Source of the DNA: Halorientalis regularis | GTDB taxonomy: Archaea; Halobacteriota; Halobacteria; Halobacteriales; Haloarculaceae | Direction of reading: 5' to 3' | Length of the DNA: 64,000 nucleotides | NCBI RefSeq assembly: GCF_023698535.1 | Contig: NZ_JALJCL010000003.1 | Coordinates: 124,001-188,000 of the forward strand | In this document: positions 1 to 64,000 of the stretch, in pieces | How positions within the stretch are numbered: the stretch's first letter is position 1 | Layout: the number at the start of each line of letters is the position of its first letter | Notes under the pieces: model-generated | The model's database searches: none | The model's input: the letters and a program-made list of their open reading frames with translations, nothing else | Told to the model about the DNA's origin: nothing | Made by a program: the position numbers and the translations under genes

Positions 1-1089
1 GTCGGCACGCAGGACAACACGGCGGTCTACATGTCCAACCAGTCGCTGTACGTGACCTACACCGAGCGGAGCGAACGCGGGGCGCTCCGCGTCGACTTCC
101 TGCTGGAACGGCAGAGCGAGCGTCTTCCGGCGTGGGCGGTCGACCGCCTCGAAGAGATCGAGAGCTACAACATCTCCGCGACCTCCAAGGAACGGGAGGC
201 CAACCGCATCCTGCAGCAGTATCTCGCCACGCTCGACCGGTCGAAGCGCGACCGGGTGGCCAGCGAGATCAGCAACGACTACCGGTCGTTCCTCGCGGAC
301 CACCAGCGGGACCTGCTCACGACGGGCATCGTCCGGGTCGATGTCGACGGGACCGACCTCGCCGTCGAGACCGTCGGGACGGTCCCGGGCCGCCCGTTGA
401 ACCAGTTCTCACTCTCGGAACACGAGGGGACGCTCCGCATCACGACGACGGTGCCGGCCGCGGGCAGCGCCCAATCGGCCAACGACCTCTACACGCTGGA
501 CGCCGACAGTCTGGATCGGCTCGGCGCGGCGAAGGACATGGGCCTGAACGAGGAGGTGTTCGCCGTCCGCTACGTCGGTGACACCGCCTACGTCGTCACC
601 TTCCGACGGGTCGATCCCTTCCACGTCGTCGACGTGTCCGATCCCCACGACCCCGAGGAGGTCGGCCAGCTCGAACTCCCGGGCTTTTCCTCCTATCTCC
701 ACCCCGTCGACGAGAACCACGTCCTCGGGATCGGCGAGGAGGACGGCCAGGTCAAGGCCGTCCTGTTCGACGTGTCCAATCCCTCGGACCCGACCATCGA
801 CGACGACCACCGGTTCGGTGCGGGCTGGTCGGCCGTCTCTGACACGCACCACGCGTTCCTGCTCGACCGCCGCCACGAGGTCTTCTTCCTGCCGACCGGC
901 CAGGGCGGGACGGTCGTCGACTACAGCGACGGTGACCTCTCCGTGAAGACGACGGTCGACACCGACGGCGCGGCCCTGCGCGCGATGTACGTCGACGACT
1001 ACATGTACGTCTTCGGCCAAGACGAACTGATCGTCGTCGACGAACGCACCTGGAACCGGACGCGGGCCGTCGCCCTCGACGGCTCGTAG
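1..1089 (+). CDS. beta-propeller domain protein, 5' end outside the window
   Basis: The reading frame is already open at base 1, so this is the C-terminal part (about 362 residues) of a longer protein; the first in-window ATG (31) is internal. The visible part has repeated propeller-like blades: strand-rich stretches with phrases such as VVDVSDPHDPEEVGQLELPG and FDVSNPSDPTID, each followed by a YVV or AVLF strand. This fits the haloarchaeal secreted family with a C-terminal beta-propeller distantly related to WD-40 repeats. The signal peptide expected for that family cannot be seen. Family placement is from motif recognition; the molecular function is unknown. Confidence 0.75.
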   Translation, partial: VGTQDNTAVYMSNQSLYVTYTERSERGALRVDFLLERQSERLPAWAVDRLEEIESYNISATSKEREANRILQQYLATLDRSKRDRVASEISNDYRSFLADHQRDLLTTGIVRVDVDGTDLAVETVGTVPGRPLNQFSLSEHEGTLRITTTVPAAGSAQSANDLYTLDADSLDRLGAAKDMGLNEEVFAVRYVGDTAYVVTFRRVDPFHVVDVSDPHDPEEVGQLELPGFSSYLHPVDENHVLGIGEEDGQVKAVLFDVSNPSDPTIDDDHRFGAGWSAVSDTHHAFLLDRRHEVFFLPTGQGGTVVDYSDGDLSVKTTVDTDGAALRAMYVDDYMYVFGQDELIVVDERTWNRTRAVALDGS

Positions 1090-1123
1090 CCGGCCCGACG
1101 CGCGCCATCTCGACCCATTCATC

Positions 1124-1140
1124 AATATTTTTATTAATTA
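1124..1140 (+). promoter_or_regulatory. AT-rich TATA-like promoter of the 1188 gene
   Basis: A 17-nt run of only A and T stands out in a GC-rich background. With the usual archaeal spacing of about 25-27 nt, transcription would start near 1155-1162, leaving a leader of about 30 nt before the ATG at 1188. Confidence 0.55.
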
Positions 1141-1151
1141 CCGTTACATTC

Positions 1152-1170
1152 ATAGGCAGTTACTGCCTAT
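1152..1170. promoter_or_regulatory. perfect 19-nt palindrome over the predicted transcription start
   Basis: ATAGGCAGT-T-ACTGCCTAT is a perfect inverted repeat (9-nt arms, 1-nt centre). It lies just downstream of the TATA-like tract and overlaps the predicted start site. This is the position of a repressor operator; a 5'-leader hairpin is the alternative reading. Confidence 0.55.
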
Positions 1171-1187
1171 CGTGGGTGTGAGTACCA

Positions 1188-1361
1188 ATGTCGATGGGAG
1201 CCTACGACGAGGAAGAGCACGAGCGCCGTGAGCGGAAAAACAGCGAGGTAGACGCTGACTTCGACGACGAGCGGACGAACTACCACGGCGAGGTCGAGTA
1301 CGACAGCGGTGAGTCCGCGGAGGACCTGCTCGACCAGTTCAAGGAGATGAACTCGGAGTAG
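1188..1361 (+). CDS. small acidic haloarchaeal protein (DUF5786-like)
   Basis: A 57-residue, highly charged protein beginning MSMGAYDEEEHERRERKN and ending with a short amphipathic segment (SAEDLLDQFKEMNSE). It resembles the haloarchaeal small-protein family that I recall as DUF5786; function unknown. A second protein of the same design lies at 58694 (MGFGSYDESEQ...ELVDQLQHMKED), so the window has two paralogue-like microproteins. It has its own TATA box and a perfect palindrome upstream, and a T5 tract follows the stop, so it is probably monocistronic and regulated. The 3' end overlaps the convergent gene by about 23 bp. Confidence 0.75.
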   Translation: MSMGAYDEEEHERRERKNSEVDADFDDERTNYHGEVEYDSGESAEDLLDQFKEMNSE

Positions 1362-2058
1362 CCCTTTTTGTCCGGACCCGTAGGAGCAGTATCGACGCGC
1401 CCGTCACGACAGTGACCGCCGCGACGTGTCCGAGGACGGCCGTTCGGAGGACTGGTGCCGAGGCAAGGAACGGGACCAGCACTAGCTGGAGAATACCGAA
1501 ACCCATCGTCTCCAGGTCCGCCCGCTGGAGCGCCCGGGCCGTCGCGGGGTCGAACCGATAGCGGGCCGAACGCCACAGCGCGACGACGCTGGCCCACCAG
1601 CCAGTCCCGATCCGGTAGCACACGTCCCACAGCACCAGCAAGACCAGGTAGACCACCAGGATCGGCGGCTCGGGGCCGAACAGTGTGGTCAACAGCGGCG
1701 TCCCGGAGCGTGAGTCGTACACGAACAGGTGCGTGATCAGCGCCACGTACGCCAGCACCGAGAGGACGACCTCGACGCTGGACCCGAACAGCAGGCGGCG
1801 GTAGCTCTCGGGGACTGCCTCGCCGCGGACGAAGCGGCTGATCCGGAGCATCTCGACGCTGCCGGCCGTCGCGACGACGACTGCGACGGTGCCCGCGGCC
1901 GCCGCCACCCAGAGGTCGTAGATCGCCGCCAGCCCGAGGACTGCGACCTCGAAGACGAGAAACTGGACCAGGACGGCCGCTCGCGTCGACACGTCGATGC
2001 CAGGCAGTGCCCCGACGATGCTCTCGTAGGTCCAGGTCTCCCCGTACTCGACGTCCAT
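1339..2058 (-). CDS. multi-pass membrane protein of unknown function
   Basis: A 239-residue protein starting MDVEYGETWTYESIVGALPG. It has about six hydrophobic segments (around residues 25-50, 52-70, 95-115, 130-150, 190-205 and 210-230) and a basic loop between the fourth and fifth. No catalytic motif is visible. Its ATG overlaps the stop of the upstream SDR-like gene by one base (TGATG), indicating translational coupling and a two-gene operon. The 3' end runs 23 bp into the convergent small gene. Haloarchaeal membrane proteins of this kind are known only as hypothetical; I infer no function beyond membrane location. Confidence 0.75.
   Translation of the reverse strand: MDVEYGETWTYESIVGALPGIDVSTRAAVLVQFLVFEVAVLGLAAIYDLWVAAAAGTVAVVVATAGSVEMLRISRFVRGEAVPESYRRLLFGSSVEVVLSVLAYVALITHLFVYDSRSGTPLLTTLFGPEPPILVVYLVLLVLWDVCYRIGTGWWASVVALWRSARYRFDPATARALQRADLETMGFGILQLVLVPFLASAPVLRTAVLGHVAAVTVVTGASILLLRVRTKRATPSSSP
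1365..1369 (+). terminator. T5 tract after the 1188 gene
   Basis: Five T residues lie four bases after the stop codon, the usual simple U-tract terminator of haloarchaea. No hairpin precedes it. Confidence 0.4.
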
Positions 2059-2987
2059 CAGCGCTCCCCCGCGGCGACCGACTTCGGCTCGGGGGTGTCG
2101 GCACCGTCGCCGACCGCCCGCCGCACCGACATCTCGAACGGCGTCAACTCGATGGGCAGGTACTCCCGGATACTGTCGTCCTGCACGACGACCGCGCTTT
2201 TCAGCCTCAGAATCGGGGGATGGGCGACGGAGCGTGGCACGTCGGTCACGAGGTTCACCCAGTACGCCGAGAGCTTCGGCGTCAGCACGGGCACCGGGAC
2301 GATCACCGGCCGCCGTCCGGTGACGATCTCGGCCGTCCGGGCCATCACCTCCTTGTAGCTCATGACCTCCGGGCCGCCGATCTCGACGGTTCGCCCGGCG
2401 AGTTCTGGCACGTCGAGGACCTCGGCCAGATACGTCACCACGTCGTCGATGGCGATGTGCTGGCAGGGCGTGTCGACCCACTGGGGTGTGACCATCACCG
2501 GCAGGCGGACCGCCGACTGCCGGACCATCTCGAAACTGGCGCTCCCGTCGCCCACGATGATCGCCGCCCGCAGACTCGTCGGCTCGAACGCCGCGTCCGC
2601 GCGGATGTGTTCGACCTCCCGCCGTGACGTGCGGTGTTCCGAGAGGCGGTCGCGCTTCTCGCCCAGTCCGCCGAGGTAGAGGACTCGCTCGACGCCGGCG
2701 TCGTCGGCTGCGGCGACGAAGTTCGTCGCCGTCCACCGGTCCCGCTCGGCGTAGTCCGGTCCCGCCCGCATCGAGTGGACCAGGTAGTACGCCGCTTCGA
2801 TGCCGTCGAGGGCGTCGTCGAAACTCCCCGGGTCGAGCAGGTCGCCCTCGAAGACCGACACCGCGTCGGGCCCGTCGTAGCCCTCACGGTCCCGGACCAG
2901 CACCGACACGTCGTGGTCGCCCGCCAGAAGTGCCGGCACGAGGTGGCTTCCGACGAACCCCGTCGCACCGGTCACCAGTACGCGCAT
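2058..2987 (-). CDS. NAD(P)-binding atypical SDR (NmrA / NDUFA9-like)
   Basis: A 309-residue protein with an N-terminal Rossmann motif TGATGFVGSHL (residues 6-16), a NAD(P)-binding VLVRDREG turn, and the YLVHSM and LGGLG signatures of the extended atypical SDR family (NmrA, YbjT and the NDUFA9-like subunit of complex I). The classical YxxxK pair is not obvious, typical for this branch, which often binds NADP without reducing a substrate. The ATG at 2987 lies about 27 nt downstream of an AGTTAAGG TATA-like box (minus strand, about 3010-3018), so the transcript is probably leaderless. It is translationally coupled to the membrane protein downstream. Confidence 0.85.
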   Translation of the reverse strand: MRVLVTGATGFVGSHLVPALLAGDHDVSVLVRDREGYDGPDAVSVFEGDLLDPGSFDDALDGIEAAYYLVHSMRAGPDYAERDRWTATNFVAAADDAGVERVLYLGGLGEKRDRLSEHRTSRREVEHIRADAAFEPTSLRAAIIVGDGSASFEMVRQSAVRLPVMVTPQWVDTPCQHIAIDDVVTYLAEVLDVPELAGRTVEIGGPEVMSYKEVMARTAEIVTGRRPVIVPVPVLTPKLSAYWVNLVTDVPRSVAHPPILRLKSAVVVQDDSIREYLPIELTPFEMSVRRAVGDGADTPEPKSVAAGER

Positions 2988-3040
2988 ACCACATGCAAGA
3001 CCCGCTGTCCCTTAACTGGTCCCCAGAATCACCGTCAGGA

Positions 3041-3082
3041 CGACCGCTCGTCTCCGACGCACGGAGGTCAGTGACACTGCTC
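3041..3082. repeat. direct repeat, copy B (42 nt)
   Basis: This 42-nt unit matches 3100-3141 at 40 of 42 positions, with a 59-nt period. Read on the minus strand it would encode a second copy of the C-terminal tail VTDLRASETSGR of the gene ending at 3093, but it lies downstream of the stop codon. It contains a short inverted repeat CTCCG-TGCGT-CGGAG. Confidence 0.85.
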
Positions 3083-3092
3083 ACTCGCAACG

Positions 3093-3617
3093 TCACTGCC
3101 GACCGCTCGTCTCCGACGCACGGAGGTCAGTGACGTTGCTCATCGCCTCGTCCAACGGTTCCTCCCCACCGAGCCCCCGCGAGAGCGTCGCCGTGACGGC
3201 CTCCCGTGCCGCCGGAATCGGCTCGTGGGTCTCGACGTACGCCGCCAGCGCGAACGCCCGCTCGCTGGCCCCGGTCAGTTCCATCGCCTCGGTCCGGGAC
3301 AGTTTCGCGTCCAGCCAGTCCCGGACGATCCCGCGCCCGGTCGGCCCGAGCGGCGAGACCTGTTCGCCACACAGGTGCAGCGTCTTCGCGGCCGTCGTCG
3401 GCGCGACCTCGGCGACGCTGGCCGCCGTGTCGATAGCGCGGCCCTCGGCGTACACCTCGACGACGGTCGCCGCCACCGCCGGTGCACAGGGCAGCTCGTC
3501 GGCGTGGTCGGCCAGGCGCTCGGCGAGGTCCGCGTCCGTCTCGTCGACGGTCGCCACACCGCGGTCCCGCTGTTCCGTCGTCACCTCCACCCCCGCAGCG
3601 ATGTCCGACAACCCCAT
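3093..3617 (-). CDS. haloarchaeal hypothetical protein with HTH-like features
   Basis: A protein of about 174 residues (MGLSDIAAGVEVTTEQRDRG...). The middle resembles a helix-turn-helix-containing TFB/sigma-like region (TVVEVYAEGRAIDTAASVAE, then VAPTTAAKTLHLCGEQVSPL). Related haloarchaeal proteins are annotated only as DUF families. A longer start at 3635 (MAEAPRM) is possible. I prefer 3617 because the TATA-like sequence TTTATTTA at about 3640-3648 lies 26 nt upstream of it, the spacing of a leaderless transcript, whereas it is too close to 3635. The C-terminal tail is duplicated downstream. It is divergent from tfb. Function unknown. Confidence 0.7.
   Translation of the reverse strand: MGLSDIAAGVEVTTEQRDRGVATVDETDADLAERLADHADELPCAPAVAATVVEVYAEGRAIDTAASVAEVAPTTAAKTLHLCGEQVSPLGPTGRGIVRDWLDAKLSRTEAMELTGASERAFALAAYVETHEPIPAAREAVTATLSRGLGGEEPLDEAMSNVTDLRASETSGRQ
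3100..3141. repeat. direct repeat, copy A (42 nt), inside the end of the 3093 gene
   Basis: This copy encodes the last residues (SNVTDLRASETSGR) of the protein ending at 3093. The near-identical copy at 3041-3082 follows about 10 nt after the stop, suggesting a recent tandem duplication of the gene's 3' end. Confidence 0.85.
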
Positions 3618-3639
3618 ACGCGGCGCTTCTGCCATCTCG

Positions 3640-3648
3640 TAAATAAAT
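3640..3648 (-). promoter_or_regulatory. TATA-like box that fixes the start of the 3093-3617 gene
   Basis: TTTATTTA on the minus strand lies about 26 nt before the ATG at 3617. This supports a leaderless transcript from that codon rather than from the in-frame ATG at 3635. Confidence 0.5.
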
Positions 3649-3714
3649 GTTCGTGGAACGGAACGAGTGGGCACCCATATCGACGCCGCTCCACACCGCA
3701 CCGCGCCACGAAGG

Positions 3715-3729
3715 TACCGGTTACCGGTA
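3715..3729. promoter_or_regulatory. palindrome upstream of tfb
   Basis: TACCGGT-T-ACCGGTA is a perfect 15-nt inverted repeat in the divergent promoter region, about 55 nt upstream of the tfb TATA box. It is a candidate regulator-binding site. Confidence 0.35.
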
Positions 3730-3775
3730 TGTTTGTCCGGCCGGTTTCGGGCGGTTCCGTGCGGTTCGGCCGTTC

Positions 3776-3783
3776 TTTAAATA
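3776..3783 (+). promoter_or_regulatory. TATA box of tfb
   Basis: TTTAAATA lies about 33 nt upstream of the tfb ATG, predicting a transcript with a leader of only about 7 nt. Confidence 0.6.
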
Positions 3784-3812
3784 CTGATCCCGGGCCAACC
3801 TTCGACTGTAAG

Positions 3813-4673
3813 ATGGCTACGTCAACGCAGTGCTGTCCGGAGTGTGAGGGTAGACTCCGCGAGAGCGAGAGCGAAACGGTGTGTGGGGAGTGTGGCCTCG
3901 TCGTCGCGGAGGACAACATCGACCGCGGGCCCGAGTGGCGGAGTTTCGCCGACGACGAGACCGAGAAGGAGCGGACCGGTGCGCCGCTGACCCGGTCGCG
4001 TCACGATCGTGGTCTCACCACGGAGATCGGCCGGTCGACCCGGCTCAAGGGGCGCAAGCGCCGTCGGTTCGCCCGGATGCGCCGCCAGCACAGCCGGTCC
4101 CGGATCAAATCCAAGGCCGAGCGCAACCGAGTGTACGCCTTCGGCGAGATCCGGCGACTCGTCAGCGCGCTCGATCTAACCGACCACGTTCGCGATCAGT
4201 CCTGTGTCCTCTTCGAGTCCGCCCAGAAGGAAGACCTCCTCCGGGGTCGCTCCATCGAGGGGTTCACCGCGGCCGTCGTCTACGCGACCTGCCGGACCGC
4301 CTCGGTCTCGCGGACGCTCGACGAGGTGGCCGACGCCGCCCGCGCCTCCGAATCGGAGCTCACCGCAGCCTACGACGCCCTCAATCAAGACCTCGGACTC
4401 CCGACGGGGCCCATCGACCCCGCGGAGTACCTGCCCCGCTTCGCCAGCCAGCTCGACCTCCCGCAGGCCGTCGAGCGTCGAGCCGACGCGCTCGTCGACA
4501 CCGCCCGTGATCGCGGGCTCGTCTCGGGCCGGGACCCCTCGGGCGTCGCTGCCGGCTGTCTCTACCTCGCGGCACGGCAAGAAGAGTACGACCTCACGCA
4601 GGCCGAAGCAGCCGAGACCGCCGGCGTGACCCCAGTGACACTCCGGTCGACCTATCAGGACCTCCGGGAATGA
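3813..4673 (+). CDS. tfb: transcription initiation factor IIB (TFB)
   Basis: A 286-residue TFB, which bridges TBP and RNA polymerase at promoters. Residues 7-30 form the N-terminal zinc ribbon (CCPECEG...CGECGLVV), followed by the B-finger/linker (GPEWRSF, GAPLTRSRHDRGLTTEIG). Two cyclin-like repeats follow, at about 100-185 and 195-286, with typical AAVVYATCR and AAGCLYLAAR helices. It is somewhat shorter than the usual 310-330 residues and the linker is arginine-rich, so this may be one of the several divergent TFB paralogues of haloarchaea rather than the main one. The start follows a TATA box with a minimal leader. It ends 24 nt before the convergent gene at 4698. Confidence 0.95.
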   Translation: MATSTQCCPECEGRLRESESETVCGECGLVVAEDNIDRGPEWRSFADDETEKERTGAPLTRSRHDRGLTTEIGRSTRLKGRKRRRFARMRRQHSRSRIKSKAERNRVYAFGEIRRLVSALDLTDHVRDQSCVLFESAQKEDLLRGRSIEGFTAAVVYATCRTASVSRTLDEVADAARASESELTAAYDALNQDLGLPTGPIDPAEYLPRFASQLDLPQAVERRADALVDTARDRGLVSGRDPSGVAAGCLYLAARQEEYDLTQAEAAETAGVTPVTLRSTYQDLRE

Positions 4674-4697
4674 GCGGACCGTTCGTGCGAGTCCGGG

Positions 4698-5438
4698 TCA
4701 CTCGTCGCTCCGGTCGGACCAGTCCTCGAGCGACCGCTGGGCCGCGTCCGTCGGCGTGTCCCGCGACGTTTCGCCGAACTGCTCGAAGGAGACCTCGTAC
4801 TCCCGTGGCAGGCCGGAGACATCGACGCGGGCGTAGATGACCGGCGTCTCGCGGGCCGCGTACTCGATCAGTTCCCGCTGGGACCGTTCGAGCGAGCCGC
4901 CGCCCGTCTTGATCTCACAGCGGTAGCGTGCCACCGTCCGTCCGGCGACCGCGACCGACAGCGCGCAGTCGGGCTGCCAGCGCCCGGGTGTCCCGGGTTT
5001 CGTGACCGCCTGCGGGGACTCGTCTACGTCTATCGACAGCGACGTTTCCGGGTCGAGTTCCAGGTCGTGGCGCACGTACAGCGCCAGCGGCCGTGCCGTC
5101 CCGTCACCCGCCGTGAGCAGGGCCTCGCCCAGCGCGCCGTACTGGCTCGCGTCGACGCCGAACTGCCAGCCGTCGTCGGGCGCGGCCGCCGGGATCGACG
5201 CTCTGGTCCGACTGCCGGCGACCAGATACGCGTCGGCATCGGTGTCGTCCTGTGGCGCGACCGCCTGGATCCGTACCGGACTCTCCCCGCGTCGCGTCAG
5301 TTCGGCTGCGTCCGCACGGGCGTCTCCCTCACCCCCGTAGGAGAGTCGCTCGCCCGCGCTCGCGACCAGTTCCGCGACGGCGGAGTTCCGGTCGATGGCC
5401 GACGCCTTCACTTCGACCCGGAACTCGTCACCAGCCAT
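4698..5438 (-). CDS. hypothetical protein with a PD-(D/E)XK nuclease-like signature
   Basis: A 246-residue protein (ATG at 5438; an in-frame GTG at 5453 would add five residues). Its C-terminal half contains PD-X17-EIK followed by TGGGSLERSQ, the arrangement of acidic and lysine residues and the downstream Gln typical of the PD-(D/E)XK endonuclease fold. The N-terminal half is unassigned. It is the last gene of the minus-strand block containing the MinD-like ATPase (27 nt upstream) and mcm, consistent with DNA metabolism. The nuclease assignment is an inference from the motif; there is no direct evidence of activity. The acidic end is DWSDRSDE. Confidence 0.6.
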   Translation of the reverse strand: MAGDEFRVEVKASAIDRNSAVAELVASAGERLSYGGEGDARADAAELTRRGESPVRIQAVAPQDDTDADAYLVAGSRTRASIPAAAPDDGWQFGVDASQYGALGEALLTAGDGTARPLALYVRHDLELDPETSLSIDVDESPQAVTKPGTPGRWQPDCALSVAVAGRTVARYRCEIKTGGGSLERSQRELIEYAARETPVIYARVDVSGLPREYEVSFEQFGETSRDTPTDAAQRSLEDWSDRSDE

Positions 5439-5465
5439 GCGTGTGGCCGACACGGCCGTCCCGAA

Positions 5466-6149
5466 TCAACCTCCCGGATTCGTCGCCGACCGGACGGTCG
5501 TCCGCACCCCCTCGGCGAGGGCTTCGATCCGCGCCGCCGCGGTACTCTCCGGCGCGACCCCGGTGACCGGCTGCCCCCGAGCCTGTGCGTCGGCCAGGGC
5601 GGCCGACTCCGGGATCGCCGTCACCGGCGCGCCGAGTTCCCGGGCGAGCGCGTCGGCCGTTCCAGCCGCCCCGGCGAGGTTCAGGACGATCCGGGACAGT
5701 CCGGCGTCCAGTTCCCGCGCCAGCGCCCGGGCCCGGACCGCGTCGGCGACCGCTGGCTCGGCTGGCGTCGTCACCAGCACGCAGGCCTCGGCGGCACAGA
5801 GCGCCAGCCCCACGTCCCCACCCAGTCCCGCGGGACAGTCGACGACCACTCGCCCGTACTCGGCCGCGACCGACTCGACGGCCGAGACCAGCCGTGTCGG
5901 CTCGGTCGCCCGCGCACCCGCCAGCGAGCGCCCGCACGGGAGGATGGCGACGGGCGTGCCCTCTCGAACTGCTTCGACCGGGTCGGCCCGCCCCGCGAGA
6001 ACGTCGTGGAGGTCGGGGCCGCGAGCGGCCGGCAGGTCGGCCATCCCGAGATCAGCGTCGACGACCACGGCGTCCAGTGCGGCCGCCAGGTTGTACGCCA
6101 CCGTCGACTTCCCGACCCCGCCCTTCCCACCGGTGACCGCCAGGATCAT
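5466..6149 (-). CDS. MinD/ParA-family P-loop ATPase
   Basis: A 227-residue deviant-Walker ATPase with GGKGGVGKST (residues 7-16, signature lysine included), VVDADLGMADL (switch I region) and VVVDCPAGLGGD (Walker B). It is shorter than bacterial MinD (about 270 residues) and shows no clear C-terminal membrane-targeting helix, so it may be a soluble ParA/Soj- or Mrp-like switch. Its ATG overlaps the stop of the upstream gene by 4 nt (ATGA), indicating coupled expression. No parB-like gene lies next to it. Its partners are probably the co-transcribed proteins of unknown function. Confidence 0.85.
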   Translation of the reverse strand: MILAVTGGKGGVGKSTVAYNLAAALDAVVVDADLGMADLPAARGPDLHDVLAGRADPVEAVREGTPVAILPCGRSLAGARATEPTRLVSAVESVAAEYGRVVVDCPAGLGGDVGLALCAAEACVLVTTPAEPAVADAVRARALARELDAGLSRIVLNLAGAAGTADALARELGAPVTAIPESAALADAQARGQPVTGVAPESTAAARIEALAEGVRTTVRSATNPGG

Positions 6150-6946
6150 CGCACCCGGTCCAGCCGTTCGACCGGTACCGTCGCCGCCTCCGCGCGCTCG
6201 GCCAGTTCCGCCGCCCGGGTCGCCAGCCGCGACAGTCGCTCCACGTCACGGGAGAGTTGTGCGTCCAGATCGCGAGCGCCAGCGATACCGCCGACCGCAC
6301 GGAGCGCCTCGGTCGCGTCCGGGACTCGCGTCGCCGCCGAGAGTCGGTCGGCGGTCTCGACGCGTACTGCAACGGCATCCAGCGCCGCTCCGACCGGCGC
6401 GTCCTCGGATCTCGCATCGGCACTGTCGCGATCCGCCCTGGCCCCGTCGCCGTCGGCTGCCCCGACGACCGGCCTCCGCCCGGCGTCGCCGGGTTCGGAC
6501 ACCGCCGAGCCAGCCGCTCCGGATTCGGGCGAGGAGTCATCGTTGCCTGTCCCGGGCGTCGGCACCGCGTCCCGTGGCGGGCGGGGCGCACCGAGCGCCC
6601 GGACGACGCCGTCCGCCGTCGACTCGGCGGTCGGCACGGTGACCCGTGGTTCGACGCCGTCGTCGTCGGCGTCGACCGGTTCGGTCTCCGCGACGGACAG
6701 CGGCGGCTCTGTCGGCGGTGCCGGACTCGCGAACCCCAGGGGCCGAACCTCGTCGGCCGCCAGAACGCACTCGAACCCGTCCTCGTCCCACCCCTCGGCG
6801 GGCACGCCCTGACGACGCGGCGGCCAGAGCGGGGCGTCGAGGCGACTCGTCAGTCGGACGCGACGACAGTCGCCTGCGTTTTCGACGCGACCGGTCACGA
6901 GCGTCACGCCGTTCTCGCGCGACGCGGTACAGGAGAGCGTCACCAT
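6146..6946 (-). CDS. hypothetical protein with a charged low-complexity centre
   Basis: A 266-residue protein. The N-terminal part (residues 1-90) is a beta-rich domain (TLVTGRVENAGDCRRVRLTS) that could be an immunoglobulin-like fold. The centre is an Asp/Ala/Pro-rich, probably disordered region. The C-terminal 70 residues are helical (DATEALRAVGGIAGARDLDA, then a predicted coiled coil). The ATG at 6946 lies about 29 nt downstream of the TATA box TTTATAT (6972-6978), so this gene probably has an internal leaderless promoter even though it sits inside an operon. It overlaps the ATPase gene by 4 nt. I recognise it only as a haloarchaeal conserved hypothetical. Confidence 0.65.
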   Translation of the reverse strand: MVTLSCTASRENGVTLVTGRVENAGDCRRVRLTSRLDAPLWPPRRQGVPAEGWDEDGFECVLAADEVRPLGFASPAPPTEPPLSVAETEPVDADDDGVEPRVTVPTAESTADGVVRALGAPRPPRDAVPTPGTGNDDSSPESGAAGSAVSEPGDAGRRPVVGAADGDGARADRDSADARSEDAPVGAALDAVAVRVETADRLSAATRVPDATEALRAVGGIAGARDLDAQLSRDVERLSRLATRAAELAERAEAATVPVERLDRVR

Positions 6947-6971
6947 GGGACGGGCTGGTCCTGCCTTCGGA

Positions 6972-6978
6972 TATAAAC
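6972..6978 (-). promoter_or_regulatory. internal TATA box at the end of the upstream gene
   Basis: TTTATAT on the minus strand overlaps the end of the 6978-7793 gene and lies about 29 nt before the ATG at 6946. It predicts a separate leaderless transcript for the last three genes of the operon. Confidence 0.5.
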
Positions 6979-7793
6979 TACAGGCGAAGGACCTCGGCGT
7001 CCAGCCAGTCGGCCGCCATTGCGGGGCCGTCGAACCGGTCACAGGACAGCACGACTGGCGCACGCAGGTCGGCGACCCGGGCCGCCGCCAGCACCGCCGT
7101 CACGTCGTCGACCTCGAACGGATCGGCCGGCGTCGCCCACGGCGCGGCCGCGACGGCGTCCCGGTACTCGTCGGCGATGGTGTCGGCGAGAGCCTCGCGG
7201 GCCGCCCGACGGCGGTTCGCCAGCCGATCTTCCAGTACCATCCGGCGTTCGCGGGCGTCCCGTGCCGCCCGGGCGGTCTCGGTGGCCGCGTCGTGGTTCT
7301 CGCGAGCGGCGATCAGATCGGTCCTCGCCTCCGTGAGGGCACGCATCGCCGCCGCCAGTTCGGTCTCCACCGCGTCGGTCTCGGCGTCGCGTTCACGAAG
7401 TGCCTGCACCCGCCCGCGCAACTCCGCCACCCGTTCGTCGAGGCGCTCGACCGCGTCGGCCCGGTCGGCCACGTCCGCCCGGGCCGGTCGCGTCGACACG
7501 TCCGGCACCGTCAGCGCTGCCAGTTCCGACTCGATCTCCGCGATCCGGTCGTCCTGTGGCGCGGTGTGACCCCGAGAGCGCGCCGCCGCCGCGAGTGCCC
7601 CCCGGATCGAGACGGACAGCTCCGGATACACCTCGCCGACCCGCTCGTGAGCGGCCCCTGGCTCGGGACAGGCGACGGCGACGGCCGCCCCATCCCCCCG
7701 GATCGCCGCGACGGCGTCGGCCCGCGAGAGGGCGAGGGCGCGCGCGTCGACGACGCGTCCCTCCCGGACCGTCTCCCCGTCGTCGACCCTCAT
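6978..7793 (-). CDS. coiled-coil hypothetical protein
   Basis: A 271-residue protein with an N-terminal globular part (residues 1-75, VREGRVVDARALALSRADAV), a long heptad-like coiled coil (about residues 80-190: RIAEIESELAAL, AVERLDERVAELRGRVQALR) and a C-terminal alpha/beta part (VVLSCDRFDGPAMAADWLDA). The layout recalls an SMC-like or sensor rod, but no ATPase motif is present. Its start overlaps the upstream gene by 4 nt and an internal promoter lies at its 3' end. It belongs to the mcm-linked five-gene cluster with the MinD-like ATPase. No function is known to me. Confidence 0.65.
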   Translation of the reverse strand: MRVDDGETVREGRVVDARALALSRADAVAAIRGDGAAVAVACPEPGAAHERVGEVYPELSVSIRGALAAAARSRGHTAPQDDRIAEIESELAALTVPDVSTRPARADVADRADAVERLDERVAELRGRVQALRERDAETDAVETELAAAMRALTEARTDLIAARENHDAATETARAARDARERRMVLEDRLANRRRAAREALADTIADEYRDAVAAAPWATPADPFEVDDVTAVLAAARVADLRAPVVLSCDRFDGPAMAADWLDAEVLRL

Positions 7794-8128
7794 AGTTCGC
7801 GGTCTTTCATCGCCGCCGGATCAGGATGGTCGTCGCCAGCCGCGAACTTCGCGTACGGCGTGCTGGCGTGCTCCCGGTCGGCGTAGGCTTCCGCAGCTTC
7901 CCGGACACCCTCGGGCACCGCTTCGAACTCGTTGAGCGGGTCCGTCCGTTCGACCTGCACGTCGACGCCGTACTCCGCCCGGAGTCTGAGTGCGAGGAAG
8001 GCCCCGAACTCGGTCTCCTCGAACAGCGCCGCACGGCCGAGTCGGCGCACGACCGTCTCCTCGTGGGCTTCACACGCGTTTCGGAGCGTCTGCCGAGCCG
8101 CCCGGGAATAGGTCACCACCAACAGCAC
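7790..8128 (-). CDS. small hypothetical protein, first gene of the ATPase operon
   Basis: A 112-residue protein (MLLVVTYSRAARQTLRNACE...). I chose the GTG at 8128: the frame continues upstream only into sequence without protein character, and a TATA-like TTTAGATA (about 8161-8168) lies 35-40 nt upstream. A 13-nt palindrome sits right before the GTG. It ends HPDPAAMKDREL and its stop overlaps the next start by 4 nt. No motif is recognised. Co-transcription suggests a role with the coiled-coil protein and the MinD-like ATPase. Confidence 0.6.
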   Translation of the reverse strand: MLLVVTYSRAARQTLRNACEAHEETVVRRLGRAALFEETEFGAFLALRLRAEYGVDVQVERTDPLNEFEAVPEGVREAAEAYADREHASTPYAKFAAGDDHPDPAAMKDREL

Positions 8129-8141
8129 AGGCGAATCGCCT
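8129..8141. promoter_or_regulatory. 13-nt palindrome directly upstream of the 7790-8128 start
   Basis: AGGCGA-A-TCGCCT is a perfect inverted repeat touching the GTG start codon. It could be an operator or a start-site hairpin controlling the whole operon. Confidence 0.35.
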
Positions 8142-8180
8142 GCCCAACACGTCAAAAAAGTATCTAAATTCGTCGACCGG

Positions 8181-8780
8181 CTACCCGACGAGGTTACGTG
8201 TCCGGACGCTGGCGGTCCCGTCCTCGTCGAGGCGCACTTCGGCGTCGAACAGCGAGAGGAGCGTGTCGATGGTCTGCTGGTCGTGCGCGTTCGGGTCGAT
8301 GTGGAAATGGGAGGTGGCACCGACCGAGTGCAGCTGGCCCGTCAGGGCGTGGAGGAACTCGTAGGCAGTTTCCAGATCCACGTACTGCAACAGAGCGGTC
8401 AGCGAGTCGAAACAGACCGCGATCCGCTCGTCCCGTCCCGAGATGAACTCGCCGACCTTGATACCGATGCCGGTGAGGTCGCTCGCGTTCGAGATGGTCT
8501 GGACGGCCTGTGAGTCGATGTCGGCGTTCCCGCCGCCACCGCCGACCGTCTCGCCGACGACGATCACGCCGAAATCCGCCGGATCCGTGTCGTGAGCCGA
8601 CCGCCAGCGGTCGAGACAGGCCCCTGCCGGCTTGGTGAAGGACACCCACAGGACGCTCACCTGGCCGGGTGCGTCCTGCGTGAGCAGGTCGACGCAGGTC
8701 CCGTCGGCCCCACTGCTCATCGATGGCGCGCCGAACATAACTGTCGTCGCGTCCCCGATTCGCTCGTTGATGTCTGACAT
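8181..8780 (-). CDS. RecA-like haloarchaeal sensor protein (DUF7504/HTR-like)
   Basis: A 199-residue protein of the haloarchaeal HTR-like/DUF7504 type: a RecA-like fold without a canonical P-loop (VMFGAPSMSSGADGTCVDLL replaces it), a VLWVSFTKPAG strand, an ADFGVIVVGE strand and the diagnostic CFDSLTALLQYVDLETAYEF...HFHIDPNAHD region. Such proteins usually lie near signal-transduction genes. A paralogue lies at 33164. The ATG at 8780 is preferred over the GTG at 8792. Its role is probably regulatory; no enzymatic activity is established. Confidence 0.7.
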   Translation of the reverse strand: MSDINERIGDATTVMFGAPSMSSGADGTCVDLLTQDAPGQVSVLWVSFTKPAGACLDRWRSAHDTDPADFGVIVVGETVGGGGGNADIDSQAVQTISNASDLTGIGIKVGEFISGRDERIAVCFDSLTALLQYVDLETAYEFLHALTGQLHSVGATSHFHIDPNAHDQQTIDTLLSLFDAEVRLDEDGTASVRTRNLVG

Positions 8781-8845
8781 TTCGGCTGTCACCGGCGCTC
8801 TGTCACCCTATTTGGGAGAGCCTGCTAAAATCCTTCGGGTGTTGT

Positions 8846-9151
8846 CTAGTCGCCCGACTGTCCCGCCCCAGCATCGGTGACGCGGTCGACCTCGACCGGG
8901 CCGTCGGACACCCCATCGAATAACGAGCGAACCCGCTCGCGAGCGTCGGGTTCACCGGTCGCCATCACGACCGCACCAGCCACACGCTCGGGGCTGCTGA
9001 CCCGATAGGCCGCCAACTCGCCCTCGAACTCCGTCGCGTACGTCCGCAAAATGCCACGCACGTCACGCTCTAGCCCCTCCAGGTCCGTCTCACCGTCCTC
9101 GAACGATTCGAGGGCGTCTTCGAGGTTCCGTAACGCCGAGATCCGGTCCAT
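8846..9151 (-). CDS. small acidic protein translated with mcm
   Basis: A 101-residue acidic protein (MDRISALRNLEDALESFEDG...). The N-terminal half is helical; the C-terminal half is alpha/beta (AYRVSSPERVAGAVVMATGE). Its ATG follows the mcm stop codon with a 1-nt gap, so it is almost certainly co-transcribed and translated after mcm. A position behind mcm suggests a replication-associated role, but there is no direct motif. The longer open frame upstream is mcm in another frame. Confidence 0.7.
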   Translation of the reverse strand: MDRISALRNLEDALESFEDGETDLEGLERDVRGILRTYATEFEGELAAYRVSSPERVAGAVVMATGEPDARERVRSLFDGVSDGPVEVDRVTDAGAGQSGD

Positions 9152-9152
9152 C

Positions 9153-12100
9153 CTATGTCGTCCTGAGGTGGTCGTTGCGCGGTTCGTACACTTCGCCTTT
9201 CTGTTTGAGCTTGTCGATCTCGTGTTCGGCCTTCGACCGCTCCATCCCGGCCTCTTCGGCGTGTTCGAGCACGCGCTCGACCGGCGCACCCTCGTCGTAC
9301 TCGTCCTCGATGTCGGCGATTAGCGTCTTCAGGTTCTTGATCCGGTCGCGCTGGCTCTTCGACGTGCCGGTCTCGATCACGTCCGCGTCGAGTTCGCCCG
9401 TCTCCGGGTCCATCCCGATGTCCTCCAGGGTGCGCTGGACGATCTCGATCACCCGCTGGGCGTCGGCCTGTTCGACGGTATCGGATAATCGGAGTCGGGC
9501 GCTCGCCTCCGCCAGCCGCACCAGCGCCTCCAGTTTCCGGGCCGTCACCGGCACCGGCGCGTCCTCGTCGGTCCCCTGGGAGCGCAGGTCGACGTAGAAC
9601 TCCCGGATCTCGGCTTTGGCCTCCTCGGTCATCGTCGGGAAGACGTTCCGCTTGGCGTAGGCCACGTACTTCCGGAGCAGTTCCGCGTCGATTTCGGGCG
9701 CGACCTCGTCGGTGACCCGTTCGACCTCCTCCTCCGTGTAGTCCGAGGCACTCGTCTCCTGCCGATGGGTGTTCAGCTCCCCCGCGTAGTTGGTCGTCAG
9801 GATGTGTTCCGCGAGGTTCCGGTCTTCCTCCTCGTCGGGCTTGTCCGTCACCGTGAAGATCAGATCGAACCGGGAGATCAGGGCGGGTTCGAGGTCGATC
9901 TGCTCCGCGATTGGCTCGTACTGGTCGAAGCGACCGTACTTCGGGTTGGCCGCGCCGAGAAGCGAGCAGCGCGATTTGAGGGTCGCGTTGATGCCAGCCT
10001 TCGAGACGCTGATGGAGTTGTGGAGGACGACGCCTTCACTGACGAAGGTGTTCGTGGGTTCGACGGTCACGTCGTACACCCAGTCGCAGGCGTACTCGCC
10101 CTCGTTGGGAACCGTCTCCACGTCGGTCACGCGGTAGTACCGGAGGTCACACCGCCGTTCCAGTTCGTCCGCCCGACGCTCGAACTCGGCGAGTGCATCT
10201 TCGACAGCGGTTCGGGCCGCGTCGGCCAGTTCGGAGCGTCCGTCGGCGTCGTAACCGCCGTCCTCCGGGTAGTCGATCGTGCTCGTCGTCTCGTCGATCC
10301 GCTCACCGAGTTCACGGCCCGACCAGCCGACGACCTCGCGAATATCACCCAGCGTCTCGGTTCCAGTCAGTTCCCCACGCAACTCGTCGGCCCGCTCCCG
10401 AAGCGCGTCGAGTTCGTTCTCTACAGTCTCGATCTGGACGCCGTAGCCCTCGTCGAGGTGCGGACGGAACTTGCCGGTGAGCCGGAGTCCGAGCAGACTC
10501 CGTAGCTCCCGGATCTCCCGAGCAGCGCTGGTCGGGAGCACGTCGTGGTGTCGCCGGGTCTCGTTGCTCCGGTCGACGAACGCTCGAGCGTCGTCGTAGC
10601 GGTCGTCCGCCGACCGGACGACCTGATCGACGAACCGCTCGGTCGAGTCACCCGTCACGTAGACGTTCCACGAGTCCTCGGCCGAGTCGTGGTGGATTCG
10701 GGAAGCGACGCCGATCTTCGAGAGCGCGTCGGCGTAGTCCCGCGCCAGTCCCTCCGAAGCCGTCGAGAACGACATCGCCTCGCTTTCGACTCCCCCATCG
10801 CCAGCGAAGGCACCGACGAGGAACCGACGAATCTCCTCCTCGGAAGCCCCGAGAACCGACGTCGGGATCCGCTTGTCCCGCGCGGTGTGCATCACTTCGG
10901 GGAAGCTCTCCTCGAACCACCGGTAGAGTTTTGTCGAGACCCACCGCTTCGTAACGGTCCCCGCGGCGTTCGTCGTGTCCGTACTCTCCATCCCGAACAC
11001 GTCGCACATCAGGTCGGCCGCCCGGGCGAGCAAACGGTCGTCCTGATTCGAGAACCCGATCTCGTGGGCCGATCCGGCGTACGAGTGGCCGTCCACGGTA
11101 AGTAGCCCGAGGATCTCGGCCAGATCGGGCGACAGTTCCTCGGGTAGAGACACGTCTTTCTCTTTGCCCTGCTGGATCTCGGGATCGAGTTTGACGGGTT
11201 CCGCCGAGTTCGGGAGCTTCCGGGGTGCGGGAACGAACGCGCCCTCTTCGATACTGTTTGCTTCGACGGTCCCGACTTCGCCGCCGTCGTCGACGAACAT
11301 CGGATGTTCCGGCGTCACCAGCACGTCCCGACCGTTCGAGAACGTCACACGGACGAACTCGTCGGGAGCCTCGTGTCTACTCACTCGGTCGACCGCCGTC
11401 TTCTCGACCTCGTTCGTGCCGAGGTCGACCGAGTGGACGCCCACGTCCGCGACCGGCAGGATCTCACAGTCCACACCGTCGACGACCTCGCCCGGTCGGT
11501 CGGCCATCCGCTCGTCAACGAACTCGCCGATGTTCACTCGCCGACCGTCGGCGAGCAATACCTCCGAATCCGGGTGGTAGGACTGCTGTTCGAGCGCTTC
11601 GTGCATTGCGCTCCGATCGTCGGCGGCCATCTTGTCCAGTTCGTCGACCGCTGCGATGCCCTGATCGGCCAGTACGAGCGCTCCAGCCTCCAGTGTCCAC
11701 TGCTGGCCGTCGCCGAAGTCGTCGCGCACGGCCGCCGCGGTAAGGCCTGCCGAGCTGCTGCCTTTCCCTGACGTGTAGACGGAACGGGGCGCGATTTCTC
11801 GGATATATTGTAAGAGCTGAGAGTTGTGGGAGACAACGTTGTTCGAGATGTAGTTGTGCGTTCCCTCAACTTCGAGGTCGTAAACCCAGTCGTAGTCGGG
11901 TTCGATTTCCGCTATCGACTCGATTTCGTCCCACAGAACGTCGCCCGTTGCGAGTGATCGAAGCGCCGAAACGTCCCCTTCTATGCCAGTGCTACCACCG
12001 TCCGCGACGAGGGAAGACTGCGTCGCTCTCTCAGCCAGACGCGCCTCGAACGCATCGACGATAGTCTGAAGGCTCTCTCGGCTCGGATTTCGGTCCCCGC

Positions 12101-14231
12101 GTTCGTAGTGTTGATACGTAGTGCGTGGCAGACCGCACTCGGCCTGCGTCAGATCGAGCGCCTCGCGGATGCGTCTGAGATCGTCCCCGAGGTTCGGGAC
12201 GATGTCACGGTTCGTATTTCCGGGCGTCTTGTCGTACGATCCGGCCACCGAGGACTTCCGGTCAGTGACGAACCCGATTCGCTGGACGTATCGCTCGAAC
12301 TGTGAACCGCTAATTCGCAGTCGATAGCTACCGTTGTGGCGCTCGGTGAGTTGCGATGTAATTCCGAGCGACAGCAGAAGGCTCCGGATGTTTTCCAGGA
12401 GGTCACGACTCATCGACGCGACTGTGATCTCGCGCTGAGACGCCGACACGTGGCCTTCACCTTCGACGAACGCGCGAACGAACGCAGTTTTCGTCCGACT
12501 GCTCGCCCCCATGATCTCGTCGGGGACGCGCTGTTCCGAGGACGATCCGAGGATGTTCTCGTCCAGCCGTCGGAGGAAGCTTACAAACTCACCCGACGAA
12601 CACAGTATCTCGCGTGCAGACTTGCCTTCGCGAGGGGTACGTTCCGCGTAGTTCAGGTTGAGGCGTTCGAGTGCGTCAGTCGCATCTTCGAGTACCTCGC
12701 GGTCGTCGTTCGTAATGGAGACGTATCCGGTCTCGTTCTCGCGTTGTTCGACGTATCCCTCTGCCACGATGTACCCGAGCAGCCGTGCTAACCACGGTGT
12801 CCACGTCTCTGGCAGGTCCAATCGAACGGCATTTTTCGCCCGCGAGCGGCGATACTCGGCCTCGATTTCGTCGTCGCCCTCCGAGGGAATAGCTCTCGGG
12901 GTTGCGATAAACTGCCTCTCAGCCAATGCCTCTGCTTTCGTCGCGTCGAACCGACCCCCGGACTGGACGAACAGCGGATGCGACGGCGTGACTTCGAGTT
13001 CGTATCCGCTGGCCGTCCGGATACGGTACATACGGTCCGGCGCTTCGCGTTTCCAGACCTTCGTCGCGCGCCGGAGTCCTATTTTCCCGTCAGTCCCGAG
13101 CGATGGAACGTCCAGGTCCACCTCGTCGTAGAACCCGTCGTCGACCGGTTTCGGATCGTCGAGATTCGCTTCGACCAGTTCCCGGATCGGTCGTTCACTA
13201 CCGTCGGCCAGTGTGACCCGGGTATCTCCGCGAACGCACTTCCCGGTACCCGGGTCCCCGATGAGAAGCATATGCAGGTCGCCCCGAATCCGCGATTCGT
13301 CGGGGAGGTGTTTCGTGACGCCCGAAAAGAGCTGGAGGATCATCGCCAGTTTGGCCTGGCGGTAGCCGTAGATCGAGGGGGCGATGGAGTCGACCATCTG
13401 CTCGTAGATGTCGTCTTCCTCCGAGAGGGAGACGATCTCCTTTTTGTCCTCGTCGGTGATGTCCATGTCCTCGAACTGCTCGTCCTCGATGGTGACCGCG
13501 GAGCCGTCCATGTACACGTCGAACATGGGCGATTTCTCCTGTTGGCCCCCTTGCTGGTCGAGGTTGAGTTCGCCGCTGACCCGGACGTGGTCGCCGGCGG
13601 TCACCCGGCCCGTGATGTCGTCCTCGATATTCACGTCGATGCTCTGGGGCGTCTCCCCGCCCCGGAGTCCCTCGGGGCTCTCCTGGACGCGTATCTTCTG
13701 TGCGTCGACGAACTCCGACTGGTCGTAGTTGATGCGGAAGGGGCCCTGGCGTTCACAGCCCTGGCACTCGTGGGGTTCCTGAAAATCGCCGGCGGACTGG
13801 GGGATGCGGGTGAGCGTGCCACAGCGCTGGCACTCGAAGGCGGCGGTCGTCACCTTGGGACGGACGTCCGTGGCCTTGCGAACGATGCCAGTGACGGCGA
13901 TCAGCTTGCCGCGGTGGTCGGCGCGAATGTCGCGAATCCCGGTCGTCTCGGGCAGGTTCTGGACACGGACGTGGGCCTGTCCGAGTTTCACGTCGACGGG
14001 GAGGTCGTAGAGGCGCAACGCCTCCTCGGCGTAGTCCTGGAACTGGCTGGGGTGGTTGCGGTAGTCGTCGGCCAGATCGGGGTCGAACCGGTAGAGGTCC
14101 TGCCAGTCGACGTAGAGGGATTTCTGCTCGTTGGGATACTTCTGTGCGAGTTCACCGATATCGTTGCGGTAGTAGTTGCGGTAGAACTCCTCGAAGAGAT
14201 CGATGACTTCGGTGTCCTCCGCGCGCGCCAT
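9153..14231 (-). CDS. mcm: replicative helicase MCM, precursor with two inteins
   Basis: A 1692-codon precursor. Exteins are residues 1-331, 804-883 and 1406-1692, which join to a 698-residue MCM, the normal haloarchaeal length. The N-terminal domain has the zinc finger CQRCGT...CQGCERQGP. Walker A is GDPGTGK^S, interrupted after Lys331; Walker B (IAAVDELDKM) is in extein 2; the arginine-finger/sensor region SRFDLIFTVTDKPDEE and a winged-helix C-terminus are in extein 3. MCM is the 3'-5' replicative helicase at the fork. Neither insertion leaves an active ATPase unless spliced, because one splits Walker A and the other lies just after Walker B. A small acidic protein is co-transcribed downstream. 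Confidence 0.97.
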   Translation of the reverse strand: MARAEDTEVIDLFEEFYRNYYRNDIGELAQKYPNEQKSLYVDWQDLYRFDPDLADDYRNHPSQFQDYAEEALRLYDLPVDVKLGQAHVRVQNLPETTGIRDIRADHRGKLIAVTGIVRKATDVRPKVTTAAFECQRCGTLTRIPQSAGDFQEPHECQGCERQGPFRINYDQSEFVDAQKIRVQESPEGLRGGETPQSIDVNIEDDITGRVTAGDHVRVSGELNLDQQGGQQEKSPMFDVYMDGSAVTIEDEQFEDMDITDEDKKEIVSLSEEDDIYEQMVDSIAPSIYGYRQAKLAMILQLFSGVTKHLPDESRIRGDLHMLLIGDPGTGKCVRGDTRVTLADGSERPIRELVEANLDDPKPVDDGFYDEVDLDVPSLGTDGKIGLRRATKVWKREAPDRMYRIRTASGYELEVTPSHPLFVQSGGRFDATKAEALAERQFIATPRAIPSEGDDEIEAEYRRSRAKNAVRLDLPETWTPWLARLLGYIVAEGYVEQRENETGYVSITNDDREVLEDATDALERLNLNYAERTPREGKSAREILCSSGEFVSFLRRLDENILGSSSEQRVPDEIMGASSRTKTAFVRAFVEGEGHVSASQREITVASMSRDLLENIRSLLLSLGITSQLTERHNGSYRLRISGSQFERYVQRIGFVTDRKSSVAGSYDKTPGNTNRDIVPNLGDDLRRIREALDLTQAECGLPRTTYQHYERGDRNPSRESLQTIVDAFEARLAERATQSSLVADGGSTGIEGDVSALRSLATGDVLWDEIESIAEIEPDYDWVYDLEVEGTHNYISNNVVSHNSQLLQYIREIAPRSVYTSGKGSSSAGLTAAAVRDDFGDGQQWTLEAGALVLADQGIAAVDELDKMAADDRSAMHEALEQQSYHPDSEVLLADGRRVNIGEFVDERMADRPGEVVDGVDCEILPVADVGVHSVDLGTNEVEKTAVDRVSRHEAPDEFVRVTFSNGRDVLVTPEHPMFVDDGGEVGTVEANSIEEGAFVPAPRKLPNSAEPVKLDPEIQQGKEKDVSLPEELSPDLAEILGLLTVDGHSYAGSAHEIGFSNQDDRLLARAADLMCDVFGMESTDTTNAAGTVTKRWVSTKLYRWFEESFPEVMHTARDKRIPTSVLGASEEEIRRFLVGAFAGDGGVESEAMSFSTASEGLARDYADALSKIGVASRIHHDSAEDSWNVYVTGDSTERFVDQVVRSADDRYDDARAFVDRSNETRRHHDVLPTSAAREIRELRSLLGLRLTGKFRPHLDEGYGVQIETVENELDALRERADELRGELTGTETLGDIREVVGWSGRELGERIDETTSTIDYPEDGGYDADGRSELADAARTAVEDALAEFERRADELERRCDLRYYRVTDVETVPNEGEYACDWVYDVTVEPTNTFVSEGVVLHNSISVSKAGINATLKSRCSLLGAANPKYGRFDQYEPIAEQIDLEPALISRFDLIFTVTDKPDEEEDRNLAEHILTTNYAGELNTHRQETSASDYTEEEVERVTDEVAPEIDAELLRKYVAYAKRNVFPTMTEEAKAEIREFYVDLRSQGTDEDAPVPVTARKLEALVRLAEASARLRLSDTVEQADAQRVIEIVQRTLEDIGMDPETGELDADVIETGTSKSQRDRIKNLKTLIADIEDEYDEGAPVERVLEHAEEAGMERSKAEHEIDKLKQKGEVYEPRNDHLRTT
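10017..11582 (-). other. intein 2 in MCM (after Walker B), with LAGLIDADG endonuclease
   Basis: Residues 884-1405 of the precursor (522 aa), inserted in MHEALEQQ^SISVSKAGI. It starts with Ser884 (SYHPDSEVLLADG), has block B VTPEHPMFV, LAGLIDADG helices ILGLLTVDGHS and LVGAFAGDGGVE, a long charged helical insert (about residues 1240-1350) and ends VYDVTVEPTNTFVSEGVVLHN (block F/G), with +1 Ser1406. Block F has Asn-Thr where His-Asn is usual. Both ends use a Ser nucleophile. The insert may be a DNA-recognition or spacer domain. Confidence 0.9.
11823..13238 (-). other. intein 1 in MCM (Walker A site), with LAGLIDADG endonuclease and an XRE-like HTH
   Basis: Residues 332-803 of the MCM precursor (472 aa). 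It starts with Cys332 (CVRGDTRVTLADG, block A), has block B VTPSHPLFV, two LAGLIDADG-type helices (LLGYIVAEGYV, about residues 482-492; FVRAFVEGEGHV, about 581-592), block F VYDLEVEGTHNYI and block G VVSHN, with Ser804 as the +1 nucleophile. Between the endonuclease and the C-terminal splicing block (about 681-727) lies a helix-turn-helix of XRE/Cro type (RRIREALDLTQAECGLPRTT, then YQHYERGDRNPS). All splicing residues look intact, so splicing and homing are both plausible. Confidence 0.93.
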
Positions 14232-14390
14232 CTGTCGTCACCGGGTTGTGCCCACTCGCCTAAGAAGGTTCGCAACGCAGGGTGGAAGTGGACGGCGTCC
14301 GGGACCGCTGGATCACCGGTAACCGACGGGCTGGACGGCAAACCGGTCGGATGGATAGAGTTAACACGCCGACCACACATCCCTGACGTG
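14232..14390. other. divergent intergenic region between mcm and the Tat lipoprotein
   Basis: This 159-nt region separates the divergent mcm and lipoprotein starts. On the minus strand a weak TATA-like TTCTTAGG (about 14257-14264) lies about 30 nt before the mcm ATG. On the plus strand GTTAAC (about 14370) lies about 20 nt before the lipoprotein ATG. I see no strong palindrome or origin-like repeat. Confidence 0.4.
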
Positions 14391-15521
14391 ATGCGACGCC
14401 GCACCCTCCTCGCGACCGTCGGTGCCGGACTCGCGGCCGGCTGTTCGGAGTCGATTCCGTTGCTCGATGGAACCGAGGCCCCCGCAAACACCGATTCCAC
14501 GCCACAGGACGGCGAGTCGCCCTCCGAATCACCGCCGACCGAGACCGCCGAAGCGACCGCGACGGACGCGGAGCCCACCGAGGAACCCACCGAGACCGAG
14601 ACACCGAACCGGGCCGAGCGCCGCGGTGCCGAAGTCATCGGAACCGCCCGCGGCCACCTCGGCGACGCCTACGACGCGTACGTCGCCTTCGCCGGCGCCA
14701 GCCGAGACAGCGGCGGGAGCCAACCCACGCTGCTCGACGTGACCGTCGCGACCGAGGTGACGTTCTCGCACGTGACCGGTCCCGTCGGCAAGGCCCGCAG
14801 TACGCTCGAGGAACTCCCGCGTCGCGCCAGTGGCGAGCAGATCGAAGCGTCACGACGACTCCGGGGCGTCGCGACGTTTCTCGATCAGGGGATTCGCTGT
14901 CAGGACGACCTCCGTGGGGCCTACGAGGAGTTCGACTACGTTCTCGGCCGGATCTACGCCGATAGCACCGGAAGAGTTCCCAACGCCCTCGGCAGAATAC
15001 GCACCACCCGGTCGGCCGCCGCCGGACACCTGGACACCATCGAGCGCGAGACGGCAGTCGAGGACACCGACGCGTTCGACCGACTCACTGCGTCGGCCTA
15101 CGAGGCCAAGGTCGACCAGCTCCAGCGCGCCGTCTCGGCCTTCGAGGTACTCCCCGACGCGCTCGCGAACGTCAAGCGCGGTCTCGACGCATTCAGGAGC
15201 GCCACCCAGGACTACCGAAACGAGCGATACCTCTCGGCGGAACAGACGTTCCCGACGGCCCAGAAGGAACTGCGTTCGGCAAGCGACACGCTAGGAACCC
15301 TCGATGCTCCCGAGCCCATGACCGACGACATCACGGACCTGGCCGTCGTCACCGACGCGCTCGCACTGGCCGCCGTCGACCTCGAGACCGCCGCCAGCGC
15401 AGGCTCGCGAGGCGAACGCCAGAACCGCGAGACCGCCCTCGCCGACGCGAGGGCACACCTGCGTGCGTCCGACGTGGCCGTCGCGCGCCTGGAGATCGTC
15501 CAGCGCCTCCTCGAGGAGTAG
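14391..15521 (+). CDS. Tat-exported lipoprotein, helical, function unknown
   Basis: A 376-residue protein with an N-terminal MRRRTLLATVGAGLAAGC: twin arginines plus a lipobox whose cysteine (Cys18) would become the lipidated N-terminus, as for haloarchaeal Tat lipoproteins. A Thr/Glu/Pro-rich spacer (residues 25-75) follows, probably glycosylated and spanning the S-layer. The rest is a long all-helical domain rich in Ala, Arg and Asp (DAYDAYVAFAGAS; AARRLRG-like helices). No enzyme motif was seen. The ATG at 14391 gives the complete signal. The stop abuts the convergent thioredoxin-like gene with no gap. Confidence 0.8.
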   Translation: MRRRTLLATVGAGLAAGCSESIPLLDGTEAPANTDSTPQDGESPSESPPTETAEATATDAEPTEEPTETETPNRAERRGAEVIGTARGHLGDAYDAYVAFAGASRDSGGSQPTLLDVTVATEVTFSHVTGPVGKARSTLEELPRRASGEQIEASRRLRGVATFLDQGIRCQDDLRGAYEEFDYVLGRIYADSTGRVPNALGRIRTTRSAAAGHLDTIERETAVEDTDAFDRLTASAYEAKVDQLQRAVSAFEVLPDALANVKRGLDAFRSATQDYRNERYLSAEQTFPTAQKELRSASDTLGTLDAPEPMTDDITDLAVVTDALALAAVDLETAASAGSRGERQNRETALADARAHLRASDVAVARLEIVQRLLEE

Positions 15522-15851
15522 TCACGCCGCGACGAACGCCTCGAGTTCGTCCGCGCCGACGAATCCCTCCGCCTTCCGCGCGACCGGTTCACCGTCGTCG
15601 AACAGGACGAGCAACGGCACGCTCTGCACCCGAAACCGGTCGATCAGTGGCGGATCGTCGCGGGGATTCACCAACCCCACCGGGACACCGGTCGCCCGCG
15701 CCACGTTGCCAAGCACCGGTTCCATGCTCTGACAGAGCGTACAGCCCTCGGTGTAAAACTCCGTCAGCGCGCGGTCGTGGTCGGCCACGAACGCGTCCAG
15801 TTCCGCCTCGTCGGCCAGCTGCACGGGTCGATTCTTCGTCTGTTCGCTCAT
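15522..15851 (-). CDS. thioredoxin-family protein
   Basis: A 109-residue thioredoxin fold: LTEFYTEGCTLCQSMEPVLG carries a CxxC redox pair (CTLC, residues 36-39) in place of WCGPC. VPLLVLFDDGEPV holds the cis-proline (SVP) and strand beta4. It lacks a signal peptide, so it is cytoplasmic. The atypical CTLC makes it a thioredoxin-like reductant or low-potential electron carrier rather than a canonical thioredoxin. It is convergent with the lipoprotein gene, stop to stop. Confidence 0.85.
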   Translation of the reverse strand: MSEQTKNRPVQLADEAELDAFVADHDRALTEFYTEGCTLCQSMEPVLGNVARATGVPVGLVNPRDDPPLIDRFRVQSVPLLVLFDDGEPVARKAEGFVGADELEAFVAA

Positions 15852-15965
15852 ACGCTACCACGGGGGTCGAGCCGTTTAGCCTCCGCGGCCTGCACCTGCC
15901 GGCAGTCCGCTCTTTGCCCGCGCCGACCGACCGAGCACCTGGCACAGCACCCTACGATCAGTGGC

Positions 15966-16212
15966 GTGGCGCGCGGCGATGACCGCTTCCACGTCCGCTA
16001 CCGCGACCCGACGCGTTCGACGCTATCCGGACCCCCGACTGGGCCGCGAAGGCCGCCAGTTCCGTGGTCGAGGGGAGCGAGGTCGGACCGGTGACGGCGA
16101 GGGCGACGACGACTGGCTCGTCCAGAGCGTGCTGATACCCGTCCACGTGGCCGAAAACGAGGACGAGGCGCGCGAGATCGCCGACCGAATCGTCGCGAAA
16201 ATCGCGGCGTGA
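15966..16212 (+). pseudogene. small conserved gene broken by two one-base deletions
   Basis: Three consecutive frames spell one coherent haloarchaeal protein of about 83 residues: MARGDDRFHVRYRDP (frame from GTG 15966), then DAFDAIRTPDWAAKAASSVV...SEV, then RTGDGEGDDDWLVQSVLIPV...IVAKIAA, ending at TGA 16210-16212. The breaks are at 16010 (CCG-GAC has lost one G) and 16084 (GTC-CGG has lost one C). Each is a single-base loss in a two-base run, so this is either a recent pseudogene or two sequence errors. Function of the intact family is unknown to me; it resembles small haloarchaeal stress or dodecin-like proteins only in size. Confidence 0.7.
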
Positions 16213-16259
16213 CGGACTTCGAGGGCACGCATCCGCACGAACGAACTGAGCGCGGTTCA

Positions 16260-16286
16260 CTTCACGCGAGCGTAGCGAGCGTGAAG
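16260..16286. repeat. hairpin with GAGCGTAGCGA loop (second stem of the 16260-16352 element)
   Basis: The 8-bp stem CTTCACGC/GCGTGAAG closes an 11-nt loop GAGCGTAGCGA. The same loop type occurs at 28489-28515 and 53288-53312 on unrelated stems. On the plus strand it is followed by a T5 tract (16290-16294) and could terminate transcription of the broken gene upstream. Confidence 0.7.
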
Positions 16287-16343
16287 CAGTTTTTCCCCAC
16301 GTTTTTGCAAAGGGGGTTCGCCGAAGGCGAATCCCCCTGCAGT

Positions 16344-16348
16344 AAAAA
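16344..16348 (-). terminator. T5 terminator after tRNA-Pro
   Basis: Five T residues (minus strand) begin 7 nt past the tRNA 3' end and are followed by a strong hairpin. Confidence 0.5.
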
Positions 16349-16354
16349 GTGGGA

Positions 16355-16427
16355 TGGGACCGCCCGGATTCGAACCGGGGGTATGGCGTCCCAAACGCCA
16401 AAGGTTACCAAGCTACCCCACGGTCCC
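16355..16427 (-). tRNA. tRNA-Pro (anticodon TGG)
   Basis: A 73-nt cloverleaf on the minus strand: acceptor GGGACCG pairs with CGGTCCC, discriminator A; anticodon stem TGGCG/CGCCA around the loop TTTGGGA, giving anticodon TGG (reads CCA, proline). The T arm contains GGTTCGAATCC. CCA is not encoded and no intron is visible. A two-hairpin element follows directly downstream. Confidence 0.95.
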
Positions 16428-16515
16428 GCGTGTAGAACTGGCTCGTGGCCAGACGTAAGCGTTTCGTTGCAGTGCGGGCCTGAACGTTTTTGCCACTCGA
16501 TACCGACCACGGAGT

Positions 16516-16920
16516 ATGAATATCGGCGAGGGCGAATCGCTGGTGGACTACGACACGGGGGCGGCACTGGAAGTGGCGACCGACCACGCCGGGGAGGACC
16601 TCCTGGTCTGTGCGGAGTACACGCCCGAAGACTTCCGGGTAGTGTACCTGTCCGACCGCCTGCAGGCCGAGTACGACGACCTGTCGGAGGTCGTCGACGC
16701 TGGTGAGGTGTTCCATCACTACGGCCAACTCGACTTCATGAGCGAAGACCAGTTCGCGGAGTTCTACCCGACGGTCTCGGAGACACAGGCGTTTGTCGCC
16801 TACACCGACTTCGCGATCATCGGTCGGGTCGTCGGTGCGAACGAGGGGTTTTATCTCTCGGTCGCACAGGGCACCGAGATTACGCCGCTGGTCGACGCGG
16901 TGACCGAGATCGTCCGTTAA
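16516..16920 (+). CDS. small haloarchaeal hypothetical protein (roadblock/DUF7522-like)
   Basis: A 134-residue alpha/beta protein starting MNIGEGESLVDYDTGAALEV. Motifs such as LLVCAEYTPEDFRVVYLSD, a conserved FHHYGQLDF turn and AFVAYTDFAIIGRVVGANEG recall the haloarchaeal family of small regulators with a roadblock/profilin-like fold that I remember as DUF7522; this placement is tentative. It has no signal peptide. It is convergent with the degenerate transporter, their stops overlapping by a few bases. Confidence 0.6.
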   Translation: MNIGEGESLVDYDTGAALEVATDHAGEDLLVCAEYTPEDFRVVYLSDRLQAEYDDLSEVVDAGEVFHHYGQLDFMSEDQFAEFYPTVSETQAFVAYTDFAIIGRVVGANEGFYLSVAQGTEITPLVDAVTEIVR

Positions 16921-17774
16921 ACACCGACGAAGAAGGCGATGCCGAGAGTGGTGGCGACGGCAAAGATCACCTGTAGTGGGCCACCGACGCGGATGTAGTC
17001 GGTGAACCGATAGCCCCCAGGACCGTAGACGAAGAGGTTGGTCTGGTAGCCGGCGGGGGTCATGAACGCCGTCGAGGCGGCGAAGGTGACGGCGAGGACG
17101 AACGAGAACGCCGAGGCACCCAGTTCGATGGCGACGGTCACTGCGACGGGGATCATGAGGACGACGCTCGCGTTGTTGCTGATCACGGCCCCGGTCGAGT
17201 CGTTTCAGCGACTCAGGTGATCCCTGGACGAGCGGAGTGCCCCCGGCTCGCAGCGAGACGTGGTCCATGCGTTTGCGGAACACCTCGCCCGCGCCGGAGC
17301 GCGAGGACGGTCGCGTCGAACTGCTGGCGGAACGCTGCTGTCGCCAGCGTCTCGCCGACCAGCTGGGCACCGGGGGCGACGACGACCTCGACGAGGTTCT
17401 GGCGCTCGTTTGCAGCCTCCAGTTCGGCCTCGTCCACGTCGATTTCGGGGAGCAGATCGAACCCTTCGGCGTCGCTGACCTCCACGAGGGTGCCCCGGCG
17501 CTCAGGACGAACATCGCCCCCACGGTGATCGCGCCGCGTTCGACGGCCGAGATGCCGCGTTCGGGATCGCTGAGGCCGATCAACGAGTCGGCCGACAGAC
17601 CGAGGTCGGCGGCGACCGCCGAGAGCGGTTCGACGAGAAAGAGCGCGATCGTCACGCCGATAGCGGTGATGGCGATGGGCACCGGCTCCGTCGCGAACAT
17701 GACGAGTGCGCGAAGATCAGCGCGAAAACGAACACCATCCCGGGTGTGATCGGCGCGAGTACCACGACCCACCT
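16917..17774 (-). pseudogene. decayed SLC13-type anion permease with TrkA-C domain
   Basis: Three frames carry fragments of one SLC13/DASS-type transporter. First, VVVLAPITPGMVFVFALIFA and, after a frameshift, VMFATEPVPIAITAIGVTIA plus one more membrane helix. Then a TrkA-C-like domain (VEVVVAPGAQLVGETL...) and LVQGSPESLKRL. Then, in another frame, AVISNNASVVLMIPVAVTVA and FASTAFMTPAGYQTNLFVYG, the last transmembrane block. Intact relatives have about 600 residues with many helices between these parts. Here roughly 200 residues before and after the TrkA-C region are gone and at least three frameshifts are present, so it cannot be functional. Confidence 0.8.
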
Positions 17775-17858
17775 CTCTTGGGCCGGACTGGAAAAACTAC
17801 AGGATTCACCCGGGCGTCGGCCGCTCGCGACGGACCCGGCGCGAATCCCACCGGCAGG

Positions 17859-20015
17859 TCACGCACCCAGCCGATCCCGGATGGCCGCGTAGGTCGCCGC
17901 GAACGAATCGTCGTCCCGGAAACACCCCGCCGCGACCCCGAGTGGATCCAGTCGGGCGACGCCGTTTGCCCCCTCGACGACGAACTGGAGTCCGTCGTCG
18001 GTACGCTCCCACTCCCCGCCGACGGTCCCCTCGATCACCAGCGCGAAGTAGCCGCCGGCCTCGGTCACGCGGTCGAGCTGGAACTGCGAGCCTGGGTCCG
18101 CGAGGTCGAAGTCCGCGAACGTCTCCGGGTCGTACTCCTCGGTGACGAGGCGGTCGAGTCGCTCCAGCGAGTCCGGCGAAAAGTCCAGGTCGTAGCCGGG
18201 ATAGGTCGCCGCGAACGCCTCGGCGTTGTCGTGGAGTTCCGCCGGCGTCGGCAGGGTCGGCCCCGATTCGGCCGGCCCGCTGTCGCTGATCTCCGCGGCG
18301 AGGGCCGCCCGTTCGGCGTCGGCGTCCGGGTCGGACTCGCTGGCCCCCGCACCGGGTGTCGCGGCCGTCGGTTCCTCGTCGTCGGGTCCTGCGCCGTCGG
18401 CCGGTTGCGCGTCGACGGTTTCGGTGGGCTCGGCGGCGTCGGTTCCGTCTCCAGGGTCGTTCGTACCTGCGGTCGCCGCTGTCTCGTCCCCCTCCCCGGC
18501 CCCGTCGCCGCGGTCGACCAGCCCTGCCGCGACCGTCTCCGCGATGGCGGTTTCGACGGGAGATTTTCCCTCGGGATCGACGGTGGGTTCGGTAGCAAAC
18601 GCTTCGTCTGCGGTCTCGCTGTCGGTGGCGTCGGTCACCTCGTCCGTTTCCGCGTCGACCCTGCCGTCATCGTCCGCATCGGTTTCGGCGGATTCGGGTT
18701 CCGTTCCCCCGTCCGAGCTGTCTCCGGTCGCCGTGTCGTCCGCCCCGCCGACGACCGACGCGGCCAAGGAATCGGTTTCGTCCCCCTCCGCCGGGTCGCC
18801 GTCGGCCGACCCCGACTTCGCTCCGCCCCCCTCGCTTACCACGCCGCCGTCGACCGACTGCGCGTCGGCCCCGGCCACCTGTGCAGGGTCGGCCGGGTCG
18901 TCGGCGGTCTCAGTGGCAGCGGTCGTCGGAGTTTCCGGATCGGCATCGGCACCAGTCTCGTCCGCGTCGGCGGCATCGCTGTCGGCGACCTCGCCGTCTG
19001 CACTGTCGGGTTGCACCGCGGTCAGGTCCTCGTCCTCCCGGTTCGTGGCGGCGGGTGTCTCCGTCGCTGGCGTCACGCCGGCCGTCGTCGCCACCTCGGG
19101 GACTTCGAGGGTCGCCCGGTCGGTCAGATCGTTGAACCGCGTGGCGAACATCGACGGCCCGGTCAGCGAGTCCTCCGCGACCGAGAACACCGGGACGGGA
19201 ACCGGCGGTGCGCTAGTGTTTCCTTCGACGGCAACGACGATGTCGTCGTCCCGGCGGGTCCACTCGGCGTCGAGGCTCCGGACCAGCGTCTCGCCGTAGT
19301 AACTGCCGAGTTGCTTGACCAGTTCCGTGAACATCCCCGAGTCCATGTCCGACGCGCCGAGTTCGGCGTCCGCGAAGCGGTCGTCGTCCCACTCGCTGTC
19401 GGCGAGTTCGTCCAGTCGGGCGAGCGAGCGCGGCGAGAAGTTCAGATCGTACTCGTCCCAGAAATCGGCGAGTTCCTCGGCGAGAGTCTCCATGTCGCTC
19501 GTGTCGACGGGGTCCGGGTCCGGGTTCTCGGCCCCTTCGTCGTCGTCCTCGGTGAACCGGTCGGCTACCTCGCCGAACACCGGTTCCTCGGCGAAGGAGT
19601 GCCCGGCCAGCTCGAACACGTCGACGGTGGCTGGTTCGCCCTCGTACTCCAGCGAGACCGCCCAGCGCTCGCCGTCTTCCACCCACTCGCCGCCGCGCTG
19701 GCGGACGAGCACCTCACCGAGGTAGCTCCCGGCCTGGATGGTGTAGCGGGTGTGCAGGTCGGCGACGTCGTCGTCGCCCTCGTCGTGCATCACGTCGAGT
19801 TTCGCGCCCTGCTTGTCGGCGAAGTCGTCGAGTCTGGAGAGCGAGTCGAGCGAGTAGTCCAATTCGTGGGCGTCCCAGTCGGCGACGGCGTCGGCGGCCT
19901 TGTTCCGGAAGGTCGTCGGCGTCGGGTCCCGTCGCTCGGGCGCGGCCGCGTCGGCGTCGTCCCCCGGCTCGTCGTCCCCCGAGACGAGTCCGCGGACGGA
20001 GTCGAAAAGCCCCAT
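17859..20015 (-). CDS. large acidic protein with three repeated domains and a disordered linker
   Basis: A 718-residue very acidic protein (MGLFDSVRGLVSGDD...). The ATG at 20015 lies about 28 nt downstream of a CATATT box and is preferred over an upstream frame extension. Three copies of a domain of about 110 residues occur at roughly residues 30-165, 180-310 and 605-718, each opened by the same phrase: LDYSLDSLSRLDDFAD, LNFSPRSLARLDELAD, LDFSPDSLERLDRLVT. Each continues with a beta-rich GSYLGEVLVR / GSYYGETLVR / GGYFALVIEG strand and an aromatic GGEW or EW turn. The linker (about 320-600) is nearly pure Asp, Glu, Ala, Thr and Gly. No enzyme motif or signal peptide was seen; it is probably a cytoplasmic scaffold or immunity/ligand-binding protein. 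Confidence 0.75.
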   Translation of the reverse strand: MGLFDSVRGLVSGDDEPGDDADAAAPERRDPTPTTFRNKAADAVADWDAHELDYSLDSLSRLDDFADKQGAKLDVMHDEGDDDVADLHTRYTIQAGSYLGEVLVRQRGGEWVEDGERWAVSLEYEGEPATVDVFELAGHSFAEEPVFGEVADRFTEDDDEGAENPDPDPVDTSDMETLAEELADFWDEYDLNFSPRSLARLDELADSEWDDDRFADAELGASDMDSGMFTELVKQLGSYYGETLVRSLDAEWTRRDDDIVVAVEGNTSAPPVPVPVFSVAEDSLTGPSMFATRFNDLTDRATLEVPEVATTAGVTPATETPAATNREDEDLTAVQPDSADGEVADSDAADADETGADADPETPTTAATETADDPADPAQVAGADAQSVDGGVVSEGGGAKSGSADGDPAEGDETDSLAASVVGGADDTATGDSSDGGTEPESAETDADDDGRVDAETDEVTDATDSETADEAFATEPTVDPEGKSPVETAIAETVAAGLVDRGDGAGEGDETAATAGTNDPGDGTDAAEPTETVDAQPADGAGPDDEEPTAATPGAGASESDPDADAERAALAAEISDSGPAESGPTLPTPAELHDNAEAFAATYPGYDLDFSPDSLERLDRLVTEEYDPETFADFDLADPGSQFQLDRVTEAGGYFALVIEGTVGGEWERTDDGLQFVVEGANGVARLDPLGVAAGCFRDDDSFAATYAAIRDRLGA

Positions 20016-20081
20016 GCTCCGGTATCCGGTCGCGGCGTGAATATGTGTTACGGGCACCGGACAGGTCCACCCGACGACCCG

Positions 20082-22121
20082 TCACTCCTCGTCGCGCAAC
20101 TCCAGATCCGCGACGATTCCGGCCGGATCCCGGCCCTTTCTGATCCCGTCGAGCATCAGGAAGGCCTGGTCGGGCGCGAGGAAGTGCCGTGTCACCGCCC
20201 GCCCCAGCGGCGTCGGCGAGAGGCCGTCGATAAACTCGTACTCCAGCAGTTTCCCGAGGGCGTGTTTCGTCGGCACTTCCCCGACCATTCGGTCGTTGAG
20301 TCGCTTGGCTCCCTTCCCCGCGACCGTGACGTTGGCCAGCGTTTCTTCGACGGCGGCACTCTCGTCGTAGCGGGTGATGACGGGTTCCATGTCGCCTTTC
20401 AGGAGCTTGAACGCCACCCCGTCCTCGGTCATCTCCATGCTGTTGTGGTAGACGCCGTCGGGTTCGACCAGCATGTACACCGTCCCCTCGTCGTGGTAGT
20501 CGGGCCGGCCCGCCCGGCCGAGCATCTGCTCGAACTCCTGGACGGTGAGCCACTCGATCCCCATCGCCAGCGAGTCGAAGATCACCTGCGAGGCCGGGAA
20601 GTCCACGCCCGCCGCCAGCGCCGCCGTCGTCACGACCGCCGCCAGGTCCTGGTCGGCGAACTGCGACTCGACCGTTTTGCGGCGCTTGTAGTCCAGTCCC
20701 GCGTGGTACGGCGCGGAGTCGTACTGCAACTTCCGGGAGATCTCGTGACACCGCCGCCGGGAGTTGGTGAAGACGATCGTCTGCCCGCGGTACCCCTTCG
20801 AGGACTCCTGGTCGAAGGCCCGCTTGACCAGTTTGTCCTCCACCTCGAGTTTCTCGCGTCCGTCCGCGAAGGTCAGGTGTCGCTCGATTGGAACCGGGCG
20901 TTCCTCGAACTCGATCAACTGGGCACGGAGCTTCTCGGCCAGCTGACCGGGGTTGCCCACCGTCGCCGAGAGGTAGATGTACTGGGTGTCGGCGGCGGAG
21001 TCGTGCGTCTCCGTGTAGTGCTTCAGCCGCGATATCAGCCCGTCGAGCCGGTGGCCCCGTTCGTCCTCCCCGAGTGTGTGGACCTCGTCGATGACGACGG
21101 TTCCGATGTTCCCGAGATCCTTTCCTGTGCGGAGCGCGTGGTCGATGCCCTCGTAGGTACCGACGATGATGTCGGCCTCGGGGGAGAAGCGGTTGCCGTC
21201 GTCGTTGATGCGGCTGGCACCCACCCGGATCGTCACGTCCGCGATGTCGCCGTAGCGTTCCTGGAAGGACTCGTGTTTCTGGTTTGCCAGCGCGACGAGG
21301 GGGACGAGAAACAGCATCTTCCCCTCGCCGTTGAGGACGCGGTCCAGCCCGGCCATCTCGCCGATCAGCGTTTTGCCTGTGGCCGTGGCGCTGACCACGA
21401 GTTGATCGCGCCCGTTCAACACGTCGTTCTCGACGGCGAGACTCTGGACGGGGAGCAGGTCGTCGAACCGGCCTTCGAGTTTCGACTGGATGCCCGGGTG
21501 CAGGCCCAGCGAGTCGACGGACACTGGCTCTACGTCGTCCAGCGTCGCGCTGATCTCGTCGAACTTGGTGAGGTCGGGGTCGAGTCGGCCCTCCAGCAGG
21601 TTGGTGATGCGGTCCAGGTCCTGGACCTCCAGCAGGAGTTCTTCGAGGCGCTCGCGGGCGCTGGCGCTCATCGACCCCTGCATCGTCACCTGCCGGTCGA
21701 GTTCCTCCTTCGCGCAGTCGGGACAGATCGACTCGTCGTCGGCCTCGATGGCTGTCTCGCTCGTGATCGGGGAGTAGCGGCCGTCGCGGGCGCAGAACCG
21801 ACAGGTCCGGACGACCTTCGCGTCCAGTTGGTAGCCGTCGAGCATCGCCAGCAATCGCTGACGACCGGATTGGGAAGTCTGCTGTGAGATGCGGATGCGC
21901 GACGCTCGCCGCGCGATATCGACGAACTCGTCGGGACTGCGCGGTTCCTCGCTGGTCCCCTCCTTGATCCGGAACCGGCCCGGGCGCGGGCCGGCGTCGG
22001 TCTCCTTGAGTTCGAGGACGGCCTGGAACAGTCGCTGGCCGTCCCGCTCGACGACCACCCGGTAGTCGTCGCCGGACTCGTGGAGGAACAGCGTATCGAC
22101 CTGCGCGACCTGCCGTGACAC
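20082..22121 (-). CDS. Ski2-type superfamily II helicase with zinc-finger N-terminus
   Basis: A 679-residue protein. Residues about 75-130 carry two CxxC pairs (CRFCARDG...CPDCAKEE). Residues 200-650 form an SF2 helicase core: SATATGKTLIGE (motif I), IDEVHT (DEVH, motif II), YLSATVGNP (motif III), VFTNSRRRCHEI (IV) and QMLGRAGRPDYHDEG (VI), the last typical of Ski2/Hel308 helicases. Haloarchaeal homologues are annotated as DEAD/DEAH helicase. It probably unwinds RNA or DNA. I chose the GTG at 22121 because the TATA-like GAAATACC lies about 25 nt upstream; the frame before it is the cupin gene in another frame. Confidence 0.88.
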   Translation of the reverse strand: MSRQVAQVDTLFLHESGDDYRVVVERDGQRLFQAVLELKETDAGPRPGRFRIKEGTSEEPRSPDEFVDIARRASRIRISQQTSQSGRQRLLAMLDGYQLDAKVVRTCRFCARDGRYSPITSETAIEADDESICPDCAKEELDRQVTMQGSMSASARERLEELLLEVQDLDRITNLLEGRLDPDLTKFDEISATLDDVEPVSVDSLGLHPGIQSKLEGRFDDLLPVQSLAVENDVLNGRDQLVVSATATGKTLIGEMAGLDRVLNGEGKMLFLVPLVALANQKHESFQERYGDIADVTIRVGASRINDDGNRFSPEADIIVGTYEGIDHALRTGKDLGNIGTVVIDEVHTLGEDERGHRLDGLISRLKHYTETHDSAADTQYIYLSATVGNPGQLAEKLRAQLIEFEERPVPIERHLTFADGREKLEVEDKLVKRAFDQESSKGYRGQTIVFTNSRRRCHEISRKLQYDSAPYHAGLDYKRRKTVESQFADQDLAAVVTTAALAAGVDFPASQVIFDSLAMGIEWLTVQEFEQMLGRAGRPDYHDEGTVYMLVEPDGVYHNSMEMTEDGVAFKLLKGDMEPVITRYDESAAVEETLANVTVAGKGAKRLNDRMVGEVPTKHALGKLLEYEFIDGLSPTPLGRAVTRHFLAPDQAFLMLDGIRKGRDPAGIVADLELRDEE

Positions 22122-22176
22122 GTGTCCCGATACTCGGGTGAGGTATTTCAGTCGCTCGGAAACCGAACAGGCCCGG

Positions 22177-22554
22177 TCACTCCACGAGTTCGATCTCGTC
22201 GTCGCCGTTGGGCACCGCACAGACGAACGCGCCCGCCTCGTCGCCGTCGTTGCGGTACCAGTGGACGACACCGGCGGGAATGAACAGCGAGTCACCCGCG
22301 GCGACCTGGTACACCTCGCCGTCGATGCCGACGGTGTACTCACCTGCGAGGACGTACTGCTCGTGTTCGATCGCGTTGGTGTGTTCGGGGATCTCGCCGC
22401 CCGGCGCGATGGTGAACCGCCGGATCGCGAAGTTCGGCGCGCCGTGGGCCTCGTTTATCAGGACGCCCTTCTCGACGCCCTCGGCGGCGTCGACCGTCTC
22501 GTAGTCGATGTCCTCGGCCCGTCGGATCAGGGGATCGGGGTCGCTGTCGCTCAC
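22177..22554 (-). CDS. cupin domain protein
   Basis: A 125-residue single-domain cupin. Motif 1 is APGGEIPEHTNAIEHEQYVL with the metal-binding His and Glu residues; motif 2 is GDSLFIPAGVVHWYRN with the last His. This is a small cupin_2 fold with a metal site. The GTG at 22554 (MSDSDPDPLIRR...) is preferred over a TTG at 22581. Substrate unknown; such proteins act as isomerases, dioxygenases or sensors. It lies 55 nt upstream of the helicase on the same strand. Confidence 0.85.
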   Translation of the reverse strand: MSDSDPDPLIRRAEDIDYETVDAAEGVEKGVLINEAHGAPNFAIRRFTIAPGGEIPEHTNAIEHEQYVLAGEYTVGIDGEVYQVAAGDSLFIPAGVVHWYRNDGDEAGAFVCAVPNGDDEIELVE

Positions 22555-22600
22555 AGTACTCGGTACGGTCGGCAGTCCCAAATCGCCACTGGTGGCGGCC

Positions 22601-23158
22601 TCACTCCACGATGGGTTCGAAGTACTTCGGGAGCCGCTTGCGCAGGGCGGTGTAGACGCCAGCGCCGGCGACGAGCGCCAGGGTCAGCCAGCGGATCGAC
22701 CCGGGAAAGACGAGGACGACCGGCACCGCGAATGCGGCCGTGACGAGGAAGTCACGCGGCGCGCCGTCGTAGGGGACGACGTACCGGGCGCGGAGCCACC
22801 GGCCGGCGGCGTGGCAGTAGACGGCGTCGCGGTTGGTCCGCTCCCAGGGGCGCAGTTCCTCGCCGGCCCCCAGGGCGTCGCTGGCGGAGTGGACCGCCGC
22901 CGCGAGAAAGCCCACCGCGACCGCGACCGAGAGCGGCGTCGGTGCGACGAGCGCGAACCCGGCGGCCAGCGCCGCGGGGGCGAACAGCAGTGCGGGCGCG
23001 TGCAGCGTCCGGCGGTGCTGGCCGACGAACAGGTCCACGTCGGGCGCGGCGCCGCCGACGGCACCGCCGACCGCCGCGGCGGTCCCCAGCGACGGCTCCA
23101 CGGTCGCGACGGCGGCCCCCAGCGCCAGTCCGACCACGACGTGTGTCGGTGCCATCAT
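22601..23158 (-). CDS. membrane-bound metal-dependent hydrolase family (YdjM/DUF457-like)
   Basis: A 185-residue protein starting MMAPTHVVVGLALGAAVATV, the N-terminal signature of the YdjM/LexA-regulated family (His in the first helix, PDVDLF loop, GQHRRTLHAP, then HSASDALG). The conserved His and Asp residues and about four membrane helices suggest a membrane-embedded metal hydrolase, substrate unknown. A start at 23155 is equally possible. It lies 37 nt downstream of the CDP-alcohol phosphatidyltransferase gene, so it probably acts in the same lipid or envelope pathway. Confidence 0.75.
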   Translation of the reverse strand: MMAPTHVVVGLALGAAVATVEPSLGTAAAVGGAVGGAAPDVDLFVGQHRRTLHAPALLFAPAALAAGFALVAPTPLSVAVAVGFLAAAVHSASDALGAGEELRPWERTNRDAVYCHAAGRWLRARYVVPYDGAPRDFLVTAAFAVPVVLVFPGSIRWLTLALVAGAGVYTALRKRLPKYFEPIVE

Positions 23159-23195
23159 GGCTGTCCGATCCGGCCCGGCAGTTGACACGGCGCGG

Positions 23196-23960
23196 TTATG
23201 ACTGTTCCGCCGCCCGCGGCAGGTAGCCGGCCACGAGCAGGTAGTCCCGGGCGAACAGCGCCAGCGACGGGGCCAGCACCACGGCGGCGAGAACCGCGAG
23301 TGGGCCAGCCGGAACGAGCGGGAGCAAGGCGACGGTGACGAACACCATCTGCAGACCCGACAGTTGCCGGCGGCGCTCGCTCGGGGGTACCTCGTGGACG
23401 GGGCGGTCGCGCCAGCGCCGGAGGCCGCGTCCGGTCTTGAACAGGTACCGTGCCAGCGACAGGGAGAGGTACCAGACCGGCAGCTGTCCCCAGACGACGG
23501 CGACGACCGGCGCGACCAGGAACCCGAGCGTGTCGAACGCCATGTCGAGCCGTTCGCCGAGGCGTGTTCCCCCGCCGGTTCGGCGGGCGATCCGGCCGTC
23601 GAACCAGTCGAGCGCGACGCCGGTCCCGTAACAGAGGCCCGGGAGCCAGGCGACCACTGTCGTCGGCGGGAGGACGACGAACCCGGCGACGGCGGCGTAG
23701 AGCCAGCCCCGGACCATCGTCACGGCGTCGGCGACCCGGAGCGCCGTCCCTGCGGTCGGGACCTGGGCACGGCGGGAGTGATAGAACCAGGCCTCGAAGC
23801 CGACGATCGGACCCACGACCAGCACCCAGGCGACCGCCGCAGTGACGTCCAGCAGGCGATGCAGGGCGGCCGCGCCGGCCGCGAGGACGAGGACGCTCCC
23901 GCCACCGAGGAACAGCCATCTGTGCCGCCGGCCGAACCACACGCGTTCGGTCCCGCTCAT
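23196..23960 (-). CDS. CDP-alcohol phosphatidyltransferase family membrane protein
   Basis: A 254-residue integral membrane protein with at least six helices. The active site is DWFDGRIARRTGGGTRLGER followed by LDMAFD, which matches the family signature DG-x2-AR-x8-G-x3-D-x3-D. These enzymes transfer a phosphoalcohol from a CDP-alcohol to a lipid acceptor. Acceptor and product cannot be told from sequence. Its start overlaps the end of the fused oxidoreductase gene by 4 nt (ATGA), so the two are translationally coupled; the metal hydrolase follows. The trio may modify polar lipids or envelope glycans. Confidence 0.85.
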   Translation of the reverse strand: MSGTERVWFGRRHRWLFLGGGSVLVLAAGAAALHRLLDVTAAVAWVLVVGPIVGFEAWFYHSRRAQVPTAGTALRVADAVTMVRGWLYAAVAGFVVLPPTTVVAWLPGLCYGTGVALDWFDGRIARRTGGGTRLGERLDMAFDTLGFLVAPVVAVVWGQLPVWYLSLSLARYLFKTGRGLRRWRDRPVHEVPPSERRRQLSGLQMVFVTVALLPLVPAGPLAVLAAVVLAPSLALFARDYLLVAGYLPRAAEQS

Positions 23961-25957
23961 CGTGAAAACTCCGGATCTTCGAGGGTCGCGATCCGCTCGC
24001 GCGCTTCGGCGTCCAGTCGCTCACCGGCCGCCGCAAGGTTCGCGACGACGTGGGCCTGGTCGTTGCTCGACGGGATCGGTACGACCCCCTCGGTCACGTT
24101 CCACGCGAGCACGACCGCGGCCGGCGGGAGTCCGTGCTCGGCAGCGACCGATTCGAGGACCGGTTCGTCGAGGAGGCCCGGGGCCGACAGCGGCGAGTGG
24201 GCGATCACGCGGATGCCCCGCTCGTGGCAGAACTCGACGAGGTCCGTCCGGGGCTGGTATGGATGACGCTCCACCTGCACGACCGCAGGTTTCACCGACC
24301 CCGCCTCCAGTACCGTCTCGACCTGCTCGCGGGTGACGTTACAGAGCCCGAGCGTCCGCGCCCAGCCCCGGTCGTGGATCGCCTCCAAGTTGGCCCACGA
24401 CTCGGCGAGCGAGCGGTCGACGGTGGGGGTCTCACCGCTCTCGTCCTCGGGGAATGCGATGGCTTCCTGCTCGGCGACGGGTTTCTCCGCCAGCCGTTCG
24501 AGCGGGCCCTGATACGCCCACGAGTCGGGCCAGTGCAGGGCGTAGCAGTCGAACGCCTCGATCCCGAGTTCCGCGCGGCTCCCGGCACACGCCTCTTCGA
24601 CGTGGCCGTGGTTCGTGTTCCAGACCTTCCCGAACAGGAACAGGGAGTCCCGATCCGGCGTCCCGGGCGCGGCCAGCAGGTCGCCGATCCGGTGTTCGTT
24701 GCCGTACAGTTCCGCGGTGTCCAGCAGGCGGTACCCGGCGTCCAGCGCCGTCGCGATGGACTCGGCCCGGTCCACGTACTCGTCACCGCCGCGGTAGCGC
24801 GAACAACCGAAGCCGATCGGCGGGAGGCGGAGCGACCGGCCGGTCGGGTCGGCGGCCCCACCGGTCGCGGCGTCGGTCCCGCCGGACGCCGCTCGCCGCG
24901 GCCGGACGACCGGGCTCGGGGGTCGCGTCGCCGTCACGCCCGGATCGGCGACCGAGACCGGCCCACCGTCGGTGGCCGACCGCTCGACGGCCTCGCAGAT
25001 CGCGACGACGTGTGCCCCGCGGCGGGCGGTGTCCCGAGGCCGTCGCCCGTCGGCGACGGCGGCCGCGAGCCGCTCGACGCCGTCGCGGTAGGTCCCGGCG
25101 CGGGTCGGGCGCTGTGGGGCCATCGGGGTGTACTCGCAGCCCTGGCGGCCGAAGGTGACGACACCGGGCTCGGCGTCGAGCGCGCCGGCGTCCCGGAGCC
25201 GCAGGGAGCCGTCGTCGCCGTGGAGTTCGACGCCGTAGAACTCCCGGCTCCGGTGGGGCGCGTAGAAACTCGCGGTCAGGCGGACGACCGGCCCCGACGC
25301 GAACGCGAGCGTCGCCTCGACGTGTGTCGGCGCGTCGGGGGTCGCGGACTCGCGGTCGGGCCACACGTCCAGCGCGTCGGCGGTGCGGACCCGTTCGACG
25401 GGGCCAAAGAGCGCGACGAGGACGGTGAGCGGGTAGACCGCGCCGTCGTACAGCGGTCCGACCGACAGGAAGCCATCCGGACTCCGGTGCCACTCGGTCA
25501 CCCGGCCGACGTGGGCGTAGGCGTAGCCCAGGCCGACCCGGCCGAGCCGGCCGTCGGCGACGGCGCGGCCGGCCAGTCGCTGGGCCGGGCATCGCGGTGC
25601 GACCGGCGCACAGCCCAGCGCCCGGTCGCGCTCGGCGGCCAGCCCGAGCAGTTCGCGAGCGGTCTCGGCGTCGAGTGCGAGCGGTTTCTCGCTGTAGACG
25701 TGGCGGTCGGCGGCCAGCGCGCGCCGCGTCACGGTCGCGTGTGCGCCGTGACTCGTGAGGTTCACGACCACCGGGGCCCCGCAGGCGGCGAGTGCGTCCT
25801 CGAGGGCGGCGAAGGCGGCGGCGTCGTGGCGGGCAGCCAACCGCTCGGCGCGGTCGGCGTCGGTGTCACAGACGCCCGCCAGGGTGAGCGGGCCGTCCGC
25901 GAGCCCGGCCGCGTACTGGTCGGCGACGGCCCCCGCACCCACGAACAGGCAGTTCAC
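23957..25957 (-). CDS. fused Gfo/Idh/MocA dehydrogenase and aldo/keto reductase
   Basis: A 666-residue two-domain enzyme. Residues 1-320 form a Gfo/Idh/MocA NAD(P)-dependent sugar or inositol dehydrogenase: FVGAGAVADQYAAGLADG (Rossmann) and HVYSEKPLALDAETA with the EKP catalytic motif. An Ala/Pro/Arg-rich linker (320-375) precedes a complete aldo/keto reductase (380-666): LLDTAELYGNEHRIGD (Asp, Tyr), LFGKVWNTNHG (Lys), DCYALHWPDSW (His) and ALDAGYRL. All four catalytic residues are present. It probably uses one substrate through two redox steps. GTG start; a TTATTATG box lies about 25 nt upstream. The downstream CDP-alcohol transferase overlaps by 4 nt. Confidence 0.9.
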   Translation of the reverse strand: MNCLFVGAGAVADQYAAGLADGPLTLAGVCDTDADRAERLAARHDAAAFAALEDALAACGAPVVVNLTSHGAHATVTRRALAADRHVYSEKPLALDAETARELLGLAAERDRALGCAPVAPRCPAQRLAGRAVADGRLGRVGLGYAYAHVGRVTEWHRSPDGFLSVGPLYDGAVYPLTVLVALFGPVERVRTADALDVWPDRESATPDAPTHVEATLAFASGPVVRLTASFYAPHRSREFYGVELHGDDGSLRLRDAGALDAEPGVVTFGRQGCEYTPMAPQRPTRAGTYRDGVERLAAAVADGRRPRDTARRGAHVVAICEAVERSATDGGPVSVADPGVTATRPPSPVVRPRRAASGGTDAATGGAADPTGRSLRLPPIGFGCSRYRGGDEYVDRAESIATALDAGYRLLDTAELYGNEHRIGDLLAAPGTPDRDSLFLFGKVWNTNHGHVEEACAGSRAELGIEAFDCYALHWPDSWAYQGPLERLAEKPVAEQEAIAFPEDESGETPTVDRSLAESWANLEAIHDRGWARTLGLCNVTREQVETVLEAGSVKPAVVQVERHPYQPRTDLVEFCHERGIRVIAHSPLSAPGLLDEPVLESVAAEHGLPPAAVVLAWNVTEGVVPIPSSNDQAHVVANLAAAGERLDAEARERIATLEDPEFSR

Positions 25958-25971
25958 ATGTACAAACAGGG

Positions 25972-25983
25972 ATTATGCATAAT
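25972..25983. promoter_or_regulatory. perfect palindrome in the divergent promoter
   Basis: ATTATGCATAAT is a perfect 12-nt palindrome that overlaps the TATA-like sequence of the fused enzyme gene and faces the divergent DUF7475-type gene. It could serve both directions. Confidence 0.45.
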
Positions 25984-26038
25984 AAGTTCGTCCCCGGACG
26001 CGGCCAAGGTTGAAGCCACTCGCGCCCGCACTACGGCT

Positions 26039-26407
26039 ATGGCAGAGACAGCCACGGGCGGCCGCACGATCGACACGGCATCGCTGTCGCCGCTACACTG
26101 GGTGGCGTTCGGCCTCGCGGCGATCACTGGGGTCCTCCACGTCTGGCTCGGGGTGCAGTTCATCTCGTCGCCGATGGGGATCAGCTTCCTGCTGGCCGGC
26201 GTGGGATTCTTCGGGGGCGCGGCGCTGGTGGCAGTCGACTACCGTCGGCGTCTGGTCTACGCCATCGGTATCCCGTTCACCGCCGTGCAGATCGTCGCCT
26301 GGTATCTGGTGAACGTGCCGGAGTTCTCGCCGGTCGGCTATCTGGACAAGGCCGTCCAGGCCGTCTTCATCCTCGTGCTGGTGGTGCTGTACCGGCGCGA
26401 GGGGTAA
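26039..26407 (+). CDS. small membrane protein (DUF7475-like)
   Basis: A 122-residue protein (MAETATGGRTIDTASLS...) with four predicted membrane helices (about residues 20-40, 43-65, 68-88 and 95-118); the first turn PLHWVAFGLAAITGVLHVWL is typical of a haloarchaeal family that I recall as DUF7475. Function unknown. It is divergent from the fused dehydrogenase and followed after 7 nt by the sulfatase-fold gene. Confidence 0.7.
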   Translation: MAETATGGRTIDTASLSPLHWVAFGLAAITGVLHVWLGVQFISSPMGISFLLAGVGFFGGAALVAVDYRRRLVYAIGIPFTAVQIVAWYLVNVPEFSPVGYLDKAVQAVFILVLVVLYRREG

Positions 26408-26414
26408 CTGGCCG

Positions 26415-27314
26415 ATGTTCGCCGACGACGCGGGTCGGGGCCCACTCCAGCGGGCGTTCCTCCGGGCGATCCAGGCGGTCGGCCGCCGGCTGGACTACGG
26501 TACCCACGTCTACGATCACGAGTGGGACCTGTTGGTCGTTCTCGATAGCTGTCGACCCGACGCTCTGGCGACCGTCGGCGCGCCCTTCCCGTTCGTGGAC
26601 GAGATCGACCGGCGCCGGTCGGTCGGGAGCTGTTCCTCGGAGTGGCTGACACGGACCTTCGGCGCGGAGCGGGCCGACGCCGTCGCCGAGACGGCCATGG
26701 TGACGGGCAACACGTGGACCGACCGGTACCTCGACGCCGACGCCTTCGCCGCTCTCGACGAGGTGTGGAAGTACGCCTGGGACGACGACATCGGAACGGT
26801 CCGAGCCGCTGCCATCACCGACCGGGCCGTCGCGCTGGCCCGGAACCGGAACCCCGAACGACTGGTCGTCCACTACATGCAACCCCACCATCCGTTCGTC
26901 CCGGACCCGGTCACGGGCGACGCGGGCATGGCCCGGACCGGGAACCGAAGTAGCGACACGAACCCGTGGGTTGCGCTCCGGCGCGGCGAGGTGTCCGTCG
27001 AGCGAGTGTGGCGGGCATACGAGGCCAACCTCCGGTACGCCCTCGAATCGGTCGGCGTCCTCCTCGACAACGTCACAGCCGACCGTGCCGTAATCACCGC
27101 CGATCACGCCAACCTTCTCGGCGAGTGGGGGCTGTACGGCCACCCGATGCACGCGCCGGTGCCGGCGCTGGTGACCGTCCCGTGGGTCGAAACCGAAGGA
27201 CGGGATCGAGGAACGTTCGACCCGACGCTGTCCCCACCGGAGCCGTTGCCGGTGGGGCGGGTCTACGGAACCGGCGACGCGACCGACCGGTTGGCGGCGC
27301 TGGGCTACCGCTAG
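26415..27314 (+). CDS. alkaline phosphatase/sulfatase-superfamily protein
   Basis: A 299-residue protein. LLVVLDSCRPDALATVG (residues 36-52) is the metal-binding start of the sulfatase/phosphopentomutase fold. The second metal site is ITADHANLLGEWGLYGHP with the conserved Asp, His and His. Such enzymes hydrolyse phosphate or sulfate esters, or transfer phosphoethanolamine-type groups. No signal peptide or membrane anchor is seen, so it is probably cytoplasmic. Related haloarchaeal genes lie in glycan clusters. The nearby glycosyltransferase, methyltransferase and dehydrogenase make a role in sugar or alditol modification possible. Confidence 0.75.
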   Translation: MFADDAGRGPLQRAFLRAIQAVGRRLDYGTHVYDHEWDLLVVLDSCRPDALATVGAPFPFVDEIDRRRSVGSCSSEWLTRTFGAERADAVAETAMVTGNTWTDRYLDADAFAALDEVWKYAWDDDIGTVRAAAITDRAVALARNRNPERLVVHYMQPHHPFVPDPVTGDAGMARTGNRSSDTNPWVALRRGEVSVERVWRAYEANLRYALESVGVLLDNVTADRAVITADHANLLGEWGLYGHPMHAPVPALVTVPWVETEGRDRGTFDPTLSPPEPLPVGRVYGTGDATDRLAALGYR

Positions 27315-27362
27315 ACATTCGTACGCGCGACGAGGGGCCTGTCCTGGATTTCCGCCACACAC

Positions 27363-27370
27363 AGTTTTTA
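27363..27370 (+). promoter_or_regulatory. TATA-like box before the 27395 ORF and dehydrogenase
   Basis: AGTTTTTATC lies 28 nt upstream of ATG 27395. It predicts a leaderless start at the short ORF rather than at the dehydrogenase GTG, which is about 115 nt downstream. Confidence 0.45.
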
Positions 27371-27394
27371 TCAGCTACAGTCCTTGGCAATGCC

Positions 27395-27475
27395 ATGGCG
27401 ATTCAGCCTCCGTCGGCGTTCCGGACCGAGTTCGTGAATGGGATCGACGACCGTCGTTGCCCAGTTCGGGCGTGA
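27395..27475 (+). CDS. possible leaderless 26-residue upstream ORF
   Basis: ATG 27395 opens a 26-residue frame (MAIQPPSAFRTEFVNGIDDR...VRA) that ends 6 nt before the GTG of the dehydrogenase. The TATA box at 27363 places the transcription start at this ATG, so it may be translated as a leader peptide and set translation of the enzyme by reinitiation. Alternatively the region is untranslated. No homologue is known to me, hence the low confidence. Confidence 0.25.
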   Translation: MAIQPPSAFRTEFVNGIDDRRCPVRA

Positions 27476-27481
27476 TCGACC

Positions 27482-28486
27482 GTGGCTGCACGCTCGCTGT
27501 ACTTCACCGGACCGCGTGAGGTCACAGTTCGTGAACGGCCGGTCCCGGACCCCGGCCCCGATCAGGTCCGCGTCCGGACCGAACGCTCGGCCATCAGCCC
27601 CGGCACGGAACTGTTGCTCTACCGGGACGAAGTGCCAGCCGACATCGAGATCGACGAGACCATCGACGTACTCGACGGAACCCTCTCGTACCCGCTCCAG
27701 TACGGCTACGCGGCCGTCGGTCGCGTGAGCGTGACCGGCGCGAACGTCGACTCCGACTGGGAGGGGCGTCGCGTGTTCGCGTTCCACCCCCACGAGAGTC
27801 ACTTCCTCGCGACCCCGTCGGAACTGATCCCGGTCGACCAGCCCGCCGAGCGAGCGACGCTTCTGGCCAACGCCGAGGCCGCCGTCAACTTCGTGATGGA
27901 CGGGCGGCCACGCGTCGGGGATCGAGTCGCCATCTTCGGCCAGGGAATCGTCGGCCTGCTGACGACCGCCGTCCTGTCGGAGTTCCCCCTTGGCGAGTTG
28001 GTGACCGTCGATCCCTACGAGCGGCGGCGGGACATCTCGGAACGACTCGGTGCTGATACGGCCGTGGCCGACGCCACGGCACTGGCGGACGCGGTGGCGA
28101 CCGACCACGTCGAGGGGGCAGACCTGACCTTCGAGCTCTCGGGCAACCCCGACGCCCTCGACGATGCCATCGACGCGACGGGCTACGCCGGGCAGGTGAT
28201 CGTCGGGTCGTGGTACGGCAACAAACCGGCGACCCTGCACCTCGGGGGGGAGTTCCACCGCAGTCACGTCCGGATCCGGAGCAGTCAGGTCAGCCGCATC
28301 GACCCGGACCACACCGGCCGCTGGGACAAGGAGCGACGGCTCTCGCTGGTCCGTGACCTGCTGGCCGAGGTCGACACGTCGGCGCTGTACAGTCACGAGT
28401 TCCCCGTCGAACGGGCCGGCGACGCCTACGAACTGCTCGATGGCTCCCCCGAGCGCGCGCTGGGTGTTCTGTTGACATACCAGTGA
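27482..28486 (+). CDS. MDR-family (zinc alcohol dehydrogenase-like) oxidoreductase
   Basis: A 334-residue medium-chain dehydrogenase/reductase. The GroES-like N-terminus contains SAISPGTELLLYRDEVP, and the Rossmann domain has VAIFGQGIVGLLTTAVL (about residues 143-159) and ELVTVDPYERRRDI, an acidic residue favouring NAD. The structural-zinc cysteine cluster is absent and several catalytic zinc ligands are replaced, as in the BchC-like branch, so it may work without zinc. GTG start. It is upstream of the pterin synthase, glycosyltransferase and methyltransferase genes, suggesting a reductive step on a pterin, polyol or sugar intermediate. Confidence 0.8.
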   Translation: MAARSLYFTGPREVTVRERPVPDPGPDQVRVRTERSAISPGTELLLYRDEVPADIEIDETIDVLDGTLSYPLQYGYAAVGRVSVTGANVDSDWEGRRVFAFHPHESHFLATPSELIPVDQPAERATLLANAEAAVNFVMDGRPRVGDRVAIFGQGIVGLLTTAVLSEFPLGELVTVDPYERRRDISERLGADTAVADATALADAVATDHVEGADLTFELSGNPDALDDAIDATGYAGQVIVGSWYGNKPATLHLGGEFHRSHVRIRSSQVSRIDPDHTGRWDKERRLSLVRDLLAEVDTSALYSHEFPVERAGDAYELLDGSPERALGVLLTYQ

Positions 28487-28488
28487 CA

Positions 28489-28515
28489 GGAGATGCGAGT
28501 GGCGCGAGCATCTCC
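28489..28515. repeat. hairpin with GAGTGGCGCGA loop
   Basis: The 8-bp stem GGAGATGC/GCATCTCC closes an 11-nt loop GAGTGGCGCGA, the same class as 16260-16286 and 53288-53312. It lies right behind the dehydrogenase stop. Confidence 0.7.
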
Positions 28516-28560
28516 GGACGCGCGAGTGGCGACGACGGAGCCGCGAGCTGGCCGCCTCGA

Positions 28561-28598
28561 CCGACGGGAGAGTCGGCGGGCGAGCGGGCCGAAGGCCC
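28561..28598. repeat. two further small hairpins between dehydrogenase and pterin synthase
   Basis: CCGAC/GTCGG (28561-28576) and GGGCC-GAA-GGCCC (28586-28598) follow the GAGTGGCGCGA hairpin. The 171-nt gap (28487-28657) therefore holds a cluster of stems and no gene. It may be a terminator, an RNA processing region or a repeat remnant. Confidence 0.5.
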
Positions 28599-28657
28599 AC
28601 GAGGCCGCACAGCAGCGGCGGGAGACTTAGGTGGCGACGGGCCGTGGTACGTTCTAT

Positions 28658-29050
28658 ATGTACACGGTCACGGTGCTGGAGTCGTTCGTCGCACAGCACT
28701 TTCTCACTGTACCGGACGCGGGCCCGGAGGGGGAGCCACACTCCCACCGCTACGAGATCGAACTCGCCTTCAGGGGGCCGGAACTGAACGAGTTCGACTA
28801 TCTCGTCGACATCGACGACGTGGAGGCGGCACTGGACGGACTCCACAGTCGGTACGCCGATACGATGCTCAACGACTTACCGGAGTTCGAGGGCTACAAT
28901 CCGAGCGTCGAACGGTTCGCCCGGGTGGTCTGGGAACGGGTGACCGACGAGGTGACCGACGACACCGTGACGGAGTTGACGGTGACCATCTGGGAAGACG
29001 ACCAGGCGCACGCGGCCTACGAGGCGTCCGTTCCATGCGCGTCGGCCTGA
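28658..29050 (+). CDS. 6-pyruvoyl tetrahydropterin synthase homologue, PTPS-III-like
   Basis: A 130-residue PTPS/QueD-fold protein (MYTVTVLESFVAQHFLTVPD...). His14, His28 and His30 (QHF, HSH) are the zinc ligands. At the position of the catalytic Cys (four residues before the second zinc His) there is Glu24, as in PTPS-III enzymes, which convert dihydroneopterin triphosphate to 6-hydroxymethyl-dihydropterin. That is known for the family; here it is inferred from the residue. ATG 28658 excludes a non-homologous 9-residue extension. It overlaps the glycosyltransferase gene by 16 nt, and GTP cyclohydrolase III lies downstream, so a pterin pathway is likely. Confidence 0.85.
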   Translation: MYTVTVLESFVAQHFLTVPDAGPEGEPHSHRYEIELAFRGPELNEFDYLVDIDDVEAALDGLHSRYADTMLNDLPEFEGYNPSVERFARVVWERVTDEVTDDTVTELTVTIWEDDQAHAAYEASVPCASA

Positions 29051-30105
29051 CGCTGTACGGGAGTCTCGACGACCAGTCGGGCGGGTTCCGGTACGACCGG
29101 CGACTCGTCGAGGGGCTCCGCGACGCCGGCGACACCGTGGAGGTGGTCGAACTCCCGCGCCGGCAGTACGCTCGCGGCCTGCTCGACAATCTCTCGTCGT
29201 CGCTGCGCGACCGACTCACCGTCGACGTGGACGTGATGCTCCAGGACGAACTTGCCCACCCGTCGCTCGTCCGGGCGAACCGTGACCTGCCGTATCCGGT
29301 CGTCAGCGTCGTTCACCACCTGCGGGCCAGCGAGGGCCGCCATCTCGCCGGTCTCTACCGGGCCGTCGAACGCCGCTACCTCGGGAGCGTCGACGCCGCC
29401 GTCTGTAACAGCACCGCGACCCGGACCGCAGTGACCGAGACCGGCGGGCCCCCGGACGATCGGACGGTGGTCGCGCCGCCTGCCGGCGACCGCTTCGATC
29501 CCGATATCGACGCCGCGACCATCGAATCGCGGGCCCACGAGGGGCCGCTCAGAGTTGCCTTCGTCGGAAACATCGAGCCGCGGAAGGGGCTGGACACGCT
29601 CGTCGACGGGCTGGCCGAGGTCGAGGAGCCCTGGGAGTTGACCGTCGTCGGGCGGGCGGAGGACCCGACGTACGTCCAGACGGTCGAGAACGGGATCGCC
29701 CGGAGCGGTGCCGGCGACCGCATCGACCTGCGCGGCCGACTCGCAGACGACGACCTCGCGGCCGTCCTCCGGCGGAGCCACGTCCTGGCGATCCCCGCGC
29801 GCCACGAGGGGTTCGGCATCGCCTACCTGGAAGGGATGAGCTTCGGTCTGCCGGCGGTCGCGTCGGCCGCGGGCGGGGCGGGGGACTTCGTGACGCCCGG
29901 CGAGACCGGGGCGCTGGTCGAGCCGGATAGTCCCGAGAGCGTGCGGCGAGTGCTGGGCGCGCTCGCCCGTGACCGCGACCGCCTCGCCCGGATGGGCAAG
30001 GCGGCAAGGGAGCGGTACGAAGCCCACCCCGACTGGTCCGAGACGACCGCCAGGGTCCGGGAGTTCCTGCACACGGTCGCCGACGACGGGAGGGCCGCCG
30101 CATGA
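29035..30105 (+). CDS. glycosyltransferase family 4
   Basis: A 356-residue GT-B glycosyltransferase. The N-terminal domain begins MRVGLTLYGSLDDQSGGFRY with the acceptor-site Gly-rich loop. The C-terminal domain has FVGNIEPRKGLDTLVDGLAE and the nucleotide-sugar EX7E region (ARHEGFGIAYLEGMSFGLPA). It is soluble and retaining-type. Donor and acceptor are not visible. Its 5' end overlaps the pterin synthase by 16 nt and its 3' end overlaps the methyltransferase by 4 nt, so translation is coupled. Because of this setting the acceptor might be a pterin or polyol rather than an envelope glycan. Confidence 0.88.
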   Translation: MRVGLTLYGSLDDQSGGFRYDRRLVEGLRDAGDTVEVVELPRRQYARGLLDNLSSSLRDRLTVDVDVMLQDELAHPSLVRANRDLPYPVVSVVHHLRASEGRHLAGLYRAVERRYLGSVDAAVCNSTATRTAVTETGGPPDDRTVVAPPAGDRFDPDIDAATIESRAHEGPLRVAFVGNIEPRKGLDTLVDGLAEVEEPWELTVVGRAEDPTYVQTVENGIARSGAGDRIDLRGRLADDDLAAVLRRSHVLAIPARHEGFGIAYLEGMSFGLPAVASAAGGAGDFVTPGETGALVEPDSPESVRRVLGALARDRDRLARMGKAARERYEAHPDWSETTARVREFLHTVADDGRAAA

Positions 30106-31022
30106 CGGCCGACGACTTCCAGCGGTACCTCGCCGCCAAGCGGCCCGTCGACGACCGGAGTCTGGACCGGCGGCTCTGGCGACAGCTCCGGATGAACCTG
30201 TCGACGGCGGCCGACGACGAGGGCCCGTTCCGCGTGCTGGAGGTCGGTGCCGGCGTCGGGACGATGATCGAACGCGCCGTCGAGTGGGACCTCTTCCCCG
30301 GGGACCGGGACGTGGTCTACACGGCCGTCGACCGGGACGAGGCGGTCGTCGAGCGGATTCCCGACCGACTCGTCGAGTGGGCCGCCGACCGGCCCGTCGA
30401 GGTCGGCGAACGCGACGACGGGGTCGACCTCGTCTGGCCGGAACGCACCGTCGCCGTCCGGCCCGTCACCACCGAGGCCGAGGCGTTCGTCGCCGACGCC
30501 GACCGGTCCTGGGACCTGCTGGTCGGCCTGGCCGTCCTCGACGTGATCGGCCTGGAGACGCTGCCCACGCTCCTGTCGGGGCTCGCGTCCGGTGGCTACT
30601 GGTACTTCCCGATCACGTTCGACGGCGGAACACGGTTCACGCCCGATCACACGGCCGACGACGCCGTCGAGCGCGCGTACCACGGCCACATGGACGCGAA
30701 ACCGGGGGGCGACAGCCGCGCGGGCCACCACGCGCTGGCGCGACTCCGGGACCTGGACGGGGCGAGCGTCTCCGGCGTCGCGGGATCGGACTGGATCGTT
30801 CGCCCGGACGGGGACGGCTATCCGGACGACGAGGCGTACTTCCTGCGGTACGTGTTGAGCACTATCGAGGGCGCGCTCGGCGAGATCGACACCGGGGAGG
30901 TCCTCGACGACGGCGCCCTCGACGACTGGCTCCGGACGCGCCGCGAGCAGGTCGCCGACGGGACCCTCGTCTACGTGACCCATCAGCTGGACCTGCTCGG
31001 CGAGTGGGCGGGCGGCGGGTGA
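30102..31022 (+). CDS. class I SAM-dependent methyltransferase-like protein
   Basis: A 306-residue protein with the SAM-binding glycine loop VLEVGAGVGTMIERAVEW (about residues 45-62), an acidic VYTAVDRDEA after strand 2 and DLLVGLAVLDVIGLETLPTL as strand 4 and motif IV region. The C-terminal part is unusual and acidic, and a large insertion (HMDAKPGGDSRAGHH) occurs after motif IV. The substrate is unknown. It is coupled by a 4-nt overlap to the glycosyltransferase. The pathway context is a pterin or glycan modification. Confidence 0.8.
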   Translation: MTADDFQRYLAAKRPVDDRSLDRRLWRQLRMNLSTAADDEGPFRVLEVGAGVGTMIERAVEWDLFPGDRDVVYTAVDRDEAVVERIPDRLVEWAADRPVEVGERDDGVDLVWPERTVAVRPVTTEAEAFVADADRSWDLLVGLAVLDVIGLETLPTLLSGLASGGYWYFPITFDGGTRFTPDHTADDAVERAYHGHMDAKPGGDSRAGHHALARLRDLDGASVSGVAGSDWIVRPDGDGYPDDEAYFLRYVLSTIEGALGEIDTGEVLDDGALDDWLRTRREQVADGTLVYVTHQLDLLGEWAGGG

Positions 31023-31089
31023 TGGGGCGGGCGGCCGAACTGACCGTCTTCCAAAGAACAATACCGCTCCCGTCCGAACGACGAGTGTC

Positions 31090-31878
31090 GTGACAAATAC
31101 GCAGGTTACGCTGATCCAGATCGACAACTACGGACCCTGGACAGTCACGCCGACGCCACGCCGGGAGGTCGACCTCCAGACGATGCAGTCGCGGCTGTAC
31201 GCCGACGTGTCACAGCTGGTCGGCAACCGCCAGGGATACGCCTTCTTCGGCCGGTTCGACAACATGGTCGCCGTGACCAACGGACTCGATATCGATGACC
31301 TCGCGCTAGTGCAGGAATCCATCGGCAACCGCTACCCGGTCACCGCGAGCATCAGCGTCGCGGTCGATTCCTCACCCGTCGCCGCGCTGGGGCGCGCCTC
31401 GGACCGCCTCCAGGACGCCGGCAGCGCACAGGACGAGAGTCGTCGCGAGATCCTTCGGGGCGAGACGCTGGCCGAGACCGAGCGCACGGACGACGACGTA
31501 CAGATCGCTCACTTCGACGTGAACGACGCGACGGGCAAGTACACGGACGAACTCAACGAGTTCGACACGTTCATTCGGATCGAACAGGGCTACGCCGAGT
31601 TGATGCGGTACATGCGCCAGGCCCACGAGTCGCTGTCATTCTTCGTCGGCGGCGACAACGTCATCGCGGTTTGTGCCGACCTCGACACGGACGACTATCG
31701 GGACGCCATCGACCACGTCAACGAGGCCGTCGACGTGGACCTCAAGGTCGGCGTCGGGCAGTCGGGCGTCGCCCAGGCCGCCGGGATGGGTGCGAAGCAC
31801 GCGCTGGAAGCGTGTCGCGAAGACGGGACGGCAGTCGAGTTCGCCGACCGGCCGGCGGTCGCCGCCGACGACGATTAG
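31090..31878 (+). CDS. gch3: GTP cyclohydrolase III (IIa)
   Basis: A 262-residue archaeal GTP cyclohydrolase III (EC 3.5.4.29), which forms the formylamino pyrimidine FAPy from GTP for riboflavin and F420 synthesis. Signatures: IQIDNYGPWTVTPTPRREVD at the N-terminus, FFGRFDNMVAVTNGLDIDD and FVGGDNVIAVCADL, the duplicated palm-like nucleotide-binding domains with metal-binding Asp residues. The sequence extends to a short acidic tail. GTG start at 31090. It follows the pterin-related cluster by 68 nt and converges with the CinA-like gene, the ends overlapping by 4 bp. Confidence 0.92.
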   Translation: MTNTQVTLIQIDNYGPWTVTPTPRREVDLQTMQSRLYADVSQLVGNRQGYAFFGRFDNMVAVTNGLDIDDLALVQESIGNRYPVTASISVAVDSSPVAALGRASDRLQDAGSAQDESRREILRGETLAETERTDDDVQIAHFDVNDATGKYTDELNEFDTFIRIEQGYAELMRYMRQAHESLSFFVGGDNVIAVCADLDTDDYRDAIDHVNEAVDVDLKVGVGQSGVAQAAGMGAKHALEACREDGTAVEFADRPAVAADDD

Positions 31879-32609
31879 TCGTCCCCGTCGCGGGGTTCCT
31901 CGTCCGCGTCCACTTCCGCGGCCAGCCACGCGGTCGCGGCGTCGACCTGTTCGGGGTCGTCCCCAGTCACCTTCAGGCGGTTGTGTCCCGCGTCCCGATC
32001 CGGGTAACAGCCGACGGTCACGTCGAACTGCGCGCCCGCGTCGGTCAGCGCCTCCACGAGGTTTGCCTCCGGTTTCTCCGTGTAGAGGAACTGCGAGACC
32101 GACTCCCCCTCGAACTCCTCCTCGATGTCCTCGAACATCGTCTGCATCTCGTCGGGGATGCCCGGGAGGACGTAGACGTTCTCGATCACACACCCGGGCG
32201 CGAGTCCACCGCGGTTGATGAGGGGACGGCTCCCCGCCGGAATCGTCGCCTCGGCTCTCGCGTCGACTTCGAGGTCGGGATAGTCGCCGGCGATAGCTTC
32301 GAGCGTCTCCTCCACGTCTGCCAGCGCCAGGTCGTCCACCGCGAGATCGCGGTCGAACGCGTCGGCGACGGCGGCCATCGTCACGTCGTCGGGCGTCCCC
32401 CCGAGCCCGCCGGTGACGAGGACGGCGTCGTATGCCTCGCTGTAGGCCCGGACGCGCTCGGCGATCTCGGCGCGTTCGTCGGGGACGACCAGCACGCGCC
32501 GGACCGACACGCCCCGCTCGGCGAGCCTGGCGGCCAGCCACGAGGCATTCGTGTTCACCGTGTCCCCCGCGAGCAACTCGTCTCCCACCGTGACCAGTGC
32601 GACCTGCAT
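31875..32609 (-). CDS. CinA/MoaB-type molybdopterin-binding domain protein
   Basis: A 244-residue protein with TVGDELLAGDTVNTNASWLA (residues 7-26) and VLVTGGLGGTPDDVTMAAVA, the nucleotide/molybdopterin-binding motifs of the CinA N-terminal domain (COG1058). The C-terminal pyrophosphatase/deamidase half of bacterial CinA is absent; instead there is an alpha/beta domain (PEANLVEALTDAGAQFDVTV) as in archaeal competence/damage-inducible protein A. Such proteins act as ADP-ribose or NADH-X-type nucleotide pyrophosphatases in some bacteria; the archaeal role is unsettled. A CTCTTTTGC box lies about 30 nt upstream. Confidence 0.85.
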   Translation of the reverse strand: MQVALVTVGDELLAGDTVNTNASWLAARLAERGVSVRRVLVVPDERAEIAERVRAYSEAYDAVLVTGGLGGTPDDVTMAAVADAFDRDLAVDDLALADVEETLEAIAGDYPDLEVDARAEATIPAGSRPLINRGGLAPGCVIENVYVLPGIPDEMQTMFEDIEEEFEGESVSQFLYTEKPEANLVEALTDAGAQFDVTVGCYPDRDAGHNRLKVTGDDPEQVDAATAWLAAEVDADEEPRDGDD

Positions 32610-32659
32610 TCACTCGGGAGACGAACCCACGAGCAAAAGAGGTAACGGGGACTGACCGC

Positions 32660-33100
32660 TCAGATCAGAATCCGCCCGACCAGCGGGACGAGCCCGTCGT
32701 TCACCAGCGATCCCTGTTTCTCGATGGCCGCCGCCGAGAGCCCGCCGGCCAGGCGAACCGACTGGGTAGCCGCAAACAGCGGGAGCGAGGCCAGCGCCGC
32801 CGCGGGGACGTCGTTGCGAGCGTGTCCGAACGGCTGGTAGTGGGGGTTGACACGGTCGAGCGAGAGCGTCCACCGATCACGAAACTCCTTGAGCTGGAGG
32901 TGTTCCCCCGGACTGTCCTCCCGGTAGACCCGGACCGCGCCGCCGTGAATCGACCACGGGAAGTTCGACGGCCGGAGGTCGACCGACTCGGGCAAGCTCG
33001 GCTCGGCCGCCTTGGGAACGACGACACGGTTCCCGTACCCCACCTGTCGCGCACGAGCCAGCGCCTCGTCCCACCCCGCCGCCTCGTAGGTCTCCACCAT
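32660..33100 (-). CDS. haloarchaeal hypothetical protein
   Basis: A 146-residue protein (MVETYEAAGWDEALARARQV...). The C-terminus has a hydrophobic helix (LASLPLFAATQSVRLAGGLSA) that could be membrane-associated. The middle is rich in positive and aromatic residues (LSLDRVNPHYQPFGHARNDV). A TATA-like CTTTACTT lies about 27 nt upstream of the ATG, so the transcript is probably leaderless. No domain recognised. Confidence 0.65.
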   Translation of the reverse strand: MVETYEAAGWDEALARARQVGYGNRVVVPKAAEPSLPESVDLRPSNFPWSIHGGAVRVYREDSPGEHLQLKEFRDRWTLSLDRVNPHYQPFGHARNDVPAAALASLPLFAATQSVRLAGGLSAAAIEKQGSLVNDGLVPLVGRILI

Positions 33101-33163
33101 GTGAGGGGGTTGTCACGAGAGAAGTAAAGCGCTCCGACACTGCGCCGGATGGAGCCAGCGACC

Positions 33164-33826
33164 TCACGGGAGGGAGAGTTCGGGCTCCTCGCCCGACCAG
33201 TCACGCAACAACTGAAACTCCTGCTCGAAGATGTGGGTCGTCGACCCGATGTGGGTCTCCGGTTCCATATGGTAGTGGGCCAGCGCACCAGCGTTGTGCA
33301 TCGTCACGTTGAGCACGTGAACGAGCTTGAAGACGGAGCGGTTCCCAAACTCGTGGATGACGTTCGAGAGATTGTCGAAACAGACGGTGGTGCATCGACA
33401 CTCCTCGGCGAGTGTCGACGTATTGTCGGCGATCTGGCGCCCCAGTTTCTCCAGTGACGTACTCGACAGTTCCGTCACTTCGGCCGGCCCGTCGGTGATC
33501 GCGGACCGATCGAACAGGTCCTCGGTGACCGTCGCGGACGGCGGAACGAGCAGCTGCAACCGCTGTGGCCACCCGTCGGCGTGTCGCCGCCACAGGTCGA
33601 GGCGCTCGGCAGGTGACTTCGTGATCCAGAGCACCCCTGTGTTCGGGACGTCCCGAACGGTGAGGAGGTCGGTACAGGCCGGCCCTTCGTCGGTCCGGGT
33701 CGGCGAGTTGTAGACCAGAATGCCACCTCCACTTCGCACGAGATGGGACTTCACCTGATCGATCAGCGCTCGCTTGTCACCGGCACTGACGCTGTATTCA
33801 CAGTGGCGACAACTCCAGTCGTACAC
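33164..33826 (-). CDS. RecA-like sensor protein (DUF7504-like) with N-terminal zinc knuckle
   Basis: A 220-residue protein. I place the start at the GTG at 33826 because a TTATATAT box lies about 30 nt upstream; the open frame runs further but into a promoter-like AT-rich region. It starts VYDWSCRHCEYSVSAGDKRA with a CxxC knuckle (CRHC), then the RecA-like fold ILVYNSPTRTDEGPACTDLL and the hallmark CFDNLSNVIHEFGNRSVFKL...HYHMEPETH region, matching the paralogue at 8181. It probably works in sensing or gene regulation. Another TATA-like TTTATATAAATA lies at about 33928-33940 and may serve the divergent lipoprotein. Confidence 0.7.
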   Translation of the reverse strand: MYDWSCRHCEYSVSAGDKRALIDQVKSHLVRSGGGILVYNSPTRTDEGPACTDLLTVRDVPNTGVLWITKSPAERLDLWRRHADGWPQRLQLLVPPSATVTEDLFDRSAITDGPAEVTELSSTSLEKLGRQIADNTSTLAEECRCTTVCFDNLSNVIHEFGNRSVFKLVHVLNVTMHNAGALAHYHMEPETHIGSTTHIFEQEFQLLRDWSGEEPELSLP

Positions 33827-33856
33827 GCTACCGCGAGAGAAGGTGGCCGGAAGATA

Positions 33857-33866
33857 TATAACCTCG
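33857..33866 (-). promoter_or_regulatory. TATA-like box that decides the start of the 33164-33826 gene
   Basis: GGTTATATAT on the minus strand lies about 30 nt upstream of the chosen GTG. Confidence 0.4.
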
Positions 33867-33927
33867 TGTCTGTGGACGCGGTTGAAACACGTCTCATCTC
33901 CGCGAACCCGGACCGCGGTATTTATAT

Positions 33928-33940
33928 AAACCTTGTGGCC
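33928..33940. promoter_or_regulatory. strong TATA-like tract in the divergent region
   Basis: GTATTTATATAAA/TTTATATAAATAC is nearly palindromic and may drive either direction. Plus-strand transcripts would start near 33960, about 45 nt before the lipoprotein ATG. Confidence 0.45.
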
Positions 33941-34005
33941 AGTGTGCTGGCCCAGAAACTCCGCGAGAGGGACATGTGGGTCGTCCGTGTAGGCGAGGAC
34001 GAAAC

Positions 34006-34659
34006 ATGTCACCACCACTGCGGAGCCGACACCGGCGCGCGTTACTCGGCGTCGTCGGTCTCGTGTTCGTGACGGCCGGCTGTCTCGGGGCACCCGGGAC
34101 GAGAGTCGACGATCCATCGGCCGTCGCCGAACAGGTCGAATCGCGGTACGAACGACTGGACGGGTTCCAGGCGACGATGATCCAGCGGGTCACGGTCGGC
34201 GACGAGACCGAGACCACACGGGCGACCGTCACCTTCGACAAAGGTGATTCGCTCCGGATCGCCTACGAAACCGGCCCGAAAGCCGGCGAGGTCGCCGTCA
34301 TCGAGAACCCGTCGGCGAAGCTGTTCGCCGGTGGGGCCGACGCCGACGCCGAGGCCAGCGCGCGCTTCGGGACGGTCGCCGCCGACCTCGTGCGCGACAA
34401 CGAGGTCGTCTTCGAGGGGACCGAGCGACTCGACGGTCGCTCGACCGCGGTCTTCTCGGTCACCCCGCCGGACGACGCCGCCGCGACCCGGCCCGAGCGC
34501 CGCGTCTGGGTCGACACGAAGCAGGTCGTCCCCCGGCGGATCGAGTCGACCTGGATCGAGGACGGACAACGGGTGAACGAGACGATCCGCTTCGAGAACG
34601 TCTCGTTAGGCGTTCCCGCGACCGACACGGGCGCGACTCCGGGAGGTGCGACGGCATGA
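34006..34659 (+). CDS. LolA-like lipoprotein
   Basis: A 217-residue protein with an N-terminal signal and lipobox: RRALLGVVGLVFVTAGCLG, with a cysteine (about residue 25) for lipid attachment. The mature part resembles archaeal LolA/LolB-like outer-surface proteins of the DUF4367/DUF4292 type (YERLDGFQATMIQRVTVGDE, then TVTFDKGDSLRIAYETGPKAG, typical LolA strand repeats). It ends in a Thr/Gly-rich tail. Its stop overlaps the sppA start by 4 nt, so it is translated together with the peptidase: a likely partner in membrane protein quality control. Confidence 0.8.
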   Translation: MSPPLRSRHRRALLGVVGLVFVTAGCLGAPGTRVDDPSAVAEQVESRYERLDGFQATMIQRVTVGDETETTRATVTFDKGDSLRIAYETGPKAGEVAVIENPSAKLFAGGADADAEASARFGTVAADLVRDNEVVFEGTERLDGRSTAVFSVTPPDDAAATRPERRVWVDTKQVVPRRIESTWIEDGQRVNETIRFENVSLGVPATDTGATPGGATA

Positions 34660-35561
34660 ACCGGGATCCTGGCCTCCTCGACCGCCTCGGCGGTCCGGTC
34701 GTCGTGTTCGCCGTCGTGGGCCTGCTCGTCGGTGCTGCACTCGTCCCCTACGCCTGGGGCGCGTCGACGGGGCCCGACGGCACCGTCGCCGTCGTCGAGA
34801 TGCACGGGACGATCACCGGCGACACCGCCGCCGCCGCGATGGCGGACCTGCGCGAAGCGCGCCAGAACGACTCCATCGAGGCAGTCGTCCTCGACGTCAA
34901 CAGCCCTGGCGGCCTCGCTTCCGCGAGCGAACAACTCTATCTCGCGGTGAAACAGACCAGCGAGCAGCTGCCCGTCGTCGTCGCCGTCACCGGGACAGCG
35001 GCGTCGGGGTCGTACTACATGAGTGCGCCCGCCGACAAAATCTTCGTGACGCCGGCCAGTACCGTCGGGAGCATCGGCGTGCGAGCGGTCGTTCCGCCAC
35101 AGGGCGCGCCCGACAACCAGATCACCACCGGTCCCGACAAGACGACGACCGCGACACAATCCGAAGCGCGCCGCCGCGTCGAAACGCTCCGGCGTGCGTT
35201 CGTCGGGAGCGTCGTCGCCGAGCGTGACCTCAACATCTCCGCGTCGGAACTCTCCTACGCGAAAGTGTACTCGGGCACCCGCGGCATTCAGGTCGGACTG
35301 GCCGACGAGATCGGCGGCCTCGGGGCCGCCGTCGACGAGGCCGCCGAACGGGCATCCCTCTCGGACTACGAGACCGTCCGGATGGAGTCACCGACGCCGA
35401 GCCCGCTGAGTCGGATCGGGCTGAACGCCACCGGCGCGACGACCGAAGCGACCTTCGAGTACACCGGGGTCGACACCACCCAGTACCTCATGTTGCACGG
35501 CCAGTTGAACACCCCCGACACTGCGGCCCAGATCGAGGTGAGAACCAATGGCACGAACTGA
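34656..35561 (+). CDS. sppA: S49 signal peptide peptidase (SppA-like)
   Basis: A 301-residue S49 serine peptidase. One N-terminal membrane helix (FAVVGLLVGAALVPYAWG) anchors it. The catalytic Ser lies in VTGTAASGSYYMSAPA (GTAASGSYY), and the general-base Lys is in SYAKVYSGTRGIQVGLAD, which matches archaeal short SppA enzymes. VLDVNSPGGLASASEQLY is the conserved nearby motif. It cleaves remnant signal peptides inside the membrane. It lies in an operon with the LolA-like lipoprotein (4-nt overlap) and a DUF4350-type protein (14-nt overlap). Confidence 0.9.
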   Translation: MNRDPGLLDRLGGPVVVFAVVGLLVGAALVPYAWGASTGPDGTVAVVEMHGTITGDTAAAAMADLREARQNDSIEAVVLDVNSPGGLASASEQLYLAVKQTSEQLPVVVAVTGTAASGSYYMSAPADKIFVTPASTVGSIGVRAVVPPQGAPDNQITTGPDKTTTATQSEARRRVETLRRAFVGSVVAERDLNISASELSYAKVYSGTRGIQVGLADEIGGLGAAVDEAAERASLSDYETVRMESPTPSPLSRIGLNATGATTEATFEYTGVDTTQYLMLHGQLNTPDTAAQIEVRTNGTN

Positions 35562-36654
35562 TCTCCTGAAAGGCGTCGGCGTGTTCGCAGTCGTCGTCGT
35601 GGTAATCGTGGCCGCCACGGTCGCCACCGGCACGCTCCTGTCCGACTCGTCGACCGACGCCAGCGTCGACGCACCAGCCTACGACGACCAGTTGCTCCCG
35701 ACAGCCGTCGACGACGGCGGCAGCGTCGGGACACCCGAAGGCGACGCGACCAAGACCGTCGTCATCGACAAGAGCCACGGTAACGCGCTCAGCGAGAGCG
35801 AGATGCAACCGCTCGTGGACGCGCTGGTCCGGGACGGCCACAACGTGCGGTTCTACACCGGCGGCTCCGGCGGGACCGGCGGCTTCTCCGGCGGTATCTC
35901 CAGCGGTTCGTCCGGGCTCAACGCGACGCTGCGCTCGGCCGACGCGTTCGTCGTCGCCAACCCCGCCAGCACGTACACGGCCGGCGAGATCAACGGGATC
36001 GACGCCTTCGCCGAGGCCGGCGGCCGCGTCCTCATGCTGGCGGACCCGGTCAATCCCTCATCCGGTGGCCAGTCCATCTCGATTCCAAACCCCCTCGGTG
36101 GGACGACCGGCAGCACCGTCACGCCCGGCCAGCCGACGAACCTCGCCGCGAACTTCGGCGTCTCCTTCGGCGCTGGCTACCTGTTCGACATGACGGACAA
36201 CGCCAACAACTTCCAGCGGATCTACGCCCAGCCCAGCGGCGATAGCTCGCTCACCGAGGGCGTCGACCGCCTCGTCTTCGACGACGCGACGCCGCTGGCG
36301 ACCAGCAGCGACAGCACGGCAGTCGTCGAGAGCCAAGACGCCCAACTCTCCTCGACCCGTCGCGGCAGTACTTACACGGTCGCCGCCAAGACCGGCAACG
36401 TCGTCACCGTCGGCGACACGAACTTCCTCGAACCGGCGAGCGCGACCGTCGCCGACAACGACGTGTTCCTCACCAACCTCGCCGACTTCCTCGTCAGCGG
36501 CGACAAGGAACCTGGAGCCCCGGAGGCCGCAGGCCCGTCGACCGGCACCGGTTCCGGCTCCGGCGGCTTCGGCGGCCCGCCCCAGCCCGGCACCACGCCC
36601 ACGGTCCCGGGCAACGACACGTCCTTCCCGACCGGGAACGGCACCAGTCCGTAA
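35548..36654 (+). CDS. DUF4350-type membrane-anchored protein
   Basis: A 368-residue protein with one N-terminal transmembrane helix (GVFAVVVVVIVAATVATGTLL) and a secreted domain. The core VVIDKSHGNALSESEMQPLV and RSADAFVVANPASTYTAGEI resemble the DUF4350/GATase-like domain found with sppA and MoxR-type genes. There is a flexible Gly/Ser-rich insert (GGSGGTGGFSGGISSGSSG), and the C-terminus is a Gly/Pro/Thr-rich tail. No catalytic residue is proven. It overlaps sppA by 14 nt, supporting a membrane quality-control operon. Confidence 0.75.
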   Translation: MARTDLLKGVGVFAVVVVVIVAATVATGTLLSDSSTDASVDAPAYDDQLLPTAVDDGGSVGTPEGDATKTVVIDKSHGNALSESEMQPLVDALVRDGHNVRFYTGGSGGTGGFSGGISSGSSGLNATLRSADAFVVANPASTYTAGEINGIDAFAEAGGRVLMLADPVNPSSGGQSISIPNPLGGTTGSTVTPGQPTNLAANFGVSFGAGYLFDMTDNANNFQRIYAQPSGDSSLTEGVDRLVFDDATPLATSSDSTAVVESQDAQLSSTRRGSTYTVAAKTGNVVTVGDTNFLEPASATVADNDVFLTNLADFLVSGDKEPGAPEAAGPSTGTGSGSGGFGGPPQPGTTPTVPGNDTSFPTGNGTSP

Positions 36655-36663
36655 CCGGCCCGG

Positions 36664-36876
36664 TCACTCGCCCGCCGTCTCGACTCTGACTTCGGCCCGG
36701 TCGAGCAACGCCTCACTCAGACCGCTCTTTCTGTGCTCGACGAGGAGATGTCGGTACACGTCGGCTTCCGTCCTCGCCCTGCCGTCACAGACCGGACACC
36801 GGAATCGAAGATCGCTGTCCGCGTCGGTCGCCACGTCGGCCGGTTCGAGCCCCAGATCGAGCAACTGTGTGCTCAT
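36664..36876 (-). CDS. small C2H2 zinc-finger protein
   Basis: A 70-residue protein with one finger: CPVCDGRARTEADVYRHLLVEH (residues 27-48; C-x2-C-x12-H-x4-H), the common haloarchaeal C2H2 type. Flanking parts are acidic. It is probably a nucleic-acid or protein interaction module; target unknown. It is convergent with the DUF4350-type gene. Confidence 0.75.
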   Translation of the reverse strand: MSTQLLDLGLEPADVATDADSDLRFRCPVCDGRARTEADVYRHLLVEHRKSGLSEALLDRAEVRVETAGE

Positions 36877-36957
36877 GTGCCTTCGGCTACCGGACGCAGC
36901 CTCAAGGTCGCTTCTAGGAGGGGTCCTTTCTGCTCAGTGAGATATATAGCACGAACG

Positions 36958-37863
36958 TCACTGCACCGTACTCTCGGGCCGCTGTGCCCGCCGACTCCCG
37001 CTCTCGACGCGCCCCGCACCCTCCGGGAGGGCCACGTGTGGACCGTACTTCGTCCCCGCCGGCACGTACGACAACAGCCGCGCCTTCGGGATCACGCCGA
37101 AGTCGGCCTTCCGGTGGCAGTCGATACACAGCGACACGACGTTCTCTTCGTAGTGCGCGTCCGCTTTCGTGAAGCCACGTGCCGCCGCGAACACCCGCAC
37201 GGGGACGATGTGATGCACGTCCGGGTTCCGCCCGATCTCTTCCTTCGACTTTCCGCAGTGAGTACACTCGTAGCCGTCCCGTTCCAGTGCGAGTTTCCTG
37301 ATTCGGTTCCAGCCTTTCCCGTAGTTGCCAGTGTCGCCCCCTTCCCAGTTGGGGTGACCCTCGCCGGTGAACGACTCGGAGAGCCATTTTCGGTGACAGT
37401 CTTCGTCGCAGGCGACGATTTCGCCGGTCACTCTGCCGGGATATCGTTCGACTGTGTCGCCGCACACGTCACATTCGAACTCCTGCTTGCCTCCGTTCCA
37501 CCGAGGGTTGTCCTCGCCGCTGAAATCCTGTTCCGGCCGCCAGTCTTCTGTTTCGACGCAGGTGGGGCAGTAGAGTCCCTTCTTCTCCGACGGATAGTAG
37601 TCGAAGGACTCTCCGCAGATCTCACACTCCGTTTCGGTCTTCCCGCCGCTGTAGTTCGGGTTGTTCTCTCCCTCGTAGGAGACCGCTGCATCCCTGCAGT
37701 CCTCGGAACAGTATTTTTTCTCGTGTTTGCAGTGAAACGTCGTCCCACACTCGGCACATTCACGATTCGGCAGTGTCTCGCCATGTGTGTGACTGTGATG
37801 AACACCAAGTCCACGGTGACTGTCGAATCCCCGACCACAGGTCGGACAAACGTGTTCTGACAT
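36958..37863 (-). CDS. HNH endonuclease with multiple zinc ribbons
   Basis: A 301-residue protein with about four CxxC zinc-ribbon modules: CPTCGRGFDSHRGLGVHH (C2H2), CAECGTTFHCKHEKKYCSED, CEICGESFDYYPSEKKGLYC and CDVCGDTVERYPGRVTGEIV. Between them occur GENNPNYSGGK, GEDNPRWNGGK and GEGHPNWEGGD, the NUMOD-like DNA-binding repeats of homing endonucleases. The C-terminal nuclease is HNH: YECTHCGKSKEEIG, DVHHIVPV, SLCIDCHRKADF. This architecture is that of a free-standing homing-type or phage-like nuclease. It lies next to tRNA-His and a C2H2 gene and its surroundings are AT-richer, so it may have been acquired. No catalytic residue is missing. Confidence 0.85.
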   Translation of the reverse strand: MSEHVCPTCGRGFDSHRGLGVHHSHTHGETLPNRECAECGTTFHCKHEKKYCSEDCRDAAVSYEGENNPNYSGGKTETECEICGESFDYYPSEKKGLYCPTCVETEDWRPEQDFSGEDNPRWNGGKQEFECDVCGDTVERYPGRVTGEIVACDEDCHRKWLSESFTGEGHPNWEGGDTGNYGKGWNRIRKLALERDGYECTHCGKSKEEIGRNPDVHHIVPVRVFAAARGFTKADAHYEENVVSLCIDCHRKADFGVIPKARLLSYVPAGTKYGPHVALPEGAGRVESGSRRAQRPESTVQ

Positions 37864-37961
37864 TCGGACAACTATTTCGTGGTTCGGTAGTTAAATCCGA
37901 CCCGTCCGGGGTGAAAGTGTAGCGGCTCCTCGCCACCTCGGTTCATGTAAGAAATTTGTCA

Positions 37962-38033
37962 GTCCGGGCACGGGAATCGAACCCGTTTCCCAGCCACCAC
38001 AAGGCTGGAGGATACCAGTACCCCAGCCCGGAC
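37962..38033 (-). tRNA. tRNA-His (anticodon GTG)
   Basis: A cloverleaf on the minus strand: G-1 at 38033 pairs with C73, and the acceptor TCCGGGC/GCCCGGA is seven base pairs. The anticodon stem CAGCC/GGCTG surrounds the loop TTGTGGT, giving anticodon GTG. The T arm contains GGTTCGATTCC. The genome-encoded G-1 is the histidine identity element in archaea. No intron. Confidence 0.93.
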
Positions 38034-38111
38034 ACGCACTCAATGGTAGGCCGCCTGCTCCTGAAATACGTTACGACTCCCGGAACGCCCTGCAACGGTG
38101 TGACAGGGTAC

Positions 38112-38774
38112 TCAGTCCACGAACCGGCCGTCCCGGAGCGTCGGCACGACCGAGCTCGTGTCGAACGTACAGAGGTCCTCGACTTCGTTCTCGAAGCCGA
38201 GGCCCTGCAACCACTCGGCGGTGCCGCTCTCGCGGACCTGCGTGGCGAGGTCGTCGGGCGTGAAGTTCGTCGCCTGGTCGGTGTGGTGGTGGCGAATCAA
38301 CTCGACGCCAGCCGAGTCCTCGGGCGTGCGGTCGCCCTGGCGGCCGGCGGCGACGAGCCACACGTCGTCGTGGCGCTCGCGCAGGTGGTCGGCCACGGCC
38401 GCGGCGTTGACGGTACTGCCGATCAGCACGTCGGCGTCGTCGCCGATCCGGTGGACTGCGCGGGTGCCGTTTGAGGTGAGGATGCCCACCGGCCGGTCCG
38501 TGAAGTCCCGCTCGGCGATCAGCGAGGGCAGCGGCGAGCAGTCGAAGCCGTCGACGGGCTGGCCGCCCTGCTCACCGACGAGGACGGCTCCCTCCGTTTC
38601 GGCCTCGAACGCGCGGGCGGCGTCGGCGTCGGCGAACGGTCGGACGTAGCGGGCGCCTTCTTCCAGCAGGCGGACGATGCTGGTCGAGGAGATGATCACG
38701 TCGACGACGACGAAGGTCGCGTCGGGCGCGGGGTCGGGCACGTCCTCCAGTCGGTCGACGGTGTGGACGGCCAT
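38112..38774 (-). CDS. comB: 2-phosphosulfolactate phosphatase family (ComB-like)
   Basis: A 220-residue ComB-fold protein. VVVDVIISSTSIVRLLEEGA, EQGGQPVDGFDCSPLPSLI and VGILTSNGTRAVHRIGDDA are the family signatures (N-terminal VDV with a conserved Asp, DCSPLPS loop, TSNGTRAV). ComB dephosphorylates 2-phosphosulfolactate in coenzyme M synthesis; haloarchaea lack methanogenesis, so the physiological substrate here may be another phospho-acid. Its ATG overlaps the stop of the APH-type kinase by one base (TGATG), linking it to the kinase in one operon. Confidence 0.85.
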   Translation of the reverse strand: MAVHTVDRLEDVPDPAPDATFVVVDVIISSTSIVRLLEEGARYVRPFADADAARAFEAETEGAVLVGEQGGQPVDGFDCSPLPSLIAERDFTDRPVGILTSNGTRAVHRIGDDADVLIGSTVNAAAVADHLRERHDDVWLVAAGRQGDRTPEDSAGVELIRHHHTDQATNFTPDDLATQVRESGTAEWLQGLGFENEVEDLCTFDTSSVVPTLRDGRFVD

Positions 38775-39832
38775 CAGAGGGGGCGTTCGCCCTCGATGAT
38801 CTCGCCGGCGTGGTCGGCCATCGTCGGGACGCCGTCTTCCATCATCTGGTAGAGCGTGTTGTCGGAGTTGCCCATCAGGTAGCGGGCGAAGAACATCTCG
38901 CCCAGCGCGGCCATCTTGTACACCGCGAGGACGCGGTAGAACCGCTGGTTCTCGACGGTGACGCCGGTCCGGTCCTCGTAGCGTTCCACCAGTTCCCCGC
39001 GAGTGAGGTAGGCTTCGTCCTGGGTGAACGTGGGGGCCATCGTCTGCATCAGCGGCGTCAGGTCGTCTTCTGGGTCGGGCCAGAAGAAGAGCAACCACCC
39101 CAGGTCACAGAGCGGGTCGCCCAGCGTCGACATCTCCCAGTCGAGGACGCCGCCGATCTCGGGCGGCGAGCCCGGCGCGAAGATGACGTTGTCGAGTTTG
39201 TAGTCGCCGTGGACCAGCGCGTGCGCCGACTCGTCGGGGACGTTTTCGTCGAGCCAGTCGCCGATGCGGTGGATCTCGGGGACCTCTCGCTCGGCGGTCG
39301 TCTCCTCGAAGGCCCACTCGAACTGCTCGGTCCAGCGGTCGACCTGGCGCTGGGCGAACCCTTCGGGAGTGCCGAAATCATCGAGGCCCACTGCGTCCAC
39401 GTCGACAGTGTGGATGGCCGCGAGGGTGTCGACCATCTCCTCGCCGACCCGTCGGCGCGCGTCGGCGTCGGAAAAGCGATCCAGTTCGACGAAGCGCATC
39501 ACGTCGCCCTCCAACCTGTCCATGACGTAGAACGGACAGCCCATCACGTCGCTGTCCTCGTGCTTGGCGACGGTCGTCGGGACGGGCACGTCGGTGTCCT
39601 GCAGGGCGTGAACGACCTCGTACTCCCGGAGCACGTCGTGAGCGGTGTCGGCGGTCTCGCCCGGTGGTGGCCGGCGGATGACCAGTTCACGGTCCCCCCA
39701 GGTGACGAACAGCGTCTCGTTGGAGAATCCCTGATCGTGTCGTTCCACGCCGAACTGGTCGGTCTCGCCCAGTCGCTCCGCGAGGAAGGGCCGCAGGCGG
39801 TCGCGGTCGACGAGATCGGCTTCGTCTGGCAT
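38774..39832 (-). CDS. APH/ACAD10-11-type phosphotransferase
   Basis: A 352-residue small-molecule kinase. HGDYKLDNVIFAPG (Brenner motif with catalytic Asp) and VLDWEMSTLGDPLCDLGWL (metal-binding D) are those of the choline kinase/aminoglycoside phosphotransferase fold; YVMDRLEGDVM is the family-specific adenine pocket. Closest known types are the kinase domains of ACAD10/11 and LvaA, which phosphorylate 4-hydroxyacyl-CoA. ATG 39832 is preferred over an in-frame GTG at 39838. It diverges from an acyl-CoA dehydrogenase and is coupled to ComB. Confidence 0.88.
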   Translation of the reverse strand: MPDEADLVDRDRLRPFLAERLGETDQFGVERHDQGFSNETLFVTWGDRELVIRRPPPGETADTAHDVLREYEVVHALQDTDVPVPTTVAKHEDSDVMGCPFYVMDRLEGDVMRFVELDRFSDADARRRVGEEMVDTLAAIHTVDVDAVGLDDFGTPEGFAQRQVDRWTEQFEWAFEETTAEREVPEIHRIGDWLDENVPDESAHALVHGDYKLDNVIFAPGSPPEIGGVLDWEMSTLGDPLCDLGWLLFFWPDPEDDLTPLMQTMAPTFTQDEAYLTRGELVERYEDRTGVTVENQRFYRVLAVYKMAALGEMFFARYLMGNSDNTLYQMMEDGVPTMADHAGEIIEGERPL

Positions 39833-39872
39833 TGCCACGGAGTAGCGTGGTCTGCAGTAAATGCGTTGTCAT

Positions 39873-39903
39873 CCCCCTGGCACTATCGGAGGGGGTTAAA
39901 TAA
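39873..39903. promoter_or_regulatory. palindrome CCCCCT-N11-AGGGGG adjoining the TATA box
   Basis: Inverted repeat arms CCCCCT (39873-39878) and AGGGGG (39890-39895) are immediately followed by the TATA-like TTAAATAA (39896-39903) that faces the acyl-CoA dehydrogenase. This is a likely operator shared by the two divergent transcription units. Confidence 0.5.
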
Positions 39904-39955
39904 GCCTCGGTAGGGCGGCAGTGCAACTAACTCCCCGGTTTCACACTGTTAGGGT

Positions 39956-41215
39956 ATGGATCTCACGTACCAGGATTCCGAGCGAGCGCGCGAGGTGGCC
40001 GAGCGGACACGCGCGTTCCTCGACGAGGAAGTGCTGCCCAGAGAGCGGGAACTGCTGGGCCAGCGCGACGCGACGAGCGACGCCGACCGCCAGGAAGAGG
40101 GGCGCGAACTGATGGAGGACCTGCGGGAAATCGCCCGCGAGCGGGAGGTGTTCGGCCCGCAGATTCCCGAGGAGTACGGCGGCCTCGGTATGGACTTCGC
40201 CGACCTGCTCCCAGTCTTCGAGCAGGCCGGGCGGTCGATCTTCGCGATGGGGGCGATGCACGTCGCCGCGCCCGACGAGGGCAACATGGAGATCCTCGAA
40301 CAGGCGGGCACCGAGGCACAGAAAGAGGAGTACCTCCGGCCGCTGGTGAACGGCGAGGTCTCCTCGGGCTTCTCGATGACCGAACCGATGGACGGGGCCG
40401 GCTCCGACGCGAAGAACCTGAAGACGACCGCACAGAAGGACGGCGACGAGTGGGTCATCGACGGCCACAAGTGGTGGACGAGTTTCGGGCACAGCCAGCC
40501 CGACTTCCTGATCGTCGTCGCCCGGACCAACGAGGACGCTCACCCCTACGTCGGCACCTCGGCGTTCATCGTGGACGCCGACGCCGACGGCGTCGAGTAC
40601 GTCCGTGACATTCCCCACATGGGCGAGTCCGGTATGGGTCACGCCGAAGTCGTCTACGACGGCGTTCGGGTCCCCGAGGAGAACATGCTCGGCCCGAAAG
40701 ACGGTGGCCTCGCCATCGCCCAGCAACGACTGGGCAAGGCACGGCTGACCCACTGCATGCGCTTCATGGGGATGGCCGACCGGTCGCTGGACATCGCCAA
40801 GGCCTACATGGACGAGCGCTCGGCCTACGGCGACACACTGAGCCAGAAGCAGGCGCTGCGGTTCGACATCGCCGACGCCGAGATGCGCCTCCACGCCGCC
40901 CGGACGATGGTGCGCCACGCCGCCCGGACCATCCAGGAAGAGGGCCAGGCCGACACCGAGGTCTCGATGTCGAAGGTGTTCGCCGCCGAAACGGTCCAGG
41001 ACATCGTCGACACCTGCGTGCAGGTGTGTGGCGGGAACGGCATCGGCAAGGACCTCCCGCTGGCGGACTTCTACGAGAACGTCCGCTGTTTCCGCATCGT
41101 CGACGGCGCCGACGAGGCACACCTGCGCTCCATCGCCAAGGGAGCCTTCGACGACGACGAGATCGAACCGGCGGAGCTGGAGTACGTCACACGCTTCGGT
41201 GAGCCCCAGCGATGA
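39956..41215 (+). CDS. acyl-CoA dehydrogenase
   Basis: A 419-residue FAD-dependent acyl-CoA dehydrogenase. The FAD-binding SGFSMTEPMDGAGSD (residues about 138-152), VIDGHKWWTSFGHSQPDFLI and VQVCGGNGIGKDLPLADFYE are the ACAD signatures; the catalytic-glutamate position seen in short-chain ACADs is not in its usual place, as in the ACAD10/11 branch. It oxidises or eliminates from acyl-CoA thioesters. The neighbouring APH-type kinase and SDR match the lva-type 4-hydroxy acid route. Downstream SDR overlaps by 4 nt. Confidence 0.9.
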   Translation: MDLTYQDSERAREVAERTRAFLDEEVLPRERELLGQRDATSDADRQEEGRELMEDLREIAREREVFGPQIPEEYGGLGMDFADLLPVFEQAGRSIFAMGAMHVAAPDEGNMEILEQAGTEAQKEEYLRPLVNGEVSSGFSMTEPMDGAGSDAKNLKTTAQKDGDEWVIDGHKWWTSFGHSQPDFLIVVARTNEDAHPYVGTSAFIVDADADGVEYVRDIPHMGESGMGHAEVVYDGVRVPEENMLGPKDGGLAIAQQRLGKARLTHCMRFMGMADRSLDIAKAYMDERSAYGDTLSQKQALRFDIADAEMRLHAARTMVRHAARTIQEEGQADTEVSMSKVFAAETVQDIVDTCVQVCGGNGIGKDLPLADFYENVRCFRIVDGADEAHLRSIAKGAFDDDEIEPAELEYVTRFGEPQR

Positions 41216-41985
41216 GCGCACTCGACAAGTTCCGGCTGGACGACGAGGTCGTCCTCGTGACGGGGGCGGCGAGCGGCATCGGAAAGGCCATCTCGGAGGC
41301 CTGTGCCGACGCGGGCGCACGGCTGGCGCTGGCCGACAAGGACGTGGAGGGCGTCGAGGCGGTCGCGGACGACCTCGACGCGGAGACGCTGGCGATCCCG
41401 GCGGACGTGTCCGACCACGACGAGGTCGTCGCGATGGTCGAGGAGACCACCGCGGAGTTCGGCGGGCTGGACGTGGCCTTCGCCAACGCCGGCATCGGAC
41501 GGCTGGGCGCGACCGTCGACGACTACGACATCGACCAGTGGCACCAGGTGATGGACGTGAATCTCGACGGCGTGTTCTACACGATCCGGGAGGCCGCCGC
41601 GGTCATGGACGAGGGGGGCCGCATCGTCACCACGGCATCGGTCCTCAGCCAGATCGCCTCTGACTTCCCCGGCGTCGCGGCCTACGTCGCCTCGAAGGGT
41701 GGGGTCGCCCAGCTGACGAAACAGGCCGCCGCCGACCTCGGCCCGAAGGGGATCCGGGTCAACGCCATCGCGCCGGGCTGGGTCCACACCGGGATCGGCG
41801 GCGGGGCCTTCCGGAAGGACTCGGGCATGGACCACCTTCACGAGCGGATGGAAGCGGAGACGATCATGGGGCGGCTGGGCGAGCCCGAGGACATCAAGGG
41901 CGTCGCGCTCTTTCTGGCCAGCGAGGCCTCCGCGTACTGTACGGGGAGCGTGCTGACCGTCGACGGCGGCTGGACGACGACCTGA
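41212..41985 (+). CDS. short-chain dehydrogenase/reductase
   Basis: A 257-residue classical SDR: TGAASGIGKAISEACADAGA (NAD(P)-binding), NAGIGRLGATV, ASVLSQIASDFPGVAAYVAS with catalytic Ser and the YxxxK motif (YVASK), and APGWVHTGIG. Asp after strand 2 (LALADKDVEG) suggests NAD. It ends with VDGGWTTT. Coupled to the acyl-CoA dehydrogenase (4-nt overlap). It could oxidise a 3-hydroxyacyl-CoA or an alcohol intermediate of the same pathway. Confidence 0.93.
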   Translation: MSALDKFRLDDEVVLVTGAASGIGKAISEACADAGARLALADKDVEGVEAVADDLDAETLAIPADVSDHDEVVAMVEETTAEFGGLDVAFANAGIGRLGATVDDYDIDQWHQVMDVNLDGVFYTIREAAAVMDEGGRIVTTASVLSQIASDFPGVAAYVASKGGVAQLTKQAAADLGPKGIRVNAIAPGWVHTGIGGGAFRKDSGMDHLHERMEAETIMGRLGEPEDIKGVALFLASEASAYCTGSVLTVDGGWTTT

Positions 41986-42041
41986 GAGACCGACACGACC
42001 CGGACAAACCCCTTTCGCGGATTCCGGACCTACCACTGTGT

Positions 42042-42311
42042 ATGGCGAGTTCGACCCGGGACGGGGACGCTCACGAGGGAGCGATCCGACTCTGGCGCGA
42101 GGACGACGGGTGGATCGCGAAGGACGTGGAAACCGGCGTCACGACGCAGGGGCCATCTCGGGAGGCGGCACTGGAGCGCCTGGACGACGCGGTCGCACTG
42201 CACGAGGGAGAACGCGGACGCGAGCCGACCGACGAGGAACTCCGCGAGCTTGGGATCGACCCAGCCGGCAACACCACCGGAGAGCAGGAACCACCGGACG
42301 TTCTCGATTGA
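42042..42311 (+). CDS. hicB: HicB-family antitoxin
   Basis: An 89-residue HicB/UPF0150-type protein: a degenerate RNase H-like domain (IRLWREDDGWIAKDVETGVT, TQGPSREAALERLDDAVALH). In known systems HicB neutralises the HicA mRNA interferase. Its stop overlaps the hicA ATG by one base (TGATG), the typical coupling. The C-terminal tail (about 35 residues) is acidic and probably flexible; no ribbon-helix-helix is seen. The start of a second HicB-like gene lies at 63904. Confidence 0.82.
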   Translation: MASSTRDGDAHEGAIRLWREDDGWIAKDVETGVTTQGPSREAALERLDDAVALHEGERGREPTDEELRELGIDPAGNTTGEQEPPDVLD

Positions 42312-42562
42312 TGGGACGGCGGACCGTCTCCGGCATGGAGGTAGCCACGGTGCTCGTCAAGGTCGGCGTGTTCGAGTGGCGACGGACCACTGGCGACCAC
42401 GCACAACCGTCCTACGAACATCCGACGAACGAGGACGACCAGCGGCGGGTGACGGTCCCCCTTCACGACGAGCGCCGAACCGGCACACTCCGGGAAATCG
42501 CCGAGAGTGCCGGTGTCTGGGGCTTCGAGGCGTGCTGTGACTGGATCGACGAGAACGCGTGA
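42311..42562 (+). CDS. hicA: HicA-family toxin
   Basis: An 83-residue HicA (YcfA-like double-stranded RNA-binding fold) with the catalytic His: RRTTGDHAQPSYEHPTNEDD and VTVPLHDERRTGTLREIAES, both diagnostic. HicA acts as an mRNA interferase that is held by HicB. The pair is complete and the catalytic histidine is present, so the system is probably functional. It is convergent with a small zinc-finger gene. Confidence 0.88.
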   Translation: MGRRTVSGMEVATVLVKVGVFEWRRTTGDHAQPSYEHPTNEDDQRRVTVPLHDERRTGTLREIAESAGVWGFEACCDWIDENA

Positions 42563-42606
42563 CGGTAACCGTACTGACCGTCGGCGGCGGCTGGACGACG
42601 GCGTAC

Positions 42607-42717
42607 TTAGGCGTCGAGCGATTCACCACAGGCTGGACACGACGACTGCCGACCGTCGAGGTCGGTCGGCTGTCCGGTCCACCCACACACTGGACACTGG
42701 ATCGGAGCGTCGGGCAT
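42607..42717 (-). CDS. 36-residue double-CxxC zinc-finger protein
   Basis: A microprotein MPDAPIQCPVCGWTGQPTDL...SCPACGESLDA with two CxxC knuckles (CPVC, CPAC) forming one zinc ribbon. Haloarchaeal genomes encode many such small zinc fingers that influence biofilm or stress behaviour. I use the ATG at 42717; a longer frame begins at 42834 but its extra sequence is not protein-like. Confidence 0.6.
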   Translation of the reverse strand: MPDAPIQCPVCGWTGQPTDLDGRQSSCPACGESLDA

Positions 42718-42836
42718 GCGCTTGGTCCCGACGACGCCGCGCGGAAAAGCCTGGTGTCGAGCGGCCGTGACGGTCCACACCGTGGCCCCCAGTTCCGAGA
42801 CACTTTTGCGCATCAACCGTCTACGAACACCCACGC

Positions 42837-43292
42837 GTGGCCATCACGGACAAGATCTACGTGAAGAACCACCGGCAGATCGCCTCCCAGCTAGAGACCT
42901 CCATCCCGAAGGGGGCGTTCTCCGGGGCGACACTGGACATCCTCTACCAGGGCGACGGGCTGGCCAAGCTCGACGACGCCACCCGCGACCGGGTGCTGGA
43001 GTTCGCCGAGGACTTCCTGGACTGTGACTGTGAGGCCAATCCCCACTGTGGCCACCCCGAAGAGAAGTTCGTCGACTACCTGCTGGAGTTGCGCGCCCAG
43101 GGGCTGGGCCCCGACGCCATCGTCGACGTGATGGGCGACGACTACATGCTCTACGCCTATCCGGGCGACATCCTCTCCTTTCTCGACGACTCGGTGCGGA
43201 CGCTGGAGGCAGTCGAAGCGCTGGCCGACGTGGACGAGAACGGAGCGATGGCCGACCGGGCGCGACGGCTCCGGCAGGACCTGGTGCGGTAG
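42837..43292 (+). CDS. conserved haloarchaeal protein (DUF5814-like)
   Basis: A 151-residue protein starting MAITDKIYVKNHRQIASQLE, with a double-Cys segment FLDCDCEANPHCGHPEEKFV (CDC...C) and LGPDAIVDVMGDDYMLYAYP. This matches a strongly conserved haloarchaeal family that I recall as DUF5814. It has a helical body and a possible metal site. Function unknown. GTG start at 42837. Confidence 0.75.
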   Translation: MAITDKIYVKNHRQIASQLETSIPKGAFSGATLDILYQGDGLAKLDDATRDRVLEFAEDFLDCDCEANPHCGHPEEKFVDYLLELRAQGLGPDAIVDVMGDDYMLYAYPGDILSFLDDSVRTLEAVEALADVDENGAMADRARRLRQDLVR

Positions 43293-43499
43293 CTACTCCT
43301 CGTCGAGGAGTCCGAGATCGTCGACCACCAGGTCGGCGAGGTGGTCGGCGATCTCGGGGTCGACCTGTGCGATCTCCTCGCCGTCGTGGAGCTGGTCGTT
43401 GTGGCGCTCGATGGCCTCGTCAACGTCGTCCAGCGCCACTCGGGTCGTGGTCCCGCAGTCGTCACAGAAAACCGGAACGGACGGCTCGTCGTCTGACAT
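43293..43499 (-). CDS. small acidic CxxC protein
   Basis: A 68-residue protein (MSDDEPSVPVFCDDCGTTTR...) with one CxxC and a long acidic helix. Probably a half zinc ribbon that dimerises; function unknown. It abuts the stop of the upstream convergent gene at 43292. Confidence 0.65.
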   Translation of the reverse strand: MSDDEPSVPVFCDDCGTTTRVALDDVDEAIERHNDQLHDGEEIAQVDPEIADHLADLVVDDLGLLDEE

Positions 43500-43542
43500 C
43501 GGTACGTAGTACTCGCCAAGCCGAGGGTATAACGGGGTCGGT

Positions 43543-44343
43543 TCAGGCCTGTTCCGCGTCGCCGTCGTGGACGATCACCAGGCTCTCGTCTTCGAGGCGG
43601 ACGATGCGGGCCTGCAGGGCGACCGTATCGCCGTCTTTCCGGCGGGCGACACACTCGCCGGTCCAGCGCCAGTCGTCGGCGACGGTCGGGAGGACCGACG
43701 AGGCGATCCGGTCGGCCTCGGCGTCGGTGTAGCAGTCCTGCCACGGCCGCCCCTCGATCTCGTCGGGTTCGTAGCCCAGCCGCGTCGCGTAGACGGTGTT
43801 GGCGAACTCGATAGTCCCGTCCGGATCGACGATAGCGATGCCTTCCTGTGCAGCCTGGGCCGCTGCCAGCCCCCGCTGGGCCGTGGTCGTGGCAGCCTGG
43901 TGAGCCACGAGTCGCCGGACGCGCTGGCCGAGCAGTTCCAGTGACCGGAGGCCGTTCTTCTCGAGATAGTCGGTCCAGAGCCCGTCGAACGTGGTCGCGG
44001 GAACGTCACGAAGCGATTTGACGGTAAAGAGGATGAACGGGAGCGTCTCGTCCCGGTCTCGAACGGCCGCGAGCAGGTCGTCACCGTCCGGCGTCGAGCC
44101 GTCGAGGTTGCTGACGACGCAGTCGACGCCGTCGAGCTGTTCGAGCGCCGCCTCGACCGAGCCGACCGTGACGACGTGAATCCCCTCCTCGGTCCCGAAT
44201 GTCGCCTCGACCAGCGAGGCGAACTCCGCGTTGTCGTCGGCGTAGAGGACCCTGATCGGCGCGGACGAAGCGGGGAGATCCGGGGCCGGAAGCTGGTCCG
44301 GTGCCGGCCCCGTCGCCGTCGCTTCGTGCCAGTGCCTGCTCAT
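43543..44343 (-). CDS. pseudo-receiver and PAS domain sensor
   Basis: A 266-residue protein. Residues 28-145 are a response-regulator receiver fold (VLYADDNAEFASLVEATF with the DD acid pair; FILFTVKSLRD with the Lys), but at the phosphoacceptor the sequence is DCVVSNLDGSTPDG, with Asn where Asp is expected, so it is probably not phosphorylatable. Residues 155-255 are a PAS domain (GIAIVDPDGTIEFANTVYAT). It lacks a histidine kinase domain. It may act as a sensor or phosphatase-type regulator in a signal cluster. The start overlaps the 44340-44480 gene by 4 nt. Confidence 0.8.
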   Translation of the reverse strand: MSRHWHEATATGPAPDQLPAPDLPASSAPIRVLYADDNAEFASLVEATFGTEEGIHVVTVGSVEAALEQLDGVDCVVSNLDGSTPDGDDLLAAVRDRDETLPFILFTVKSLRDVPATTFDGLWTDYLEKNGLRSLELLGQRVRRLVAHQAATTTAQRGLAAAQAAQEGIAIVDPDGTIEFANTVYATRLGYEPDEIEGRPWQDCYTDAEADRIASSVLPTVADDWRWTGECVARRKDGDTVALQARIVRLEDESLVIVHDGDAEQA

Positions 44344-44480
44344 GGTTCGACGGGGCAGGTGCGGTCCGATTGGATCCAGGCGTGTTCGTTCTCGCTGTCC
44401 GAGATCATGGCGACCGTGACCGATCCGAGTTCGTACTCCTCGTAGGTGTCGCCCATCCGCTGTCGGAAGTCGTCGTACAT
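44340..44480 (-). CDS. 46-residue DUF7331-like protein
   Basis: A 46-residue protein (MYDDFRQRMGDTYEEYELGS...) ending in EHAWIQSDRTCPVEP. The segment YEEYELGSVTVAMISDSENE followed by EHAWIQSD matches the small haloarchaeal family I recall as DUF7331. It lies between HalOD1 and the sensor gene and its stop overlaps the sensor start by 4 nt (ATGA), so it is probably a co-expressed adaptor. It is shorter than typical gene-finder cut-offs. Confidence 0.7.
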   Translation of the reverse strand: MYDDFRQRMGDTYEEYELGSVTVAMISDSENEHAWIQSDRTCPVEP

Positions 44481-44484
44481 GGTA

Positions 44485-44793
44485 TCAGGCCTCGTAGACC
44501 GCGCTCCCGACCTCGATACGGCCGTCGCCTCGAACGGTCACCGTCGTTCCGTCGTACGTGAACGTGACTTCGAGGGCAGCCGTGTCGCTCTCGCAGAGTC
44601 GGTCCAGTGCTTCGAGGTCGATCTCCCAGTATAGCGGCACGTCGAGGTCGGTCGGATCGACATCGCGTGCGTCCGCTATCGACTCGATCACTCGCGTGCT
44701 GATCCGTTCGACCGCCGCCTGTCGTGAGTGCGCTCCCATACACACCCGAAGGACTGTCGTCGCCATCCCTTGCGCCGACATATGCCGAACCAT
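44485..44793 (-). CDS. HalOD1-type output domain protein
   Basis: A protein of about 102 residues whose C-terminal 80 residues match the HalOD1 family: VERISTRVIESIADARDVDP, TDLDVPLYWEIDLEALDRL and TFTYDGTTVTVRGDG. The start at 44793 (MVRHMSAQG...) is supported by a TATA-like TATACACATA about 25 nt upstream; a later ATG at 44739 would give an 84-residue protein. HalOD1 is an output domain in haloarchaeal signalling. It forms an operon with the DUF7331-like and sensor proteins and diverges from the Bat-like regulator. Confidence 0.75.
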   Translation of the reverse strand: MVRHMSAQGMATTVLRVCMGAHSRQAAVERISTRVIESIADARDVDPTDLDVPLYWEIDLEALDRLCESDTAALEVTFTYDGTTVTVRGDGRIEVGSAVYEA

Positions 44794-44810
44794 CGACCCG
44801 ATCCGGACGC

Positions 44811-44820
44811 TATGTGTATA
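44811..44820 (-). promoter_or_regulatory. TATA-like box of the HalOD1 gene
   Basis: TATACACATA on the minus strand lies about 23-27 nt upstream of the ATG at 44793 and supports a leaderless start there. Confidence 0.45.
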
Positions 44821-45006
44821 GCCCCGACGGGCCGATCGCCGTGCCGTCGGCCGGTCCACCGGGGAGTGCCGATCGTGGCCGGTTCGGCAGGCTCGGTCGC
44901 CACCTGCACGAGGCTCGCGCTCTCGGTTGCCACTTTTGAGCTACTTCGTGTCGACTCAGTTCAACAATCGTGTAGATTTTTCAACCTGCTGTGCATAGCA
45001 AGGGGA

Positions 45007-48000
45007 ATGCGCGTTCGCGTCCCCCGTCGCTCGGTCGGTCGGGACCGGTCGGGCCGAGGATGGCACTGGCCCCTGGCGGTCACGCTCGTGGCTGTCGGAA
45101 GTGTGCTGCTGGCGGGCACCGGCGGCGCGTTGCTCCGGGCGCTCGCCGGGATAGCCGGTGGTGACGGCGTCGTCCCGGTTCTCGTCGTCGGGCTCGCAGT
45201 CGATCGCGACGCCGGCGGTGTCATCGACCGCCTGATCGAACAGGTGCGACGGCTCGAGGACGGCGACTACGACATCGACGTGCCGACAGACCGGGACGAC
45301 CGCGTCGGTCAACTCGCGACTGAACTCGACGAACTGGCGGCGACGCTGGCGGCCGCCGACGATACGAACGGATCCACCGAGGGCGAGACACCAGCGCCAC
45401 CGCGGGGCGAGAGTCGATTCGAGGCCGTCTTCGAGGACCCGAGGATGCTCGTCGGGCTGTTGGACCCCGACGGGACACACCGGCGGAGCAACGAGACGGC
45501 GATGTCCTACATCGACGCGGATCAGGAGGCAGTCGCTGGCGTTCCCTTCTGGGAGACGCCGTGGTGGGCCGGCCACGAGGACGCACAGGCGATGATCCGG
45601 GAGAAAGTCGAACGGGCAGCGACCGGCGAGTACGTCAGTTACGAGGCGGATCTCACCGACGCGGCCGGCGAGCGGTTCAGCAGAGAGGGGACGATTCGTC
45701 CCGTCACCGAGGACGGTGCGGTGGTGTCACTGGTCGTCTCGGCCCGGGACGTGACCGAGCGCAAAGAGCGCGAGCGAGAGCTCGAACGGTACCGTGGGCT
45801 GGTGAACGCGATGCGTGACTCCGCCTCCATCTACGACGCGGACGGCCGGTTCGAGGTCGTCAACCAGGCGCTCGCGAACTTCTATCGAACGACGCCCGAG
45901 GACCTCGAAGGCACGCAGAGCCACCTCGTCGAACACGTCCGGGAGTCGGGCGACGGCGAGACCGACCCCTACCGGGAACTGGTCGACGGCCACCGGGACG
46001 AGATTCGCGGGGAGTACGAGTCGACGTATCCCGAGGCCAGCCACGCGGTCGTCGAGTACCGGATGACGCGCCTGACCGTCGACGGCGAGTTCGGTGGCAT
46101 CGTCGGAGTCGCACGCGACGTAACCCAGCGCAGAGAGCAAGAACGCCGGCTCAGAGCGATCGTCGAGAACACGAGCAACCCCATCTACATCAAAGACCGC
46201 GAGGGGAACTACCAGTTCGCCAACGAGGCCAGCGCGGCGTTCTTCGGGCTCGACCGGGACGAACTCGTGGGCAAGACCGACCGCGATCTGTTCGACGAGG
46301 AGAGCGCGGCCTCGATCCGCGAGGACGACCGCGAGATCCTCGAAACCGGCGAGTCCATCGTCATCGATCGGACCCGGCGTATCGACGGCGAGAAGGCCGT
46401 CTTTCTCGAAAACAAGTACCCGTTCCGCGACGAGAACGGCGAAATCGTCGGTATCATCGGCATCAGCCGGGACGTCACCGAGCGCACGGAGAAGGAGCGG
46501 GAGCTCGAACGCTACAGAGAGTTCACGGACGACATCCTCGACGCCATCGACGACGTGTTCTACGCGCTCGACCGGGACGGCAACCTGACGCGGTGGAACG
46601 AGAGCCTCCCGGCCGTGACCGGCTACGACGACGCGGCGATCGCCTCGATGCACGCCACCGACTTCTTCACCGAGGCGGATCGGCCCGACATCGAGGCGGC
46701 CATCGACGAGGTGCGTGAAACCGGCCGGGCTCGCGAGGAGGTGGATTTCCTGACCAAGGACGGCGAGTCGATCCCCCACGAGTTCGTGGCGACACGGGTC
46801 CAGACCCCGGACGGCGACCCGGCCATCGCCGGCATCGGCCGGAACGTCACCGAGCGCAAGGAACGGGAAGAGCAACTCCGGGAACGCGAGCGTGTACTCT
46901 CGACGCTGATCGACAACATCCCCGGCATGGTCTATCGCTGTGCGAACGAACCGGACTGGCCCTTCGAGTTCGTCAGCGAAGGGTGTCGCGACGTGACCGG
47001 CTACGACCCCGAGACTATCGAGGACGGCGACCTAATCTGGGGCGAAGAGGTCGTCGACGACGACACCGACGAGATCTGGACGACGGTGCAGGACGCCGTC
47101 GAGAACCGCGAGCCCTTCCAGCTCACCTACCGGATCGAGGACGCCGACGGCGAGCGACGTTGGCTCTGGGAACAGGGCCGCGGGGTGTTCGACGACGACG
47201 GTGACCTCCGGGTGCTGGAGGGCGTCATCATGGACGTCACCGACCGGAAGGAGCGGGAACTGGCCCTGCAGTCGCTCCACGACGCGGCCCGCGATCTTAT
47301 AGGAACCGAAACCGAGAACGACGTGGCCGACCTGGTCCTCGACGTGGCGACCGAAGTCGTCGATACTCCCGGGGTCGGCATCTACCTGCTCGACAGCGAG
47401 ACGAATACACTCGAACCGACCGCGTTCACCGACACCTTCGCCGACCTCTACGACGGACCGCCAGCGGTCACCGTCGGCGACGCCGACTCGCTGGTGTGGA
47501 ACACCTTCGTCACCGAAACCCGGACCATCGTCGAAGACGGCGAGGCGACCGACGGCACCGGGCTGTTCGACGACGGCGTCCGGAACGGCGTCCTCGTGCC
47601 CATCGGCGACCACGGCGTCTTCGTCGCCCTCTCGTGTGACGGGCGACTCGACGCCACCACCCGTCAACTCGTCGAGACGCTCGTGGCGACGACCGAGGCC
47701 GCGCTGGACCGACTCGAAAGCGAGGCGGCGCTCCGGGAACGCGACGCGGAACTCAAAGCCCAGAACGAGCGGCTCCGCCGACAGGTCAAGATCACCGAGA
47801 TCATCCGCTCGGTCGACCAGTCGCTGATCGGCGCGAACGCCCGCGAAGAGATCGAACGCGCCGTCTGTGAGCGACTGGTCACCGACGACACCATCAGCTT
47901 CGCCTGGATCGGGGCGCTCGACCCCGACGAGGAGTCCGTCACCGCCCGCCAGTGGGCCGGCGAGGGTGAGAGCTACCTCGACGCCATCGCCGCCGACGGC

Positions 48001-48972
48001 ACCGCGGCCACCCCGGAACCGGCCTGGCAGGCCGCCCGGACCGACTCCCCCGTCATCGTCGAGAACGTCGTCGACGACCTCCAGCGGAAAGGGTGGCGCA
48101 AGCCCGCACTGGCGAACGACTTCCACTCGGCCGTGGCCGTCCCCCTCGTCTTCGACGAATACTCCTACGGCGTCCTCGCCGTCTACGCCACCGAACCCGG
48201 CGCGTTCGGCGACCTCGAACGGTCCGTGTTCGCCGAACTCGGCGAGTCCGTCGCCAACTCGATCACGGCCGCCAAGACCCGCCAGGCGCTCCACGCCGAG
48301 ACCCTGCTGGAACTCGAACTCCGGTTCGAGGACGCCGACGACCTGCTGGCCCGCATCGCCCGCGAGGCCGACAGCCGCGTCGAGTACGAGGGACTGGCCA
48401 CCGGCTCCGACGACGACGACCGTATCTTCTTCGTCGCGCACGATGCCGACCCCGACGCCGTCCGGGACGTGCTGGACGGCCTCGTCTCCGTGAGCGATAG
48501 CCGGCTGATCAGCGACGCCGACGGCGCCCTGTTCGAGGTGACGACTACCGCCCCGCTCGTCGCCGCGAAACTCGTCAGCCACGGCGGCCGTCCCCAGTCC
48601 ATCACCGCCGACCACACCGGCATGGACGTGGTCGTCGACCTCTCGACCGGCACCGACGTGCGCGAGTTCGTCGAGATGCTCCAGGAGGACCACCCCAGCG
48701 TCGAACTCGTCGCCCGACGCCAGGTCGAGCGCAGTACTCACACCAGACGGGAACTCGTCACGACGCTGTTCGAGACCCTCACCGACCGCCAGCGCGAAGT
48801 GCTGGAGACCGCCTACCTCGCGGGCTTTTTCGAACAGCCCCGCGAGACGACCGGCGAGGAACTCGCCGCGATGCTGGGCGTCTCACAGCCCACCGTCAAC
48901 CGCCACCTCAGACTCGCCCAGCAACGGCTCATGGAACAGCTGTTCGCGACCGACTCGGAAGACAGTCGATAG
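45007..48972 (+). CDS. Bat-like transcriptional regulator with five PAS and two GAF domains
   Basis: A 1321-residue membrane-anchored sensor regulator. Two N-terminal hydrophobic helices (WHWPLAVTLVAVGSVLLAG) precede a HAMP-like segment (RLEDGDYDIDVPTDRDDRVG). Five PAS domains occur at about residues 130-250, 260-380, 380-500, 500-620 and 630-750, each ending in DVTERKERE-type linkers. Two GAF-like domains follow (760-910 and 920-1090), then a bacterioopsin-activator-like domain and the C-terminal HTH_10 (LTDRQREVLETAYLAGFFEQ, MLGVSQPTVNRHLRLAQ). It has no kinase domain, so it probably senses redox, light or small molecules and regulates transcription directly. Its likely targets are the adjacent HalOD1 operon and itself. 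Confidence 0.9.
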   Translation: MRVRVPRRSVGRDRSGRGWHWPLAVTLVAVGSVLLAGTGGALLRALAGIAGGDGVVPVLVVGLAVDRDAGGVIDRLIEQVRRLEDGDYDIDVPTDRDDRVGQLATELDELAATLAAADDTNGSTEGETPAPPRGESRFEAVFEDPRMLVGLLDPDGTHRRSNETAMSYIDADQEAVAGVPFWETPWWAGHEDAQAMIREKVERAATGEYVSYEADLTDAAGERFSREGTIRPVTEDGAVVSLVVSARDVTERKERERELERYRGLVNAMRDSASIYDADGRFEVVNQALANFYRTTPEDLEGTQSHLVEHVRESGDGETDPYRELVDGHRDEIRGEYESTYPEASHAVVEYRMTRLTVDGEFGGIVGVARDVTQRREQERRLRAIVENTSNPIYIKDREGNYQFANEASAAFFGLDRDELVGKTDRDLFDEESAASIREDDREILETGESIVIDRTRRIDGEKAVFLENKYPFRDENGEIVGIIGISRDVTERTEKERELERYREFTDDILDAIDDVFYALDRDGNLTRWNESLPAVTGYDDAAIASMHATDFFTEADRPDIEAAIDEVRETGRAREEVDFLTKDGESIPHEFVATRVQTPDGDPAIAGIGRNVTERKEREEQLRERERVLSTLIDNIPGMVYRCANEPDWPFEFVSEGCRDVTGYDPETIEDGDLIWGEEVVDDDTDEIWTTVQDAVENREPFQLTYRIEDADGERRWLWEQGRGVFDDDGDLRVLEGVIMDVTDRKERELALQSLHDAARDLIGTETENDVADLVLDVATEVVDTPGVGIYLLDSETNTLEPTAFTDTFADLYDGPPAVTVGDADSLVWNTFVTETRTIVEDGEATDGTGLFDDGVRNGVLVPIGDHGVFVALSCDGRLDATTRQLVETLVATTEAALDRLESEAALRERDAELKAQNERLRRQVKITEIIRSVDQSLIGANAREEIERAVCERLVTDDTISFAWIGALDPDEESVTARQWAGEGESYLDAIAADGTAATPEPAWQAARTDSPVIVENVVDDLQRKGWRKPALANDFHSAVAVPLVFDEYSYGVLAVYATEPGAFGDLERSVFAELGESVANSITAAKTRQALHAETLLELELRFEDADDLLARIAREADSRVEYEGLATGSDDDDRIFFVAHDADPDAVRDVLDGLVSVSDSRLISDADGALFEVTTTAPLVAAKLVSHGGRPQSITADHTGMDVVVDLSTGTDVREFVEMLQEDHPSVELVARRQVERSTHTRRELVTTLFETLTDRQREVLETAYLAGFFEQPRETTGEELAAMLGVSQPTVNRHLRLAQQRLMEQLFATDSEDSR

Positions 48973-48988
48973 GTTCGAGACGGCCGGA

Positions 48989-49432
48989 TCAGATCGACTC
49001 GTCGAAGCTACTGCCGATCCGATAGGACGGTTCGTCGTCCTCGTCCTCGTCGCCGTCCAGGTCTTCGAGCTGGATGACCTCCTCGCCCTCCTCGTGGGCG
49101 TCGAGTTCCTGCCGGAGCTTCGTCACGTAGCGTTTGTGTTCCTCCAGCTGTTCGCGGAGGTGTTCGGCTTCCAGTTCAAGCCGCTCGTGTTCGCGCACGA
49201 AGCTCTTTGGCACCTCGACCTTCGGTGGGAAGCTCGTCCCGCTCGTCTCGGTACTGTCGGTCAACTCGTGTTCCGGGACGACCTCGACCTGGCCGTCGTG
49301 GGCAACGAGCAGGTCCACGTAGTCGCGGAAGACGGCCGAGAGCGAGAGATCCCGCTCCTCGGCGATCTCGCGGAGCGTCTCGAATTTCTCCTGGCTCACG
49401 CGAAAGGAGATCGTCTTGTTCTTGTTGCCCAT
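48989..49432 (-). CDS. ribbon-helix-helix (CopG-like) DNA-binding protein with coiled coil
   Basis: A 147-residue protein: the N-terminal 45 residues KTISFRVSQEKFETLREIAE form a ribbon-helix-helix fold, then a coiled coil (ERLELEAEHLREQLEEHKRY) and an acidic tail (EDLDGDEDEDDEPSYRIGSS). It is probably a dimeric transcriptional repressor or chromosomal protein. It is convergent with the Bat-like gene, 16 nt after its stop. Confidence 0.8.
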   Translation of the reverse strand: MGNKNKTISFRVSQEKFETLREIAEERDLSLSAVFRDYVDLLVAHDGQVEVVPEHELTDSTETSGTSFPPKVEVPKSFVREHERLELEAEHLREQLEEHKRYVTKLRQELDAHEEGEEVIQLEDLDGDEDEDDEPSYRIGSSFDESI

Positions 49433-49540
49433 CGTACGCCCAACTCGTCACTACTCCTACTTGAAGGTTTGTCAGACGCTCGCACGTTCGTCGCGGCGGG
49501 TGAAAGAAAGTCGAGCGCGTGACGGCGACCCGACGGCCCG

Positions 49541-50158
49541 TCAGGGCGAGGCTTCGACCTGCTCGTCGTCCGCTTCGAGGCTTTCCAGAGCCTCGGTGAC
49601 GGCCCGGCGGTAGTTCTCGACCGGCAGGTCGTACTCCTCGCGAGCCATCCGGACGTACTCGTCGACGGCCGCGCCGTCTTCCTCGTCGGCCGCGTCGAAG
49701 CGCTGGATGCGGTCGATGGTCCGCTCGGCGGTCTCGACGACCCAGCGGTCGCGGGTGGCCTCGCCGACCGTCGTGATCGACTCCGGCCGGACCGAGACGT
49801 TCACCTCGCCGTCGTCGGTCTCGTAGGTCCGGGGCTTGCCCACGATGGACACGTAGGCCGGCGGCTCCAGCTCCCGGAGCATCGAGGCGGCGTCGGGCTG
49901 GTACTGTCCGGCGTACATGAAGAACGTGTCGCCGTTCGGGTCGACGACCCGTCCCTGCCAGTACTCGCTGTCCTCGCCCACGTCTTCGGTCTCGGTGAGC
50001 GTCCCGACGAGGAAAATCCGGTTGACCCGCTCGCCCGTCGGGAGCAACAGGTAGACCGGCGCGCGTTCGTCGTCCGATTCCTTGAACGTGTAGCTCGCGT
50101 CGTTGAACTCGCGGGCGAACACGCGCCGCGCGACCTCTCGGGATGGGACTGCTGCCAT
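49541..50158 (-). CDS. RPA-associated protein
   Basis: A 205-residue protein that follows rpa with a 1-nt gap. It has an OB-fold-like region (VYLLLPTGERVNRIFLVGTL, DTFFMYAGQYQPDAASMLRE, VSIVGKPRTYETDDGEVNV), typical of the RPA-associated proteins encoded next to RPA in haloarchaea. It probably stabilises RPA or forms a heterocomplex with single-stranded DNA. The ATG at 50158 is used; upstream in-frame sequence overlaps rpa and is not homologous. Known haloarchaeal RPAPs are co-transcribed with RPA3. Confidence 0.85.
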   Translation of the reverse strand: MAAVPSREVARRVFAREFNDASYTFKESDDERAPVYLLLPTGERVNRIFLVGTLTETEDVGEDSEYWQGRVVDPNGDTFFMYAGQYQPDAASMLRELEPPAYVSIVGKPRTYETDDGEVNVSVRPESITTVGEATRDRWVVETAERTIDRIQRFDAADEEDGAAVDEYVRMAREEYDLPVENYRRAVTEALESLEADDEQVEASP

Positions 50159-50159
50159 G

Positions 50160-51092
50160 TTAGATCGACCTCGCTTTGATGAGCGTCTCTTCGGCATCCA
50201 CCGGCCCGTCCAGTTCCTCGACCTCGTCGGCCAGGACGTACCGGCTGAAGGTCGGCCCCGTCACGCGGTAGTACCGACCCAGCGTCTCCTTGCGCATCTT
50301 GTCGGCCACGACCGTCGTGTCCAGCGCGTCCATGGCCATCTCCTTTGCCTCTTCGAGCGTGATCCCCGTGAAGTCCTCCGTGGCCTCCTTGTCGAAGATC
50401 ACCTCGTGCACGTCCTCGCCGTCGTCGAGGACCCCCTTGATCCGGAGGTCGAACTCGCCGTCGGCCTCGCCGTGTTCGGAACACCGGCCGTTCTGGAGGA
50501 CGCGCGTACAGTCCTCCTCGGGACAGCGCTTGATGAGTCCGGAGCCACTCTGGATGTCCACCAGCGCGCCCTCGACGGTCGTGTCGTCGTCGCCCACCTC
50601 GATGTCCTCGTCGGCCGCCTCGATGACCGTCGTCCGGTTGAGCTTGACCGAGAATCGCCCCTGGTACTCGTCGGTCACGACGTTTCGCAGGTGGTAGACC
50701 TCGCCGTCTTCCAGTTCAGGCAGGTCCGATTTCGACCACTTCGTGAACTTGATCGTGCCCGTCTCGTCGCCGAGCAGGCCGACCTGCGCGACCGCGTCGC
50801 TGTTTGGCTCCCACAACTCGACGACCTTCGCGGTCAGGTCGACCCACTCCTCGGCCGCGTCCACGTCGCTGACCTGGACCTGCTCGTTGCCGCCACCGCC
50901 CGACAGTTCCTCGCGGTCCATGCCCGCCTCGTCGAGGTACGTGCTGGTGACGCTCCGGCGCGCCTCGTCGAGTGGCACCTTGTACTCCTCGACGAGCGTC
51001 TCCAGTCGCTCGTGGACGTCGTCGACCGAAATCTCTAGCTGATCGGAAAACTGCTCGTGTATCTCTTCCGCCTGGGTACGCAAATCTGTCAT
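50160..51092 (-). CDS. rpa: replication protein A (single-stranded DNA-binding), RPA3-like
   Basis: A 310-residue RPA: two OB folds (WVDLTAKVVELWEPNSDAVA, GLLGDETGTIKFTKWSKSD; and EVGDDDTTVEGALVDIQSGS) followed by a zinc finger (CPEEDCTRVLQNGRCSEHG, C-x4-C-x7-C-x2-H). It binds ssDNA during replication and repair. ATG 51092 gives MTDLRTQAEEIHEQF. The TATA-like CTTTATG at 51154-51160 predicts a leader of about 39 nt with a strong hairpin just before the start. It precedes the RPA-associated gene. Confidence 0.92.
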   Translation of the reverse strand: MTDLRTQAEEIHEQFSDQLEISVDDVHERLETLVEEYKVPLDEARRSVTSTYLDEAGMDREELSGGGGNEQVQVSDVDAAEEWVDLTAKVVELWEPNSDAVAQVGLLGDETGTIKFTKWSKSDLPELEDGEVYHLRNVVTDEYQGRFSVKLNRTTVIEAADEDIEVGDDDTTVEGALVDIQSGSGLIKRCPEEDCTRVLQNGRCSEHGEADGEFDLRIKGVLDDGEDVHEVIFDKEATEDFTGITLEEAKEMAMDALDTTVVADKMRKETLGRYYRVTGPTFSRYVLADEVEELDGPVDAEETLIKARSI

Positions 51093-51098
51093 TGCTCT

Positions 51099-51132
51099 CA
51101 CTGCCTCCGCGTCGTTTTCAATGGGAGGCAAG
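51099..51132 (-). promoter_or_regulatory. hairpin in the predicted rpa 5' leader
   Basis: CACTGCCTCC and GGAGGCAAGTG pair over about 10 bp with one bulged A around a 15-nt loop. The predicted start of transcription (about 51131) lies at the hairpin's outer end and the rpa ATG 7 nt beyond its inner end, so nearly the whole leader is structured. This suggests post-transcriptional control. Confidence 0.45.
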
Positions 51133-51258
51133 TGAGCGTTGGTCGGCTTCGGTCATAAAGGCTCGCCCCGGCCGGAGTGAAAGTGAAACCAGCAGACTGC
51201 GGCGGGACAGACTGGACTCTCTGCGGCGGTCACAGCCGCCGACACGGGTTCCGAAACC

Positions 51259-51278
51259 CATATATGAACAGTTGCTCA
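51259..51278. promoter_or_regulatory. ArsR operator overlapping TATA box
   Basis: CATATATG (51259-51266) is the TATA-like box, and TGAACA-GT-TGCTCA (51265-51278) is an imperfect inverted repeat of the ArsR half-site class right behind it. ArsR bound there would block TBP/TFB or the start at ATG 51290; arsenite would release it. Confidence 0.6.
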
Positions 51279-51289
51279 GATATGCAGGT

Positions 51290-51682
51290 ATGAGCGAGAC
51301 CGAGCGGATCGAGCGGCTCATCACCGAGGAGTCGGGGGAGTGCTGTGCCGCCGACGTGGAAGAGCGACTGGACACGCTCCGGGAGTATCGGTCGTGGGCC
51401 GACGACGACTACGCGACCGACCTGAACGCGCTGAAGACGCTGGGCAACGACACGCGCTACGAGATCGTGCGGTTGCTGACGGCGGCCGGGCGGGAACTGT
51501 GTGTCTGTGAGGTCGAACCCGTCATCGACGTGAGCGACAGCGCGATCAGCCACGCGCTCTCGGACCTCCGGGACGCGGGCCTCGTGACCCGGCGGAAGGA
51601 CGGTACCTGGCGGTACTACGAGGCGACCGAGCGGGCCGAGGCACTGCTCGCCGCGCTGGACGACACGCGGGGTGGCCAATGA
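51290..51682 (+). CDS. arsR: ArsR-family repressor
   Basis: A 130-residue winged-helix repressor. ELCVCEVEPVIDVSDSAISHALSDLRDAG carries the classical ELCVCxL metal-binding helix (Cys pair for As(III)) and the DNA-recognition helix. The N-terminal ESGECCAADVEERLDTLREY adds a further CC. It should bind the operator at 51265-51278 and be released by arsenite. It overlaps arsC by 4 nt and heads the arsR-arsC-acr3 operon. Confidence 0.92.
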   Translation: MSETERIERLITEESGECCAADVEERLDTLREYRSWADDDYATDLNALKTLGNDTRYEIVRLLTAAGRELCVCEVEPVIDVSDSAISHALSDLRDAGLVTRRKDGTWRYYEATERAEALLAALDDTRGGQ

Positions 51683-52128
51683 CGGTTCGCGTCGCGTTCG
51701 TCTGCGTCCAGAACGCCGGCCGCTCCCAGCTGTCGGCGGCCTTCGCCGAGCGGGAACGCGAGGAGCGCGGACTCGAAGACGACGTGACGATCCTGACCGG
51801 CGGCACCCACCCCGCCGACGCGGTCCACGAGGAAGTCGTGGCGGTCATGGCCGAGGTCGGGTTCGACCTCTCGGGCCGAGAGCCCCGCGAGATCGGCACC
51901 GGGGAACTGAACGCCTGTGATTACGTCGCGACGATGGGCTGTTCGACGCTGGAACTGGATGCGGACGGGCCGGACGTCCGCGACTGGGCACTCGACGATC
52001 CGGACGGACAGGACCCCGAGGAAGTGCGAGCGATCCGCGACGAGATCGAGGGTCGCGTGGGCGACCTCTTCGACGAGATCGAGCGAGCGGTCGAGGAGGA
52101 ACGCACGGCGGAGGTGACGGATGAGTAA
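51679..52128 (+). CDS. arsC: arsenate reductase, LMW-PTP type
   Basis: A 149-residue low-molecular-weight phosphatase-fold arsenate reductase: the P-loop FVCVQNAGRSQLSAAF has CX5R (Cys9, Arg15), and a redox Cys pair lies in NACDYVATMGCS (Cys at about 86 and 94), as in thioredoxin-dependent ArsC. WALDDPDGQDPEEVRA contains the general-acid Asp. It reduces arsenate to arsenite for export by ACR3. Overlaps both neighbours (4 and 8 nt). Confidence 0.93.
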   Translation: MTVRVAFVCVQNAGRSQLSAAFAEREREERGLEDDVTILTGGTHPADAVHEEVVAVMAEVGFDLSGREPREIGTGELNACDYVATMGCSTLELDADGPDVRDWALDDPDGQDPEEVRAIRDEIEGRVGDLFDEIERAVEEERTAEVTDE

Positions 52129-53284
52129 CGCCGCTCACGACCACGGCCCGGACTGTGAGTGTGAGAGCTGTGGCGACCCGCGGTCGATGGACTTCCTCGA
52201 CAAGTACCTCACCGTCTGGATCTTCGGCGCGATGGCCGTCGGCGTCGGCCTCGGGTTCGTCGCGCCCAAAGTAACGAGTCCGATCCAGGAGTTCCACCTC
52301 GTGGAGATCGGACTCGTCGCGATGATGTACCCGCCGCTGGCCAAGGCCGACTACTCGCAGTTGCGCGCGGTGTTCAGCAACTGGCGCGTGCTGAGTCTGA
52401 GCCTCGTCCAGAACTGGCTCATCGGGCCGACGCTGATGTTCGGGCTCGCGGTCGTGTTCTTCAGCGGCCTCGTCCCCGGCCTGCCCGCGCGGCCGGAGTA
52501 CTTCCTCGGGCTGGTGTTCATCGGGATGGCCCGCTGTATCGCGATGGTACTGGTCTGGAACGAACTGGCCGAGGGCTCGACCGAGTACGTCACCGGTCTC
52601 GTCGCGTTCAACAGCCTCTTCCAGATCCTCACGTACGGCGTCTACGTCTGGTTTTTCGGCCTCGTCCTGCCCCCACTGTTGGGCATGGACGCGCTCGTCG
52701 CCGGCATCCAGACCTTCGACGTGACACCGATGCAGGTGTTCGAGGCTATCGTCATCTTCCTCGGCATCCCGTTCGCCGGCGGCTTCCTCACCCGCTACGT
52801 CGGGACCCGGTGGAAGAGCGAGCGGTGGTACGACGAGCAGTTCGTTCCGAAGATCGATCCCCTGACGCTGGTCGCGCTCCTCTTTACCGTGATCGTGATG
52901 TTCGCGACCCAGGGCGAGAACATCGTCGCCGCGCCCGGTGACGTGTTGCTCATCGCCGTGCCGCTGACGATCTACTTCGTCGTGATGTTCCTCGTCAGCT
53001 TCGGCATGGGGAAAGGGATCGGCGCGGACTACTCGACGACGACGGCCATCGGCTTCACGGCCGCCTCGAACAACTTCGAGCTCGCCATCGCCGTCGCGGT
53101 CGCGGTGTTCGGCGTCGGCTCCGGCGTCGCCTTCACGACCGTCGTCGGGCCGCTGATCGAAGTCCCCGTCCTGCTCGCGCTGGTCAACGTCGCGCTGTAC
53201 TTCCAGCGGCGGTTCGACTGGAGCGGGACCGCGCCCGATGGTCGTGACCCGTCGCCCGCCGAAGTAACCACCGAGGACGATTGA
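52121..53284 (+). CDS. acr3: ACR3-type arsenite efflux permease
   Basis: A 387-residue membrane transporter with ten predicted helices. The ACR3 signatures GMARCIAMVLVWNELAEGS (with the substrate-binding Cys) and TAASNNFELAIAVAVAVFGV (with the conserved Glu) are present. It exports arsenite using the proton gradient. The N-terminal 25 residues are unusual: MSNAAHDHGPDCECESCGD contains a CxCxxC metal-binding-like cluster not found in most ACR3 proteins. It ends the ars operon. Confidence 0.93.
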   Translation: MSNAAHDHGPDCECESCGDPRSMDFLDKYLTVWIFGAMAVGVGLGFVAPKVTSPIQEFHLVEIGLVAMMYPPLAKADYSQLRAVFSNWRVLSLSLVQNWLIGPTLMFGLAVVFFSGLVPGLPARPEYFLGLVFIGMARCIAMVLVWNELAEGSTEYVTGLVAFNSLFQILTYGVYVWFFGLVLPPLLGMDALVAGIQTFDVTPMQVFEAIVIFLGIPFAGGFLTRYVGTRWKSERWYDEQFVPKIDPLTLVALLFTVIVMFATQGENIVAAPGDVLLIAVPLTIYFVVMFLVSFGMGKGIGADYSTTTAIGFTAASNNFELAIAVAVAVFGVGSGVAFTTVVGPLIEVPVLLALVNVALYFQRRFDWSGTAPDGRDPSPAEVTTEDD

Positions 53285-53287
53285 CGA

Positions 53288-53312
53288 GGGACGCGAGCGG
53301 AGCGAACGTCCC
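53288..53312. repeat. hairpin with GAGCGGAGCGA loop
   Basis: Stem GGGACG/CGTCCC, inner mismatch, loop GAGCGGAGCGA; third member of the loop family also found at 16260 and 28489. It lies 4 nt after the acr3 stop. Confidence 0.65.
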
Positions 53313-53343
53313 GAACGGGTGAGCGGGGAGGAACGACCCGCGA
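53309..53343. repeat. 35-nt repeat, intergenic copy
   Basis: This stretch matches 55037-55071 at 31 of 35 positions. It contains a CGGGT/ACCCG inverted repeat around GAGCGGGGAGGAACG. The other copy lies inside a protein-coding gene. Confidence 0.7.
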
Positions 53344-53429
53344 GCCGGGCGGTTCGCTCCCCCGAGCAGAACCGTCGGGCGGGCGATGAGAACTCGCCGG
53401 TATTTTGGTCGGCCACACGAACACTCGGT

Positions 53430-54188
53430 ATGGACGTATCGACGGCGCTACCCTGGCGACGCGTCGGGTTGCTCGCGGCGGGACTTGGCCTCACCATCGG
53501 CGGCATCATCCTCGGCGTGGGCGTGCTGTTCGCCCTCATGGCCGTTCTCATCCTGGGTCTCGGACTCGACCTGTCGAGTCAGAGCCTCCTGATCTTGAAC
53601 CTGATCGCCGTCCAGGGCGTGGGCTTCCCCGTCGTCGGCTACGCGTACCTCCGATATCGAGGCCGACACGTGTGGGAATTCGTCCCGACCGCGATCCCGA
53701 GTCTCCGCCAGATCGGCGTGATCGTCGGCGGCTGGCTCGGAGCGCTCGTTCTCGTCAGCATCGCCGGCGTCGTGATCCAGCTCACCGGGACGACGGCCGC
53801 GGAGAACCAGGCCGGGCAGGTCGTCGCCGAGAACCCCGAATTCGTCCCGTTCCTGCTCCCCTTCGTCTTCCTCCTCAACGGCCCCGGCGAGGAGTTCCTC
53901 TTTCGGGGTGTCATCCAGGGCCGGTTCCGCGAGGAGTTCGGCCCTGCGGCCGCCATCGTCCTCGCCACGCTGATGTTCGCACCGATCCACGTCTTCTCCT
54001 TCGTCGGTGCCACTGCACAGGCGGCGCTCGTGACGATCAGCATCCTCACCGTCCCGAGTCTGGTCTTCGGCGCGGTCTACGAGATCACGGACAACTTCAC
54101 CGTCCCGGCGCTGGTTCACGGCCTCTACAACGCGACGCTGTTCGGCAGTATCTATCTGGCCGACACCGTGGCACTGGCAGGCATATGA
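53430..54188 (+). CDS. CPBP-family intramembrane metalloprotease
   Basis: A 252-residue membrane protein with about seven to eight helices. The CPBP/ABI motifs are all present: GPGEEFLFRGVIQGRFREEF (EE...R), ATLMFAPIHVFSF (H) and PALVHGLYNATLFG (H...N). Such enzymes (Rce1-like) cleave or protect membrane peptides; the substrate is unknown. ATG 53430 lies about 27 nt downstream of GTATTTTGG. The upstream open frame passes through the repeat and is not translated. Confidence 0.88.
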   Translation: MDVSTALPWRRVGLLAAGLGLTIGGIILGVGVLFALMAVLILGLGLDLSSQSLLILNLIAVQGVGFPVVGYAYLRYRGRHVWEFVPTAIPSLRQIGVIVGGWLGALVLVSIAGVVIQLTGTTAAENQAGQVVAENPEFVPFLLPFVFLLNGPGEEFLFRGVIQGRFREEFGPAAAIVLATLMFAPIHVFSFVGATAQAALVTISILTVPSLVFGAVYEITDNFTVPALVHGLYNATLFGSIYLADTVALAGI

Positions 54189-54234
54189 CCGGATCGAGCG
54201 CCGTCTCTTAGTAGCCGGCCCTCCAACTGCGGGT

Positions 54235-54516
54235 ATGGACGACGACGGGCGACTCCGACGGTTCGTCGAGAACCTCCGGTCGGCCGGCGACCAGTTCGCC
54301 GAGGCGAAGCGCGCCTACAGCGACGCCAAACGGGCCGCGCTGGCCGACCTCCCGCAGGACGACCGGGGCCGCGCGAAGCTCGTCTGTCGCCGCTACGCCG
54401 AGCGACGCGCCGTCGCGCTCGACGATGCCGGTCGCCCCGCCTGTTTCGACCCCGACCACCGCGACTGTCAGGGCTGTGTCGAGGACGTGCGCGAGGGCGT
54501 CGTCGAGACCTGGTAG
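54235..54516 (+). CDS. small haloarchaeal hypothetical protein
   Basis: A 93-residue protein (MDDDGRLRRFVENLRSAGDQ...) with a basic helical core and a Cys-rich C-terminus PACFDPDHRDCQGCVEDVRE (CxnCxxC), possibly one metal site. Similar proteins are haloarchaeal DUF families of unknown function. A T5 tract follows the stop. Confidence 0.65.
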   Translation: MDDDGRLRRFVENLRSAGDQFAEAKRAYSDAKRAALADLPQDDRGRAKLVCRRYAERRAVALDDAGRPACFDPDHRDCQGCVEDVREGVVETW

Positions 54517-54518
54517 GC

Positions 54519-54523
54519 TTTTT
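54519..54523 (+). terminator. T5 tract after the 54235 gene
   Basis: Five T residues lie 3 nt after the stop and 24 nt before the next start; a simple U-tract terminator. Confidence 0.35.
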
Positions 54524-54547
54524 GCCCCGAGCGGCCGTCGGGTCGGT

Positions 54548-55606
54548 ATGGACCGTCCGCTCGTCGCCGTCGTCCTCGCCGGCGGCACCGGCACCCGGCT
54601 CTACCCCGCCAGCCGGAGCCACCGGCCAAAGCAACTCCAGTCGTTCGACGGCAAGCAGTCACTACTCTCGGCCACCGTCGACCGCGCCGGCTTCGCCGAC
54701 GACGTGTACGTCCTCACCCGCCCGGAGTTCGCCGAGTCCGTCCGCGAACACGCGCCACAGGCCGCCGTCCTCACCGAACCCGCACCGAAAGACACCGGTC
54801 CTGCCATGGTGTACGCGGCCCATCGCATCCGCGACCAACTGAGCGAGGCCGTCATGGTCACCCTGCCCAGCGACCACCGCATCGACGGCGACTTCGCCGG
54901 CACCGCCCGCGCGGCCGCGCAGGTCGCCGACAGCACCGGCGGCCTCGTCACCGTCGGCGTGGAACCGACCCGCGCCGCGACGGGGTACGGATACATCCAG
55001 CCCGGAGAACGGCGGGAGGTCGACCATCGGGAGCCCTCCGAACGGGCGAGCGGGGAGCAACGACCCGCGACCCGCGACGGCTACCACACCGTCGCCTCCT
55101 TCACTGAAAAGCCCGACCGCGACACCGCCGACCGATACGTCGAGCAGGGGTACTACTGGAACGCCGGCATCTTCGCGTGGACGCCCAACGCCTTCCTCGG
55201 CGAGGCCCGGCAGTCCTCGCTGGGCCCGCTCGTCGAGGCCATGGACGACGGCGACCCCGACCGCGGCTTCGCGGCCGTCGACCCCGTCAGCGTCGACTAC
55301 GCCGTCCTCGAACGCACCGACAAGGCCTACGTCGTCCCCGCGAGTTTCGAGTGGGACGACCTGGGCTCGTGGGACGCCGTCGAACGCCTCTTCGAGGCCG
55401 ACGAGGCGGGCAACGTGGTGCTGGGCGACGCCCTGCTCGAGGACGCCACGAACGCTGTCGTCGCCACCGACGGCCACGTCAGTGCCGTCGGCGTCTCGGA
55501 TCTGGTGATCGCCAGCTACGGCGACCGGACGCTGGTGATCCCGAAGGATCGCGCGCAGGAGGTCCGCGACATCGTCGCGCAGTTGCGCGATGAAGACCGA
55601 TATTAA
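54548..55606 (+). CDS. manC: mannose-1-phosphate guanylyltransferase, with a repeat-encoded insertion
   Basis: A 352-residue sugar nucleotidyltransferase: VVLAGGTGTRLYPASRSHRPK (signature 1), VMVTLPSDHRIDGDFAGTAR (D of the catalytic metal site), YGYIQPG, FTEKPDRDTADRYVEQGYY and WNAGIFAWTPNAFLGEAR. GDP-mannose is the likely product, feeding glycosylation. Between YGYIQPG and DGYHTVASFTEKPD lies an extra segment of about 23 residues (REVDHREPSERASGEQRPAT), absent from usual homologues, encoded by a repeat that also occurs in non-coding DNA at 53309. Frame and catalytic motifs are intact, so the enzyme should tolerate it as a surface loop. Confidence 0.9.
   Translation: MDRPLVAVVLAGGTGTRLYPASRSHRPKQLQSFDGKQSLLSATVDRAGFADDVYVLTRPEFAESVREHAPQAAVLTEPAPKDTGPAMVYAAHRIRDQLSEAVMVTLPSDHRIDGDFAGTARAAAQVADSTGGLVTVGVEPTRAATGYGYIQPGERREVDHREPSERASGEQRPATRDGYHTVASFTEKPDRDTADRYVEQGYYWNAGIFAWTPNAFLGEARQSSLGPLVEAMDDGDPDRGFAAVDPVSVDYAVLERTDKAYVVPASFEWDDLGSWDAVERLFEADEAGNVVLGDALLEDATNAVVATDGHVSAVGVSDLVIASYGDRTLVIPKDRAQEVRDIVAQLRDEDRY
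55037..55071. repeat. 35-nt repeat, copy inside the manC gene
   Basis: Matches the intergenic 53309-53343 at 31 of 35 bases and contains the same palindromic core. It encodes the extra residues of the nucleotidyltransferase in frame. Confidence 0.7.
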
Positions 55607-56388
55607 CTCCGCAGACTCCCGCCGTCGACCGGCACCGCCGCGCCGGTGACGTAACTCGCCGCCTCGCTGGAGAGCCAGGCGACGGTCTCGCCCAGTTCCT
55701 CGGGATCGCCAATCCGTTCCAGCGGGATGCCGTCCGACCAGTCGTCCAGCCCCTCGTCGTAGCTCTCGTACTCGCCGCGGTCGATGTTCTGCTCGATCAG
55801 GTCCTCGATGCGGCTGGTCTCGTGTGCCCCCGGCAGGACCGCGTTGACCCGCACGTCGGGCGCGAACTCCCGCGCCTGGGTCTTCATCAGCCCGATGACC
55901 GCCCGGCGGACCGAATTCGAGAGGACCAGCCCGTCGATGACCTCCTGCACCGACCGGGAGGTGATGTTGACGACGGTCCCCGCGTCGCTCTCTTGCAGGT
56001 GTGGATAGGCTTCCCGGGTCGTCCGCACGACGCTCATCACCAGCAGGTCGTAGGCCGAGTAGAAGTCCGCGTCGTCCATGTCGAGGAAGGGTCCGCTCGG
56101 CGGGCCGCCCGCGCTCGTGACGACGTGATCCAGCCCGCCGAAGGCATCGACGGTCTCGTCGACGAACCGCTCGATGTCGTCGGCGTCGGTGATGTCGGCT
56201 TCGACGGCCAGCACGCCGCCGTCACCGAGTTCCTGCAGGGATCGCTCGGCCTCGTCGAGGCGCTCCGCCGACCGGCCACAGATCGCAACGTCCGCGCCCT
56301 CGCGGGCGAACGCCTCGGCGCTGGCCAGACCGAGGCCGCTGCTGGCTGCCGTACACAGTACCGCGTTCCCGTCGAGTTCGAGATCCAT
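55603..56388 (-). CDS. SDR-fold oxidoreductase with altered active site
   Basis: A 261-residue SDR. The N-terminal AVLCTAASSGLGLASAEAFA is a normal NAD(P) motif (TxxxGLG), and SAGGPPSGPFLDMDD plus NAVLPGAHETSRIEDL are conserved. The catalytic region reads NITSRSVQEVIDGLVLSNSV-RR: Ser is present but the YxxxK tyrosine and lysine are replaced by Ser and Arg. It may be a redox-silent or differently acting SDR branch. ATG 56388 (MDLELDGN). Its stop overlaps the convergent manC gene by 4 bp. Confidence 0.85.
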   Translation of the reverse strand: MDLELDGNAVLCTAASSGLGLASAEAFAREGADVAICGRSAERLDEAERSLQELGDGGVLAVEADITDADDIERFVDETVDAFGGLDHVVTSAGGPPSGPFLDMDDADFYSAYDLLVMSVVRTTREAYPHLQESDAGTVVNITSRSVQEVIDGLVLSNSVRRAVIGLMKTQAREFAPDVRVNAVLPGAHETSRIEDLIEQNIDRGEYESYDEGLDDWSDGIPLERIGDPEELGETVAWLSSEAASYVTGAAVPVDGGSLRS

Positions 56389-56420
56389 GTCCGGGCCGAC
56401 GGCGGCCGCCACCTAAAGGC

Positions 56421-56894
56421 TCACTCCTCGGGCCGCTGGCGCACCCGCACCGCGCCGTCGCTGGTGACGCCGACGAACAGCCGCCGATCGACGTTGCGCC
56501 CGACCACCGCGTCGCCCGCCTCGTCGCTGATCCGCTTCATGAGTTCCGGGGCCGTGTGGTTCACCTTGACCCCGACCTCGTCACACTCCGCGAACACCCG
56601 CGCCGGTACGTCGTAGAGGTCCGTCCCCGCATCGAGGGTGATCTGGACCGGCGCGCGCAGCGTCTCCGCGAACGCGATAGTCTCCCGGGCCTTCGAGACG
56701 TTGTCGCGGGCGCTGGACTCGACACTGGAGACGTTCGCTCGCGACGTGCCCAGCAACTCGGCGATCTCGGCCTGCGCCAGCCCCCGCTCGCGCAGTGCCA
56801 GCACCTCCGCCTGTCGCCGCGTCAGGACGTTCTCCGCGGGGTCGAATCCCGCCCGCTCCAGAATCCCGTCGACGTCGATCTCGTCGTCAGTCAT
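56421..56894 (-). CDS. tfx: Tfx-family DNA-binding protein
   Basis: A 157-residue protein: an N-terminal helix-turn-helix FDPAENVLTRRQAEVLALRE / LAQAEIAELLGTSRANVSSV typical of Tfx, and a C-terminal domain (PVQITLDAGTDLYDVPARVF). Tfx regulators control molybdenum or metabolic genes in some archaea. ATG 56894 is used. The upstream SDR is on the same strand, 32 nt downstream of the stop. Confidence 0.85.
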   Translation of the reverse strand: MTDDEIDVDGILERAGFDPAENVLTRRQAEVLALRERGLAQAEIAELLGTSRANVSSVESSARDNVSKARETIAFAETLRAPVQITLDAGTDLYDVPARVFAECDEVGVKVNHTAPELMKRISDEAGDAVVGRNVDRRLFVGVTSDGAVRVRQRPEE

Positions 56895-57039
56895 TCGTGT
56901 CTCCCACGTATCCGTTGCACAGCGGTAACACCGCCCGCGCGAAAAACCCACCGTCCGAAGGCCCGCGACACCCGCCAGGTTTTGGCCGCCGAGGATCCGG
57001 ATTGTCCACAGTCCTGCCGGTCACGACCCCCGAGCCGCT

Positions 57040-57534
57040 TCAACTGCCCCAGAAGTTGTCCCGGCTCCCGAGGTGTGGCTTGTCCTCGTCCTCGTCGTCG
57101 GCCTCGGCCTCGTCGGCATCGGCCTCGTCGTCTATCTCGGCCTCCACGTCCTCGTCCTCGTCCGCTTCCTCGTCCTCGTCCGCTTTCTCGTCCTCGTCTT
57201 CGAGCGGGAGGCGCTCGACCTCCTCGGCCTTGGCGTGGTTCGAGTGGACGCGCGTGATCTGGACGCGTGCCCGAGCCTCCGGCAGGACACCGTCGACCAT
57301 CACGATGAAGCCGTCCTCCGTGCGGCCGACGCCGGCCCCGCTCTCGTGGATGTCCTCGACCGTCACGACGACTTCCTCGCCCGGCTGGACCGGCTGTTCT
57401 TTCAGGTCGCGGATCGGCTGGTTGTAGTGGCTGCACCACTCCGCGCCGCCGCGGTCCCCGTAGTGCTGGCACCCCATACCTTCGATTCGTTCGCTAAAAC
57501 TGGGGCAGTCGTCCGCCAGTGGACAATCCGGCAT
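57040..57534 (-). CDS. TRAM-domain protein with cysteine-rich N-terminus and acidic tail
   Basis: A 164-residue protein: residues 1-45 hold conserved cysteines and histidines (DCPLADDCPSF, GCQHYGDR, WCSHYNQP), and residues 50-105 are a TRAM beta-barrel (GEEVVVTVEDIHESGAGVGR...GVLPEARARVQITRVHSNHA), an RNA-binding module. The C-terminal 50 residues are a nearly pure Asp/Glu/Ala run encoded by GAC/GAG repeats. It is probably an RNA chaperone. The ATG lies about 25 nt downstream of TTTAATT. Confidence 0.88.
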   Translation of the reverse strand: MPDCPLADDCPSFSERIEGMGCQHYGDRGGAEWCSHYNQPIRDLKEQPVQPGEEVVVTVEDIHESGAGVGRTEDGFIVMVDGVLPEARARVQITRVHSNHAKAEEVERLPLEDEDEKADEDEEADEDEDVEAEIDDEADADEAEADDEDEDKPHLGSRDNFWGS

Positions 57535-57555
57535 ACAGAAGCGTACTCACAGCGG

Positions 57556-57562
57556 CAATTAA
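57556..57562. promoter_or_regulatory. near-palindromic TATA box between the TRAM gene and the two-hairpin element
   Basis: AATTAAA/TTTAATT lies about 25 nt from the TRAM ATG (minus) and about 28-32 nt before the first hairpin of the element (plus), so it could drive both transcripts. Confidence 0.45.
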
Positions 57563-57572
57563 ACGCTTACGA

Positions 57573-57668
57573 CCCACCTTTTTACTTCGGGGGGTGCGCG
57601 GAGCGCACCCCCGCTCGCAAAAAGCTGGATCAAAAACTACGGACTTCGCGCCGGCGGCGCGAAGTCCG
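57573..57668 (+). ncRNA. two-hairpin intergenic element, copy 2
   Basis: Anchor CCCACCTTTTTACT (57573-57586), perfect 10-bp stem GGGGGTGCGC/GCGCACCCCC with GGA loop (57590-57612), linker GCAAAAAGCTGGATCAAAAACT (57617-57638), then a perfect 12-13-bp stem with GGC loop (57640-57668). The anchors match copy 1 at 16260-16352 while both stems differ entirely in sequence but keep pairing. No ORF is supported in the 57535-57734 gap. Possible small RNA, terminator module or mobile repeat. Confidence 0.5.
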
Positions 57669-57734
57669 GTGCTGTGCTGGTGCTACCACCCCGCTACCGC
57701 ACCGCTACCGTCCAAACCTGTCGAAATATCGCGG

Positions 57735-58580
57735 CTATCCCGCGAACAGCTCCCGGATCGGGTCGATCTGTTCGGGCGTGTTCAGCGCCGGTGCGTGTCC
57801 GCAGTCGACCTCGACCGTCTCGGCGTCGGGCTGGACCTCCAGCATCCGCTCGAACGGTTCCGCGGGCAAGATGTCCGAGTCCGTTCCCCGAAGGACCAGA
57901 ATCGGCACGTCGATGGCCGCCCACACGTCCCACGGATCGGGGCCCTCGTCGTCGTCCTCGCCCGCGAGGATGCGCGGATCGTAGTGTGTCGTGACACGAC
58001 CGTCGTCGGTCCGCCGCGCCGAGGTCACGGTCAACCGCCGGTACTCGTCGTCGGTCATCTCGCTGAACCGCCCCTCGTACAGGTCTCTGAAGTACGCTTC
58101 CAGTTCGGTCATCGTCTCGACGGTCGGTGGATTCGGCACGTACTCCATGATCCGCCCGAGCGCCTCGGGCGCGGAATCGGCCTCCGGATTCGGCGGCATG
58201 TCGTTGATCACCAGCCGCTCGATCCGGTCGGCCAGCGGTCCCCCGGCCAGCGCCATGCCAAGCCCGCCGCCCATCGACGTGCCGACGTACCGGAGCGAGC
58301 CCAGGTCGAGCGCGTCACAGAACCCGACCAGTGTCTCGACCATGGCCGCGTTGCTGTAGCGCGCCGCGGGGTCGTCGGCCCACTCGCTCCAGCCCCGTCC
58401 CGGCATGTCCGGACAGACCACGTGGTAGTCACCCTGCAGTTCGCGCGCCAGCGGGTCGAAGTCCCGCCCGTTCCGGGAGAGGCCGTGGACGCACAGCACT
58501 GTGGGGTCGGCCGGGTCGCCCCATGCCGAGTAGTGAATCTCGATCCCGTCGACGGTGACGAACTGGTCGCGTCGTGCCAT
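57735..58580 (-). CDS. alpha/beta hydrolase
   Basis: A 281-residue serine hydrolase. VLCVHGLSRNGRDFDPLARE is the oxyanion region, GTSMGGGLGMALAGGPLADR is the nucleophile elbow (G-x-S-x-G, Ser about residue 104), VLRGTDSDILPAEPFERM carries the acid and VDCGHAPALNTPEQ the catalytic His. Substrate unknown; it could be an esterase or epoxide hydrolase-like enzyme. ATG 58580. Followed on the same strand by the intergenic element. Confidence 0.9.
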   Translation of the reverse strand: MARRDQFVTVDGIEIHYSAWGDPADPTVLCVHGLSRNGRDFDPLARELQGDYHVVCPDMPGRGWSEWADDPAARYSNAAMVETLVGFCDALDLGSLRYVGTSMGGGLGMALAGGPLADRIERLVINDMPPNPEADSAPEALGRIMEYVPNPPTVETMTELEAYFRDLYEGRFSEMTDDEYRRLTVTSARRTDDGRVTTHYDPRILAGEDDDEGPDPWDVWAAIDVPILVLRGTDSDILPAEPFERMLEVQPDAETVEVDCGHAPALNTPEQIDPIRELFAG

Positions 58581-58693
58581 GCCCCCGCTTGGTCGGGCCC
58601 GCTCAAAAGTCCCGGTGGCGTGGTGGGCAATCACATCCACGCCACGAACAGACCGGGGGGATTTTACTCCGGGAGTCTCTGGGGTGGTACACA

Positions 58694-58864
58694 ATGGGCT
58701 TTGGAAGCTACGACGAATCCGAGCAGAAAGATCAGAGCGTCGAGGCAGACGAGGACGAAGCGGTCAACGTCCACGAAGACCACGACACCGGTGACGTCGA
58801 GTTCCAGTCCGACAAGGACACCGACGAACTGGTGGACCAGCTGCAGCACATGAAAGAAGACTGA
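58694..58864 (+). CDS. small acidic haloarchaeal protein (DUF5786-like, second)
   Basis: A 56-residue acidic protein: MGFGSYDESEQKDQSVEADE...DELVDQLQHMKED. Same design as the protein at 1188 (MxxGxYDExE start, LxDQL/F helix at the end). Function unknown. A T6 tract follows the stop. Confidence 0.75.
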   Translation: MGFGSYDESEQKDQSVEADEDEAVNVHEDHDTGDVEFQSDKDTDELVDQLQHMKED

Positions 58865-58870
58865 TTTTTT
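58865..58870 (+). terminator. T6 tract after the small acidic gene
   Basis: Six T residues follow the stop directly (TGATTTTTT). Confidence 0.45.
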
Positions 58871-58919
58871 GTCGGATTGCCCGCCACTGGCGCGCGATCA
58901 GACTAAATAGATCGACGGT

Positions 58920-60863
58920 TCAGTTCCCACCGTCACCGACCGCGGGGTTCGAGCCCGTCGCGTCTCGACTCCCCGGCTGGACCGTGAACTCCGACAGCAG
59001 CGACTGCAGGTCCTCGGCGCGGGTCCGCAGCGTCGAGACGGCGGCCTCGGCCTCCGAGATCGACGCCGACTGTTCCTGTGCGACCCTCGACACCGTGTCC
59101 GTCTCCTCGGCGGTCTCGCGGCTGAGATCCGTCACCTCGTCGATCATCGCGACGGCTTCCTCCGTGGACGCGGCCTGCTCGTCGACCGTGTCGCTGATCT
59201 CCTGGACGCCGTTGTCGGTTTCGGCGGCGTTCTCCGAGACGTCTTCGAACGCTTCCACGGCGTCGTCGATCGCCTCGATCCCCTCGACGACGCTCGACTC
59301 GGCTTCCTGAGCCTTCGCGACTGCTTCCCGACTCTCCGCGCGGGTGCCCTCGATGAGCTGTTCGATGTCGCCCGCGGCCGACCGTGTCTCTTCGGCGAGG
59401 TTCTTGACTTCGTTCGCGACGACGGCGAAGCCATCGCCGGCGTCCCCGCCGCCGTCCCCGGCGCGGGCCGCCTCGATGTTGGCGTTCAACGCGAGCATGT
59501 TCGTCTGCTCGGCGATGTCGCCGATCAACTCGACGATCTCGCCGATCTCGTCCATCTGCTCGTCCAGCGACTCGACGCGTTCGACGGTCGACTCGATGGC
59601 CGTCCGAACGTCCTGGGCCTGCTCGCGGGCGCGGTGAGCGGTCTCTTCACCGCGGTCCGCCACGTCGGCCGTCGCCTGTGAACTCTCGGCGACGGTCTCG
59701 GCCGAGGCGGCCACCTCCTCGATGGTCGCCGACAGGTCGGTCATCTCGTCGGCCGTGGCTTCGAGTTTCTCGCGCTGCTGGTCGGTCGCAGTCGTGATCC
59801 GCTCGACGGACTCGGTGAGCGACTCGGAGGCCGTCCGTGCCTCGGCGGCCTCGGTCGAGACCTGGTCGCTCTCCGTCGCGACCTCGTCGGCGAACGTCTG
59901 GATCTCGTCGACCGTCGACTCCAGTTCGGCGAGCATGCCGTTGAACGCCGTCCCGATCTCACCCATCGCGTCGTTCTCGTCGTCGATCTCGACGCGGACG
60001 CTCAGGTCGCCGTCCGCCGCCCGATCCATCTGAGCCCGGTAGCGGTCGGCGACCCGTTCGAGGTGCTCGTTGCGTTCGCGGACCTCGGCCATCTTGCGTT
60101 CCGCCTCCGCCTTCGCCTCCTCGGCCTCCTCCCGTTGCCGTTCGATCTCGGTCTGTTTGGCCTCCAGATCGTCGATCTGCTGGGCGCGGTCCCGGGCCTG
60201 TGCCAACTGTTCGCGAGCCTCCTCGCGGGAGCGTTCGGTCGACACCCAGTTCGACAGCAACGCGAGCGCCAGAAAGAGGACGAAGATTCCGTGGATGAGG
60301 CCCCAGACCCACGGGTTGTTGATCGCGGCCGTGTGATTGTACACGCGGCTGGCCTCGATGGTGCCGAACACGCCGTGGGTGAAGACGACGTAGCCCAGTC
60401 CGAGCGCGAACGGGAGCCAGTCCTCGTAGGTCGCGACGACCGCCATCGCGACGAAGAAGTGGAAGTGCGCCTCGATGTATCCGCCGGAGAACTGCACGAG
60501 GACGACCGACGAGGCCAGCAGTGCGGTGATCGATAGCGCCGTCCGGACGCGCCGCGAGAACGGGCCGAACCAGGCCGCCGCCGCGAACGCGAACACGATC
60601 CCGATCTCCAGAAAGATCAGCGGGAGCGGCGTCGCCGGAATGCGCGCCGCCGCGATAGGCGTCGTGCCGCTGTAGATACCCAGCAGGAACCACAGCGGCA
60701 GTTGCAACAGCGTCGCGACGATCACGTTCCGGTGGCGCGCCCGCCACGTCGCTTCCGGAATCGTCGTCCCGTCCGGAATATAGGATACGAAGGTCGCGAG
60801 CGCGTCCCGGAGACTGTCGTCACCCGACGCACCCGTCCCGGCTGTACCAGAGACCCCTGACAT
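58920..60863 (-). CDS. methyl-accepting chemotaxis transducer with six-helix membrane domain
   Basis: A 647-residue transducer. Residues 40-205 contain about six membrane helices, unlike the usual two-helix transducers, then a coiled coil (EAREQLAQARDRAQQIDDLE), a HAMP-like segment (RAADGDLSVRVEIDDENDAM) and the signalling domain with the hairpin tip LNANIEAARAGDGGGDAGDG and FAVVANEVKNLAEETRSAAG. Methylation-site helices (EETAHRAREQAQDVR) flank it. It probably senses membrane potential, light or a small ligand and controls CheA. TATA-like TTCTTATTT lies about 26 nt upstream of the ATG. Confidence 0.92.
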   Translation of the reverse strand: MSGVSGTAGTGASGDDSLRDALATFVSYIPDGTTIPEATWRARHRNVIVATLLQLPLWFLLGIYSGTTPIAAARIPATPLPLIFLEIGIVFAFAAAAWFGPFSRRVRTALSITALLASSVVLVQFSGGYIEAHFHFFVAMAVVATYEDWLPFALGLGYVVFTHGVFGTIEASRVYNHTAAINNPWVWGLIHGIFVLFLALALLSNWVSTERSREEAREQLAQARDRAQQIDDLEAKQTEIERQREEAEEAKAEAERKMAEVRERNEHLERVADRYRAQMDRAADGDLSVRVEIDDENDAMGEIGTAFNGMLAELESTVDEIQTFADEVATESDQVSTEAAEARTASESLTESVERITTATDQQREKLEATADEMTDLSATIEEVAASAETVAESSQATADVADRGEETAHRAREQAQDVRTAIESTVERVESLDEQMDEIGEIVELIGDIAEQTNMLALNANIEAARAGDGGGDAGDGFAVVANEVKNLAEETRSAAGDIEQLIEGTRAESREAVAKAQEAESSVVEGIEAIDDAVEAFEDVSENAAETDNGVQEISDTVDEQAASTEEAVAMIDEVTDLSRETAEETDTVSRVAQEQSASISEAEAAVSTLRTRAEDLQSLLSEFTVQPGSRDATGSNPAVGDGGN

Positions 60864-60942
60864 AGCCGTACAATCGGCACCGCAAATAAGAAACTTCGGT
60901 CAACGTACTCAGCGTTGATAATGTGGTCGGCCAGCGGGAGTG

Positions 60943-60977
60943 AGAGGGTTCACGCGGAGCGCGAATCTCCATGCAGT
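60943..60977 (-). repeat. partial, degenerate copy of the two-hairpin element
   Basis: On the minus strand this reads TACTGCATGGAGATTCGCGC-TCC-GCGTGAACCCTC, matching the first stem of copy 1 (TACTGCAGGGGGATTCGCC-TTC-GGCGAACCCCC) with several changes, most preserving pairing. The A5 linker and second stem are missing. It directly follows the radical SAM stop codon. Confidence 0.4.
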
Positions 60978-60983
60978 ACGGAT

Positions 60984-61976
60984 TTAGACCGGCGTCCGCT
61001 CCACGACCTGCCCGTCGTAACTCGGATACTGCTCGACGATCTCACCCTCGTCGAGGTCGCCGTCGGCGATCATCTCTTCCAGCAACCACCACGCCACCTC
61101 GACGTGGTCGGATTTCACGGTATAGAACTCTTCGGGCACGCCCAGGGCCTCGAAGCGCTCGGGGTCGGCCCAGGTCTTCCCGTAGACGAGGGTCCCGTCG
61201 TCGGTCACCTCGTCGAAGGGGCGGCGAACGGTGCGAGCCATCCGCTTGAGCCGGCGGCGATGCTGGGCGGCGTCCTTGAATACGGAGGTACAGAAGTACA
61301 CTTTCTCGTGGTCGCCCATCACTTCCAGAATCTCTTCCCTGGAGTCCTCGACGGCGCTCATGTGGCCCTCTTTCAGTTCGTACCCTTTCTCCTGCATCCG
61401 CCGGTAGTTGCCGTCGGACATCTCGAACTCGTTGATGTTACAGAAGTCGGCCGCGCCCTCGTCCAGAAAGTCGAGAAACTCCGTCTCCGGGCGGATGCCC
61501 GGGATCTCGAACGCGGGCGTCAGCCCCTCCTCGCGGGCGGTATAGAGGATGTCCTCCCACTCGGTGCCGTGGAGGTCGCCCCACTGCTCGAACGGCGGGT
61601 GGAAGCGGATCTCGTCGAGACCGGCCTCGCTCAGGCGGCGCATGTTCTCGCGGCCGCCCGTGATGCCGGTGTAGAGGTGGGTGTGGAAGTCCTCGCCGTA
61701 CTCGTCTTTCAGCATGGAGAGATAACGAGTGGTTCGCTCCATCGCTTCCTGGGGTTCGCCGCCGGTGATCGAGGCCCCGAGGGCGTCCATGCGCTCGGCT
61801 TCCTCGATCACGTCCTGGTCGTCCTCGACCTTTCGCTCGTTGGCGTACACGTCGGTGACGTTCTTGCGGTTCTCCCCCAGCGGGCAGTAGAAACAGTCGC
61901 GCTGGTCGCAGTAGCCGTAGACGAAGAGGACGAGCTTGCCACCCTCTGCGCACTGTTCACAGCCCTTCGAGATCAT
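60984..61976 (-). CDS. radical SAM protein with unusual CX4CX2C cluster motif
   Basis: A 330-residue radical SAM enzyme (COG2108-like). The iron-sulfur motif reads FVYGYCDQRDCFYCPLGENR: Cys-X4-Cys-X2-Cys, one residue longer than the canonical CX3CX2C. SITGGEPQEAMERTTRYLSM is the SAM-binding GGEP motif, and LYTGITGGRENMRRLSEAGL continues the TIM barrel. An extra GCEQCAEGGK at the start may bind another metal. Substrate unknown. It forms no operon with neighbours. Confidence 0.9.
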   Translation of the reverse strand: MISKGCEQCAEGGKLVLFVYGYCDQRDCFYCPLGENRKNVTDVYANERKVEDDQDVIEEAERMDALGASITGGEPQEAMERTTRYLSMLKDEYGEDFHTHLYTGITGGRENMRRLSEAGLDEIRFHPPFEQWGDLHGTEWEDILYTAREEGLTPAFEIPGIRPETEFLDFLDEGAADFCNINEFEMSDGNYRRMQEKGYELKEGHMSAVEDSREEILEVMGDHEKVYFCTSVFKDAAQHRRRLKRMARTVRRPFDEVTDDGTLVYGKTWADPERFEALGVPEEFYTVKSDHVEVAWWLLEEMIADGDLDEGEIVEQYPSYDGQVVERTPV

Positions 61977-62042
61977 CGGTTACCCCTTCTTTCCCGTCGA
62001 GCGGCAAAAGCCGTGCGAAACGGAACTGGTGGTTCCCGGTCG

Positions 62043-62061
62043 ACACCGGTCTTTTCGGTGT
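62043..62061. promoter_or_regulatory. short inverted repeat upstream of psiE-like gene
   Basis: ACACCG-N7-CGGTGT forms a short hairpin about 20 nt before the ATG at 62080. Confidence 0.25.
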
Positions 62062-62079
62062 TCGGGCCATGGTACCGGT

Positions 62080-62634
62080 ATGGATGGCGAGGGCTCGGGC
62101 CAAGACGGCGGCTCCACCGACGAGTCCAACAGTGAGGCAACTGCCGTGGGAGAGTCGGAAACCGCACTCTCGGGAACGAGAATCGACCCGTTCGTCAGCT
62201 TCTCCGAACGCGTCATGCAAGTCGTGGAACTGATCGCAGGGTTCGTCCTCGTCGTGCTGTTCGCAATCGGTGTGTTCGACCTCGGTCTCCAGATCGTCGA
62301 GGAGATACGGAGTGGCGATATCAGCGAACCGCTCGTCGTCATCGGATTCATCGACACCGCACTCCTGCTTTTCATCATCGTCGAGGTGTACAATACTGTC
62401 ATCGCCTACGCGCGGTCGGACGAGACGGCGCGTATCCTTCGGCTGGTGATCTTTACTGGGGTCATCGCGCTGGTCCGGAAGGCGATCGTCTTCCGCACGG
62501 GTGAGTTCGAGACGAAGACGGACGCGCTGATGGTTGCGGCCTCCTACGCCCTGCTCACGCTGACGCTCGGGGTACTGTTGTACGTCAGTTACCAGTACGT
62601 CGGCAGCGAGGGCGACGAACCGGCTGGCCTCTAG
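62080..62634 (+). CDS. psiE: PsiE-family membrane protein
   Basis: A 184-residue protein with an acidic N-terminal tail (residues 1-35) and four membrane helices (LIAGFVLVVLFAIGVFDLGL, VIGFIDTALLLFIIVEVYNT, LVIFTGVIALVRKAIVF, ALLTLTLGVLLYVSYQYV). The order and the RKAI loop match PsiE (phosphate-starvation-inducible E). Its molecular role is unknown, and no PHO-type box is visible. Confidence 0.82.
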   Translation: MDGEGSGQDGGSTDESNSEATAVGESETALSGTRIDPFVSFSERVMQVVELIAGFVLVVLFAIGVFDLGLQIVEEIRSGDISEPLVVIGFIDTALLLFIIVEVYNTVIAYARSDETARILRLVIFTGVIALVRKAIVFRTGEFETKTDALMVAASYALLTLTLGVLLYVSYQYVGSEGDEPAGL

Positions 62635-62737
62635 GTCAGTGGACGCCAGACGAGGGCGGTACTCTGGTCCACCTACCGGGCCGATCCACGACTATTCGCC
62701 CAAAAGCAGATAAGCGACAGCGGCGAAGTGGTGAGTG

Positions 62738-63820
62738 ATGCTGCTGGTCCTGTGTGTGGACCTCGACGACGACCTCGGACGCAAGACCGGGATGGACACC
62801 CCGGTAATCGGCCGCGACGCCGTCGAAGAGGCTGCCGTGGCGCTCGCGACCGCGGACCCCGAGGACTCCGACGTGAACGTCCTCTTCGAGGGACTCCACA
62901 TCCAGAAGTCGATCGAGGACGAGGCGGTTGAGGTCGCCGCAGTGACCGGCGTCGACGGCAAGGACGTGGCCGCGAATCGCGAGGTCGGCGAGGAAGTCGA
63001 CACGGTGCTGGCGAGCATCTCCGCCAGCGACGACGTGCGCGCCATCGTCGTCACCGACGGCGCACAGGACGAGAGCGTCGTCCCCGTCATCCGCTCGCGG
63101 GTCTACGTCGACGGCGTCCAGCGCGTCGTCGTCCGCCAGGCACAGGACCTCGAATCGATGTACTACACCATCAAGCAGGTGCTGGACGACCCGGAGACCC
63201 GCGGGACCATCCTCGTCCCCCTCGGAATCCTGCTGTTGATCTATCCGCTGGCGATCGTCGCCGACTACTTCGGGATGCCCGGCGCGGTCTTCGGGATGAC
63301 CTCCGGCCTGCTCGGCCTCTACATCCTGGGCCGCGGCCTCGGCGTCGAACGGGCGCTGGACTCGGCCATCGACCGCCTCCGGTCGGTGTTCTACGCCGGT
63401 CGCGTGACGCTGATCACCTCCGTCGTGGCCGCCGCCCTCCTGCTGATCGGCGGCGTCGAGGGCGTCCAGTCCCTGGAAACCGCACAGACCAGTCGCGGGG
63501 CGCTGGGCGCACTCGAAGTGCTGGCGGCGCTCGTGATCGGGGCCGTCCGCTGGTTCGCCGCCGCCGGTATCACCTCCAGCCTCGGCCGCGTCACCGACGA
63601 GTACCTTGCTGGCGAGTTCGAGTGGCACTATCTCAACGCCCCCTTCTACGTCGTCGCCATCTCCGCGGTCCTCTACGGGATGAGCGCGTACTTCCTCGAC
63701 CTCGTGACCCTCTCGTTCCTCGCGGCGACGCTCACCGGCGGCACCATCCTCGGGCTCGTCAGCACGCTCGCCTTCGCCGTCGTCGAATCCCGCGTCCGGA
63801 GGGACCGACCCCCTGCCTGA
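62738..63820 (+). CDS. DUF373-family membrane protein
   Basis: A 360-residue archaeal protein: N-terminal nucleotide-binding-like alpha/beta half (LVLCVDLDDDLGRKTGMDTP; IVVTDGAQDESVVPVIRSRV) and a C-terminal half with six to seven membrane helices. This is DUF373, conserved in archaea, of unknown function, suspected of Rossmann-type binding. ATG 62738. The ATAAGC box lies about 27-30 nt upstream. Confidence 0.88.
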   Translation: MLLVLCVDLDDDLGRKTGMDTPVIGRDAVEEAAVALATADPEDSDVNVLFEGLHIQKSIEDEAVEVAAVTGVDGKDVAANREVGEEVDTVLASISASDDVRAIVVTDGAQDESVVPVIRSRVYVDGVQRVVVRQAQDLESMYYTIKQVLDDPETRGTILVPLGILLLIYPLAIVADYFGMPGAVFGMTSGLLGLYILGRGLGVERALDSAIDRLRSVFYAGRVTLITSVVAAALLLIGGVEGVQSLETAQTSRGALGALEVLAALVIGAVRWFAAAGITSSLGRVTDEYLAGEFEWHYLNAPFYVVAISAVLYGMSAYFLDLVTLSFLAATLTGGTILGLVSTLAFAVVESRVRRDRPPA

Positions 63821-63903
63821 GCCCGCGCCCGAAACCGCCCGGCGGCGTGACCACAGTCGAGTTCGACAGAACGCTTATTCCACCCACGGTCGTAGGCTGT
63901 GGT

Positions 63904-64000
63904 ATGTCTAGCCGGGAGATTCGTCTCATCGAAGAAGCCGACGACCAGTGGTCCGCGGTCGACGTCGAAACCAGCGTCGTCACGCAGGGCGAAACCCGCC
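63904..64000 (+). CDS. HicB-like protein, 3' end outside the window
   Basis: The first 32 residues MSSREIRLIEEADDQWSAVD...VVTQGETR are similar to the HicB at 42042 (IRLWREDDGWIAKDVETGVT-TQGPSR). Same UPF0150 N-terminal strand-turn. A hicA may follow beyond the window end. TATA-like GCTTATTCC lies about 27 nt upstream of the ATG. Confidence 0.7.
   Translation, partial: MSSREIRLIEEADDQWSAVDVETSVVTQGETR

What the first reader, a model, noticed from the sequence alone, without database searches (positions are those of the whole stretch)
54985..55090. In-frame insertion of a palindromic repeat into the manC-type gene
Seen in sequence: the 35-nt repeat at 55037-55071 matches an intergenic one at 53309-53343 (31/35), and it encodes most of an extra segment of about 23 residues between the YGYIQPG and FTEKPD motifs of a nucleotidyltransferase. 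Known precedent: palindromic elements inserted in proteins of Rickettsia. Here it is the same idea in a haloarchaeon. Inference: intergenic repeats can spread into reading frames and survive as surface loops.
Basis: partly seen in the sequence, partly recalled or inferred. Interest (0 to 1): 0.65.

Follow-up and report, generated by a model that had tools for sequence, protein, structure and literature searches.

The report
Haloarchaeal palindromic element inserted in genes
A 58-base double-hairpin repeat, scattered through the genomes of salt-loving archaea and usually found just after stop codons, has also jumped into an enzyme gene here and into at least fifteen other sites in coding sequence elsewhere, always on the coding strand and with the same reading of its first hairpin, so that it adds a short charged loop to the protein.

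Summary
The match is 31/35 (the partner starts at 53310, not 53309). A covariance model built from nine other copies finds the manC copy at E=2e-11 genome-wide. Five Halorientalis species lack exactly 20 codons at this site. H. pallida and MAG LUM.68 carry the element; a fourth genome carries a 20-codon segment too decayed to classify alone.

The element is a family spread through Halobacteria: 119/145 genomes matched, 0 of about 101 non-haloarchaeal genomes of the phylum. At least 62 copies lie in this genome, mostly sense-strand and often within 12 nt after a stop codon.

In-frame insertions were found at about 16 sites (ManC, E2 acyltransferase, TrpD2-like, PurO, PGM, NadB, TrpE, MutS, ScpA and others). 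All are on the sense strand and read hairpin A in one frame. Filled/empty ortholog pairs confirm insertion at ManC, PGM, PurO, TrpD2 and the CxxCxxCC protein. AlphaFold places the ManC segment as a low-confidence loop joining two strands.

It works like Rickettsia palindromic elements but is unrelated in sequence. The mobility mechanism is unknown.

The parts
54548..55606 (+). manC-type gene, mannose-1-phosphate guanylyltransferase-like, 352 aa
   Evidence: Pfam NTP_transferase 3.4e-32 and ManC_GMP_beta-helix 1.1e-13; nearest solved relatives 2cu2 and 2x5s
55015..55072 (+). In-gene copy of the 58-nt double-hairpin element; the net insertion is 60 nt, and its exact ends are ambiguous by a few bases
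   Evidence: Model R1 (not trained on this copy): 62.4 bits, E=2e-11 genome-wide, 3e-13 in the window; 60-nt gap in persicus, G006 and G001
55015..55039 (+). Hairpin A: arms 55015-55021 and 55033-55039 around GA-CC-ATC-GG-GA; 6 of 7 outer pairs form (7 of 7 in H. pallida)
55048..55070 (+). Hairpin B: GA-GCGGG-GA-G-CAA-C-GA-CCCGC-GA; stem GCGGG 55050-55054 with CCCGC 55064-55068
53288..53345 (+). Intergenic copy; starts 3 nt after the stop codon of the upstream ACR3-type transporter gene
   Evidence: 75.6 bits, E=2e-16; context
52121..53284 (+). ACR3-type transporter gene (name from general knowledge), upstream of the 53288 copy
28490..28548 (+). Third strong copy; starts 3 nt after the stop codon of an upstream sense gene
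   Evidence: 51.9 bits, E=1e-10; context
28552..28604 (+). Weak tandem neighbour of the 28490 copy
   Evidence: 20.3 bits, E=0.004

Best explanation
The segment is an in-frame copy of a small dispersed palindromic element of haloarchaea. The element is about 58 nt: hairpin A has a variable but self-complementary stem around GA-[2 bp]-NNN-[2 bp]-GA, then a short spacer, then hairpin B (about GCGGG-GA-G-NNN-C-GA-CCCGC). Shown: dispersed copies, presence/absence between species at orthologous sites, sense orientation, frequent position right after stop codons, and in-gene copies confined to the sense strand with one reading of hairpin A. Inferred: the element is, or was, mobile and non-autonomous; copies that land in genes are kept only when length, strand and phase keep the frame open and yield a hydrophilic Glu/Asp/Arg/Ser peptide in a tolerant loop, roughly (S/G)EDERSESSExASGEERPAS. 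In ManC it lengthens the turn between two strands, probably near neutral for the enzyme. Stem pairs change almost always on both sides and seldom through G-U, which suggests that arms are renewed as DNA units (copying from one arm to the other, or replacement of whole hairpins) rather than by slow compensatory RNA evolution.
For: Model R1 from nine copies, manC copy not among them: 62.4 bits for manC. Covariation: 95.4% of cells paired, 32 two-sided changes against 10.4 shuffled; over 95 distinct copies 397 two-sided changes against 117 shuffled, about 31 one-sided (alignment fitted to the model). Exact 20-codon absence in five relatives. Filled/empty pairs: PGM only in G006, PurO only in G006, TrpD2-like only in the own genome, CxxCxxCC protein in G006 and at another position in LUM.68. 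Stop-proximal filled/empty pair downstream of the L227 gene. About 16 in-gene sites, most in Pfam-recognised proteins, all sense. Antisense frames are more often open (1-8 of 144 copies with a stop, against 40-57 in sense frames), so stop codons do not explain the strand bias; the used frame is the most hydrophilic and least basic. Arm GAGGAC (Glu-Asp) in 13/22 in-gene against 14/122 other copies, p=3.6e-6. 119/145 Halobacteria positive; none outside the order in the phylum sample. AlphaFold: confident fold except the segment.
Against: No transposase, target duplication or movement was shown. Carriers of the manC insertion (own, LUM.68, G002) are not a clade (AU p=2e-6; at least 3 changes), so repeated insertion, precise loss or transfer between species must be assumed. 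G002's segment is only a marginal match (15.3 bits, E=0.13). In the CxxCxxCC protein of G006 hairpin B is read in another frame. Gene calls around the copies are my own codon-usage calls. Tolerance by the enzyme is untested.
Confidence: 0.86

Rival explanations
1. An ordinary variable protein loop whose GC-rich, acidic codons resemble the repeat by chance or convergence.
For: The YGYI...FTEKP loop varies in length in other haloarchaea (24-29 residues, 37 in Halogeometricum pallidum), and LUM.68 and G002 carry diverged 20-residue segments.
Against: The DNA, not only the peptide, matches the double hairpin at E=2e-11 with a model not trained on it; the pallida copy has a perfect 7-bp stem A; exact 60-nt presence/absence; the same pattern in PurO, PGM and TrpD2-like genes.
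Confidence: 0.04
2. The element is primarily a functional mRNA 3'-end signal (termination, processing or stability) kept by selection after stop codons; in-gene copies are strays of that functional element rather than marks of a selfish one.
For: Upstream gene is sense for 44/55 non-genic arrays (p=4e-6), and 29/55 arrays start within 12 nt of its stop; strong pair conservation; orthologous sites keep an element while hairpin A differs (window against persicus).
Against: Orthologous 3' ends often lack it (pallida downstream of ACR3; persicus and G001 downstream of the L227 gene); many copies lie between co-directional genes (12 of 17 downstream neighbours in the own genome are sense); few G-U pairs, unusual for an RNA signal. 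It does not contradict insertion into manC.
Confidence: 0.3
3. The extra segment is ancestral in Halorientalis manC and was lost in the species without it.
For: Found at the same site in four genomes including the distant G002, so one old insertion plus several losses is possible.
Against: Short forms (24-residue spacing) predominate outside the genus and in the Thermotoga enzyme; five species would each need precise, scarless loss; window and pallida copies are young (pallida has a perfect stem A), whereas LUM.68's is decayed.
Confidence: 0.2

Closest known systems
Rickettsia palindromic elements (RPE; Ogata et al. 2000, 2002)
   Same: Small palindromic repeats in intergenic DNA and in frame inside conserved protein genes, encoding a recurrent peptide and apparently tolerated; reviewed in PMC2229807 and PMC10969869.
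   Different: RPEs are 105-146 bp with long stem-loops; this is about 58 nt with two short hairpins and tandem G·A mismatches, stems varying between copies, frequent position right after stop codons, tandem arrays, archaeal host; no sequence relation is claimed.
[quoted passage not shown] 2005; Methanocaldococcus jannaschii by recollection)
   Same: Archaeal repetitive DNA found fused into protein genes, as cited in PMC2229807.
   Different: The original paper was not readable here, so sequence and structure could not be compared; R1 finds nothing in about 101 non-haloarchaeal genomes of the phylum, and M. jannaschii itself was not searched.
Bacterial REP/BIME elements and REPINs
   Same: Short hairpin repeats, tens of copies per genome, mostly between genes, often in clusters.
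   Different: The GTAG or CGTC tags of PMC3733652 are not part of the consensus seen here; orientation is tied to the upstream gene and in-frame genic copies are common.
MITEs of bacteria and archaea
   Same: Short non-autonomous repeats; some make in-frame fusions (PMC2229807, PMC10969869).
   Different: No terminal inverted repeats around the whole unit, no constant target-site duplication, no TA ends seen.
Coding palindromes in Nematomorpha mitochondrial genes (PMC6649704)
   Same: Palindromes embedded in coding sequence.
   Different: Long perfect inverted repeats up to 284 bp inside mitochondrial genes; not a dispersed double-hairpin family.

Membership tests
Rickettsia palindromic elements (as a kind) | Dispersed palindromic repeat present between and inside genes | tested here: met
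Rickettsia palindromic elements (as a kind) | In-frame insertion into conserved protein genes, with relatives lacking it | tested here: met
   ManC, PGM, PurO, TrpD2-like, CxxCxxCC protein
Rickettsia palindromic elements (as a kind) | Recurrent peptide from one frame | tested here: met
   About 16 sites, all sense, hairpin A always in one frame; hairpin B shifted at one site, the CxxCxxCC protein of G006
Rickettsia palindromic elements (as a sequence family) | 105-146 bp length and long terminal inverted repeats | tested here: not met
   58-nt unit of two short hairpins; RPE figures from PMC2229807
MITE | Terminal inverted repeats bounding the element | tested here: not met
   Two internal hairpins instead
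MITE | Target-site duplication | tested here: inconclusive
   No constant direct repeat seen by eye at ManC, PurO, TrpD2-like, PGM or the L227 3' site, but ends are ambiguous
REP/BIME with RAYT transposase | GTAG or CGTC tag next to the hairpin | tested here: not met
   No such tag in the aligned consensus; tag definition from PMC3733652 abstract
REP/BIME with RAYT transposase | Cognate Y1 transposase in the genome | not tested
Known Rfam RNA family | Match above gathering score | tested here: not met
   No match over either element in 52500-56500 even at E<=1
ManC-type nucleotidyltransferase (host gene) | NTP_transferase fold with ManC beta-helix domain and conserved motifs | tested here: met
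   Pfam; Foldseek 2cu2 E=1.4e-33, TM 0.84; invariant columns retained

The most novel reading that the evidence does not exclude
A mobile double-hairpin element spread across Halobacteria, perhaps aimed at the ends of coding regions, repeatedly supplies ready-made acidic, hydrophilic loops to conserved enzymes in one fixed orientation and frame, with stems renewed as DNA units, so that it is a standing source of protein insertions in halophiles.
Probability: 0.35. Interest if true: 0.82.

Novelty: new variant of a known kind. Interest (0 to 1): 0.66.

Why it matters
In-frame palindromic insertions have mostly been discussed for Rickettsia, where drift in small populations is a natural excuse. 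A comparable system in free-living haloarchaea, in most genomes sampled, would show that repeats can feed insertions into conserved proteins without host-restricted decay. The many filled and empty orthologous sites make the tolerance, the frame bias and the insertion mechanism testable in genetically tractable haloarchaea. It also warns that some haloarchaeal loops and tails (the EDERSESSE type) are repeat-derived, which affects annotation, alignments and loop-based inference.

Tried and rejected
Plain repeat finding in the window gave mostly codon-bias repeats. Scanning the window for any GA-hairpin showed no excess over other dinucleotide pairs, so a single hairpin is not distinctive and the two-hairpin model was needed. 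Target-templated arm idea: the left arm GGAGGAC pre-exists at the empty PGM site of LUM.68, but not at ManC, PurO or TrpD2-like sites, so it is kept only as a remark. Apparent antisense in-gene copies (L190, L191, L232) were set aside as over-extended gene starts: the recognisable protein begins after the element; L228 was set aside as a weak gene call. L255, L258 and the second L243 hit were set aside as doubtful start calls. Viral contigs: 0 exact matches to one strict pattern, which says little about diverged copies. Rfam: no family. Literature: nine searches found no description of this element in haloarchaea; the library lacks most subscription papers, so this is weak evidence of absence. 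Several Pfam calls failed on coordinate slips and were repeated without MutS, whose identity rests on sequence recognition.

Full report
Observation. The gene at 54548-55606 encodes a 352-residue ManC-type guanylyltransferase. A 33-nt consensus of the repeat occurs twice in the window and never in 100 shuffles. Compared with relatives, the extra segment is 20 codons: H. persicus (93% identical by the profile comparison), G006, G001, H. salina and H. marina have 24 residues between the GYG and EKP motifs where the window has 44. H. pallida carries nearly the same segment; LUM.68 and G002 carry diverged segments of the same length at the same place.

What the repeat is. Aligning copies from the own genome showed two hairpins. 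Hairpin A has arms that differ between copies yet pair with themselves, around a GA-[2 bp]-NNN-[2 bp]-GA core; hairpin B is more constant. Nine copies, the manC copy not among them, gave 95.4% paired cells and 32 two-sided changes against 10.4 in shuffles. I trimmed and chose these seeds by hand, leaning to regular stems, so I also counted 95 distinct model-found copies: 95.4% paired, 397 two-sided changes against 117 shuffled, and only about 31 one-sided changes (this alignment is fitted to the structure). That few pairs pass through G-U is unusual for an RNA evolving by compensation and points to renewal of arms at DNA level (inference). In the intergenic site after the ACR3-type gene, window and persicus share the place and much of hairpin B, but hairpin A is exchanged as a whole.

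Abundance and spread. Model R1 finds the manC copy at 62.4 bits, E=2e-11. At E<=0.1 it finds 62 copies in the own genome and 26-86 in seven other Halorientalis genomes (a lower bound because candidates were capped). At E<=0.001 it matches 119 of 145 sampled Halobacteria genomes, 16 of 19 same-order genomes in the phylum sample and none of the other roughly 101 (many of those are AT-richer, which favours a negative). Of 12 genomes reached through manC loci only a haloarchaeal MAG reached E<=0.001. Rfam has no match over the elements.

Where it sits. Among 24 arrays examined in the own genome, 6 are in genes and 18 are not; of the 18, 16 have a sense upstream neighbour and 10 start within 12 nt of its stop codon. 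Over three sets, 44 of 55 have a sense upstream neighbour (p=4e-6) and 29 of 55 start within 12 nt of its stop. Gene calls are from a codon-usage scorer of mine trained on the window, not from a standard annotator. Tandem arrays with about 60-64 nt spacing are common.

Inside genes. Insertions lie in ManC, E2 acyltransferase (two different copies in different species), TrpD2-like, UreB tail, DUF5810, ScpA (own genome and G001), PGM/PMM, NadB, TrpE, MutS (a two-copy tandem), PurO, a CxxCxxCC protein (two positions in two species) and a DUF7573 protein, about 16 sites. MutS was recognised by sequence, not by Pfam. At every one the element is on the sense strand and hairpin A is read in the same frame; hairpin B shares it except in the CxxCxxCC protein of G006, where an indel shifts it. 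Antisense frames are open more often than sense frames, so the bias is not a matter of stop codons. The used frame is the most hydrophilic and least basic of the six. In-gene copies favour the arm GAGGAC, Glu-Asp in this frame: 13/22 against 14/122 (p=3.6e-6; orthologous copies are counted separately). I read this as selection among insertions for acidic, soluble loops suited to a high-salt cytoplasm; a strand-specific insertion process is not excluded.

Insertion rather than ordinary variation. Filled and empty orthologs were compared. PGM is filled only in G006 among eight genomes by profile match, with the loop read directly in five; PurO only in G006 (20 extra residues) and TrpD2-like only in the own genome (about 17 extra) among the species recovered. 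For the CxxCxxCC protein G006 and LUM.68 have copies at different positions. After the L227 gene, the own genome and LUM.68 have the element directly after TGA while persicus and G001 do not. Exact ends stay uncertain and no constant target duplication was seen.

History at manC. On a 1326-column protein tree of E2, PGM, ManC, SDR and a small neighbour, with loops removed, carriers G000, G007 and G002 are not a clade (AU p=2e-6) and at least three changes are needed. Pallida's copy has a perfect 7-bp stem A, the window copy one mismatch, LUM.68's is decayed, and G002's is not significant by itself (15.3 bits, E=0.13). Repeated insertion into one tolerant loop, exchange of alleles between species, or old insertion with losses all remain possible; E2 shows the same patchiness with different copies.

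Structure. AlphaFold on 55 related sequences gives mean pLDDT 94.6; confidence falls to about 71-73 over residues 161-180, between strands 148-157 and 178-187. The Thermotoga enzyme lacks the segment. Surface exposure and neutrality are inferred.

Placing it. It works like Rickettsia palindromic elements (PMC2229807, PMC10969869) but fails their length and terminal-repeat description, so it is not filed as an RPE. An archaeal precedent for repeats fused into genes is cited there (Suyama et al. 2005), so the kind is not new to archaea. I found no report of this element, within an incomplete library. Hence: new variant of a known kind.

Noticed in passing
L276 (G006) against L279 and L280: The left arm GGAGGAC of hairpin A in the PGM insertion is already present at the empty site of relatives, as if one arm came from the target; not seen at other sites.
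   Followed up: partly
window 53284-53430 and L070, L069, L071, L034: The spacer after the ACR3-type gene differs sharply between species: one element in window and persicus with hairpin A exchanged, none in pallida, several hairpins in G006.
   Followed up: partly
L151 / L220 (G000:C4:116980-117039): An element copy lies directly downstream of what looks like a tRNA 3' end.
   Followed up: no
L217 (G000:C8:28059-28240) and L259: Tandem arrays of four to five non-identical copies with about 60-nt spacing.
   Followed up: no
L263 against L260, L261, L262: The same loop of the E2 catalytic domain holds different element copies or other acidic segments in different Halorientalis species, a hotspot for insertion.
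   Followed up: partly
L292, L293, L296, L306: In the L208-type gene, genomes with the element end in GAGTAG just before it, while those without it read on for several residues (ERDVVSGD, ARDPVSGD) to a TGA, so the insertion may have changed the stop codon.
   Followed up: no
L013 / L224 (G000:C40:242026-242085): A copy overlaps the C-terminal end of a small predicted protein (ending ...ETSGCASGERSDP), suggesting tails made by reading into the element.
   Followed up: no
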